DNA of 42,964 bases, taken from NCBI GenBank assembly GCA_012522575.1, contig JAAYKE010000004.1, positions 1 to 42,964 of the forward strand, read 5' to 3'. This document shows, piece after piece, positions 1-42,964 of this stretch (positions within the stretch are counted from its first letter, which is position 1; each line of letters begins with the position of its first letter). The DNA is from Armatimonadota bacterium (lineage in GTDB: Bacteria > Armatimonadota > UBA5829). A program made the position numbers and the translations under genes. The notes below the pieces were generated by a model that ran no database searches, was not told where the DNA came from, and saw only the letters and a list, made by a program, of their open reading frames with translations.

Positions 1-114
1 ACGCCAATATCTATAATTCTCAAATCACTAGGCTCGCTGCCTAAAGACAACTGGAGCAAAAACTAAACGGATGCGCAACTGGAGAAAAAGGTCAAGCCAA
101 ATCTCCACAACTAT

Positions 115-143
115 TTGACACCGTCCCTTTTAACCGATTTACT
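115..143 (+). promoter_or_regulatory. candidate sigma70 promoter of manA
   Basis: TTGACA at 115-120 is followed after 17 bases by TTTACT at 138-143, which matches TATAAT at four of six positions. It lies about 60 bases upstream of the manA start. The -35 is perfect and the -10 is weak, so this is a prediction only. Nothing else was recognised in bases 1-114. Confidence 0.4.
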
Positions 144-203
144 TGCACAACTTTACCGTTGAAGGGTATCATCATGGCAACGCGCATATAAGGAGGAGAT
201 CAC

Positions 204-1157
204 TTGTCTAATTTCGACTATCCATTGCTGCTGGAGCCAATTTCCGTTCCGAAGGTGTGGGGAGGAGGCAAGTTGGCCTCTATCCCCGGGCGCAAACCTG
301 TTGAATCGGCAGATCCCATCGGAGAAGCGTGGGATGTCAGCACATGGCCGAGTGCGCCGGATAACGACGCCCTTTGCACTGTAACCGAAATAACAAACGG
401 TCCTCTTGCCGGCACTTTGCTGGATCGTATAGTTAATGTCCCTGTTGTGGTCAAAGTGATCGATTCCGCCGATAAACTCTCGGTGCAGAACCATCCTGTT
501 TTGCCGGACGTGCATAAAGATGAGATGTGGTATATCCTCGATGCAGAAGATGGCGCATATCTTTATATGGGATTGGCCGATGGAGTTGACAAGCAGGATT
601 TCTGTGAGCTGATCTGTTCGCCGGAACCATCCGAACAGGAGGTGCTTTCTGCGCTCAAGCGTGTGGACTCCGTCAAACAGGGAGCATATTTCAATGTGCC
701 CACCGGTATGGTGCATGCAATCGGGCCGGGGTTGTTGACATACGAGATCAGCGAACAAACGCAAGTGACCTATCGCCTGTATGATTATAATCGAGCGAGA
801 AGCCGAGGCAAACTCGATCTCGAAGAGGGTTGTCGGGCGTTGATGACACCTCGAACGAGCCTGCCTAACCTCGAACACGGGCTGGAGATAGCGGGCGCGA
901 AGAGCGTGGATATTATCACTGAATTCCCCACTTTTTGCGTTGCCAAAGTGAGCGGCGGGCAAATAGAAGTAAGCTCATCACAGCACATGCACCTTGTCAC
1001 AGCGTCAAAAGGAGCGTGTAAGATAAGCGGGCCAAACGATTTGTGGGATGTGGAGCTTGGATTTGCGTTTACGTGTCTTGTCCCTGCCACCGACCAACCC
1101 TACACAATCGATACCTGCGGCAGCGGAGAAGCTCTTATCGCTCCATTAAAAAGCTAA
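204..1157 (+). CDS. manA: mannose-6-phosphate isomerase, class I (ManA-type cupin)
   Basis: This enzyme interconverts mannose 6-phosphate and fructose 6-phosphate in the cytoplasm, feeding mannose into glycolysis or supplying GDP-mannose synthesis. The 317-residue length fits short bacterial type I enzymes. The N-terminus carries the family motif PKVWGG. The metal-binding region is visible: SVQNHP supplies the Gln and His ligands, KDEMWYIL supplies a Glu, and GMVHAIGPG carries a later His. YEISEQTQVTYRLYDYNR is the usual substrate-pocket stretch. The start is TTG at 204, chosen because AGGAGGAG at 191-198 sits at ideal spacing. The gene stands alone and converges on the cysteine desulfurase, with a shared terminator hairpin between them. 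Family identity is secure; substrate specificity is inferred. Confidence 0.93.
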   Translation: MSNFDYPLLLEPISVPKVWGGGKLASIPGRKPVESADPIGEAWDVSTWPSAPDNDALCTVTEITNGPLAGTLLDRIVNVPVVVKVIDSADKLSVQNHPVLPDVHKDEMWYILDAEDGAYLYMGLADGVDKQDFCELICSPEPSEQEVLSALKRVDSVKQGAYFNVPTGMVHAIGPGLLTYEISEQTQVTYRLYDYNRARSRGKLDLEEGCRALMTPRTSLPNLEHGLEIAGAKSVDIITEFPTFCVAKVSGGQIEVSSSQHMHLVTASKGACKISGPNDLWDVELGFAFTCLVPATDQPYTIDTCGSGEALIAPLKS

Positions 1158-1167
1158 GTTGAACAAA

Positions 1168-1207
1168 ACAGCCCGACCGCAAGGCTTATGCTGCACGGCC
1201 GGGCTGT
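1168..1207 (-). terminator. intrinsic terminator between convergent manA and cysteine desulfurase
   Basis: The arms ACAGCCCGACCG and CGGCCGGGCTGT pair over 12 bases with one G-T mismatch. On the minus strand the hairpin is followed by TTTTGTT, so it should mainly terminate the cysteine desulfurase transcript. It may also act on manA from the other side. Confidence 0.75.
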
Positions 1208-1223
1208 CTGCATATTATAGCAG

Positions 1224-2387
1224 TCATCCATTGAAGAGGGGCGACATAGCGCGCAAACGATCTACGGTATCGGAAAGAACGTCGAGCGTTTTCTCCATTT
1301 GCTCCATCGTGTTATCCTTGCCCAGAGTCATTCGCAACGAGCCATGCGCCTGTTCGTGTTTAAGTCCCAAAGCTAACAGCACATGCGACGGGTCAAGCGA
1401 ACCTGACGTGCAGGCAGAGCCTGATGATACGCAAATGCCGTTCATATCCATCAGCAGGATAATAGATTCCCCTTCTATTCCATCAAATGAGAAGTTCACG
1501 TTGTTAGGCAGGCGTTCGGTGCGGTGGCCGTTTAGTTTGACACCCTTTATGCGAGACTCAACGCCATCGATCAACGCATCGCGCAGCTTGGTAATAGCCT
1601 GCGCTTCGCTTTCCATCCGATGCATTGCCAAATCCGCCGCTTTGCCAAGTCCTACGATTCCGGCGACATTGTGGGTCCCCGCTCTGCGATTGTTCTCCTG
1701 TCCGCCTCCGAACATAAACCTGCCAATCCTGGAGCCTTTGCGGATATACATCGCTCCGATACCCTTGGGGCCGTAAAGTTTATGCGCGGAAATCGCCAAC
1801 GAATGGCAGCCTATGCCATTTACATCCACCGGAATATGTCCGACGCTCTGAACCGTATCTGTGTGGAAATGTATGTTTTTATCGCGTGCGATTTTACCAA
1901 TTTCCTCAACAGGCTCAATCGTGCCGATCTCGTTGTTGGCATGCATTATCGCGATAAGTATAGTTTGATCGGTTATTGCAGCCTTGAGTTCTTCAATGTC
2001 TATTACGCCATCCGAATCAACATCGAGATATGTAACATCATAGCCCTGCTTTTCGAGATAGTGCACAGGTTCGAGAATGGCATGGTGCTCGAACTTGGTA
2101 GTTATGATGTGATTGCCCTTTTTGGATTTAGACGCGCTGACCCCGAACACTGCCCAGTTGTCCGATTCCGTGCCTCCGCTGGTGAAATAAATCTCACTCG
2201 GATCTGCTCCAATCAGACTGGCTACTTTTTCCCGCGCCTCGTCTACGGCCTTGCTGGCATCACGACCTATAGAGTATAAAGTGGATGCGCTGCCGTACTG
2301 TTCGGTTACATAAGGCAGCATAGCCTCAAGCACTTCCTCGTCTATCGGCGTGGTTGCCGCGTGGTCGAGATATATAATATCACTCAT
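1224..2387 (-). CDS. cysteine desulfurase (NifS/IscS family)
   Basis: A PLP-dependent enzyme that takes sulfur from cysteine as a persulfide for Fe-S cluster and thiocofactor assembly. The 387-residue length is typical. The N-terminus YLDHAATTP is the family signature. The PLP lysine is in SAHKLYGPKG, the cofactor-binding histidine in FTSGGTESDN and HANNEIG contexts, and the catalytic cysteine is in SSGSACTSGS near residue 330. That loop is the NifS/IscS group I type. GGGAGG precedes the ATG by about nine bases. No iscU or tRNA thiolase is adjacent, so nifS, iscS and mnmA-linked roles cannot be separated. The many Fe-S enzymes of the hydrogenase locus imply heavy demand for this activity, but that link is inference. 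Confidence 0.93.
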   Translation of the reverse strand: MSDIIYLDHAATTPIDEEVLEAMLPYVTEQYGSASTLYSIGRDASKAVDEAREKVASLIGADPSEIYFTSGGTESDNWAVFGVSASKSKKGNHIITTKFEHHAILEPVHYLEKQGYDVTYLDVDSDGVIDIEELKAAITDQTILIAIMHANNEIGTIEPVEEIGKIARDKNIHFHTDTVQSVGHIPVDVNGIGCHSLAISAHKLYGPKGIGAMYIRKGSRIGRFMFGGGQENNRRAGTHNVAGIVGLGKAADLAMHRMESEAQAITKLRDALIDGVESRIKGVKLNGHRTERLPNNVNFSFDGIEGESIILLMDMNGICVSSGSACTSGSLDPSHVLLALGLKHEQAHGSLRMTLGKDNTMEQMEKTLDVLSDTVDRLRAMSPLFNG

Positions 2388-2542
2388 TCGGTGTTGTCCT
2401 CCCAGATTCGCATCGTATTATCAGACTGTTATTATATTGTGCTCGTCTGCACGATACCTGTCAAGCTCGGCTGTTGGAGGAAACCGGCAGGCAAAGCTTT
2501 AAGCTTAATATGAGGCTGGATTTTATACACGGAGCGCCTACT

Positions 2543-3721
2543 ATGGAGCACAAGCAGAACTTTGCCGGTCACAGACTGGTGGAATTTTCACCGTCGGCCA
2601 AACGGACTATGCGGTTAATCGCCGAGCGACTCTCACCTTACGAACAGGCCATAGTTGAAGGATGGGTTACTCAGCAGTGCAACGCGTGGCAGCCGCCGGG
2701 ATTCAGCGCAGAGGTCTTGAATCAGGTTTTTGGCGATATTGTCCACGCCGTGCTGTGTGCGATGAAAAATGGCGAACTCGAAGGCTGCATTGATCAGCTC
2801 GAGCAGATAGGCAGACAACTGGCCGACCGGCAGTTTCCATTCGACGCACTTATCATCAGCGTGCATTTCTTTGAGGAGACCTACCTGCCGTTTCTGCTCG
2901 ACCCGCCGCTTGAACAGCCCGGCAAGTGGCTTGTCGCCATTGATGAGTTTCTTCACGTGGCCCTGGCAGCAATATCTAATGCATACTTCGAAGCGTATCG
3001 CAAAGAATTGTTGGACTCCATCGAAGTCGGACAGGTCGCCCAGGATAATTTGCTTGCGGATATTCCAACCGTAATTGCCGATTTGGACGTCGCTCATTCA
3101 TATATTTCAGCCCAAAACAAAGCTCGTCTAGGCGGCGATTTTCTTGATTATTTTTCGCTGGATTCCCAAACCGCGGTATTTTTTATCGGAGATTTATCGG
3201 GACACGGGTTGGAGGCGGCCGCCGAGTCTCTTACGCTTCGCTCCCTTTTCAGAGGTTTTATGCGCGAGCAACCCGACCTCTCCGTTGCCATGCAACGACT
3301 CAACGATGTGGTTTATGACGATTTGAGACCGGGACGCTTCGCTACCGCGCTTGCCTTCACCTATGACGGAAATGGTCTAACGAATATAGTAAACGCGGGT
3401 CATCCGCCGCCTGCGTTGAGTTCAGGTGAGCAGCCATCCTCGTCGGGTTTGCCCCTCGCCGTGCAGCAGGGTGCTACCTATGACTCTTTGGAAGTTGAAC
3501 TGGCGCCGGGGATGGTTTTGGTTGCATACACAGATGGGTTGATAGAATCTCACGGCGTCGATGGGATGTACGGCGAGGAGCGTCTGCTGGAGACAGTGAC
3601 GGATATGCGCGAGCACACGCCTGAAGCAATCAAACGACGGCTGCTGGACGACTCAAAACATTTTGGCGGGGGCAGGTTTGCGGACGACGTAGCGATATTA
3701 GCAATTAAAAGAAGCCTTTGA
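2543..3721 (+). CDS. PP2C-type serine phosphatase, SpoIIE/RsbU family
   Basis: A predicted Mn/Mg-dependent phosphoserine/threonine phosphatase of the kind that dephosphorylates STAS anti-anti-sigma factors. The C-terminal half carries the SpoIIE motifs in order: GGDFLDYF, GDLSGHGLEAA, NAGHPPP, YTDGLIES and the final ADDVAILAI with its metal-binding aspartates. The N-terminal ~190 residues are helical and unassigned, probably a sensor or partner-switching domain. The start at ATG 2543 is preferred because GGAG lies eight bases upstream; the frame is open from TTG 2474 and ATG 2510. No STAS protein lies next to it. Two RsbW/GHKL-type ATPases occur in the hydrogenase operon about 24 kb away, but a functional link is only speculation. 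Confidence 0.88.
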   Translation: MEHKQNFAGHRLVEFSPSAKRTMRLIAERLSPYEQAIVEGWVTQQCNAWQPPGFSAEVLNQVFGDIVHAVLCAMKNGELEGCIDQLEQIGRQLADRQFPFDALIISVHFFEETYLPFLLDPPLEQPGKWLVAIDEFLHVALAAISNAYFEAYRKELLDSIEVGQVAQDNLLADIPTVIADLDVAHSYISAQNKARLGGDFLDYFSLDSQTAVFFIGDLSGHGLEAAAESLTLRSLFRGFMREQPDLSVAMQRLNDVVYDDLRPGRFATALAFTYDGNGLTNIVNAGHPPPALSSGEQPSSSGLPLAVQQGATYDSLEVELAPGMVLVAYTDGLIESHGVDGMYGEERLLETVTDMREHTPEAIKRRLLDDSKHFGGGRFADDVAILAIKRSL

Positions 3722-3752
3722 GATTCTTTTAACCCAAAATCGCCGAACAGGG

Positions 3753-3971
3753 CTAAACCGTCGACTCTTCATTGGCGTGATTTTCGATTCGCCGAATGGC
3801 TTTTCCGATATATTTCTTGACCTCAGCGTGCTCCGGCCCTTTATTGATATGGCAAACTTCGCCGCACCAGGGACAGATAGCTGTAGCTGTAGTGTCGTCA
3901 AAATAGTCGACAGCAAGTTGTGTGGTGCACTTCGGGCACTTGGCATGCCAGTCCACTCTAATTCTTATCAT
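3753..3971 (-). CDS. small zinc-ribbon protein
   Basis: A 72-residue protein with a CPKC knuckle near residue 12 and a CPWCGEVC knuckle about 20 residues later, a spacing expected for a four-cysteine zinc ribbon. The C-terminal third is charged and helical. No catalytic domain is visible, and nucleic-acid or protein binding is only a guess. The start at ATG 3971 begins directly before the conserved part. A GTG at 4004 is also in frame, but AGGAG lies only two bases before it, which is too close. The gene is immediately downstream of yebC on the same strand (about 85 bases) and may be cotranscribed. Confidence 0.65.
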   Translation of the reverse strand: MIRIRVDWHAKCPKCTTQLAVDYFDDTTATAICPWCGEVCHINKGPEHAEVKKYIGKAIRRIENHANEESTV

Positions 3972-4056
3972 TGTCCGTTCACCGTCCGCTTTCCGAGACC
4001 CCACAACTCCTCATGTCGGTCTCTCCGGCGAGAGCTATGCTATGTTATCGGTCTTA

Positions 4057-4809
4057 TCAGGCCGCAACCTCTTGCATCAACTCGTCGGGGATATCAAAGT
4101 TTGCGTATGCTTGCTGGACATCATCATTTTCTTCCAATGAGTCCAGCAATCTCAGGATCTGGCTGGCTTCCTTGCTATCCTCGATCTTCACGGTGCTCTT
4201 GGGAAGCATCGTCACTTCTGCGCTGGTAAACTCAATACCAGCCTCGGTGAGCGCATCACGAACCTTTGTCAGGTCTCCAGGTTGACAAAGGACTTCGATG
4301 ATATCTTCTTCCACTCGAATATCTTCGGCGCCTGCGTCCATAGTCGCCATCATCACGGCATCTTCATCGGTTGCTTGTGCGGGGATTTCGATTCGTCCCC
4401 ATTGTTCAAACATCCAAGCCACACAACCGCTCTCCCCTAAGTTGCCTCCGCACTTTGAGAAGATGTTGCGAAGTTCCGCCACCGTTCGGTTCCTGTTGTC
4501 GGTGAGGCAGTTGACCAAAACGGCCACTCCTCCCGGTCCGTATCCCTCATAAGGGATTTCTTCGTAGCTAGCTCCTTCCACTTCGCCGGAGCCGCGCTGA
4601 ATTGCGCGTTTAATGTTATCGGCAGGCATACTGTTTTCGCGACCTTTCTGGATAGCCAGCTTGAGCCGCAAATTGGAGTCCGGATTACCTCCACCCTCTT
4701 TCGCCGCGACGATGATTTCTCGCGCGATTTTGGTGAACAGCTTGCTCCTTACGGCGTCCTGTTTGCCCTTTCGCAAACGGATATTATGCCATTTGGAATG
4801 CCCTGCCAT
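4057..4809 (-). CDS. YebC/PmpR/TACO1 family protein
   Basis: A member of the YebC/TACO1 family. Members have been described as transcriptional regulators and, more recently, as factors helping ribosomes translate proline-rich stretches. The 250-residue length is standard. The signature start MAGHSKWHNIRLRKG is intact, followed by SKLFTKIAREI and the central GPGGVAVLVNCLTDNRNRT and GNLGESGCVAWMFE blocks. AAGGAG lies nine bases before ATG 4809. The frame is open a little further upstream, but that extension does not belong to the family. It is often found near ruvC, but no ruvABC gene is in this window. Confidence 0.93.
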   Translation of the reverse strand: MAGHSKWHNIRLRKGKQDAVRSKLFTKIAREIIVAAKEGGGNPDSNLRLKLAIQKGRENSMPADNIKRAIQRGSGEVEGASYEEIPYEGYGPGGVAVLVNCLTDNRNRTVAELRNIFSKCGGNLGESGCVAWMFEQWGRIEIPAQATDEDAVMMATMDAGAEDIRVEEDIIEVLCQPGDLTKVRDALTEAGIEFTSAEVTMLPKSTVKIEDSKEASQILRLLDSLEENDDVQQAYANFDIPDELMQEVAA

Positions 4810-5082
4810 TAATATTATCTCCTTGAAGTAAGCGTAGCCACGCCTCAGCCGGGCCGACGACACATCGTGTGACGACGACAGGCTATAGCTGCAGGTAATT
4901 AAAGGGGGATGCGATTTGAGACAGACACCTTATCCCCTGATTAGCCTACATGCCCTCATTCGAAATATATCACACTATCTGCAAGCAGTCAAGGCCTTTT
5001 GCGCAGGTATTTTGGCGGGAAGGTGACACAATCGAAGTTCGGGGCAAATCTTACGAGAATAAAACGCATCGTTTAGCTGATG

Positions 5083-6795
5083 TTAAATCGACAAATAGGC
5101 GGTGGCTTTTGTTCCCCCGCCCGGCTCGCTTGTGATTTCAAAGGAGCCTGCGGACTGTTGGGCGCGCTCCTCTACTCCGACCAGGCCAAGGTGGCCGGCG
5201 GCTGCTTTTTCTGCGCGCACCCGGTCTACTTCAAAGCCAACTCCGTCGTCCACAATCTCCAGTATCAACCGATCTTCCGCCGTCCTGACATTGACCGCAG
5301 CGTTTTTGGCGTGAGAGTGATTTACCACATTGTTAAGTAGTTCACGCACTATCTGAAATGCAGAGACAGCAACTCCGGGCGGAATGCGATGATCCGCAGT
5401 ATCAATATCGACCTCAACGCGCAACCCGCCACGCACCGCAGCTTCATCCGCACAGCGCTTGATCGCCTCCTGAAAACGCCAAGGCACCGGGCCCATCAGC
5501 CAGAGTTCGGATAGATAGTAACGAACCTCGGCCAGCCCGCGTGTGGCAATCTGATGAATCTTGTCTATGCCCTCTTTGGTTCGGTCTGAGTTCTTTTCAA
5601 CCAGTATTTTACATCGTTCCAGATGCAGCTTGATGGCGGCCAGCGTCTGCAAAAAATTGTCGTGCAGGTCTCGTGCTATCCTCAAACGCTCCTCGGAAGT
5701 AGCTGCCTGTGTCAGACGCTCCCATAACAAAGCATTTTCAAGCACCGGCGCGGCCTGCGTCGCAACCAGGCTCAATAGCTGCATATCCGAATTATTCAGC
5801 CTTTTCTCCCGCCCGTTTGCCGCATACACAACCCCAACCGGCGATCCGCGCACAATCAATGGAGCCGCGGTAAGGTTTCTGATTCCGAGCTTGGCCGCCT
5901 CTCCCTTTGGAAGCGGATTATGAAAAGAAAGATTATTAGAAACCAGCGGCCGCTGCTCTTTTAATACCTGCTCGACATTCCATACTCCGCCGGTTTCGCG
6001 AAAAGTAGCCAGCAATGCGGAGTTAGACCCCACCGAGCGCAATCCAGGACCTTCGGAACCATCCGCTCCCCGTTTGGCCGGCAGAAAAAACGCCTGTTCC
6101 ACATTCAGAAGCTGGCTGGCACGGTTTATCAAATGGTCGATGACGTCTCTGGAAGTAGAAAGCCCGGCCAACTCCGCCCTGAACTCATTGACAACCGCCA
6201 GACTGGCGCGATAGTTAATCTGCTTTTCGCTGATCTGTCCGAACATCAAAGCGAGCACCAGCAAAAAGCCCATAAACCCAAGCACCGGCACTACATCCGA
6301 CGCGCTGTTTTGGGGCACTCCGGCAACCCAGGCAAAAGATACTACGCTGGCTCCCAACGCCAAAATACTTCGCAGCCATCCATAGCGCGTCGCAACGCTT
6401 ACCACGTAGAAAATATACCAAAGGTAGAACGGGATGCCTGTCCAACCGGTAGTCGCAAGCAGAAATGTAATCAGTATTATTTCAAGGAAACTGCTGACAA
6501 CATTTGTCACCCTAATGACGCGCGGAAAAAAGCGAACTGCCACCCACATTCCTATGCTGTAGGTCGCAAACAAAGCGATGAGGATGATGACGTGATGCAG
6601 CGCAAGCACTGCGGTATCTTCCACAGGGCTTGTCTGAATAATAGGTTGATCGTCGTAACCTGGAATCCCCTGGCTGGTGTAGAACTTGAGCAGCACTACA
6701 GCCGTGACCAGAGTCAGCAGTAGTCGAATGAGGGCCTGCTGCCTTTCAGCATCCAACTGTTCCTGCTGCAGGCTAAATGTTCCGTTGCGCTTCAT
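5083..6795 (-). CDS. membrane sensor histidine kinase with GAF domain (NarL-type pair)
   Basis: A sensor kinase expected to phosphorylate the response regulator encoded just upstream. The N-terminal ~200 residues contain about six hydrophobic segments, forming an integral membrane sensor (MASE-like, unassigned). A GAF-like domain follows (about residues 215-365). The HisKA_3 dimerisation domain carries the phosphoacceptor histidine in ARDLHDNFLQTL. The ATPase domain has the N-box LLNNVVNHSHA, DDGVGFE and a C-terminal GGGTKATAYL. This HDxxxQ-type box is typical of partners of NarL/LuxR regulators. The start at ATG 6795 lies five bases after the regulator's stop; an in-frame GTG at 6822 would overlap it. 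The signal sensed is unknown. Confidence 0.9.
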   Translation of the reverse strand: MKRNGTFSLQQEQLDAERQQALIRLLLTLVTAVVLLKFYTSQGIPGYDDQPIIQTSPVEDTAVLALHHVIILIALFATYSIGMWVAVRFFPRVIRVTNVVSSFLEIILITFLLATTGWTGIPFYLWYIFYVVSVATRYGWLRSILALGASVVSFAWVAGVPQNSASDVVPVLGFMGFLLVLALMFGQISEKQINYRASLAVVNEFRAELAGLSTSRDVIDHLINRASQLLNVEQAFFLPAKRGADGSEGPGLRSVGSNSALLATFRETGGVWNVEQVLKEQRPLVSNNLSFHNPLPKGEAAKLGIRNLTAAPLIVRGSPVGVVYAANGREKRLNNSDMQLLSLVATQAAPVLENALLWERLTQAATSEERLRIARDLHDNFLQTLAAIKLHLERCKILVEKNSDRTKEGIDKIHQIATRGLAEVRYYLSELWLMGPVPWRFQEAIKRCADEAAVRGGLRVEVDIDTADHRIPPGVAVSAFQIVRELLNNVVNHSHAKNAAVNVRTAEDRLILEIVDDGVGFEVDRVRAEKAAAGHLGLVGVEERAQQSAGSFEITSEPGGGTKATAYLSI

Positions 6796-6800
6796 AGCTG

Positions 6801-7514
6801 TCAGGCCTTTACAAGTCCGCACCTAATAGCGAACTTGACGGCTTCAGACCTGCTTCCTATCCCAAGTTTCTCCAGAATTCTGCCAACGTGCACTTTGACG
6901 GTGTGCTCGCTGATAAAAAGTTCGTCCGCAATTTGCATATTGGATTTGGCTTCTCCGAGCAGTTTGAAGACTTCAAGCTCTCTTGCAGTCAGCAGCGACA
7001 GTTTTGCGGCGTCTTCACCAGGCGGCCTTTTGGCCATACCCCGGAATAGTTTTTCGGTCAAACCCGGAGGCAGCCAGCACCCGCCGGAGGCTACCGCCCT
7101 GATTGCGTCTACAAGTTGGTTTGAGGCAGCATCTTTGAGCAGATAGCCCATCGCTCCGCTCTGAATGCAACGCGCCAGCAGTTCGTCATCATCCGCTCCC
7201 GTAAGGACGATAACTTTTGTAGGCAGTTGCTCCGTTGACAGCGCTTCAAGGACTTCTACTCCTCCCATCTGAGGCATAATGAGGTCGAGTAGAAGAATAT
7301 CGGGCTTCAAGGCTCTCACTTTTTCCACCGCCTGAACCCCGGTGACTGCCTGATCCACCACCGTCAGATCGTCATATTCACCTAAAAGGCCCATCAGGCC
7401 TTCGCGCAGAATCCCGTGGTCGTCAGCAATCAACACTGTGATTTCCGGGTTGTCTATTTGCTGTTCCGTGATCCGTTCCTCCATAGCCTGATCTCCGAAG
7501 ACCGAAATGGTCAA
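6801..7514 (-). CDS. NarL/FixJ-type response regulator
   Basis: A two-component transcription factor. The receiver domain has the acidic pair in IADDHG, the phosphoacceptor aspartate in DILLLDLIMPQMGG, the conserved threonine in VIVLTGADDD and the lysine in LLKDA. The C-terminal LuxR-type HTH is LTARELEVFKLL through SEHTVKVHVGRIL. It is the first gene of a two-gene operon with its kinase. The frame opens at 7514; an internal ATG at 7484 begins closer to the receiver domain and may be the true start. Target genes cannot be deduced from this window. Confidence 0.93.
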   Translation of the reverse strand: MTISVFGDQAMEERITEQQIDNPEITVLIADDHGILREGLMGLLGEYDDLTVVDQAVTGVQAVEKVRALKPDILLLDLIMPQMGGVEVLEALSTEQLPTKVIVLTGADDDELLARCIQSGAMGYLLKDAASNQLVDAIRAVASGGCWLPPGLTEKLFRGMAKRPPGEDAAKLSLLTARELEVFKLLGEAKSNMQIADELFISEHTVKVHVGRILEKLGIGSRSEAVKFAIRCGLVKA

Positions 7515-7744
7515 GTTGAGAGCATACCACTGCGGCCTGCAATTACTTCTTCCTCATAACAGAATCATACACCTGCATAGATTAAGAGTGAACCTTAACA
7601 TTGAACAAGCGCCAGATTAGCCTACAAACAGGCATAACTGTGCACAAATGGTTGAAAAATGGGAGATTGATCTATAAGTGCTTTAATCTGTGGAGACATA
7701 GGGCTGTTGATGGAGATAGCACACAATCTTGGTTGTGAGAGCTG

Positions 7745-8128
7745 TTATTCAGTCAAATTGATCGAGTGCGTGGGAGGGCTGTATGGCTCAACCGTAACTC
7801 CGGACAAACCCAGATTGAGCATAACAAAGACCACCAGATATGCTCCCAGGTAGGTGGCGATGGTCGCCCTGAGCATAAATCTCACGAACTTGGGCTTGAA
7901 TTGCTTGCACCATTCGGCGATGAAGATCGGAAGAAACACCAGGCTCAGCTTTACCATAACAAATGTTCCGATGCCGTGTTTGAGGTAGTACGACATCAGA
8001 GGGTTGCCTTCTCTGGCTATTCCGCTTTGCAGTAAAATCAGCGTCGAAGCCAAATCGACAGCGCAAATTCCTATCAGGAGCAAGCTTTCCCTGGTCAGCG
8101 TCATTATGTCCGTCCTATGGATAGTCAT
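7745..8128 (-). CDS. small membrane protein, DUF5658-like
   Basis: A 127-residue protein with about three or four membrane segments. The pattern DLASTLILLQSG followed by REGNPLM resembles the DUF5658 family, in which an N-terminal helix ends in a Glu-Asn-Pro-like turn. Function is unknown in that family. Two starts are possible, ATG 8128 and ATG 8104, and both have AGGGA or AGGA-like sequences upstream. The gene stands alone, with 230 bases separating it from the response regulator; nothing recognisable was seen in that gap. Confidence 0.7.
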   Translation of the reverse strand: MTIHRTDIMTLTRESLLLIGICAVDLASTLILLQSGIAREGNPLMSYYLKHGIGTFVMVKLSLVFLPIFIAEWCKQFKPKFVRFMLRATIATYLGAYLVVFVMLNLGLSGVTVEPYSPPTHSINLTE

Positions 8129-8217
8129 AGATACTATTCCCTTTTTGCCGAGGAATATCTAACCAAGAATCAGGAAAAATGCATTTGTGCGCACAGAAAA
8201 GCTCGTTGGGAGGCATA

Positions 8218-8988
8218 TCAGGGCTGTGCGTAGGGGTTGTCGCCGCCGAGGGCTATGGGAAGCTGCAGGTTATCTATGAGGGTATCGCGCTGTTCGGGCG
8301 TTACTGCGGCGGCGTGACCATCGAGAAAGAGCACGTTTATTCGCTTGATATCGGTGCTTGGCCTGTTTAGCCATCTGATCTCCGGCTGGCGGACGTTTTT
8401 TTGCACTTTGTATCCGCTGTGGAAATCGAACCAATAGTCACTTAATAACATATCCTGCCTGGGCGACCGCCACGTCCGGGGCTTGAGCGGGACGCAGGCC
8501 GGGTCCTTGGTGATAGTGGCCCCGGGATCATTTGGAGATTCGGATACATAAGCAGTCGGCCCGGGATACATATAGCTCGATCCCCAGTGCCACCAGCACG
8601 GCTTGTTATTGTCGTCGCGGACGTTGCCACGCACAACATCCCCGCTGCATACCCAGATAACATTCGGGGGCTGATAGCCCGTAATATTGGTGGGTCGAGG
8701 TTCGATTATTGCCTGGCCGACATAATTGCGCAGCGGGCGCACAAACAGGACCCACGTGTTATCGTAGGAGTTCCGACCGACAGAGTGATCAATGGGAAGC
8801 CCAAAGTCGTTGTGGTCATCCATATATTGCATTATCGCATGACCGAGTTGCTTTAGATTGCTTACGCATCGCCGCATCTTGGCGGCGTCCTTGGCCTCTA
8901 TGAGCACGGGCATGATCATGGCGGCAAGGATGGCTATAATAGCAATCACAACCAGCAGCTCAACCAGCGTAAATCCCCGTCTTCTCAT
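8218..8988 (-). CDS. prepilin-type N-methylation domain protein (DUF1559-like pseudopilin)
   Basis: A secreted or pilus-like protein. The N-terminus RRRGFTLVELLVVIAI is a type IV prepilin leader plus hydrophobic helix, with the cleavage site Gly-Phe and the conserved Glu five residues on. The C-terminal VLFLDGHAAA matches the H-X9-DG type end seen in the large pseudopilin families of Planctomycetota, Lentisphaerota and Armatimonadota. The middle is rich in Trp, Tyr and Pro and is otherwise unassigned. The start is placed at ATG 8988, immediately before the leader; the frame is open to 9051. No pilus assembly genes are adjacent, so it may be one of many dispersed copies in the genome. Confidence 0.85.
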   Translation of the reverse strand: MRRRGFTLVELLVVIAIIAILAAMIMPVLIEAKDAAKMRRCVSNLKQLGHAIMQYMDDHNDFGLPIDHSVGRNSYDNTWVLFVRPLRNYVGQAIIEPRPTNITGYQPPNVIWVCSGDVVRGNVRDDNNKPCWWHWGSSYMYPGPTAYVSESPNDPGATITKDPACVPLKPRTWRSPRQDMLLSDYWFDFHSGYKVQKNVRQPEIRWLNRPSTDIKRINVLFLDGHAAAVTPEQRDTLIDNLQLPIALGGDNPYAQP

Positions 8989-9189
8989 TTCGATATTGAT
9001 CCCTGGTAATACCGACTTAAGCTGTGTGGTGGCATTCAGGCACTCGACCACCTATTGTCATTCTACGACCGCCTGAGCAAGCTGCCAATGATTCTTACGT
9101 TCTATTTTGAATAATACCTCTGCATTATTACGAGTAGCCCTTTAGGATTATCTTGCTCTATTTATACGCTCACTCGCTTGCCACAACAC

Positions 9190-9218
9190 TTGCTATTATA
9201 GACTACCGATATTATACT
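9190..9218 (+). promoter_or_regulatory. candidate ftsY promoter
   Basis: TTGCTA at 9190-9195 and TATACT at 9213-9218 are separated by 17 bases, about 60 bases upstream of the ftsY start. Matches to consensus are 4 of 6 and 5 of 6. Confidence 0.5.
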
Positions 9219-9226
9219 TTAACCGG

Positions 9227-9258
9227 AAGCGGCTCCCTGTCCGCTTTTTGTTTTGTTT
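9227..9258 (+). terminator. terminator-like hairpin in the ftsY leader
   Basis: AAGCGG at 9227-9232 pairs with CCGCTT at 9241-9246 and runs into a T-rich tail TTTTTGTTTTGTTT. It lies between the candidate promoter and the Shine-Dalgarno GGAGG at 9261-9265, so it could act as an attenuator rather than end an upstream transcript: the upstream gene is on the other strand. Confidence 0.45.
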
Positions 9259-9280
9259 GCGGAGGATATATCACCACCAA

Positions 9281-10153
9281 ATGCGTCTACTAAAAGGCAT
9301 ATTCAACAAAGTCGATCAACTTCTGACCGGACGTCGCCCGGTCGATGATGAACTGTTTGATGAGCTTGAGGAACTGCTGATTCAAGCTGACCTGAGCATA
9401 CATACTACCACAAAGCTTGTGGATGCCCTGCGAAAAGACCGCCTCGGCACAAGTGAGCAGATCAAGGACAAGCTCAAGGGACATCTGCAGGATATTTTGC
9501 TTGCCGATAGCCAAATTGGGCTTGTCGAGTCCCCTCAAAACCCGACAGTTATACTTTTTGTCGGCGTAAACGGCGTAGGCAAAACGACTACAATAGCTAA
9601 AGTCGCAAATCGATATAAGAAAAAAGGCAAGAGAGTGCTGATGTCCGCTGCCGATACATTTCGCGCCGCGGCAATAGAGCAACTTGAGATATGGGCCAAT
9701 CGAAGCGGAGTTGAAATTATAAAACATCAACCGGGAGCGGATCCCGGCGCGGTAGTATTCGACAGCATAAACGCCGCCATCGCACGTCAGGCGGATGTAG
9801 TGCTCATTGATACCGCCGGACGTCTGCATACCAAGTCCAATCTCATGGACGAACTGGCTAAAATCGGCAGAATAATTCATCGCACCCTTGGTCGAAACCC
9901 TGACGAGACTCTCCTTGTTCTCGATGCCACTACGGGTCAAAACGCAGTGACTCAGGCTCGCGAGTTTAGCGCGGCGGTCCCGATTACTGGCATTGCCCTT
10001 TCCAAGCTGGACGGAACCGCAAAGGGCGGAATTGTAATCACTATTAAAGATGAACTCGGACTGCCAATAAAGCTTGCCTGCACCGGAGAAACGCTTGACG
10101 ATATCGAAGATTTCGACGCCAAAGCGTTTGTGGATGCAATGTTCGAAGACTAA
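9281..10153 (+). CDS. ftsY: signal recognition particle receptor FtsY
   Basis: The SRP receptor GTPase, which docks ribosome-nascent chain complexes at the membrane. The 290-residue form has only the N and G domains and lacks the long acidic A domain of E. coli FtsY. Visible motifs are the P-loop GVNGVGKTTT, the insertion-box segment SAADTFRAAAIEQL, the DTAGRLH Walker B-like motif, SKLDGTAKGG and the C-terminal GETLDDIEDFDAKAFVDAMF. The start is ATG 9281. GGAGG is 15 bases upstream, which is a long spacing; the frame is open to 9248 but the extra residues do not look conserved. A glycosyltransferase gene follows 17 bases later. Confidence 0.95.
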   Translation: MRLLKGIFNKVDQLLTGRRPVDDELFDELEELLIQADLSIHTTTKLVDALRKDRLGTSEQIKDKLKGHLQDILLADSQIGLVESPQNPTVILFVGVNGVGKTTTIAKVANRYKKKGKRVLMSAADTFRAAAIEQLEIWANRSGVEIIKHQPGADPGAVVFDSINAAIARQADVVLIDTAGRLHTKSNLMDELAKIGRIIHRTLGRNPDETLLVLDATTGQNAVTQAREFSAAVPITGIALSKLDGTAKGGIVITIKDELGLPIKLACTGETLDDIEDFDAKAFVDAMFED

Positions 10154-10170
10154 GCGGAGAAGGCGTAACC

Positions 10171-10884
10171 TTGACTGATGCCAGGCCGTATTTGAGCCTC
10201 ATAATTCCTGCCTATAATGAGCGCAGTCGTATTGCGGCGACCGTAACGACTGTGTGCGAGTTTTTGGATTCCGTCGGCTTCATATATGAGGTAATAGTTG
10301 TTGACGATGGCAGCACGGATAACACAGCCGAGGCGATATCGGATCGTGAACGAGTCAAGGTTGTATCCTATCAGCCGAACCGTGGCAAAGGATATTCCGT
10401 CCGGCAGGGGGTGGCGGAATCAACAGGTGAGTATGTAGCATTCTCCGATGCCGACCTGTCCGCGCCTATCGAAGAGCTTACCAAGCTGTTGGATGCAATC
10501 AAGGCTGGAGCCGATGCAGCGATCGGGTCGCGGGCTATGCAAAGATCACAACTGATAGAGCGACAGCCTCTGTATCGCGAGCTTGGCGGCAAGGCGCTTA
10601 ACCTGGCTATACAGTTGCTGGCGGTTCCGGGGATTCGCGACACACAGTGCGGATTCAAGCTGTTTGAGGGAGAATGCGCACGACGAGTCTTTGAGGAATG
10701 CATCCTTGACGGATGGGGTTTTGATGTCGAGGTCTTATATTTGATGCGACGCAAAGGCTGCTCTATATCTGAGATCCCCATTCGCTGGAGCCATTCCCCG
10801 GATTCCAAAATCAGCCCGTTTTCGGCCGGACTGCAAGTGCTGCGGGATATTCTGAGGATGCGGCTGCACAAGTATCGGCTGTAG
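10171..10884 (+). CDS. family 2 glycosyltransferase (dolichyl-phosphate glucosyl/mannosyltransferase-like)
   Basis: A GT-A fold transferase of 237 residues without a clear membrane segment. The N-terminus LIIPAYNERSRI, the VVDDGSTDNT nucleotide-sugar site and SDADLSAPIEEL with a DxD-like motif are intact. GFKLFEG and GWGFDVEVLYL match the polyprenyl-phosphate sugar transferases (ALG5/DPM1-like), which load a lipid carrier at the inner membrane face. The start is TTG 10171 with GGAGAAGG upstream. It is probably cotranscribed with ftsY. Sugar donor and acceptor are not determinable from sequence. Confidence 0.88.
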   Translation: MTDARPYLSLIIPAYNERSRIAATVTTVCEFLDSVGFIYEVIVVDDGSTDNTAEAISDRERVKVVSYQPNRGKGYSVRQGVAESTGEYVAFSDADLSAPIEELTKLLDAIKAGADAAIGSRAMQRSQLIERQPLYRELGGKALNLAIQLLAVPGIRDTQCGFKLFEGECARRVFEECILDGWGFDVEVLYLMRRKGCSISEIPIRWSHSPDSKISPFSAGLQVLRDILRMRLHKYRL

Positions 10885-10896
10885 CAGAGCCGAATG

Positions 10897-12189
10897 TTAT
10901 GCACCGCTGACAGCTTTCATCGCTTCTTTGGCAGCCGATACGGTGATATTTATGTCCTCGTCGCTGTGCGCCGCACTGATAAATGCAGCTTCGAACTGTG
11001 ACGGCGCCAGATATACTCCGCGCTGCAGCATTTCCCTGAAGAAACGGGCGTATCGACTTGTATCCGAAGTCTTTGCAGAGGCGTAGTCGACGACCGGTTC
11101 TTTAGTGAAGAATGTGGTCATCATAGACTCCACACGGTTTGACTGCACGCTTACTCCGGCCTGCTTTGCCGCTTCAATCATCCCGTTTGACATCACATCG
11201 GCTCGGTGTTTCAAGGTGTCATAAAACCCCGGTGACTTCAAACGCTTTAGAGTGGCTATTCCCGCGCTTACGGCCAATGGATTTCCTGACAAAGTGCCCG
11301 CCTGATATACCGATCCCTCGGGAGCTACGCTTTGCATTATGTCACGCCTGCCGCCATACGCGCCTACCGGCAGGCCGCCGCCGATTATTTTGCCAAGAGT
11401 TGTGATATCCGGCTGGATTCCAAATAGTTCCTGCGCGCCTCCGTAGGCAACACGAAAACCGGTGATAACCTCATCGAAAAGCAACAGAGAGCCGTATTGA
11501 TTGCAGATTTCCCTCAACCCTGCCAGATATCCCGCATTTGGAGGAACCACGCCCATATTGCCCGCGATTGGCTCTATGACAATACATGCCACCTCACCTG
11601 AGGCTGCCTGCATTGCCGCGGCAACTGCGTCGAGGTCGTTGTACGGCACGGTGATGGTATCGCGGGTTGTCCCTTCAGGAACTCCTGCGCTATCGGGAAT
11701 GCCGAGCGTAGTCACCCCTGAACCGGCCTTTGCGAGCAATCCATCAGAATGGCCGTGGTAGCAGCCTTCACATTTTATGATTTTATTGCGCCCGGTGAAG
11801 CCGCGGGCGACTCGAATTGCGCTCATCAAAGCTTCCGTGCCGCTGTTGACCAATCGCACCATCTGTATGGACGGAACCGCTTCCACAATCATCTCCGCAA
11901 GTTCCACTTCCAAAGCGGTCGACGCACCAAAGGTAGTTCCGTTAGTAGCTGCGTTGTTGATCGCTTCAATTATCCCGGCGTCGGCATGCCCGACAATCAG
12001 CGGCCCCCATGAGCATACATAGTCGATATAACTATTGCCGTCCTCGTCGTAGATGCGGCTTCCCCTGCCGCGCTTGACGAATACAGGCTCGCCGCCAACC
12101 GATTTGAATGCACGCACGGGACTGTTCACTCCGCCAGGAATTATCTCTTTAGCTCTTGCAAATAGCGCTTTCGATCTCGTAAACTGCAT
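10897..12189 (-). CDS. hemL: glutamate-1-semialdehyde 2,1-aminomutase
   Basis: A PLP enzyme that makes 5-aminolevulinate from glutamate 1-semialdehyde, the C5 route to tetrapyrroles. The 430-residue length is typical. The N-terminal [12 protein letters not shown] and the [10 protein letters not shown] and [16 protein letters not shown] blocks are diagnostic. The PLP lysine lies in [18 protein letters not shown], and [10 protein letters not shown] is the aspartate motif. CTGGAGGGATCA precedes ATG 12189, supporting this start over the longer open frame. No hemA, hemB or hemC is adjacent. Confidence 0.95.
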
Positions 12190-12319
12190 TGATCCCTCCA
12201 GCGAGAGTATACCGGCGTGAGCACGAGATGTCAACGATGCTTTGTCAAGAAAATATGCGAATCGCATAGAGTCAAAATCCTATGAAGGTAACGGCGCGGA
12301 ATTGGGAGAATACAGGTCT

Positions 12320-14338
12320 GTGAGCAATAATCCAACTGCAACATCCCGGCAACCCATCATCGAAATCGCGGCAAAATCTCAAGGGCGCGTGACCCTGCGT
12401 GCGATAATTGTTGCGATCGTCCTCACGGTGATTAACGACTACTGGCTGGTGCAGCTTGAGGTTATCCGTTATTCATATCCCACCTACGCCGCTCCGTTTT
12501 ATAATGTAGTATTTACTCTGCTTCTGCTGACTTCAATCAATTTTCTGCTGCGTAAAAAGTGGCCTAAAATTGCTTTTTCTCGCGTGGAGATGATCACCGT
12601 CTATGTTATGCTATCGGTTTCGTCCGGCGTGTGCTCGCACGAGTTTATGGCAGTTCTTGTTTCTATTATGGGTCATGCGACCTATTTTGCTACTCCTCAG
12701 AACAAGTGGAACGAGCTGTTCGAACAGAATCTGCCTGACTGGCTTGTGGTGCGTGACCGCGTTTCACTGCACAATTTTTATCACGGCGATTCCAGCCTGT
12801 ATCTGCCTGAAAACTTTGTTCCCTGGTTAGTGCCGGCGTTCTGGTGGTGTGTATTTTGCGCGCTGCTGCTCTTTACAACGCTGTGTCTGAACTGCATTCT
12901 TCGCAAACAATGGGTAGAAAATGAGCGACTGACTTTCCCGATCGTCACGCTGCCGCTTGAGATGACCAACGAATCCGGAACTTTGTTTCGCAACAGGCAC
13001 ATGTGGCTGGGTTTTGCGATATCGGGCGCGATAACAATACTGGCGGGAATCAATTATCTATATCCCACAGTGCCGGCTCCTCGGATAACCCGATTCAACG
13101 TTGGAGCTTTGATTACAAACCCTCCGTGGAACGCGATGGGTCATATTTCTGTTGCCTATTACTTCTGGGCTATCGGCATCGCCTTTTTGATGCCGCTGGA
13201 GCTATCCGTATCGTGCTGGTTGTTTTACTGGCTAAATAAGTTGCAACTTGTGTTGTGGCGAATCACCGGAATGCGTGATATAGTATCGCGTGGCGGAGGC
13301 TTTGACCAGGTTTTTCCATTCCAGGTATCGCAATCCTATGGCGCGTATATCGGCTTTTTTGTGCTGAGTATGTGGTCCAGCAGGCACTATTTAGCCAGGG
13401 TATGGCGCACGGCATTCAAGGGCACAAAAGAAGAGGACGAGAGTCGGGAACCGATAAGCTACCGCTCCGCGATTTTGGGAGCAGGCGCAGGGCTGTTATC
13501 GTTGTCCTGTTTTGCGCGCGCAATGGGCATGTCTCTGATTTTTATACCTGTGTATTTCGTTCTCTTCTTCGTCGTGGTCATATTGATCAGCCGCATACGA
13601 GCCGAACTTGGCTTCCCTACGCACGACGCAAGCAGCATGGGGCCAAACAAGCTCATTCTCACCGTTACCCCGACTGAGAACTTATCCCGCACTGATCTGG
13701 CATCGCTGGGGCTTTTTTCCTGGACCTATCGGGATTTTTCCAGCAACCCGTCTCCGCACATGATGGAAGCGTTCAAGATGGTTGAACATAACCGCGGCGT
13801 AGCCCGGCAGATGTTCGGGGCTGTTGCGCTTGCAGGCACATTGGCTATGCCAATTGGGTTCTGGATGCTGCTGCACGCATATTTTCACTACGGCGGATCG
13901 ACTGCAAGGATGGAGATGTGGGCGACCAAGTTTGGTCAGGAAATATGGGGAATGACTTCTAACGCCATCGCACAACCTCCCGGCACAAATCCTATGGCCG
14001 CTCTGTTTGTGGGTATAGGGTTCGGGATTTCGATGCTGCTTGGATGGTGCAAACTGCGATATTTCAATTTCCCCCTGCACCCATTAGCCTATGCTATGGC
14101 GTCAAGCTGGGGAGTAAGTCAGTTGTGGATGCCGATATTGATAGGCAGCGTGGCAAAGCTCTTTATACTGAAATTTGGCGGGCTGCGAAGCTACAGAACC
14201 GCTGTGCCGTTCTTTTTGGGACTCATTCTGGGTGAGATCACGATTGGCAGCTTGTGGACCATCATCGGCATAGTTCTGGGCATCCCGACCTACGACTTTT
14301 GGCCCGGTAAATATAACCAGATATTAGGCTCGATGTAA
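12320..14338 (+). CDS. large polytopic membrane protein, DUF6785/DUF6784-like
   Basis: A 672-residue integral membrane protein with roughly 12 or more hydrophobic segments. It resembles the DUF6785/DUF6784 proteins that are common in Armatimonadota, Planctomycetota and similar groups; these have a distant likeness to oligopeptide transporters. No transport substrate is known. The start is placed at GTG 12320, which has GGGAG 11 bases before it. The frame is open from TTG 12242, but that region overlaps the upstream flank of hemL and encodes a hydrophilic stretch. The following gene encodes a secreted glycoside-hydrolase-like protein 62 bases away, so import of glycan breakdown products is a reasonable but unproved idea. 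Confidence 0.75.
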   Translation: MSNNPTATSRQPIIEIAAKSQGRVTLRAIIVAIVLTVINDYWLVQLEVIRYSYPTYAAPFYNVVFTLLLLTSINFLLRKKWPKIAFSRVEMITVYVMLSVSSGVCSHEFMAVLVSIMGHATYFATPQNKWNELFEQNLPDWLVVRDRVSLHNFYHGDSSLYLPENFVPWLVPAFWWCVFCALLLFTTLCLNCILRKQWVENERLTFPIVTLPLEMTNESGTLFRNRHMWLGFAISGAITILAGINYLYPTVPAPRITRFNVGALITNPPWNAMGHISVAYYFWAIGIAFLMPLELSVSCWLFYWLNKLQLVLWRITGMRDIVSRGGGFDQVFPFQVSQSYGAYIGFFVLSMWSSRHYLARVWRTAFKGTKEEDESREPISYRSAILGAGAGLLSLSCFARAMGMSLIFIPVYFVLFFVVVILISRIRAELGFPTHDASSMGPNKLILTVTPTENLSRTDLASLGLFSWTYRDFSSNPSPHMMEAFKMVEHNRGVARQMFGAVALAGTLAMPIGFWMLLHAYFHYGGSTARMEMWATKFGQEIWGMTSNAIAQPPGTNPMAALFVGIGFGISMLLGWCKLRYFNFPLHPLAYAMASSWGVSQLWMPILIGSVAKLFILKFGGLRSYRTAVPFFLGLILGEITIGSLWTIIGIVLGIPTYDFWPGKYNQILGSM

Positions 14339-14400
14339 CTTTTTGCGCTCTTTTTGCGCTCTTGACCGTTTGGAAAATATTTGCGAGTATATAAGGCGAT

Positions 14401-16185
14401 ATGAAAACACTATTTGCAACTCTATTTTTGGTGGTGGTTTTGACTGTGAACACAAATGCGGACAGGTGGAATACCTCACCTGACACCTGGGTGGCGACCG
14501 ATGGACTCGGACGCAGCGTCGCAACGTCAGAGGACGCCGTTTCCCCTCGCAAGGATCGTTTTGTAGGGGTGTTTTATTTTCTTTGGTTAGGCGAACACGG
14601 TCGAGGCGGCCCTTATGACATCTCCAAGATCCTTAAACAGGATCCCGACGCTATGAAAAAACCTGACAGCCCTCTGTGGGGTCCGCAGGCGGCATATCAT
14701 CACTGGGGAGAGCCTCTGTTCGGCTACTATTTGTCCTCCGATCCCTGGGTGTTGCGCAAACACGCCCAGATGCTGTCTGACGCCGGAGTCGATACGGTTA
14801 TATTCGACGTCACGAACCAATCGATTTATGAAGAGAATTTTCTGGCTTTGTGCAAGGTCTGGTCTGAAGTGCGACGCGAAGGCGGAATGTCACCGCAGAT
14901 TGCATTCTTGACGCCGTTTCACGACCCGACACAAGTGGTGCGAAAGCTATATGACGGTTTCTATTCCAAAGGACTATATAAAGAACTCTGGTTCGACTGG
15001 AAAGGCAAACCGATGATTATGGCAGACCCGGATAAGGTCGATGACAATGTGAAGGAGTTCTTCACATTCCGCAGGCCGATGCCGAGCTACTTCGACGGTC
15101 CTTCCGGGCCTGATCAATGGAGTTGGCTGGAGGTGTATCCTCAGCACGTTTTCAAAAATTCCTCCGGCAAAGCGGAACAGATGAGCGTCGGCGTTGGCCA
15201 GAACGGGATTCTTCCTAACCGCTGCGCCGCATTCAGCGAGCAAGGCACACATGGCCGAAGCTGGCACAACGGCTCAGAGGATACCAGACCCGGCGCGGTA
15301 AGCCTCGGACTCAACTTTGCAGAGCAATGGGAACACGCTCTGAAGCTGGATCCGGAGTTCATTTTTGTCACGGGATGGAACGAATGGATAGCGATGAACC
15401 TGCCGTCTTTTAACGGCGTCAGCCAGCCGCCGATGTTCGTAGATCAGTTTACTCAGGAATACAGCAGAGACATAGAGCCGATGCTGGGCGGTCATGGGGA
15501 TGCTTATTACTATCAAATGGTGGATTATATTCGAAAGTTCAAAGGAGTGGCATCCGCCGCAAAAGCCTCGCCGATAAAATCCATCACAATAGACGGAAAA
15601 TTCGATGACTGGAAAGACGTCGCTCCCGAATATCGCGACGACGCATTCGATACTCAGGCGCGAGACTATCCCGGTTGGGATCCGCAAACCACATACACTA
15701 ACACAACCGGCCGCAATGATTTTATCTGTCTCAAAGTCGCTCGTAATAAGAATAATATCTACTTTTATGCGCGCACTAGAGAACCCATCACTCCACATAC
15801 GGATAAAAACTGGATGCTGCTGTTTATTGACGCCACCTGTGACCCGCGCACTGGTTGGAACAGCTTTGATTTTGTGGTAAACCGCAAGGTAAGGGATGGG
15901 TCGGTCACTTTACTTGAGCGATGGGCGCCGAAGAAAATAGATGGCGAGGTGCAGCGCTTCGGGCCTTGGGATTGGGAATCCAACGGCGGGGTTATCTATA
16001 AAGTGAAAGGCTGTGAGCTTGAACTTGCCATCCCGCGCAAGGCTCTCGGCCTCGACGATCTCCATACGCCTCTGCGATTCAATTTCAAATGGGCGGATAA
16101 TATCCAGACGTTTGATCCGATAGAGTTTATCATAAACGGAGATGCGGCTCCAAACGGCAGATTCGCCTATCAATATCGCGAATAA
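14401..16185 (+). CDS. secreted GH71/99-like protein with C-terminal CBM9-like domain
   Basis: A 594-residue exported protein. Residues 1-20 form a Sec signal peptide (MKTLFATLFLVVVLTVNTNA). The region from about 45 to 380 has the GH71/99-like pattern: VGVFYFLWLGEH at the start, AGVDTVIFDVTN, LWFDWKGKPMIMAD and a late FVTGWNEWIAM. The last ~200 residues, from SITIDGKFDDW, look like a CBM9/DOMON-type sugar-binding domain. This predicts an extracellular or periplasmic carbohydrate-active protein. The catalytic acids were not identified and the true GH family cannot be assigned by eye. It may be cotranscribed with the upstream membrane protein; a TTGACC at 14363 is a weak alternative promoter. 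Confidence 0.78.
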   Translation: MKTLFATLFLVVVLTVNTNADRWNTSPDTWVATDGLGRSVATSEDAVSPRKDRFVGVFYFLWLGEHGRGGPYDISKILKQDPDAMKKPDSPLWGPQAAYHHWGEPLFGYYLSSDPWVLRKHAQMLSDAGVDTVIFDVTNQSIYEENFLALCKVWSEVRREGGMSPQIAFLTPFHDPTQVVRKLYDGFYSKGLYKELWFDWKGKPMIMADPDKVDDNVKEFFTFRRPMPSYFDGPSGPDQWSWLEVYPQHVFKNSSGKAEQMSVGVGQNGILPNRCAAFSEQGTHGRSWHNGSEDTRPGAVSLGLNFAEQWEHALKLDPEFIFVTGWNEWIAMNLPSFNGVSQPPMFVDQFTQEYSRDIEPMLGGHGDAYYYQMVDYIRKFKGVASAAKASPIKSITIDGKFDDWKDVAPEYRDDAFDTQARDYPGWDPQTTYTNTTGRNDFICLKVARNKNNIYFYARTREPITPHTDKNWMLLFIDATCDPRTGWNSFDFVVNRKVRDGSVTLLERWAPKKIDGEVQRFGPWDWESNGGVIYKVKGCELELAIPRKALGLDDLHTPLRFNFKWADNIQTFDPIEFIINGDAAPNGRFAYQYRE

Positions 16186-16207
16186 AACCTGAGCCAGCGG
16201 ACTTGTG

Positions 16208-16241
16208 ATAAAGGGAGGAGCTTTTAGGCCCCTCCCTTTAT
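16208..16241. terminator. bidirectional terminator hairpin between convergent genes
   Basis: ATAAAGGGAGG at 16208-16218 and CCTCCCTTTAT at 16231-16241 form a perfect 11-bp stem. It lies between the GH71/99-like gene and the end of the leftward hydrogenase operon, so it probably ends both transcripts. The T-tails are short. Confidence 0.7.
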
Positions 16242-16250
16242 GATTTGTCT

Positions 16251-18017
16251 TTAGTCTATCTGCACCTTTGTCGGTTTTTCTGACTTCACCGTGCGCTGAG
16301 AGCGCGGGGTGTATGTGGTGTGCAGCAGATCGTGAGATTTGTGCGATAGCGGCTCGCCGAGGAACTCCTCATAGATTGCCTTGATCGCCGGGTTCTCATG
16401 TGATTTGCGAAGCTCCATCGCTCCGTCCTCTGCGTAAATGCCCTCGATTCGCTTCTTTCGAATCTCCTCATTAGTGGGCTGCGGCTGGCCGCCGCCGCCG
16501 ATGCAGCCACCGGGACAGCACATGATTTCGATAAACGCGTAGTCCTTATAGCGACCGCTTTTGATCCCCTCAAGAACCTCACGCGCGGTTGCAAGACCAT
16601 GTGCCACAGCGGCTTTAACCGGAAGAGCGCCGACTTGTATGGTAGCTTCACGAATGCCGTCAGTGCCGCGAACCGCAGTGATATTAACATCATCCAGCGC
16701 CTCGCCGGTGATCAGTTCGTATGCGGTCCGCAAAGCCGCCTCCATAACGCCGCCCGTGTTGCCGAATATGGCTCCCGCACCGGTTGTGATTCCAAACGGA
16801 GCGTCATATTCGCCATCCTCAAGGCTTGGCAGGTCGATTCCGGCTTCTTTCATCATTGCCGCCGCCTCGCGCGTGGTCAAAACGTAGTCCACGTCTTTGT
16901 ATCCGCTGGAATACATCTCAGGTCGATCGCACTCAAATTTCTTGGCTACGCAGGGCATAATGGAGACTGAGACGATGTCTTTAGGGTCGATGCCCATCTT
17001 TTCTGCGTAGTATGTCTTTGTGAGCGTGCCGAACATCTGCTGCGGGCTTTTGCAACTGGAAAGATGCGGCAAAAGTTCCGGGTAGTAATATTCGATGAAG
17101 TTGATCCAACCCGGTGAGCAACTCGTAATCTGCGGGAGCACCCCACCCTTTGTCACGCGCTGGATAAGTTCGCTGCCCTCTTCCATGATAGTCAGGTCAG
17201 CAGTGAAATCCGTATCGAAGACTTTGTCAAATCCGAGCATTCTCAGCGCGGTGACCATCTTCCTGGTAACCCGGCTGCCCGGTTCCATACCGAACTCCTC
17301 GCCGATCGAAGCCCTTACCGCAGGCGCAGTCTGCACGATCACGTGCTTTGCCGGATCATATATCGCATCCCAAATCTTGGCAGAAGGATCGTTGCCCTTG
17401 AGCGCACCGGTCGGACAACGGTTGATGCACTGACCGCAGCTTACACAAACCGCATCGGCCAGATCGCCTCCGAGACCGGCGACAATCTCCGTATCCCATC
17501 CACGCCCGGAAAAATGAAGCGCGCCGACGCTCTGGATATCCTGACATGTTCGCACACAGCGACCACACAAGATGCATTTGTCCGGGTCGCGCACTACCGA
17601 TGTCGAACTGGAATCGGTGGGAATATCCTTGCGATCGCCGGTAAACCTGACGTCCTGCACTCCCAACTCTCTTGCCATCGCCTGAAGTTCGCAGTTCTGA
17701 TTTCTAGCACAAATCAGACAATCCTGCGGATGGTTTGCCAGCATCAGCTCAACTATCACCTTGCGTGCATTGCGCACTTTAGGGCTATGGGTGAGCACCT
17801 CCATGCCTTCGGATACGGGATACACGCAAGACGCACAAAGCGCGCGCTGTCCCTTAACCTCGACCGAGCACACCCGGCATACCCCATCAAGCGCAAGATC
17901 CGCATGATAGCACAAAGTCGGGATGCCAATGCCCGCCTGCTGTGCGGCCTGAAGGACCGTCAATCCCTCATCGACACACAAATCCTGACCGTTTATTTTG
18001 ATATTTACATTAGCCAT
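16251..18017 (-). CDS. hydA: [FeFe]-hydrogenase catalytic subunit HydA, module 1
   Basis: The H2-evolving or H2-oxidising subunit of a multimeric, NAD(P)-linked, probably electron-bifurcating group A hydrogenase. Domains in order: a NuoG-like [2Fe-2S] ferredoxin (PTLCYH, GVCRVC), a His-Cys [4Fe-4S] motif HPQDCLICARNQNC, two [4Fe-4S] motifs (CILCGRCVRTC and CVSCGQCINRC), then the H-cluster domain. L1 reads TSCSPGW (about 297-303), L2 MPCVAKKFE (about 353) and L3 EIMCCPGGCIGGGG (about 496-509). L1 has serine where the textbook motif TSCCPxW has a second cysteine. It lies 32 bases after hydB1 and is the last gene of the operon. No maturases (HydE, F, G) are in the window. Confidence 0.93.
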   Translation of the reverse strand: MANVNIKINGQDLCVDEGLTVLQAAQQAGIGIPTLCYHADLALDGVCRVCSVEVKGQRALCASCVYPVSEGMEVLTHSPKVRNARKVIVELMLANHPQDCLICARNQNCELQAMARELGVQDVRFTGDRKDIPTDSSSTSVVRDPDKCILCGRCVRTCQDIQSVGALHFSGRGWDTEIVAGLGGDLADAVCVSCGQCINRCPTGALKGNDPSAKIWDAIYDPAKHVIVQTAPAVRASIGEEFGMEPGSRVTRKMVTALRMLGFDKVFDTDFTADLTIMEEGSELIQRVTKGGVLPQITSCSPGWINFIEYYYPELLPHLSSCKSPQQMFGTLTKTYYAEKMGIDPKDIVSVSIMPCVAKKFECDRPEMYSSGYKDVDYVLTTREAAAMMKEAGIDLPSLEDGEYDAPFGITTGAGAIFGNTGGVMEAALRTAYELITGEALDDVNITAVRGTDGIREATIQVGALPVKAAVAHGLATAREVLEGIKSGRYKDYAFIEIMCCPGGCIGGGGQPQPTNEEIRKKRIEGIYAEDGAMELRKSHENPAIKAIYEEFLGEPLSHKSHDLLHTTYTPRSQRTVKSEKPTKVQID

Positions 18018-18048
18018 AGTATATGCCTTTCAGCCATTCGGGCTGCCA

Positions 18049-19668
18049 TCAAGCCCGCACTTCCTCCTCTACTTTGTCCATATCACAGACTCCGGCAGGG
18101 CAGGATTTGTCCGCCAGATGAGCCAGATACTCATCCTCAAACAAGGAGATACTGCTCTTGAACGCAACACCTGCAAACTGCCCAAGGCCGCATCTGGAGG
18201 TCAAGGCCATAGTAGTAGCCAGTTGATCGGCGAGCATCAGGTCCTGCTCGCTTCCTGACCCTGCCGCCCACCAGTCGAAAAGCTCGACCATGCGCTTTGT
18301 GCCCTCGCGACATGGAGTGCACTGACCGCACGATTCGTGCAGGAAGAATTGCGCGCAGTTTCTGATCAAATCGACAACGCATTTGGTCTCATCCAGCACA
18401 ATCAGCGCACCGGCTCCGGGATTGAGATCCTCGCTGCACAAACGCCTGTCCAAAGCATCTTCGCCGACAAGCACCCCGCTAGGGCCGCCCATCAGGACCG
18501 CCTTGAACTTCTTGCCTGACTTGATTCCGCCTGCCATGCCAAAGATAACCTCGCGCAGGGTGCTTCCGAACGGCACTTCATAGACGCCCGGATATTGAAC
18601 ATCGCCGCACGGGGAGAAAATCTTCGTGCCCTTGCTGCGCGCCGTGCCAATTTCGCTATACCACTGCGCGCCGTTTACGATGATATGCGGCACATTGGCA
18701 AGTGTTTCAACATTATTGATTACAGTGGGCTTTCCAAACAGGCCGTGCGTAGGCGGATATGGCGGCTTTACTCGCGATTCGCCTCTGAAACCCTCTATTG
18801 ATGCCAGAAGCGCAGTCTCTTCTCCGCAAATATAAGCCCCTGCTCCTTTGAATACTTCGATATCGAAGTTCAGGCCGCTGCCCATAATGTCGCAGCCCAG
18901 CAGACCCATTTCCCTTGCCACATCAATCGCACGTTCCGTATTGGCAACCGACTGCTGATATTCACCTCGAATGTATATGAAACCCTTCTGAGCGCCCGTC
19001 GCGTAAGCCGCGATTACCATGCCTTCGATGATCTGGTGGGGGTCGCCCTCCATAATCAATCGATCCTTGAAGTTGCCAGGTTCGCCTTCGTCGGCATTGC
19101 AGACGATATACTTTATGTCGCCGTCGGCTTTTGCGGTAAACTCCCATTTCAGCCCGGTCGGGAACCCTGCTCCGCCGCGACCGTTCAGCCCCGATGCCTT
19201 CATCTCTGCAATGACGTCCTCAGGCGTCATGGCGGTAAGGGCCTTGGCGAGCGCCTCATATCCGCTCATTGCTATATATTCATCGATGGATGTAGGGTCT
19301 ATGACGCCGATATTTTTGAGGACTACCCTCATCTCCGCGCTTCGAGCAGATCCGGCTGCCTTTACCACTGCGGGAGTGTCGTCTTTGTAGACCAGACGCT
19401 GAACCCGACGTCCCTTGAGCAGGTGTTCTTCAACGATTTCGGGCACGTCTTCTACGGTGACGTTGGCATAGGTAACGCCTTCGGGATATACCACTATCGC
19501 GGGAACAGCTCCCGCCAGACCCAAAGCTCCGGTTTCGACGACCTTGATTTCCTTGTCGAGTCCCCTGCTCTTGATCTCCTCGATCAACGTATTGCGAACA
19601 GCATTTGCGCCTTTGAGGACGGCGGCTGTGCCGGAATCAACCAGAATATGCGCTCTGTAGAATGCCAT
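18049..19668 (-). CDS. hydB: NuoF-like HydB, module 1, with cysteine-less thioredoxin domain
   Basis: The FMN/NAD(H)-binding flavoprotein of the hydrogenase. The start is ATG 19668, one base after the hydC1 stop. Residues 1-90 are a thioredoxin-like ferredoxin fold, but the positions that are cysteine in the paralogue (CAGAGC and TGCMGSC) read DSGTAA and TGALGLA, so no [2Fe-2S] cluster can bind there. The NuoF core follows with GRGGAGFPTG, NADEGEPGNF, GAGAYICGEETAL and the [4Fe-4S] motif SCGQCTPC plus CGLGQ. The protein ends at SCPAGVC and a short acidic tail, so it lacks the C-terminal 2[4Fe-4S] ferredoxin common in HydB proteins. It is 539 residues long, against 1013 for the module 2 copy. 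Confidence 0.92.
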   Translation of the reverse strand: MAFYRAHILVDSGTAAVLKGANAVRNTLIEEIKSRGLDKEIKVVETGALGLAGAVPAIVVYPEGVTYANVTVEDVPEIVEEHLLKGRRVQRLVYKDDTPAVVKAAGSARSAEMRVVLKNIGVIDPTSIDEYIAMSGYEALAKALTAMTPEDVIAEMKASGLNGRGGAGFPTGLKWEFTAKADGDIKYIVCNADEGEPGNFKDRLIMEGDPHQIIEGMVIAAYATGAQKGFIYIRGEYQQSVANTERAIDVAREMGLLGCDIMGSGLNFDIEVFKGAGAYICGEETALLASIEGFRGESRVKPPYPPTHGLFGKPTVINNVETLANVPHIIVNGAQWYSEIGTARSKGTKIFSPCGDVQYPGVYEVPFGSTLREVIFGMAGGIKSGKKFKAVLMGGPSGVLVGEDALDRRLCSEDLNPGAGALIVLDETKCVVDLIRNCAQFFLHESCGQCTPCREGTKRMVELFDWWAAGSGSEQDLMLADQLATTMALTSRCGLGQFAGVAFKSSISLFEDEYLAHLADKSCPAGVCDMDKVEEEVRA

Positions 19669-19669
19669 A

Positions 19670-20176
19670 TCAGCAGCCCTCCTTGCAGCAACACGCAAAA
19701 TACTTCTCCAGAATCGACGGTATGGCATCCACAGTGAGGTTGCCATATACATCATCATTGATCATAATGGCAGGAGCGACTCCGCAAAGTCCCATACAGC
19801 TCACTGTCTCAAACGTAAAGTTGCCGTCAGAAGTAGTCTCGCCAGGCTCGATTCCGATCGCTTTTGTTATAGCGTCACGAATAGCTCCGCTGCCCTGCAG
19901 ATGGCATGGCGGGGAGTCGCACAGCCTGATCACGTTTTTGCCGTGTGGCTTGGTGTAGATAAGTGAATAAAATGTCGCCGTGCCGTGTACCTGAGCCACC
20001 GAAATGCCAAGTTCAGCCGCAACTTTCTCCATTGCCTCGTTCGATACATATCCCATCGACCTCTGAAGCTGATGAAGGATCGGAATCAAGTTGCACTCCG
20101 TGCGGCCGCACTTGTCGACAATTGCGACAACTTCGGCATCGCACTGTACGCAACAATTGGAATTGCACGATTCCAC
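19670..20176 (-). CDS. hydC: NuoE-like HydC, module 1, with cysteine-rich ends
   Basis: A thioredoxin-like [2Fe-2S] subunit that passes electrons to HydB. The four expected ligands are present in LCDSPPC and SCMGLCG. In addition the first ~30 residues contain a CNSNCCVQC cluster and further cysteines (DKCGRTEC), and the protein ends CCCKEGC; such tails are not part of the usual fold. The start at GTG 20176 is preferred because AAAGGGG lies eight bases upstream; GTG 20185 is in frame but abuts that sequence. It is the first gene of module 1. Confidence 0.9.
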   Translation of the reverse strand: MESCNSNCCVQCDAEVVAIVDKCGRTECNLIPILHQLQRSMGYVSNEAMEKVAAELGISVAQVHGTATFYSLIYTKPHGKNVIRLCDSPPCHLQGSGAIRDAITKAIGIEPGETTSDGNFTFETVSCMGLCGVAPAIMINDDVYGNLTVDAIPSILEKYFACCCKEGC

Positions 20177-20283
20177 GATTTGCACCCCTTTGTAATGATT
20201 TGCTATATTCGGCCATCCGCTTTCGGCCCTCAGCTCCCAGCGACGGCGGTTTTTTGTAAACAGTGTTCTATGATTTCAAAGAT

Positions 20284-20317
20284 AGGCGGTCCGAGAGCTT
20301 TAATTTTCGAACCGCCT
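20284..20317 (-). terminator. hairpin between hydrogenase modules
   Basis: Reading leftward, AGGCGGTTCG pairs with CGGACCGCCT (10 bp, one G-T pair) across a 14-base loop, about nine bases after the hydA2 stop. The T-tail is weak (ATCTTTG), so it may be a partial terminator or a stabilising 3' hairpin. It could let module 2 be expressed at a higher level than module 1. No convincing separate promoter for module 1 was seen in the ~150-base gap. Confidence 0.5.
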
Positions 20318-20325
20318 GTTTAATG

Positions 20326-22095
20326 TTATTTGCTTTTCACCTCATCGAGCGGCACATCCGTCGGCCAGAGCGCCTTCGGCGTGTAGTGCGTATGCAGCAG
20401 CTTGTGGGCTTTATGAGAGTTCGGCTCACCGAGGAACTCCTCATAAAGGGCTTTTATCGCCGGATTATCATGCGATTTGCGGATGGGCAATCCCTCATCC
20501 TCTGCATAAATAGCCTGCATTCTCGCTTTGCGAATCTCGTCGGTGGTGGGAATCGGCTGGCCGCCTCCGCCCAGGCATCCCCCAGGACAGCACATTATCT
20601 CAATGAAGTGATAATCCGCTTTGCCCTCCATAACCAGATCCATAAGTTTTCTGGCGTTGGAAAGTCCGCTTGCTACGGCGACTTTAGCTTCGATATCGCC
20701 GACCTTTACGGTGGCCTCCTTGACGCCCTCCAGACCTCGAACCGCCTCAAAGTTGACGTTTTCAAGCGTCTGGCCGGTGACCACTTCATAAACAGTGCGC
20801 AGAGCCGCTTCCATAACTCCGCCGGTGGCTCCGAATATAACGGCGGCTCCGGTGGATATTCCAAGCGGCTCATCGAATGGCTCATCCGGCAGATTGACGA
20901 AGTCAACTCCCGCCTCCCGCATCATCTGAGCGGCCTCGCGAGTGGTCAATACCGCGTCTACATCGGACAGACCATCAACTACAGACATCTCCTCGCGGCC
21001 TGCCTCCAGTTTTTTTGCGGTGCAGGGCATAATGGATACGCTGTATATCTTCGACGGATCAACGCCCATTTTCTCGGCGTAGTAGGTCTTTGCAAGCGCG
21101 CCAAACATCTGCTGCGGGGACTTGCATGTGCTCAGATTCGGCAGCAGTTCCGGGTAGAAATACTCGATAAAGTTGATCCAGCCCGGGCTGCACGAAGTGA
21201 GCATCGGCAGTACTCCGCCGTTGGTAAGGCGGTTAAGGAACTCGTGACCTTCCTCCAAAATAGTCAGATCAGCGGTGAAGTCCGTGTCAAATACCTTGTC
21301 AAAGCCAACCCGCCTCAATCCGGCTACCATTTTTCTGGTAACCCTGCTGCCGGCGGGCAGTCCGAACTCCTCGCCTATGGCCACGCGCACAGCCGGAGCT
21401 GTCTGCACGATCACGTGTTTATCAGGATCGGCAATTGCGTCCCAAACCCTGTCGATATGGTTCTTTTCGTAGAGTGCGCCTACAGGGCAAGCCGATACGC
21501 ACTGGCCGCATGCGACGCATACCGCCTCGGCCAACTCCTTTTTTGCAGTCGGAGCAATCACGGTGTCGAATCCGCGATCCACGGCAAACAGTGTCCCCAC
21601 CGTCTGCACGTTCTGGCAGACCTCCACACAGCGTCTGCACAGGATGCATTTGCTGGAATCGCGAACGATTGCAGGGGACGAGGTATCCTCTATGCGCTTT
21701 GGCATTTCACCTTCAAAGCGATTTTCACGAATGCCCAATCGCTTTGCTATCGCCTGAAGTTCGCAGTTGAGGGTGCGATTGCAAGCGTTGCAGTCCTGCC
21801 TGTGCGCGGAAAGCATCAGCTCGACCACGGCCTTTCGGGCGTTGTGCACCCGTCTGGTATTCGTGCGAACTACCATTCCATCGGTTGCAGGGAACGAGCA
21901 ACTGGCCTGCAGCGCACCGCGCCCTCCTTCGATTTCGACCAGGCATACTCGGCACGCTCCAAGAGGCTTATGGCCCGGCATATGGCACAGCGTGGGAATA
22001 TATATCCCCGCGGCGTTGGCAGCGTCGAGAACGGTGCTGTCTTTTGGGACGCTGACCTGTATTCCATCTATTGTAACGTTTATCTGTTCCATCAT
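20326..22095 (-). CDS. hydA: [FeFe]-hydrogenase catalytic subunit HydA, module 2
   Basis: A second full-length catalytic subunit, 589 residues, with the same layout as module 1: NuoG-like [2Fe-2S] (PTLCHMPG, GACRVC), HRQDCNACNRTLNC, CILCRRCVEVC and CVACGQCVSAC, then the H-cluster domain. L1 is TSCSPGW (about 299-305), L2 MPCTAKKLE (about 355) and L3 EIMCCPGGCLGGGG (about 497-510). Its L1 shares the serine seen in module 1. GAAAGGACA precedes the ATG. It follows the hydB-gltD fusion gene by 37 bases. The two HydA proteins are clearly related but differ throughout, so the duplication is not recent. Confidence 0.93.
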   Translation of the reverse strand: MMEQINVTIDGIQVSVPKDSTVLDAANAAGIYIPTLCHMPGHKPLGACRVCLVEIEGGRGALQASCSFPATDGMVVRTNTRRVHNARKAVVELMLSAHRQDCNACNRTLNCELQAIAKRLGIRENRFEGEMPKRIEDTSSPAIVRDSSKCILCRRCVEVCQNVQTVGTLFAVDRGFDTVIAPTAKKELAEAVCVACGQCVSACPVGALYEKNHIDRVWDAIADPDKHVIVQTAPAVRVAIGEEFGLPAGSRVTRKMVAGLRRVGFDKVFDTDFTADLTILEEGHEFLNRLTNGGVLPMLTSCSPGWINFIEYFYPELLPNLSTCKSPQQMFGALAKTYYAEKMGVDPSKIYSVSIMPCTAKKLEAGREEMSVVDGLSDVDAVLTTREAAQMMREAGVDFVNLPDEPFDEPLGISTGAAVIFGATGGVMEAALRTVYEVVTGQTLENVNFEAVRGLEGVKEATVKVGDIEAKVAVASGLSNARKLMDLVMEGKADYHFIEIMCCPGGCLGGGGQPIPTTDEIRKARMQAIYAEDEGLPIRKSHDNPAIKALYEEFLGEPNSHKAHKLLHTHYTPKALWPTDVPLDEVKSK

Positions 22096-22132
22096 TGTCC
22101 TTTCACGGTCGACGGTCGACTAGCGCCGCGCG

Positions 22133-25100
22133 CTAATGACCCGCGTCGCATCGCAGACACCGAGCGGCTTCACGCAGCGCCTGTTCGCGGGTATAACCAA
22201 GGTCGACCTCGAGCATGCCCACTCGCTTCTCAACAGCGAGCATATTCTCGCATACCCTCGGCGTCTCTACGATGTCGTCAACATCCTCAGGCGCCGGAGG
22301 AATCTCGATTTCGGCCGTATCTGAAGCCAGTTCGCCGGTTCCGCCGAGGTAGCGGTCTATTGAGACGGCTGCCTTGATTCCATCACCGATAGCTCCAATT
22401 ACTGTCCACGGACCGTTAACGGCATCCCCACCGGCAAATACGCCATCAGCGGTCGTCTTCATTGTGGAGCCATCGATTTCGATCGTGCCGCCCCTGCGCA
22501 ACTTGACCTCATCGCCGAGGAAGTCGAGCACAGGCTCCTGGCTGAGTGCTGTTATCACGGTATCGACCGGAAGATCGAAGCTGCTGCCCTCTATCGGCCT
22601 GGGCTTGCGGCGACCGCTCTTGTCAAACTCCGCTAGTTCGAGGAGTTGAACCTTGAGCGATTTGACCTTGCCGTTGTCCCCGATAGCCTCGGTCGGAACC
22701 GCCAGATAGCGAATATCAATTCCTTCCATCTCGGCTTCGTGGATTTCTTCCATAGCCGCAGGCATATCGGCTTTAAGGCGTCGATACAGGATGGTAACCT
22801 TCTTGGCGCCTTTTCGAAGAGCAATGCGAGCGGCGTCTATCGCGGAGTTTCCGCCTCCCACGACGGCGACGTTTTCCCCGACCTGAATCGTATTCTTTTC
22901 CAGATTCACGTCCTTAAGGAATGTGATCGCGTCGTAGATGCCGTCCATATCCTCTCCGGGAATCCCCAGAGTCCAGCCCTTCTCCGCTCCGGTAGCAACC
23001 AGCACAGCGTCGAAATCCTGCTTGATCTTATCGAATGCCGTTTTGTCTACACGGCTGTTGAGTTTTATTTCAACTCCAAGGGATTGAATCATCTCGATCT
23101 CAGCGGCAATGACGTTGCGCGGCAGTCTGTATGGAGGAATCGCCGTCACCAGCATTCCGCCGGCCACGCTCTCCGCCTCGAACACCACCGGTTTATAACC
23201 TAGTCTGGCAAGGTGATATGCGCAAGTCAAACCACCCGGACCGGCTCCGATTATAGCGACTTTCTTGTCCTTTGCCTTGGATTCGAGCACCGACGGCGTC
23301 GGGAGCGCTCCCCTGTCTGCCTGATCGGCAGCGAAACGCTTCAAGGCGCGAATCGAAAGCGGCTCGTCGATCTGTGCGCGTCTGCATTTAGACTCACACG
23401 GAGCATTGCAAACCCTGCCGCATACCGATACGAACGGGTTGTGGTCGCGGACAATTCGCATTGCATCGGTGAACCTGCGGGCGCCGATCAATGAGACATA
23501 CTTAGGCACGCTCGTCCCGGCAGGGCAAGTGTGACTGCACGGAGCTTCAAACAGAGAGTTGCATACGCAAGCCGGGCACTGCTTATCCCGGATATGCGCT
23601 TCATATTCATCGCGGAAGTAGCGAATAGTAGATAGAACCGGGTTCGGAGCAGTCTGACCAAGGCCGCAAAGCGCGGAGTCGCGAATCTGCGTGCCGAGGT
23701 CTATCAGCAACTCGATATCTCCCTCCTGACCAAGGCCATGAGCGATTCGGTCGAGAATCTCGAGCATACGCTTCGTGCCGATCCTGCAGGGAGTGCACTT
23801 GCCGCAACTCTCGTCCTGAATGAAATCCAGGAAATAGCGAGCAAGGTCCACCATACAGGTGCTCTCGTCCATGACGATCAATCCGCCGGAGCCCATCATC
23901 GCTCCAAGCTCTTTGAGTGAGTCGTAATCCATAGGCACGTTGAGATGCTCAGCCGGAATGCATCCTCCGGACGGGCCGCCCGCTTGAGCAGCCTTAAACT
24001 TCTTACCGTTGCGGACGCCTCCGCCAAGCTCAAATACCAAATCGCCAAGGGTCATCCCCATCGGCACTTCGACCAGGCCGGTATTTTCCACCGCTCCGGC
24101 CAGCGCAAAGACCTTAGTGCCCTTGCTGCCTTCGGTTCCGATCTTTGAAAATGCCTCGCCGCCATTTAGCAGAATCCAGGTGATGTTGGCGTAAGTCTCC
24201 ACGTTATTGAGCAAGGTCGGGCTTTCCCAGAGGCCGGAAATCGCAGGGAATGGAGGCCTCGGCCTCGGCTCTCCGCGCTTGCCCTCGATGGAAGCCATCA
24301 ACGCGGTCTCTTCACCGCACACAAACGCGCCGGCTCCAATTCGGATATCGAGATCAAACGCAAACCCGCTTCCGAATATATCGTGGTTCAGGAATCTCCA
24401 CTCACGCGCCTGCTGAATCGCGCGTTGCAGTCGCTCTATGGCCAGCGGGTATTCCGCACGGACATATACGTAACCCTGATTCGCGCCAACCGCATAGCCC
24501 GCTATGGTCATAGCCTCGATCAGTGAATGCGGGTCTCCCTCCAATACCGATCTATCCATAAACGCGCCGGGGTCGCCCTCATCGGCGTTGCACAGGACAA
24601 ATTTTTGATCCCCGGTCGCATCCGCGGTAAACTGCCACTTCAGACCAGTCGGGAATCCGCCGCCGCCTCGTCCGCGCAGTCCGGAGGCTTTGATCTCATC
24701 AATGACCGTTTGCGGGGTCATTTCGGTGACTGCCTTCGCAAGGGCCGCATAGCCGTCGCGAGCTATATATTCTTCGATATTTCCCGGATCGATTACGCCG
24801 CAGTTGCGCAGAACAATTTTGTGCTGCAATTTGAAGAACGGAAGGCTCTCCATCTTATGGTAGACTTCGTCCTGTCCCGCCTGATGCATGAACTCTTCTA
24901 CCACGCGCCCCTTAAGGAGGTGCTCTTCGGCGATCTTTTTGATGCCTTCCGGAGTAAGTCGCTCGTAGAATATGCCCTCCGGCACAACCGCCGCCACCGG
25001 CCCGAGGTTGCACGAACCCATGCAGCCCGTTAAGACGACTTTAACTTCATTTGTGAGGCCGAGTCGATCTATCTCAGCCTTGAGTTCATCGGCTACCGCC

Positions 25101-25174
25101 TCGCAGCCGCAGCTTACACAACCTGCTCCCGCGCAAACGAGAACGTGTGCTCTGTAATTAGTGGTCTCGCTCAT
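22133..25174 (-). CDS. HydB fused to GltD/NfnB-like NADPH oxidoreductase, module 2
   Basis: A 1013-residue fusion. Residues 1-100 are a thioredoxin-like [2Fe-2S] domain with cysteines at 14, 19, 22, 24, 51 and 55. Residues ~120-535 are the NuoF/HydB core: GRGGGGFPTG, NADEGDPGAF, GAGAFVCGEETAL, SCGKCTPC and CGLGQ. From ~540 the chain continues as a GltD/NfnB-like unit: Fe-S motifs HTCPAG and CGRVCNAPCESKC, an FAD Rossmann motif IIGAGPGGLTCAY (~637), an NAD(P) motif VVGGGNSAIDAA (~767), FAGGDAVNGPWTVIGAIGDG (~911) and the terminal RCLRCDAGH. It starts two bases after the hydC2 stop. Inference: one polypeptide could hold FMN and FAD sites for NAD(H) and NADP(H). Biochemistry is unknown. Confidence 0.9.
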   Translation of the reverse strand: MSETTNYRAHVLVCAGAGCVSCGCEAVADELKAEIDRLGLTNEVKVVLTGCMGSCNLGPVAAVVPEGIFYERLTPEGIKKIAEEHLLKGRVVEEFMHQAGQDEVYHKMESLPFFKLQHKIVLRNCGVIDPGNIEEYIARDGYAALAKAVTEMTPQTVIDEIKASGLRGRGGGGFPTGLKWQFTADATGDQKFVLCNADEGDPGAFMDRSVLEGDPHSLIEAMTIAGYAVGANQGYVYVRAEYPLAIERLQRAIQQAREWRFLNHDIFGSGFAFDLDIRIGAGAFVCGEETALMASIEGKRGEPRPRPPFPAISGLWESPTLLNNVETYANITWILLNGGEAFSKIGTEGSKGTKVFALAGAVENTGLVEVPMGMTLGDLVFELGGGVRNGKKFKAAQAGGPSGGCIPAEHLNVPMDYDSLKELGAMMGSGGLIVMDESTCMVDLARYFLDFIQDESCGKCTPCRIGTKRMLEILDRIAHGLGQEGDIELLIDLGTQIRDSALCGLGQTAPNPVLSTIRYFRDEYEAHIRDKQCPACVCNSLFEAPCSHTCPAGTSVPKYVSLIGARRFTDAMRIVRDHNPFVSVCGRVCNAPCESKCRRAQIDEPLSIRALKRFAADQADRGALPTPSVLESKAKDKKVAIIGAGPGGLTCAYHLARLGYKPVVFEAESVAGGMLVTAIPPYRLPRNVIAAEIEMIQSLGVEIKLNSRVDKTAFDKIKQDFDAVLVATGAEKGWTLGIPGEDMDGIYDAITFLKDVNLEKNTIQVGENVAVVGGGNSAIDAARIALRKGAKKVTILYRRLKADMPAAMEEIHEAEMEGIDIRYLAVPTEAIGDNGKVKSLKVQLLELAEFDKSGRRKPRPIEGSSFDLPVDTVITALSQEPVLDFLGDEVKLRRGGTIEIDGSTMKTTADGVFAGGDAVNGPWTVIGAIGDGIKAAVSIDRYLGGTGELASDTAEIEIPPAPEDVDDIVETPRVCENMLAVEKRVGMLEVDLGYTREQALREAARCLRCDAGH

Positions 25175-25176
25175 TT

Positions 25177-25704
25177 TTACTTACCCGCCCCATTCTTGTA
25201 TTTCTCGATGATCCCCGGGATTTTGTCTTCCTTTACTCGGCGATATATATCCGAGTCCACAGTGACAACCGGGGCCAGGCCGCAAGCGCCCACGCAGCGG
25301 TTTATTTCGAGCGAGAACTCCCTGTCCTCGGTGGTATCGTTGACGCCGATGCCGAGTTCCTTTTGGAACTTCTCAAGCACCTGCTTGCCACCGCGGACAT
25401 AACAAGCGGTTCCCATGCAAACGCGAACAGTGTGTTTGCCCCGCGGAACCGTCGTGAAAAACGAATAGAAACTGAGAACGCCGTGCACTTCGCTCAGCGG
25501 CACATCAAGCCCTTGAGCGATCTTGACCTGCGCCTTTTCGGGCAGATATCCGAACAGACCCTGTGCAGCGTGCAAGACCTGAATGAGGGGACCTCGTACG
25601 TTTTTGTGCTTCTCAATGATCGTGTCTAACTGTTTGTAAAGCTCCGCTTCGTCAGCCTGGTTTTGCCCAGCGAGCTTTTCGCAGTCACATGTATGTGTTG
25701 TCAA
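25177..25704 (-). CDS. hydC: NuoE-like HydC, module 2
   Basis: A thioredoxin-like [2Fe-2S] subunit of 175 residues. The ligands are in VCMGTACYVRG and RCVGACGLAP, the canonical spacing. HVLSFYSFF-type sequence (HGVLSFYSFFT) is a family signature. The N-terminus has an extra THTCDCEK. The start is TTG 25704, with AGGAGG seven bases upstream. About 130 bases separate it from the preceding ferredoxin-like gene; no clear terminator is in that gap, so the operon is thought to read through. Confidence 0.93.
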   Translation of the reverse strand: MTTHTCDCEKLAGQNQADEAELYKQLDTIIEKHKNVRGPLIQVLHAAQGLFGYLPEKAQVKIAQGLDVPLSEVHGVLSFYSFFTTVPRGKHTVRVCMGTACYVRGGKQVLEKFQKELGIGVNDTTEDREFSLEINRCVGACGLAPVVTVDSDIYRRVKEDKIPGIIEKYKNGAGK

Positions 25705-25835
25705 TACTATACCTCCTGAACTCCTCTGGTTCCCTCAGAACCTTCGGAGCAGACTTCCGCAGAAAGCCGATAGCAGAGACCGGCAGTGTAAATTGACTTT
25801 TTCGTCGTCACGCCGCCACCGCTATCCGCTGCCAA

Positions 25836-26198
25836 TTAGTTGGTCGCTGTTACCACCCACTCGTCGACGATGCTGCCGTTCACCAAATGCTGGCCAACGA
25901 TCTGCCGGGCTTTGTCTGAATCGACATAGCCGTAGGTGACGACCTGATCGTCTTTGATAACATCGACGGTCGGTTCCTGCTCGCAAAGGCCCTTGCAGCC
26001 GGACTGAGTGACGGAAATATCGGTCACTCCGCGCTTGTCGAGTTCATCGAGTATCGCGCTCATAACCTCTCGTGCGCCGGCGGCAATGCCACAGGTTCCC
26101 ATCGCGACAACCACGCGAGCAGAGAACTTGCCCTCGCGGATCTTCATTTGTTCGAGCGCTTTCTCTCGAACCTTCTTGAGATCTTCAAGTGTCTTCAT
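25836..26198 (-). CDS. thioredoxin-like [2Fe-2S] ferredoxin domain protein
   Basis: A 120-residue protein of the small ferredoxin family found beside [FeFe]-hydrogenase genes. Three cysteines fit the fold: one in MGTCGIAAGA and two in SGCKGLCEQEP. The first ligand position has no cysteine, a pattern I recall as frequent in this GTCGIAAG group, so cluster binding is uncertain. A charged helix of ~25 residues precedes the domain. It lies between the GHKL ATPase and hydC2. An electron shuttle or a redox input to the signalling cassette are both possible. Confidence 0.82.
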   Translation of the reverse strand: MKTLEDLKKVREKALEQMKIREGKFSARVVVAMGTCGIAAGAREVMSAILDELDKRGVTDISVTQSGCKGLCEQEPTVDVIKDDQVVTYGYVDSDKARQIVGQHLVNGSIVDEWVVTATN

Positions 26199-26230
26199 GT
26201 GTTGATTTTACCCCTTGGATTAAGTGATCT

Positions 26231-26803
26231 TTAATTATCAATCGCCAACGATTTGTCGGACAACCCGTCGGCAACATACTCAGCAATCCACTTCAGAACT
26301 GCGTTTTCATTCAACGCAACGCCATCAAGTTGAACCCGCAACTCGCGCGTGTCTAGCATAAACTCACTTGAGTTCGACTGATGTCTATACACAATATCAA
26401 TATCCGGATTTGCGGCTATCAGGGCTATTAAGGTGGATGATATATCACCCATCGGCGCCCGATCAATATGACTCAGTTTGAATACCGCTTCAAGACAGGT
26501 TCCCTCTCCGGGACTGGAGTCCAGCGTCAGATCGCCGTCGCATTCTCTGGCCGCCTCCGCAAACATCGGTATTCCCAATCCAACCCTTCGAGTCGTGCGG
26601 CTGGTGGTAAACGGATATCTCACCTGAGCCACATATTCCGCGCTCATTCCCGCACCATTATCCCGAATCGAGATTTTCAAAGAGTCGGATTTTTTATCCG
26701 CAATAACGTCAATCTCTATCAAACTAGCACCGGCAGCAATGGAGTTTTGCGCAAGATCCAGGATATGCATCGACAACTCACGCACGTTCCACTCTCCTGC
26801 CAT
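26231..26803 (-). CDS. GHKL-type ATPase in hydrogenase operon
   Basis: A 190-residue protein whose first ~120 residues form a histidine-kinase-like ATPase domain: N-box LDLAQNSIAAGA, G1 box RDNGAGM, G2 box VGLGIPMFAEAA and a terminal GEGTCLEAVF. There is no phosphoacceptor histidine domain and no membrane segment, so it is not a complete sensor kinase. The C-terminal ~65 residues are unassigned. Homologues accompany hydrogenase operons in several anaerobes. It overlaps the PHP gene by 26 bases, implying coupled translation. It may act as an anti-sigma-type kinase or ATP switch. Confidence 0.82.
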   Translation of the reverse strand: MAGEWNVRELSMHILDLAQNSIAAGASLIEIDVIADKKSDSLKISIRDNGAGMSAEYVAQVRYPFTTSRTTRRVGLGIPMFAEAARECDGDLTLDSSPGEGTCLEAVFKLSHIDRAPMGDISSTLIALIAANPDIDIVYRHQSNSSEFMLDTRELRVQLDGVALNENAVLKWIAEYVADGLSDKSLAIDN

Positions 26804-27560
26804 CCGCGCCTCGGCACGCCATTTTCAACTCGGCTATATTGCGATGCTCAAGGAAAAACGTAGTCCTGCGCTCCCCGATCGCCGACAGCCAATGCGCGTC
26901 CGAATTGCAGATTATGCTGCGATTCCCTATGCTCGGATACCTCTCTAACGCCTGTGCAGGATCGATGTTGCGCGATACCTCTACCGCCGTCAACTCCGGA
27001 GTATCCGGAACCATACCTAAAACATCGCAAAGCCCGGTAGATTTTCTGTCAATGTGCGACGGAATCAATATGCCGCCTATGCTGTCCGTCCGCTCCCATA
27101 TCTCATCGATATCCAAAGAGGTCGGCAGCGACAAAAGCTGCCTGCAATAACCAGCGAACTCATCATTTGCATCCACGATGATCTGCCCGGCAAATTCTTT
27201 TTCTACCTCTGAGGCTGCTTTTTTTTCGGCCTCGTTTGACTGCGCAGGCAATCCGGGTAGAGTTGCATAAACCGCCTGCTGCAATGTTTCGGCCTGCTCT
27301 ATCGTATCGAACAGGCACAGCAGGTGCACGCCTTCGAGGGACTGAACCTCCATCCCCGGCAAAACCCTTATTCCGCTGCCAGCCGCCGCCTCAATGACCG
27401 ACGCAGCATTTTCACAGGAATTGTGATCTGCAATTGCAATAATATCGAGCTTTGCCTGCACCGCGGCCGCAACGATCAGCGTAGGGATCATCTCGATCTC
27501 CCCGCAAGGCGACAGCAAAGTATGAATGTGCAAATCCGCCTGATATCCGTGAACAGCCAC
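26778..27560 (-). CDS. PHP-domain phosphoesterase
   Basis: A 260-residue metal-dependent phosphoesterase of the PHP superfamily. The metal motifs are visible in order: DLHIHTLLSPCG, IADHNSC, PGMEVQS, IPSHIDR and NSDAHW. The substrate is unknown; histidinol phosphate, nucleotides and oligonucleotides are used by different PHP enzymes. The start is GTG 27560 with AGGG upstream. Its position inside a hydrogenase regulatory run suggests a signalling role, but no direct evidence supports that. Confidence 0.88.
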   Translation of the reverse strand: MAVHGYQADLHIHTLLSPCGEIEMIPTLIVAAAVQAKLDIIAIADHNSCENAASVIEAAAGSGIRVLPGMEVQSLEGVHLLCLFDTIEQAETLQQAVYATLPGLPAQSNEAEKKAASEVEKEFAGQIIVDANDEFAGYCRQLLSLPTSLDIDEIWERTDSIGGILIPSHIDRKSTGLCDVLGMVPDTPELTAVEVSRNIDPAQALERYPSIGNRSIICNSDAHWLSAIGERRTTFFLEHRNIAELKMACRGADGRRVERA

Positions 27561-27600
27561 GCTTAGACCCTATCCATTCCGCCATGGGTGGTGACAGGCG

Positions 27601-27936
27601 TCAACAACTTCTGATGCCAAGCTCATACATCCTGCCTACGACCTCATACAACGAAAGGTCCGTAGTATATAAAGGAATTTTTTCCTCTTTGGCTTTTTCT
27701 ATAGTGCCGGCGTCAGGCTCGATTCCGCCGGCGATGACCACGCCAGCAAGGTTGAGCATAACTGCCACGCCAATTATATTGACATGCTTATGATTCGTAA
27801 CCCACAGGGTTGCGTTTTTTGCATTGGCCAAAACATCGCTCAATAAGTCAGATGCATAGCCGGATTTTACTTCGCCGACCCCTGTCTCAGTCTTTAATTT
27901 CAGTCCCAGGTTTTGGGCTATCTTCTCCAGTGTCAT
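27601..27936 (-). CDS. DRTGG-domain protein 2
   Basis: A single DRTGG domain of 111 residues. The hallmarks are GYASDLLSDVLANAK, a NLAGVVIAGG strand-loop, and the C-terminal IPLYTTDLSLYEVVGRMYELGI. DRTGG domains are associated with phosphotransacetylases and CBS-pair proteins and are thought to bind ligands, though the ligand here is unknown. GAGGAAACCG precedes the ATG. Its start lies inside the 3' end of the HydS-like gene (50-base overlap). A second DRTGG gene heads the operon. Confidence 0.87.
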   Translation of the reverse strand: MTLEKIAQNLGLKLKTETGVGEVKSGYASDLLSDVLANAKNATLWVTNHKHVNIIGVAVMLNLAGVVIAGGIEPDAGTIEKAKEEKIPLYTTDLSLYEVVGRMYELGIRSC

Positions 27937-29341
27937 CGGTTTCCTCTGTTATGTTAAGGGCGGAACTCTCCTGCCCTCTGCCCGCAAGGGGTTGTCCCAT
28001 TGCAGGGGGGACTCTGTCTGACAGCTCGAACATCTCACTTGCCAGTTGACTTACGCGCTCTCTGAGCTTAAATATACAGTCCATCTCGGTGGCCAGCCCG
28101 CGTACGACGTCCTCTGCCAGCGCCTGACAGTTAGGAGCGCCGCAACTGCCGCAATCCAGCCCCGGAAGCGATTCGAGGATGCGCTCCATCTGCTCCATTT
28201 TGCGAATCGCAACCGCCATATCATTATCCAGCCTGAGAGTCGGCCTCGGCTCAATACGCCTGTCGTGAAGGAACCATTCCGGGTCGCTTTCGAGATCCGC
28301 TGTCAACTCGTCTCGAGCCGCCATCTCTTCCGGGCTAAGCTGATCCTGCGAAAGCAGCCTGATTCGACGACGAGTGATGAATGGATTTTCCACCGTCAAC
28401 ACTCCTCCGACGCATCCGCCCGTACAAGCCTGAGCTTCTATATAGTCTATGTCGGAGAGCTTTCCCCGCTCGACATCTTCCAATATTTGAATCACGCTGT
28501 GAATGCCATCCACCGCAATCTGCCGACCGCTGCCAATAGACTGGTTTTCTCCCCCTGAGCGCGCCCAGCCTACGCCCAGCCCGGTTCCTCGATGCAGCCC
28601 TTTAGCAAGTTCTTCGATCAACTCCGGCTCGCGAACCAGTTTTTCTCTTATCAGCGGATAAACCTCCGCAATGGGTATAGCGCCGGTAATAATAGTATCC
28701 CCATAACCCGCCGGTTCGTTGATGGCGCTAACCTTGCCGGGACACGGCGTAATGAACCACAGCCCGATTCGATCTTTAGATATGCCAAATTCCTGATGAA
28801 CCTGCTTTTTTGCGATCTTGGCTGCCGCACGCATGGGCGAAATAATCGGCAGCACATGCTCGACCAGGTTCGGAAACCTCACCTGTATCAACCTGACCAC
28901 CGCCGGACATGCCGAGGAGATCAGCGGCCGCTCGATTGACGGCTGCTCGATTGCCTGGCGTATCTTCGCAGCGACCATATCCGCGCCAAAGGCCACATCC
29001 ACCACATAATCGAATCCAATCGTCCGCAAAGTAGCAAGGATCTGTTCGGGACGAGTGCCCTCTCTGAACTGGCTGTAGATCGCAGGCGCCGGCAATGCAA
29101 CATTGAATTTGAAGTCATTGAGCCTCTGCATCGTGTCCGCAACCACGGTCTTTGCGTTATTGGGACAATTTCTGACGCATTCGCCGCAATCAATGCATCT
29201 GGCTTCAATTATATGGGCCTTGCCATCGCGCACACGAATTGCTTCCGTCGGACAGCGCTTGATACAGTTCACGCATCCCTGGCACTTGTCCTCCAGCAGG
29301 TGTACCGAATGGAAAAACCCGTACTTCTCAGAGTCAAGCAT
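27887..29341 (-). CDS. HydS-like putative H2/redox sensor (degenerate H-cluster protein)
   Basis: A 484-residue protein. It begins with two [4Fe-4S] motifs (CQGCVNCIKRC at ~20-30 and CIDCGECVRNC at ~49-59), then an [FeFe]-hydrogenase-like domain whose motifs depart from catalytic ones: L1 reads SSACPAV, L2 TPCPGKVSA and L3 EAQACTGGCVGGVL. The cysteine next to the L1 ligand is alanine, as reported for sensory HydS-type proteins. A C-terminal Fe-S motif DCGSCGAPNC lies at ~395-404, followed by a helix and a disordered tail. There is no PAS domain. A sensory role is inference from motifs and neighbours; low-activity catalysis is not excluded. Start overlaps the RsbW-like gene by eight bases. Confidence 0.85.
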   Translation of the reverse strand: MLDSEKYGFFHSVHLLEDKCQGCVNCIKRCPTEAIRVRDGKAHIIEARCIDCGECVRNCPNNAKTVVADTMQRLNDFKFNVALPAPAIYSQFREGTRPEQILATLRTIGFDYVVDVAFGADMVAAKIRQAIEQPSIERPLISSACPAVVRLIQVRFPNLVEHVLPIISPMRAAAKIAKKQVHQEFGISKDRIGLWFITPCPGKVSAINEPAGYGDTIITGAIPIAEVYPLIREKLVREPELIEELAKGLHRGTGLGVGWARSGGENQSIGSGRQIAVDGIHSVIQILEDVERGKLSDIDYIEAQACTGGCVGGVLTVENPFITRRRIRLLSQDQLSPEEMAARDELTADLESDPEWFLHDRRIEPRPTLRLDNDMAVAIRKMEQMERILESLPGLDCGSCGAPNCQALAEDVVRGLATEMDCIFKLRERVSQLASEMFELSDRVPPAMGQPLAGRGQESSALNITEETDDTGEDSPKPGTEIKD

Positions 29342-29780
29342 TTTCGAATATCATCCGAACAGTTGTCCCCACACCTTTTTCGGATTCGATGTGGAGTTCG
29401 TTGGAACAATTTTTCATATTCGGCAGGCCCATACCTGCGCCAAAGCCCATCTCCCTAATGGAATCGGGCGCGGTGGAATATCCCGGCGTCATCGCCTGAT
29501 CCACATCCTCGATACCCGGCCCCTTGTCTTCTATGGTGATAGTCATTTGTTTGAGATCGGCGTCCAGCGTCACGGTTCCGCAGTGGGCATGTATAACCAC
29601 GTTCATTTCCGCTTCGTAGCACGCCACCGCCACCCGCCTCACAATTTCTGCGTCAGCGCCAATCTGCTGCAGGATCTTTTTTACCTTGCTTGAAGCATCC
29701 CCTGCTTTGCCAAAATCCCCTCCCTGCACCTCGAAAGTGTAGTGCAGCGAAGCGGCCACATCTACGTCACCCACGTCCAT
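29334..29780 (-). CDS. RsbW-like anti-sigma-type ATPase
   Basis: A 148-residue single-domain GHKL protein similar to RsbW/SpoIIAB-type serine kinases. The N-box is ACYEAEMNVVIHA, the G1 box EDKGPGI and the G2 region GFGAGMGLPNMKN, ending with GVGTTVRMIF. The start at ATG 29780 follows the upstream DRTGG gene by five bases and begins just before the fold; the frame is open a little further. No sigma factor or STAS partner is adjacent. Inference: it relays the state of the HydS-like protein encoded next. Confidence 0.85.
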   Translation of the reverse strand: MDVGDVDVAASLHYTFEVQGGDFGKAGDASSKVKKILQQIGADAEIVRRVAVACYEAEMNVVIHAHCGTVTLDADLKQMTITIEDKGPGIEDVDQAMTPGYSTAPDSIREMGFGAGMGLPNMKNCSNELHIESEKGVGTTVRMIFENA

Positions 29781-29785
29781 GAATA

Positions 29786-30187
29786 TCAAGTCCCCACAGT
29801 CTGGCTGTCGGTGTGACACCCAGCCAATCCTGCACTATAGAGCCTGCCGCAACTCTCATAAAGAGGATAAGGCGACAAAATGAGCACTAATTGAAGCGCT
29901 TCCGCCATTTTAACGGTGCGCTCGTCGGGTTTCTTGCTGCGGACAAACACCACTGCTTTAAGGTCGAGCATCTCTGCGGTGCGAATCACCTGAGAGTTGG
30001 TCAGGCCAGTGAGCAAAACGGAGCCTGGGCGCGTGAATGCCAGCACATCGCTCATTAGATCGCAGCCACAGGCGCTGTTGACCTCCTGGTCAGCCAACTC
30101 CGGTTTGCAAATAATCTCTCCGTCGAGATATTCACAAACTCGATTCAGTGTCAGACCACCCGTCCCTTCCAGGGTTTCAGCGTTCAT
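29786..30187 (-). CDS. DRTGG-domain protein 1, first gene of hydrogenase operon
   Basis: A 134-residue DRTGG-type protein: LTLNRVCEYLDGEII, ACGCDLMSDVLAF, DLKAVVFVRSKKPD and LSPYPLYESCGRLYSAGL. It is more divergent than the second copy and has extra cysteines (SACGC). The start is ATG 30187; ATG 30232 is also in frame. The same frame stays open much further upstream, but that region crosses the operon promoter, so a longer protein is not credible. It lies about 150 bases after the predicted transcription start. Confidence 0.8.
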   Translation of the reverse strand: MNAETLEGTGGLTLNRVCEYLDGEIICKPELADQEVNSACGCDLMSDVLAFTRPGSVLLTGLTNSQVIRTAEMLDLKAVVFVRSKKPDERTVKMAEALQLVLILSPYPLYESCGRLYSAGLAGCHTDSQTVGT

Positions 30188-30341
30188 AAATGTATTGCCT
30201 GTCCTATTTGCCTCTGCCTTGTTGCGCAGCATAGACTTCGTGATATAGTTCACAAGCGTAGCGGCAAAAAAGTTGCCCCCCACCAATCCGGTTTTCTCGG
30301 CCTCGTTGTGGAATACTCTTTTGTCGAACGCCTTCAAAATT

Positions 30342-30370
30342 ATTATAAGCCGTCTACCAGGCAGTGTCAA
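30342..30370 (-). promoter_or_regulatory. full-consensus sigma70 promoter of the hydrogenase operon
   Basis: On the minus strand TTGACA (30370-30365) is followed by exactly 17 bases and TATAAT (30347-30342). Both boxes match consensus at all six positions. The predicted start is near 30335, giving a leader of about 148 bases before ATG 30187. The 30188-30535 gap holds this promoter, the leader and a divergent promoter; no other feature was recognised there. Confidence 0.88.
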
Positions 30371-30425
30371 CGATTTCCGACGACATCTTTGCCCTATTTT
30401 GTGACAACAGGCGCAGAGTTGCTTC

Positions 30426-30434
30426 TGATATAAT
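30426..30434 (+). promoter_or_regulatory. extended -10 promoter of the divergent HTH gene
   Basis: TGATATAAT is a TGN-TATAAT extended -10 element. There is no good -35 at 17 bases; GTGACA at 30401 is 22 bases away. The predicted start, near 30441, is about 100 bases from the opposite hydrogenase promoter start. Confidence 0.5.
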
Positions 30435-30436
30435 AT

Positions 30437-30455
30437 ATCGGCTCTTTTTGCCGAT
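30437..30455 (+). other. hairpin at the start of the HTH gene leader
   Basis: ATCGGC at 30437-30442 and GCCGAT at 30450-30455 form a 6-bp stem with a seven-base T-rich loop. It sits at the predicted 5' end of the HTH transcript. It could be an mRNA stability element or an operator-like dyad; neither is shown. Confidence 0.35.
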
Positions 30456-30535
30456 AAAAGAAGTAGGCAGCCTTTAGATTTTGCACTGCGCGCATTGAAG
30501 GATTGCGCGGCCTGGATGCTAAATGATATATAGTC

Positions 30536-31147
30536 ATGAATATGAATAACGACGATGACAATTCCATAAACTCTCACAGCGAGCAGGATATACCGATCGG
30601 AATAGCGCGACTGCGCAAAGAATGGCAGCAAGCGGGACTGCCCCAGCACGCTCCCCAGCCCGCCGATACGGAATCTGTGAGGCCGGTTCTCTTTCCGGAA
30701 GTCGATGGCGGAGCCGGAGTCGGGGACTATACCATAAGCTGTGATGCCGCACGAGACAGTCTGATGTTGTCCGAAGAGGCCATTGACAGGCTCGTGGACT
30801 GCGGGGAGCTTGATTCTATTCTGGTGCAAGGTCCGGACGGCATAGCCAGACGACTGATCAGCGAATCATCATTGAGCAGATTTCAGGCTGACTCAGCGAT
30901 CGATCCGGATGCGATCAAGCGCGTCGCCAAGAATATGGCGGACCGCACGCTGGCTGAATCCATCGATCACCTGCGCGATGAACTCGATGATCTAAAGAAC
31001 AATCAGAGCAAGGTCATTCAGCAGATGAAGGATATGATCCTGCTTGAAATCCGCAATCTCAAGGAACAGGATCGGGACCTGACATCGTTTGTTTATGAGC
31101 TTGCCGAGGAGATTCGGGAGATATTTCCTAAGAAGAAAAGGAAATAG
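30536..31147 (+). CDS. HTH/coiled-coil protein divergent from hydrogenase operon
   Basis: A 203-residue hydrophilic protein I do not recognise as a named family. Residues 1-65 look disordered. Residues ~75-117 (LSEEAIDRLVDCGELDSI then GPDGIARRLISESSL) resemble an excisionase/MerR-like winged HTH. Residues ~140-195 are charged and heptad-like, probably a coiled coil, and the end KKKRK is basic. A DNA-binding role is inferred. It is divergent from the hydrogenase operon, which makes it a candidate regulator. Its last 27 codons recur as a broken copy at 32225-32308. Confidence 0.7.
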   Translation: MNMNNDDDNSINSHSEQDIPIGIARLRKEWQQAGLPQHAPQPADTESVRPVLFPEVDGGAGVGDYTISCDAARDSLMLSEEAIDRLVDCGELDSILVQGPDGIARRLISESSLSRFQADSAIDPDAIKRVAKNMADRTLAESIDHLRDELDDLKNNQSKVIQQMKDMILLEIRNLKEQDRDLTSFVYELAEEIREIFPKKKRK

Positions 31148-31171
31148 AACCGCCACACAAGGAGCAGCATT

Positions 31172-32137
31172 ATGAACCGCAGATATTTATTGGTAATAGT
31201 TGCTATAGTTGTTATTTCTGTCGGTTTTCTAATAGCCTACATACCAACGACCAGGGATAAAGATTCGAAGCTTCTTCGTGCCTCAGCCAAAGGATATTAC
31301 ACGTCTGTGCAGTCGCTTATAGATACCGGAGCCAATGTAAATGCTAAGGATAATGACGGCAATACGCCGCTGCATTTGGCAGCCGAGAAAGGTCACGACA
31401 AAATCGCTGAACTACTTTTGAAGAGCAAAGCTGACGTAAATGCTAAGGATAATGACGGCGAAACGCCGCTGCATTGGGCAGCCCAGAAAGGACACGACAA
31501 AATCGTAGATCTGCTTTTGAATAACAAAGCTGACGTAAATGCTAAGGATAATGACGGCGAAACGCCGCTGCATTGGGCAGCACTTGAAGGACACGACAAA
31601 ACCGCACAACTTTTTTTAAACAACAAAGCTGACGTAAATGCTAAGAATAAACACGGCGCTACGGCGCTGCATGGGGCAGCCTTTTCTGGTCATGACAAAA
31701 TCGCTGAACTACTTTTGAAGAACAAAGCTGACTTAAATGCTAAGATTAAAGACGGCGCTACGGCGCTGAGTCTCGCTGCCCATTATGGGCGTGACAAAAT
31801 CGCAGAACTGCTTTTGAAGAACAATGCCGACGTAAATGCTAAGGATAATAACGGCTGGACGCCGCTGCATTGGGCAGCCCGTTTTGGACATGACAAAATC
31901 GCAGAATTGCTTCTGAATAACAAAGCTGACGTAAATGCTAAGAATAATTACGGCGAAACGCCGCTGCATGAGGCAGCCAATGAAGGACACGACAAAATCG
32001 CAGAACTGCTTCTGAATAACAAAGCCGACCCGAGAATAGTCACCTTGGTTGGCAAAACAGCACTTGATCACGCAAAAGAGAAGGAATATGAAGAGACAGT
32101 GGAGTTACTCGAAAAGGCTATGGCGGGCAGGAGTTGA
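31172..32137 (+). CDS. membrane-anchored ankyrin-repeat protein 1
   Basis: A 321-residue protein with a basic N-terminus and one hydrophobic segment (about 5-26), a signal peptide or signal anchor, so the repeats probably lie outside the cytoplasm. Eight full 33-residue ankyrin repeats follow a half-repeat cap; the typical unit is TPLHWAAQKGHDKIVDLLLN then KADVNAKDNDG. Ankyrin arrays bind proteins; the partner is unknown. AAGGAGCA precedes the ATG. It lies 24 bases after the HTH gene and a terminator follows the stop. It is a tandem paralogue of the next gene. Confidence 0.9.
   Translation: MNRRYLLVIVAIVVISVGFLIAYIPTTRDKDSKLLRASAKGYYTSVQSLIDTGANVNAKDNDGNTPLHLAAEKGHDKIAELLLKSKADVNAKDNDGETPLHWAAQKGHDKIVDLLLNNKADVNAKDNDGETPLHWAALEGHDKTAQLFLNNKADVNAKNKHGATALHGAAFSGHDKIAELLLKNKADLNAKIKDGATALSLAAHYGRDKIAELLLKNNADVNAKDNNGWTPLHWAARFGHDKIAELLLNNKADVNAKNNYGETPLHEAANEGHDKIAELLLNNKADPRIVTLVGKTALDHAKEKEYEETVELLEKAMAGRS
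31331..32034 (+). repeat. 99-bp tandem coding repeats (ankyrin array 1)
   Basis: About seven to eight copies of a 99-bp unit that are nearly identical around AAAGCTGACGTAAATGCTAAG and ACGCCGCTGCATT-type segments, varying mainly in the codons after the glycine-rich turn. Boundaries are approximate. Confidence 0.85.
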
Positions 32138-32159
32138 TGTTTGAGTCTTGAAAATTGTT

Positions 32160-32198
32160 ATTCCGAGGCGATTGCCGAGGAATCTGTTTTTGTTTTTT
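32160..32198 (+). terminator. intrinsic terminator after ankyrin gene 1
   Basis: ATTCC-GA-GGC, loop GATT, GCC-GA-GGAAT forms a hairpin with a tandem G-A internal pair, followed by CTGTTTTTGTTTTTT. The same element recurs after ankyrin gene 2 as part of the duplication. Confidence 0.75.
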
Positions 32199-32218
32199 CG
32201 GGAAACCCTTTTCCCGAA
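32197..32218. repeat. inverted repeat at duplication junction
   Basis: TTCGGGAAA at 32197-32205 and TTTCCCGAA at 32210-32218 form a perfect 9-bp stem with a four-base loop. It ends six bases before the start of the second duplication copy at 32225 and is not present after the second copy. Confidence 0.7.
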
Positions 32219-32224
32219 AGAATC

Positions 32225-32308
32225 GAACAGGATCGGGACCTGACATCGTTTGTTTATGAGCTTGCCGAGGAGATACGGGAGATATTTCCTAAGAAGAAAA
32301 GGAAATAG
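32225..32308 (+). pseudogene. 3' fragment of the HTH/coiled-coil gene
   Basis: These 84 bases encode the final 27 residues plus stop of the HTH gene (EQDRDLTSFVYELAEE through KKKRK) with one base change. There is no start codon or 5' part. It is a by-product of the tandem duplication and probably not translated. Confidence 0.85.
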
Positions 32309-32332
32309 AACCGCTGCACAAGGAGCAGAATT

Positions 32333-33409
32333 ATGAACCGCAGATATTTATTGGTAATAGTTGTTGTTTCTGTCAGTATCCTAATAGCCTACGCGTCCGC
32401 AACTGCTTTCGGCGAATCGCGTCTTAGAACCATAGATTCGGAGCTTCTTGACGCCTCAGCCAAAGGAGATCAGACCTCTGTGCAGTCGCTTATAGATACC
32501 GGCGCCAATGTAAATGCAAAGGATAATGACGGCCGTACGCCGCTGCACAGGGCAGCCTATAAAGGACACGACAATATCGCAAAACTGCTTTTGAAGAACA
32601 AGGCTGACGTAAATGCTAAGAATATTAAAGGCAATACGCCGCTGCATTGGGCTGTCTATAAAGGACATGACAAAATCGCAGAACTGCTCTTAAATAACAA
32701 AGCTGACATAAATGCTAAGAATACTATAGGCTCTACGCCGCTGTATTGTGCAACTGCAGAAGGACACGACAAAATCGTTGAACTGCTTTTGAACAACAAA
32801 GCTGACGTAAATACTAAGGGTGATTTCGGCGTCACGCCGCTTCAATGGGCAGCCTATAAAGGACATTACAAAATCGCAGAACTGCTCTTGAAGAACAAAG
32901 CCGACGCAAATGCTAAGAATAATTACGGCGAAACGCCGTTGCATCATGCAACCGATAACGGACATTACAAAATAGCAGAGCTGCTTTTGAAGAGCAAAGC
33001 CGATGTAAATGCTAAGGATAATGACGGCCGTACGCCGCTGAACAGGGCAGCCTATAACGGACACGACAAAATCGCAGAACTGCTCTTGAACAACAAAGCT
33101 GACGCAAATGCAAAGGATAATTTCGGCGATACGCCGCTGCACGCGGCAGCCATAAACGGAAATTACGAAATAGCAGAACTGTTTTTGGACAAGAAAGCTG
33201 ATGTAAATGCTAAGGCTGTTGATGGTATTACACCGCTGCATTGGGCAGCCTTTATGGGTGAAGACAAAATCGTCGAACTGCTCTTGAAGAACAAAGCCGA
33301 TCCGAAAATAGTCAACAAGCACGGCAAAACAGCGCTTGATTGCGCAAAAGAGAATGGGCATAACGAAACAGCGGAGTTGCTCCGAAAGGCTATGGCGGGC
33401 GGGAGTTGA
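32333..33409 (+). CDS. membrane-anchored ankyrin-repeat protein 2
   Basis: A 358-residue paralogue of the preceding ankyrin protein. The same N-terminus MNRRYLLVIV leads into a hydrophobic segment ending near AYASATAFG, which looks like a cleavable signal peptide. Nine full ankyrin repeats follow (one more than in paralogue 1), ending ALDCAKENGHNETAELL. Variable positions at repeat turns differ strongly from paralogue 1 although the flanks are nearly identical. AAGGAGCA precedes the ATG. Binding partner unknown. Confidence 0.9.
   Translation: MNRRYLLVIVVVSVSILIAYASATAFGESRLRTIDSELLDASAKGDQTSVQSLIDTGANVNAKDNDGRTPLHRAAYKGHDNIAKLLLKNKADVNAKNIKGNTPLHWAVYKGHDKIAELLLNNKADINAKNTIGSTPLYCATAEGHDKIVELLLNNKADVNTKGDFGVTPLQWAAYKGHYKIAELLLKNKADANAKNNYGETPLHHATDNGHYKIAELLLKSKADVNAKDNDGRTPLNRAAYNGHDKIAELLLNNKADANAKDNFGDTPLHAAAINGNYEIAELFLDKKADVNAKAVDGITPLHWAAFMGEDKIVELLLKNKADPKIVNKHGKTALDCAKENGHNETAELLRKAMAGGS
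32500..33301 (+). repeat. 99-bp tandem coding repeats (ankyrin array 2)
   Basis: Eight to nine 99-bp units of the same type as array 1. Boundaries are approximate. Confidence 0.85.
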
Positions 33410-33431
33410 TGTTTGAGTCTTGAAAATTGTT

Positions 33432-33465
33432 ATTCCGAGGCGATTGCCGAGGAATCTGTTTTTTT
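33432..33465 (+). terminator. intrinsic terminator after ankyrin gene 2
   Basis: The same ATTCC...GGAAT hairpin with GA/GA internal pair as after ankyrin gene 1, followed by a run of seven T. Bases 33466-33624 downstream hold no gene that I can support. Confidence 0.75.
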
Positions 33466-33624
33466 CTGGGTTTTGCTTCTTTCGAGCTTTCGCGATTTAC
33501 GGAAAAGCAGATTTCTCACTTCGTTCGAATTGACATAGTTTGTGTAGCTTGGAAAAAGGCCAGCCAATACACCCGCTCACGAAGAGTGAGCTGTTACGAG
33601 CGATTTGAAGTCTGCCTGATAAAT

Positions 33625-33653
33625 ATGGGGAAGAGCCTCGCGCCCTTCCCCAT
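33625..33653 (-). terminator. hairpin downstream of groEL
   Basis: ATGGGGAAG and CTTCCCCAT form a perfect 9-bp stem with an 11-base loop, 56 bases after the groEL stop in the direction of transcription. The T-tail is poor (ATTTAT), so termination strength is uncertain. Confidence 0.55.
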
Positions 33654-33708
33654 TCCTATGACTGCCCTGTCGCGCAACACTGCGCTTCAGGATTAAGCCA
33701 TCATTTTC

Positions 33709-35352
<1,644 letters not shown>

Positions 35353-35388
35353 TTAGAGTAGTGAATCGAAATTTATTGTGGAGAATAT

Positions 35389-35673
35389 TTACTGCACTAT
35401 CGCATAGATGGAGTCCTGGTCGAGGATGACATATTCCTTGCCTCCGACCGTAACCTCGGTGCCGCCATACTTGGCAAAAATCACCTTGTCGCCCTTTTTG
35501 ACTGCCATCTCCGCGCGAGAACCATTGTCCAGCACCTTTCCGGGTCCGACCGCGATTACCACGCCTTCTTGCGGCTTCTTTTTCGCGGTGTCGGGAAGGA
35601 TAATTCCGCCCGGGCTAGTTTCCTCGCCCTCGAGCGGCTCCACGACTACCTTGTCAGCCAACGGCTTAATCAT
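35389..35673 (-). CDS. groES: co-chaperonin GroES
   Basis: The GroEL lid protein, 94 residues. The start IKPLADKVVVEPLE, the mobile-loop region EETSPGGIILPDTAKKKPQEG, GKVLDNGSR and the end DQDSIYAIV are typical. ATG 35673 is the true start, with AGGAGGTGG eight bases upstream; the frame is open to 35736 but that is leader sequence between CIRCE and the Shine-Dalgarno. Confidence 0.97.
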   Translation of the reverse strand: MIKPLADKVVVEPLEGEETSPGGIILPDTAKKKPQEGVVIAVGPGKVLDNGSRAEMAVKKGDKVIFAKYGGTEVTVGGKEYVILDQDSIYAIVQ

Positions 35674-35751
35674 TCTTGATTCCACCTCCTGTTTGAATAT
35701 TCGCATTTGGATCGTGAGCCAAAACTCATGATCCATTCGGAGCGTTTTTCA

Positions 35752-35778
35752 TTAGCACTCTACCCTAAAGAGTGCCAA
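35752..35778 (-). promoter_or_regulatory. CIRCE operator (HrcA binding site)
   Basis: TTAGCACTC, nine bases, GAGTGCCAA: one mismatch to the consensus inverted repeat. It lies four bases downstream of the -10, overlapping the transcription start, as expected for HrcA repression of groESL. Confidence 0.95.
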
Positions 35779-35781
35779 ACT

Positions 35782-35810
35782 ATTTTAATGAACAGGAATT
35801 TTCTTGTCAA
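35782..35810 (-). promoter_or_regulatory. groESL promoter
   Basis: On the minus strand TTGACA (35810-35805), 17 bases, TAAAAT (35787-35782). It is adjacent to the CIRCE element. Confidence 0.88.
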
Positions 35811-35842
35811 GAGATAAAGTAAGTAAATACAGGAGGTCTGAT

Positions 35843-36694
35843 ATGAAGCCAAGGATTGTTATCGCATTTGCGGTGGTATTTTTATTTCTCGCGTCGTGTG
35901 CGCATAGCGCGGCCAAGCCATTGCCTGCGCCAAAGATCACTTCTATTACTTTTTCGGCTCCGTCGCCATTGAAAGCCGGGGATATAATTACGGTCGATAT
36001 GTTGGGAACTCCGGGCTGCAATGCCGCATTTGCCGTGAAAGATTTCATCTCCGTGGTTAAGATGAAGGAAATGTCGCAGGGTTCTTACCGCGGAACAGCA
36101 ACGGCTCCCAAAGATAAAGTGGTTAATAATGCGCCGTTGATCGGATATCTGGGCAGGGATGGAGTCCACGCGCCACCTATGCAGGCAAGCCGACTCATTA
36201 CCGTGGCTGGTAACAAACCGACGGCTCCCCCGCCCTCCGAAGCTTCCAGACCAGCCACGGTCACTCAGCCCAGTAAACTGCCTGCGGTTAAGCCCGAACC
36301 GGCTCCCGCGCCTGCGCCTAAAGAAGTGAAGAGCAAACCCGCCGCAACTCCGGCTCCTGCGGCTACTGCCAAATCCGGCAAAATTGTTCTTTCCGGCCCG
36401 GCTGATGGCTCCGTTGTTCGAAATGCGATAGTTGTAGCGGGCAAAGCGGATCCCGGCAGCTCCCTGAGAGTAGAAATTACATACTCCAATCGGCTATCCG
36501 GAATATTGAGGCTGGCCGGCTGGGTCACGTCGCAGACTATCACAGTAGACAAAAATGGAGACTTTAAGGCAGGTCCGATGGCATTGGATGGACCGCTGGC
36601 AACTAGTGGCTTGATATTTTCTATCAAAATATACTATGCCGACCGAGCAGATCACAGCACTGTATCGGTAAAGGTGATTGGTCAAAAAGATTGA
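35843..36694 (+). CDS. putative lipoprotein with Pro/Ala linker and Ig-like domains
   Basis: A 283-residue exported protein. The N-terminus has a lipoprotein signal peptide with lipobox LASC (Cys at about residue 19). An N-terminal beta domain of ~100 residues is followed by a low-complexity linker rich in Pro, Ala and Lys (about 125-185), then a second beta domain beginning VLSGPADGSVVRNAIVVAG, which resembles bacterial Ig-like (Big/Gmad2-type) modules. Function unknown; cell-surface tethering is inferred. ATG 35843 has AGGAGGT six bases upstream. Confidence 0.75.
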   Translation: MKPRIVIAFAVVFLFLASCAHSAAKPLPAPKITSITFSAPSPLKAGDIITVDMLGTPGCNAAFAVKDFISVVKMKEMSQGSYRGTATAPKDKVVNNAPLIGYLGRDGVHAPPMQASRLITVAGNKPTAPPPSEASRPATVTQPSKLPAVKPEPAPAPAPKEVKSKPAATPAPAATAKSGKIVLSGPADGSVVRNAIVVAGKADPGSSLRVEITYSNRLSGILRLAGWVTSQTITVDKNGDFKAGPMALDGPLATSGLIFSIKIYYADRADHSTVSVKVIGQKD

Positions 36695-36761
36695 TGCGGC
36701 TATTTTCAACTTGCGTATATCGGCGCGATAATGTGCGCGTGAAACTGTTGTGGTGCCCAAG

Positions 36762-37610
36762 ATGAGGTTCAGAAACGGCTTCAGATTTGCACGAGAGGTC
36801 TGGCAGGGCTTCACTGGACGCAATGGGTTTCTGCTCGCCGCTGCGGTCAGTTTCTACACCTTTTTATCGTTGTTTCCCTTGTTGCTTGTCGCCGTCGGTA
36901 TTCTTGGATACATATTGCGTTCCCCTGAGCACGCAGAAGCCATATTGACTCATTTTCTTGGCAGAGTGGTTATTGGCACTGTTGCAATAGACATCGTAAC
37001 AAGCGTTCTTCAAGGCAGAGAAGCGGCCACGGGAATCGGAATAGTGTTGCTTTTGTGGGCGGGGATGGCTGCGGCGCTTATGCTTGAGCAGGCGGTCAAT
37101 CTGGTTTGGGACTCTCCTTTAAGGCAGGGATATTTCAAGCGACGCGCCGTTGCGCTGCTTGTGTTGATATTGGTCGGCGCTTTGATCACTGTTTCCTTTG
37201 GAATCACGGCGCTGGTTCATATCGTGCGCCAACTCAGCCCAAGCTATGTATCATCGCTGTCCGTGGTGTGGAAGTTATTAGGCCACCTCGTCGCGGCTCT
37301 GGCTTCGGTCGGACTCTTCACGATGGTGTATAAAATCCTGCCCACCACCCGCGCTCCACTTCGGGTCGCGCTGGCAGGAGGGTTATTCAGCGGCATACTT
37401 TGGGAAATAGCCAAGCAGATATTTACATTTTATGTTGTACACTTTGCAGCCTACAGCAGGGTATATGGCCCGCTCGCAGGAGTTATGCTGCTGTTGATTT
37501 GGATAAACTACAGCTCCGTGATTGCCATATTGGGAGCGGGGTTTGCATCGCATTGCCATGCAAAATATCGAGATAATCAGAGGCTGACGGACAACTCAAA
37601 ACCGAAATAA
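36762..37610 (+). CDS. YihY/BrkB family inner membrane protein
   Basis: A polytopic protein of 282 residues with about six membrane helices. FTGRNGFLLAAAVSFYTFLSLFPLLL at the N-terminus and the C-terminal AGVMLLLIWINYSSVIAILGAGF are family signatures. The family was once called RNase BN, but that activity was assigned to another protein; its real role is unclear. ATG 36762 is chosen; GTG 36750 is also in frame and no clear Shine-Dalgarno decides between them. Confidence 0.9.
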   Translation: MRFRNGFRFAREVWQGFTGRNGFLLAAAVSFYTFLSLFPLLLVAVGILGYILRSPEHAEAILTHFLGRVVIGTVAIDIVTSVLQGREAATGIGIVLLLWAGMAAALMLEQAVNLVWDSPLRQGYFKRRAVALLVLILVGALITVSFGITALVHIVRQLSPSYVSSLSVVWKLLGHLVAALASVGLFTMVYKILPTTRAPLRVALAGGLFSGILWEIAKQIFTFYVVHFAAYSRVYGPLAGVMLLLIWINYSSVIAILGAGFASHCHAKYRDNQRLTDNSKPK

Positions 37611-37626
37611 CAAATTGTTTGCTCTA

Positions 37627-37655
37627 TTGCGTTTTGGATTTCGAGCAATTATACT
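37627..37655 (+). promoter_or_regulatory. candidate promoter of the RRM gene
   Basis: TTGCGT at 37627-37632, 17 bases, then TATACT at 37650-37655. This would give a leader of about 85 bases before the TTG start at 37749. Confidence 0.4.
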
Positions 37656-37748
37656 TTTCAAGGTTATGTCGTTTTATGGAGGCCGGGTCGAAAAAGATAC
37701 CTTAATCCATACAAATTTCGGGATTTGCCCGGAAGGAAGGCTAATATC

Positions 37749-38015
37749 TTGGCAGATAAATCATTGTATGTGGGCAACTTGCCTTACAGAGCTACGGAAG
37801 ATGAGGTTCGCGCACTCTTTGAGCCGTTTGGGCCGATAGGTGAGGTCCGAATCATCGAGAATAAGGGTTTTGGCTTTATCGATATTCCTGAGGAGAATGC
37901 TGCTGCGGCAATTGAGGCTACGAACGGTCAGGAACTTGGCGGAAGGGCTTTGATGGTCAATGAAGCGCGTCCGCGCACTGACAGGCCAGGCGGCGGGTCG
38001 AGTCGACGCTGGTAG
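37749..38015 (+). CDS. RRM-domain RNA-binding protein
   Basis: An 88-residue single RNA-recognition-motif protein. RNP2 is SLYVGNLPY and RNP1 is KGFGFIDI, with the usual beta-alpha-beta spacing. The tail is Arg/Gly/Ser rich (RPGGGSSRRW), like bacterial and cyanobacterial cold-responsive Rbp proteins. The start is TTG 37749, chosen because GGAAGGAAGG lies at 37731-37740; the frame is open to 37725 but those codons precede the ribosome site. It probably acts as an RNA chaperone. Confidence 0.9.
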   Translation: MADKSLYVGNLPYRATEDEVRALFEPFGPIGEVRIIENKGFGFIDIPEENAAAAIEATNGQELGGRALMVNEARPRTDRPGGGSSRRW

Positions 38016-38101
38016 ATAGCAGCGCATGTGAAGACCACCTGCGCACGTCTGATTTAATATATAACCTAAAGTTGCACGGAGTTATGAGGACAGAGCAGTT
38101 T

Positions 38102-38683
38102 TTACTGTTGCTTGCTCTGAATGGATTTCAAATAATCTTCTTCGGCCTTCTCCAAATCCTGTGCACTTGGTCGTCCGCTGCCGGAAGATTCCTCGCTTGC
38201 GGCTGTCTGATCTTTGTTATCATCAATGGAATTCGGAGCCGCACGCGGCTCCGAATTCTTTGCGGGTTCCTTTTTGGAACCAGCCGAACCATTTGTCTCA
38301 CTTGATTCCTCAGACTTGGCGGCGCGCTTCCCGCCTGTGGGCTTATCGCCTTTGTTATGCTCCAGTTCCTTGACGGATGTGAGTATTTTGTAGCTGAGCT
38401 TCAACTGTTTCTGCTCCGCCGTCAGTCGACCTCTCGCCTCCCCTGACAAACCCTCCAGCCATCGTTTCTTTTCAGCTTCCTGCAGTGCCAGATGGCGCTC
38501 TCTGGCGGCTTCGCTCAGCGATTCCAAGTCGATATCGACGCAAACCGACCCATCTTCGTAGATCGTATCCACCGAGCCGGTCAATCCGCCAAAATATGAA
38601 TAATAGAGATCGTTCTTTTCATCATCGGCAGTTGTTTCACGAGTTATAACGCGCACTTTGTCGCCCGCTTTGAATGATGCCAT
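38102..38683 (-). CDS. KOW/SH3-like protein with charged tail
   Basis: A 193-residue hydrophilic protein I cannot name. The first ~60 residues (FKAGDKVRVI, then GGLTGSVDTIYEDGSVCVDID) look like a small SH3/KOW-type beta barrel. The middle is a Glu/Lys-rich helix and the last ~80 residues are low-complexity Ser/Glu/Lys. GGAGGACAAGC precedes ATG 38683. Two inverted repeats fall inside the coding part for the disordered tail. Confidence 0.72.
   Translation of the reverse strand: MASFKAGDKVRVITRETTADDEKNDLYYSYFGGLTGSVDTIYEDGSVCVDIDLESLSEAARERHLALQEAEKKRWLEGLSGEARGRLTAEQKQLKLSYKILTSVKELEHNKGDKPTGGKRAAKSEESSETNGSAGSKKEPAKNSEPRAAPNSIDDNKDQTAASEESSGSGRPSAQDLEKAEEDYLKSIQSKQQ
38229..38258. repeat. 30-bp palindrome inside a coding region
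   Basis: GAATTCGGAGCCGC and GCGGCTCCGAATTC form a perfect 14-bp stem around a two-base centre. It lies in the sequence encoding the disordered tail of the KOW-like protein. A second hairpin, GGTTCC-TTTTT-GGAACC, lies just beside it at 38265-38281. Confidence 0.9.
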
Positions 38684-38891
38684 GCTTGTCCTCCATCTCA
38701 ATTTCCAAGCACATGATAACACTTCCCGCGTCGGATTTCACGCAAATAATAATATGTGTTTGCGTGTCATATTATTTAATATCTACGACGATATTCGTTG
38801 AGATGCGGAAAATACTTTTAGAGGGTTGTTGCACAAATCTATCGTTGAATTACAGAGCTATTGTAATTGCACGGGGAGGACAGCATCGGGT

Positions 38892-39155
38892 ATGAGGCTC
38901 AGTGAATATGATATTTGCGACTTGCACGCAAGACTAGGCTTGGGATTGAGCTTCACACGTTTGATCTGGTTGGTTAATTTTCTCGCAATTATCTTAAGCG
39001 TATGGTGTCATCGCTACGACATCACACTTCTTGCAATCTTCACCTGGCTATGTTCACTGGTGGCCAGCGCCATCATCCACAAGGCTTGCCATTCACTGGA
39101 AGCCGACAAACACCCCGCCCAAACTCCTGCCGAAGAACACAGCGAAGCGTTCTAG
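38892..39155 (+). CDS. small membrane protein, two helices
   Basis: An 87-residue protein with an N-terminal amphipathic region, two hydrophobic segments (LIWLVNFLAIILSVW and LLAIFTWLCSLVASAII) and a short polar tail. No family recognised. GGAGGA lies 11 bases before ATG 38892. Its end overlaps the stop of the convergent carB gene by four bases. Confidence 0.55.
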   Translation: MRLSEYDICDLHARLGLGLSFTRLIWLVNFLAIILSVWCHRYDITLLAIFTWLCSLVASAIIHKACHSLEADKHPAQTPAEEHSEAF

Positions 39156-42100
39156 TGTGTTTGTTCCAGTTCCTGAATACTGTAAACCTCGGTCTCGTGG
39201 TCTGCTGCAACTCTCAATCCGTTTATAGTCGCCTTGGCTCCGGCTATTGTCGTAATAATCGGTATTCCGCCTGCTACTACGGCGCTTCGTATGGCTACCT
39301 CGTGTTTTCGAGGCCGTTTCCCGCTCGGAGTATTGATAATAAGGGCTAGTTCATTGTTTTTAACCAGGTCAGTTGCGTCGGGTCGCCCCTCCCCAATCTT
39401 GGATATGGTCCTGGTTTTCACGCCTTTTTTGCGGATCAACTCAGCCGTTCCGCGTGTAGCTGCAATCTCAAATCCGAGCGCATTCAAGCTGGCCGCCACC
39501 TCTCCGATATCGGTCTTATCCGGGTTGGCCACGCTTACAAATACCGTCCCGCTGTGGGTCAAATTTTGACCTGCGGCGATCTCCGCTTTCATATATGCAT
39601 TGCCAAAATCAGCGTTGGCTCCCATTACCGCGCCGGTCGATTTCATCTCAGGACCTAACACTACATCTACTCCGGCAAAACGAGCGAACGGGAAAACCGC
39701 TTCCCTGACAGAGACCTGCCTAGGCGCAATATCCTGAGTGATCCCCTGCTCCTCAAGAGACCTGCCAAGCATAACCCTAGTCGCAACCATAGACCAGTCA
39801 ACTCCCACTGCTTTGCTGACAAATGGGATTGTCAATGAAGCGGCTGGATATGCCTGCAACACGTATATCCTGTCCTGCTTGACAGCAAAGTGGATGTTTA
39901 TAAATCCGCGTATGTTAAGCCTGGTTGCCAGCGATCGCGACTGCCTGCGGATATCATCAATCACTTCCTCGGTAAGGCTGAAATGTGGCAACGAGGCCGC
40001 GCTGTCGCCGGAATGCACGCCTGCCTGTTCAATGCGCTCCATCAATCCACATATCACAGCCTGCTTGCCGTCACAAATCACATCAGCATCAACGCCGACT
40101 GCATCTTCAAGAAACTTTTCTATGATCACCGGATAATCGGATGCGGATCGCGGGTCGGCCTGGTAATACTCATTTAGATCGGCGTCGTCATATATTATCT
40201 CTATTGCTCTGCGGCACGAACTCTCCGCAGGTTGCGCCAAAACAGGGTAGCCGATGCTTGCAGCAAAGGAAAGCGCGTCGTCGATGGATGTCACCACGGC
40301 TCTAGCGGTCTGCGTCAAGCCCAACTCCTTCATTATATCGCTCAATATCTCCGGGCTGACGGCATCACTCAAATCCTCAACGGATGTTCCCAATACACGA
40401 ACTCCCGCAGCGTCAAGCGTCTTGCTCAGGTCTAAAGCACTCTGACCGCCCATCTGAACGATCACACCCATCGGATTCTCATAGCCGATTACTTCGAGAA
40501 CATCTTCTGCGGTCAAGGGTTCGATGTAGAGGCTGTCACACAAGCCGAGGTCTGTGGAAAACGCCTGTGGATTGCAATTGATTACGATGGAAGAACAGCC
40601 TGCATCGTTGAGAGCCGCTATCGAATGGGCGCAGCAATAATCAAAGCCCATACCCTGGCCTACGCGATTTGGCCCGCCTGTGAGGATAAGAATCTTATTT
40701 GATGCGCTCTGAGAATCAGAAGATTGGATGTTTGAGTAGGTCGAAAAAAATGCCCTGCCGGAATTTACTGCACCAAAGCGCGGTTTGATGCCCAATACAT
40801 TTCGTCGTAGTCGCACCTGGTCCTCAGTCGTCTCCAACAAATACGCCAACTGGACATCGGAATAGCCATGTGTTTTGGCCTCATTGAGCGTCGCCGCTGA
40901 TATGCTGACGAGTGACTGGCCGGAGAGCTTTGTCTCAAATTCTATGAGTTCGCGGATGTTGCCAATAATCCAGCGGTCAATCCCGCTACAGGCGTTGATG
41001 TCCGCATCGGCCATGCCATACTCCAAAGCTCGACGCAAATGAAAAAGCCTGGCCGGGTTCGGTTGTGCGAGCTTCGAGCGAATCGCGCCTGTATCGGCGA
41101 CATCATTGGCAGTTTCCATACCGTCTGATCCAAGTCCCCAGCGACCGTTCCCCAGGGACCTGATTCCCTTTTGCAGGGCTTCTTTGAAGCTGCTCCCGAA
41201 AGCGATCACTTCGCCAATGGATTTCATCGAGGTATCCAGCGTATCGTCGGCATCGGCAAATTTTTCAAAGTCAAAGCGTGGCAGCCTTATGCAGAAATAA
41301 TTATTAGATGGAGCGAAATTCTTTGCCTCGGATATCTCATCTATGTTAAGTCCCGCAGCCAGCAGAGAGGCAATTTTGCTAATCGGCAAGCCGGTGATCT
41401 TCTCAGCAAGAGCCGAGCAACGTGATGCGCCCGGATGAGCGCCCAATATGACCGCATCTCCCTGCGCAGAATCCACCGCAAACATTATGCTCAGCTCACC
41501 TATTACGCCGACTGCATCCGCGACCTCCCTTGCAAGCTTATCCAGATTAGCCATCTGAGGTTCGGAAAGTGTCTGCACCGGGGAGATAGTGATCGAATCG
41601 CCACCGTGTATCCCAAGAGGATCGAGACGCTCCATACTCGCAATCGAAAGCACTGAGCCGCTGCAATCCCTTATAACTACATACTCGATACCTTTACAAT
41701 GCAGCATTGGCTTTTCGATCAATGCCTGATGAATGGGACTCGTCTCCAGGGCGACGGAGAGCATGCGCATATACTCTTCTCTATTGTAGGCAATTGCACT
41801 ACCCGCGCCAGCAAGCGAATATGATGGCCTCAGAATTGCCGGAAAACCGAGATCATCAATTATTTTCATTCCTTCATCAATAGATCCTGCGACTCCACTT
41901 TGGGGAACCGGCAGCCCGGACTGAGCCATCGTCTCCTTAAAAAGCCTTCTGTCCTCGCATTTTGCTATTGTTTTGTCGTCAGATCCGATCATCTCAACTC
42001 CAAAACGAGAAAGCGCGCCATTGCGTTGCAGTTGCATGCTCAAATGCATGGCTACAGTCCCGCTTGCGCTTGCAAATAGCGCGCAGGGAGCTTCTTTTTC

Positions 42101-42334
42101 GATAATCTGCACGATAGATGCGGAAGTCAGAGGCTCGATGTATGTTCGGTTGGCTGCCTTAATATCGGTGAGGTGTGCGTCAGGGTTCGAATCCACCGCA
42201 ACGACTTCATAGCCTATATCCATCAAAGTCTTTGAAGCAATGGTTGCGGCACAGTCGGACTGTCCTGCCTGGCCGATTATCACCGGCCCGCCGCCTATGA
42301 TCATAATTTTCTGAATATCCGTTCTTTTAGGCAT
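39152..42334 (-). CDS. carbamoyl-phosphate synthase large-chain homologue with degenerate active sites
   Basis: A full-length 1060-residue CarB homologue: two ATP-grasp halves and a C-terminal MGS-like regulatory domain (about 930-1060, INTPSGKRPR). The fold motifs MPKRTDI, GGPNRVGQG, EQAGVHSGDS and GPEMKSTG are retained. However, the metal-binding motif of the first half, EMNPR in E. coli, reads GAHPG (~297), with NVQFAV as SIMFAV. In the second half EVNPR reads QAYPA (~823), NVQFAV reads NIHFAV, and RPSYVLGG reads QPAESSCR. Both sites thus seem unable to bind Mg-ATP normally. The frame is intact with no stops. No carA or pyr gene is adjacent. It is probably a non-catalytic paralogue or one with a changed role. 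Confidence 0.85.
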   Translation of the reverse strand: MPKRTDIQKIMIIGGGPVIIGQAGQSDCAATIASKTLMDIGYEVVAVDSNPDAHLTDIKAANRTYIEPLTSASIVQIIEKEAPCALFASASGTVAMHLSMQLQRNGALSRFGVEMIGSDDKTIAKCEDRRLFKETMAQSGLPVPQSGVAGSIDEGMKIIDDLGFPAILRPSYSLAGAGSAIAYNREEYMRMLSVALETSPIHQALIEKPMLHCKGIEYVVIRDCSGSVLSIASMERLDPLGIHGGDSITISPVQTLSEPQMANLDKLAREVADAVGVIGELSIMFAVDSAQGDAVILGAHPGASRCSALAEKITGLPISKIASLLAAGLNIDEISEAKNFAPSNNYFCIRLPRFDFEKFADADDTLDTSMKSIGEVIAFGSSFKEALQKGIRSLGNGRWGLGSDGMETANDVADTGAIRSKLAQPNPARLFHLRRALEYGMADADINACSGIDRWIIGNIRELIEFETKLSGQSLVSISAATLNEAKTHGYSDVQLAYLLETTEDQVRLRRNVLGIKPRFGAVNSGRAFFSTYSNIQSSDSQSASNKILILTGGPNRVGQGMGFDYCCAHSIAALNDAGCSSIVINCNPQAFSTDLGLCDSLYIEPLTAEDVLEVIGYENPMGVIVQMGGQSALDLSKTLDAAGVRVLGTSVEDLSDAVSPEILSDIMKELGLTQTARAVVTSIDDALSFAASIGYPVLAQPAESSCRRAIEIIYDDADLNEYYQADPRSASDYPVIIEKFLEDAVGVDADVICDGKQAVICGLMERIEQAGVHSGDSAASLPHFSLTEEVIDDIRRQSRSLATRLNIRGFINIHFAVKQDRIYVLQAYPAASLTIPFVSKAVGVDWSMVATRVMLGRSLEEQGITQDIAPRQVSVREAVFPFARFAGVDVVLGPEMKSTGAVMGANADFGNAYMKAEIAAGQNLTHSGTVFVSVANPDKTDIGEVAASLNALGFEIAATRGTAELIRKKGVKTRTISKIGEGRPDATDLVKNNELALIINTPSGKRPRKHEVAIRSAVVAGGIPIITTIAGAKATINGLRVAADHETEVYSIQELEQTH

Positions 42335-42447
42335 TATGGACTATCCCCCGCCCGCTATAAGTCTTATGTTTTTGAAATGACTTCATCTGGTTATTCTTGC
42401 AGATGCAGATTCCCTTCAGGAATTACATTGGAAGCGTAGAAAAGTAA

Positions 42448-42859
42448 ATGAGCGAGTCTATAAGCCGGGTTCTGTCCTACTGCAAATGCAGTATGGGTGA
42501 TCATCTATCTAGGACGCATGTTGCCATGCGCCTCAAGCGGCGACACCCGGGAGGTCAGCGGGCAGCTTCAGCCCTCCCCTATTCGGCCTTGCTCCGGATG
42601 GGGTTTACCAAGCCTCCGCCTCACGACGGAGCTGGTGGTCTCTTACACCACCGTTTCAGCTTTCCTTGACTCACTGAGTTCCAAGCGTCAGGCTAATAAT
42701 ACATACCTCGCACTCTTCCCTTATGAAATCAAGGGTTTTCTTTTCTGTGGCACTTTCCCTGGCCCAAATAATGGACCGGTTGCCGCTGGCAACCATCCTG
42801 CCCTGTGGAGCCCGGACTTTCCTCGTCGATTTCTCGACGCGATCACCCGACTCGCTCAT
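42448..42859 (-). ncRNA. rnpB: RNase P RNA (class A)
   Basis: The catalytic RNA of tRNA 5' maturation. The minus strand shows GAGGAAAGTCCGGGCTCC near the 5' end and ACAGAACCCGGCTTA near the 3' end, the universal conserved segments. The ends pair as P1: ATGAGCGAGTC with GACTCGCTCAT, an 11-bp perfect stem that sets the boundaries. The length of about 412 nt is normal for class A. It lies between carB and an rRNA operon end. The 113 bases between it and carB hold no clear promoter. Confidence 0.95.
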
Positions 42860-42895
42860 CTACATGGTAACAGTATATATATCCCCTTACAAGCA

Positions 42896-42923
42896 AAAGC
42901 CCCCGCAATATTGCGGAGGCTTT
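42896..42923 (-). terminator. terminator after the 5S rRNA gene
   Basis: AAAGCC-C-CCGCAA, TA, TTGCGG-A-GGCTTT forms a 12-bp stem with one C/A mismatch. It follows the 5S rRNA end on the minus strand, with a short T tail. Confidence 0.8.
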
Positions 42924-42930
42924 ATAAATA

Positions 42931-42964
42931 ATCCTGGCAACGACCTATTTTCCCGAGGCCTAAC
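42931..42964 (-). rRNA. rrf: 5S rRNA, 3' end only
   Basis: The minus-strand sequence ending GGTCGTTGCCAGGAT, with GGGAAAATAGGTCG before it, matches the 3' part of bacterial 5S rRNA (compare GAGAGTAGGTCGCCGCCAGG). The gene runs off the window edge. It indicates that a leftward rRNA operon ends here. Confidence 0.8.

Follow-up and report, generated by a model that had tools for sequence, protein, structure and literature searches.

A Full-Length CarB Homolog with Decayed ATP-Grasp Sites and a Conserved Allosteric Domain in a Family of Armatimonadota

Introduction

Carbamoyl-phosphate synthase (CPS) is a textbook allosteric enzyme, and the locus examined here raises the question of why a bacterium of the Armatimonadota keeps a full-length homolog of its large subunit, CarB, in which the metal-binding motifs of both ATP-grasp sites are destroyed. 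The gene lies in a 42,964-nucleotide stretch of DNA (the window), which corresponds to contig C166 of assembly G000 (3.06 Mb in 189 contigs; rated 100% complete). The original prediction for this gene was that selection maintains it for an altered function or one without catalysis, possibly that of a ligand sensor or a scaffold. Here, its product was compared with Escherichia coli CarB and its lineage was followed through the 15 genomes of this uncultured family, all of which are metagenome assemblies, so that the evidence presented is sequence evidence.

Results

Both ATP-grasp sites of the window protein are damaged

The gene, designated pseudo-carB (39152..42334, minus strand), is the last large gene of the window and runs from an ATG through 1060 codons to its stop with no internal stop, as had been predicted. 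The alignment of its product with E. coli CarB (1bxr_A residues 1-1069, E 5e-263) spans the full length, and every CarB domain was found by Pfam (CPSase_L_D1/D2/D3 and MGS): two preATP-grasp/ATP-grasp halves, the oligomerization domain, and the allosteric MGS domain (residues ~923-1060, 39155..39568, minus strand; E 1e-18) follow one another in CarB order. In domain order, length, and MGS effector-site residues, the protein is like E. coli CarB (PDB 1bxr/1jdb; PRK05294, TIGR01369); unlike it, the protein lacks the metal ligands of both ATP-grasp sites, and its gene has no adjacent CarA gene.

Residue mapping onto E. coli CarB reproduced exactly the motif replacements read from the original sequence. 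At site 1, Met284 (codon 41483..41485, minus strand) stands at the position of the metal ligand Gln285, and GAHPG (residues 298-302; 41429..41443, minus strand) replaces the EMNPR that contains E299 and N301; the changes Q285M, E299G, N301H, and R303G remove all metal ligands, and G175A, E208K, and E215G are further losses. At site 2, His815 (codon 39890..39892, minus strand) occupies the position of the metal ligand Gln829, and QAYPA (residues 827-831; 39842..39856, minus strand) replaces the EVNPR that contains E841 and N843, again with all metal ligands exchanged (Q829H, E841Q, N843Y), together with R845A. The damage here reaches well past the metal ligands, with most other ATP-binding residues lost as well (R675P, R715Q, G721C, G722R, E761G, R848L). 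The pocket residues R129, R169, and H243 are still present. The protein nevertheless scores 1093 bits against NCBIfam PRK05294 (cut-off 599), under which it would be named carbamoyl-phosphate synthase, and 977 bits against TIGR01369, just below the cut-off of 1027. An AlphaFold2 prediction made from seven sequences had a mean pLDDT of 54, and no structural claim was built on it.

The predicted absence of a neighboring carA holds on both sides: the upstream flank, which extends to the contig end (42335..42964) and is where carA-II sits beside intact CarB-II in relatives, contains no carA, and the 206-aa ORF downstream is not CarA either. Contamination or misbinning of the window was rejected in view of its similar composition and of the gene order around pseudo-carB, which is the same in the same-genus genome G001.

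A separate CPS with intact sites is encoded in the same genome

Contig C82 of the window genome carries carA together with an ordinary carB (carB-I) that has intact EVNPR motifs in both halves, a second carAB of the kind that the original prediction had proposed looking for. Thus, pseudo-carB is not the only CarB gene of this genome, a finding that removes one ground on which the prediction could have failed. The CarA adjoining CarB-I is the only CarA found in the genome by a PF00988 search, and CarA-II is absent. Both PyrB and ArgF are present in the window genome and in nearly all genomes of the family, indicating that carbamoyl phosphate is needed, and in most relatives PyrB is encoded on the same contig as carAB-I. 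Carbamate kinase, an alternative source of carbamoyl phosphate, was not found above the arcC cut-off in any genome. The carB-I of the window genome stops at an in-frame TAG within the MGS domain (L007:4561-4563); homologous MGS sequence continues in frame past it, CarB-I of G001 is full length, and the TAG is either a recent mutation or an assembly error.

Pseudo-CarB belongs to a second CarB lineage that decayed once

A second CarB lineage, CarB-II, which includes the window gene, was found in all 15 genomes of the family. Its members are closer to the window protein (39-58% identity) than the CarB-I of their genomes is, and they form one clade separate from CarB-I (support 100/100). In seven genomes (G003, G007, G010, G013, G005, G009, G012), CarB-II is intact wherever the assembly covers the catalytic residues, and carA-II is adjacent. 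The other eight (G000, G001, G002, G004, G006, G008, G011, G014) have a degenerate CarB-II and no CarA-II that could be found in the genome. Since the eight degenerate copies constitute a single clade (99.8/98), the decay represents one event rather than eight, and the link between the loss of CarA-II and the decay of CarB-II likewise counts as one event. The copy in G002 looks, from its residues, like an intermediate: site 1 retains E299 and N301 (with Q285K), and site 2 has lost R675, the glycine loop, E761, and R845.

The original prediction envisaged homologs sharing GAHPG and QAYPA, but these are not common motifs, as different catalytic residues are gone in each lineage. The site-1 replacements vary among the degenerate lineages (G/H, S/Q, D/D, S/N, N/D, and E/S), and the site-2 glycine loop is deleted in three degenerate copies. 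That the lost residues differ by lineage points to a lost constraint on catalysis rather than to a shared new active site.

In the genomes sampled from neighboring families of the same order, only CarB-I was found, with no CarB-II. When 84,980 species genomes were scanned with a DNA pattern derived from the CarB-II MGS domain, nine contigs matched, all from family members; the matched metagenome-assembled genomes are labeled Armatimonadota/Armatimonadetes or 'Abditibacteriota', have the rumen of yak and goat and the sediment of Lake Pavin among their sources, and appear to be identical with genomes of the family. Searching genome contigs with the window protein alone returned no relative, and viral contigs contained none either. 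Two further loci are recorded here as separate observations. G013 (L091, G013:C55) is placed in genus g4, yet its intact carA-II/carB-II pair groups near genus g3; the genome has two near-identical CarB-I copies and a reported contamination of 6%, and the oddity reflects either transfer or contamination in a mixed bin. In another Armatimonadota class member (L105:4285-10942, G020:C40), a single carA is followed by two tandem carB genes, each of which has intact metal motifs.

No gene neighbor that might hint at a partner is conserved beside pseudo-carB across genera, and pseudo-carB is not part of a pyr cluster. In three genomes of genus g4 (L076:4771-12790, L083:5883-13843, and L094:5011-13026), pseudo-carB lies between sugar-type ABC permease and rhamnosidase-like genes, all on one strand, with a spacing of 13 bp to the rhamnosidase-like gene.

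Degenerate copies are under purifying selection

The two degenerate copies closest to each other (G004/G008; 1042 codons) have an omega of 0.114 (dN 0.102, dS 0.90) under a pairwise codon model, with omega = 1 rejected (LRT 539), and the NG86 estimate was 0.102; CarB-I of the same two genomes has an omega of 0.030. The G000/G001 pair gave an omega of 0.065 (LRT 460) with saturated dS, as it is in the other pairs, so that the precise dN/dS comes from the one close pair. The dN/dS check proposed with the original prediction therefore came out in its favor. The catalytic domains of the degenerate copies have an omega of about 0.12 and are also under purifying selection; hence, the MGS domain is not the sole part that matters.

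Open reading frames tell the same story. In 500 neutral simulations at 0.5 substitutions per site, the ORF acquired a mean of 26 stops and a minimum of 6, and six of the eight degenerate copies, from five genera, are uninterrupted and full length. The remaining two are the G001 copy, cut by contig ends, and the G014 copy, in which a supposed frameshift was rejected because the break falls on scaffold N bases; clear disruption was found in none of the eight. Judged by these sequences, the degenerate copies do not qualify as ordinary pseudogenes.

Constraint has shifted to the MGS domain

The MGS domain is among the fastest-evolving domains in CarB-I and in intact CarB-II, and this order is reversed in the degenerate clade, where it is the sole domain not accelerated. 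When branch-length sums on a fixed topology were compared between degenerate and intact CarB-II, the six catalytic subdomains had ratios of 6.1, 4.4, 9.8, 11.0, 6.6, and 5.3, whereas the ratio was 2.2 in the oligomerization domain and 0.97 in MGS; thus, the least accelerated domains are those for effector binding and subunit contact. Relative to CarB-I, the rates of the degenerate clade were 1.12 for MGS and 1.65-9.8 for the other domains. Separate branch lengths for MGS and the rest of the protein gave an LR of 224 (df 22), versus 32-38 for random splits, and the bootstrapped distance ratio was 0.78 (0.60-0.99) for MGS and 4.06 (3.5-4.6) for the rest. In the G004/G008 pair, MGS has an omega of 0.044 and a dS that is not reduced (1.17 vs 0.97), indicating that conservation acts at the protein level; an artifact of nucleotide constraint was rejected on the same grounds. 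Invariant columns among the eight degenerate copies make up 41% of MGS and 11-22% of the comparable catalytic and oligomerization domains.

The residues of the UMP/IMP site (K954, T974, T977, K993, and N1015 in E. coli numbering) and those on the ornithine side (E783, D791, E892, and T1042) are kept in all eight degenerate copies, in line with the conserved MGS domain originally noted in the window protein. Of these, K954, T974, N1015, E783, D791, and E892 are effector contacts in the E. coli structures. T1017, S1026, Y1040, and D1041 differ from E. coli, with the same changes in intact CarB-II apart from variation at T1017. According to a review (PMC6245113), the MGS/regulatory domain of CPS is where IMP, UMP, and ornithine bind, and both the binding of UMP and its inhibitory effect depend crucially on T977 and K993.

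Glutaminase residues are missing from CarA-II and from CarA-I of the window genus

In all seven genomes that carry CarA-II, always beside an intact CarB-II, this subunit lacks the glutaminase residues Cys269 and His353 (L074:11054-12070, L081:10728-11720, L086:2696-3721, L091:10749-11801, L078:11229-12200, L085:11424-12401, and L090:7188-8150). No CPS other than the CarA-II/CarB-II pair was found in genus g5, and no arcC was above the cut-off. Both residues have also been lost from CarA-I in the window genus, being replaced by Gly and Glu in G000 (L007:379-1437) and by Gly and Gln in G001 (L070:8174-9217); between these two genomes, CarA-I is 60% and CarB-I 89% identical. Human CPS1 has Ser at the position of the glutaminase Cys (PMC4655335), and by analogy a CPS with a glutaminase-dead CarA should be ammonia-dependent. 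The only site-intact CPS of the window genus is therefore predicted to use free ammonia, which ammonia-rich rumen and digester-type habitats would fit.

Discussion

The results suggest that the window protein is very probably dead as a CPS and, at the same time, under selection. It can probably be regarded as a pseudoenzyme, unable to make carbamoyl phosphate, that is kept for its MGS effector domain and overall fold, and a role centered on effector binding by MGS appears likely. Decay of the catalytic sites combined with preservation of the effector domain suggests an enzyme turned regulator, and the concentration of constraint on the ligand-binding MGS domain favors reading it as a sensor or regulator. 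That selection favors an altered or non-catalytic role, as originally proposed, is thus supported by the intact CarB-I in the same genome, the omega of 0.11, and this concentration of constraint.

In the history envisaged here, the family ancestor would have had the usual carAB-I in a pyrimidine gene cluster together with a second pair, carA-II/carB-II, whose CarA-II, devoid of glutaminase, would have made it an ammonia-type synthase. One branch would then have lost carA-II, and its CarB-II would have been retained as a protein although the two ATP-grasp sites decayed. The MGS domain of pseudo-CarB may still bind UMP, IMP, or a similar nucleotide, and the effector-bound state may be relayed by way of the MGS and oligomerization domains to a partner, for which CarB-I is the most plausible candidate. 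Action on CarB-I is put forward only tentatively. The same caution applies to the fuller scenario of a detachable allosteric subunit, which might sense UMP/IMP (or ornithine), hetero-oligomerize with CarB-I, and regulate a CPS that is predicted to be ammonia-dependent in the window genus. CPS forms dimers via regulatory domains and tetramers via oligomerization domains (PMC6245113); however, oligomerization of the E. coli enzyme reportedly has no effect on the regulation of activity (PMC6245113), which counts against the proposed mechanism, as do the effector-site positions that differ from E. coli and the lack of a partner gene conserved beside pseudo-carB across genera.

The MGS rates and residues would be equally expected if pseudo-CarB were a free-standing sensor or scaffold that does not act on CarB-I, relaying a nucleotide signal from MGS to some other process or organizing a cluster of pyrimidine or arginine enzymes, and the position of the gene outside the pyr cluster with no conserved neighbor accords with such a role. 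This appears rather unlikely, given that the protein has no output domain beyond CarB's own and that the MGS domain has one obvious function, the control of CarB, and no other that is known. A slowly decaying relic, made redundant by the loss of CarA-II and constrained only by the harm that a misfolded or interfering protein would do, would account for the strongly accelerated catalytic domains, the lineage-specific loss of catalytic residues, and the gene neighborhoods that differ between genera; it is nonetheless improbable in view of the full-length ORFs in six genomes from five genera (the other two being broken only at contig ends or N runs), the LRT of 539 against omega = 1, and an MGS domain without excess rate and with a dN/dS of 0.04, which misfolding avoidance does not predict. 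Reuse of the ATP-grasp scaffold as a new enzyme, with another substrate or nucleotide chemistry and a different metal arrangement, is compatible with purifying selection over the whole protein, catalytic domains included, and with the persisting pocket residues but is very improbable, as conservation would be expected of a new active site and the degenerate copies share no new set of acidic ligands, vary by lineage at the replaced positions, and in three cases lack the site-2 glycine loop.

The preferred reading, a pseudoenzyme kept for its effector domain, has parallels in known systems. In trypanosomes, the AdoMetDC prozyme is a dead paralogue that regulates its live counterpart by hetero-oligomerization (PMC5201418). 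As in that case, the genome keeps a dead paralogue in addition to an active one; the enzyme is a different one, and partner and effect are conjectural for the window protein. The ammonia-dependent human CPS1 (PMC4655335), with its inactive glutaminase domain and MGS regulator, resembles the CarA-II/CarB-II lineage from which the window gene derives, where an intact CarB is paired with a CarA that lacks the catalytic Cys and His. However, CPS1 combines a dead glutaminase with a live synthase, whereas the window gene encodes a dead synthase that no longer has a CarA partner. No paper describing a CarB pseudoenzyme was found in a literature search that left out most subscription journals.

Genes that pass the PRK05294 equivalog model and are named carbamoyl-phosphate synthase can thus be catalytically dead, which matters for the reconstruction of pathways from metagenomes. 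Within this family of Armatimonadota, pseudo-CarB appears to be a natural domain-separation experiment in which catalysis has been removed and the effector domain kept. The lineage may offer a natural system in which to study the conversion of a metabolic enzyme into a regulator, with intermediates remaining: G002 retains most of site 1, and other genera have lost both sites.
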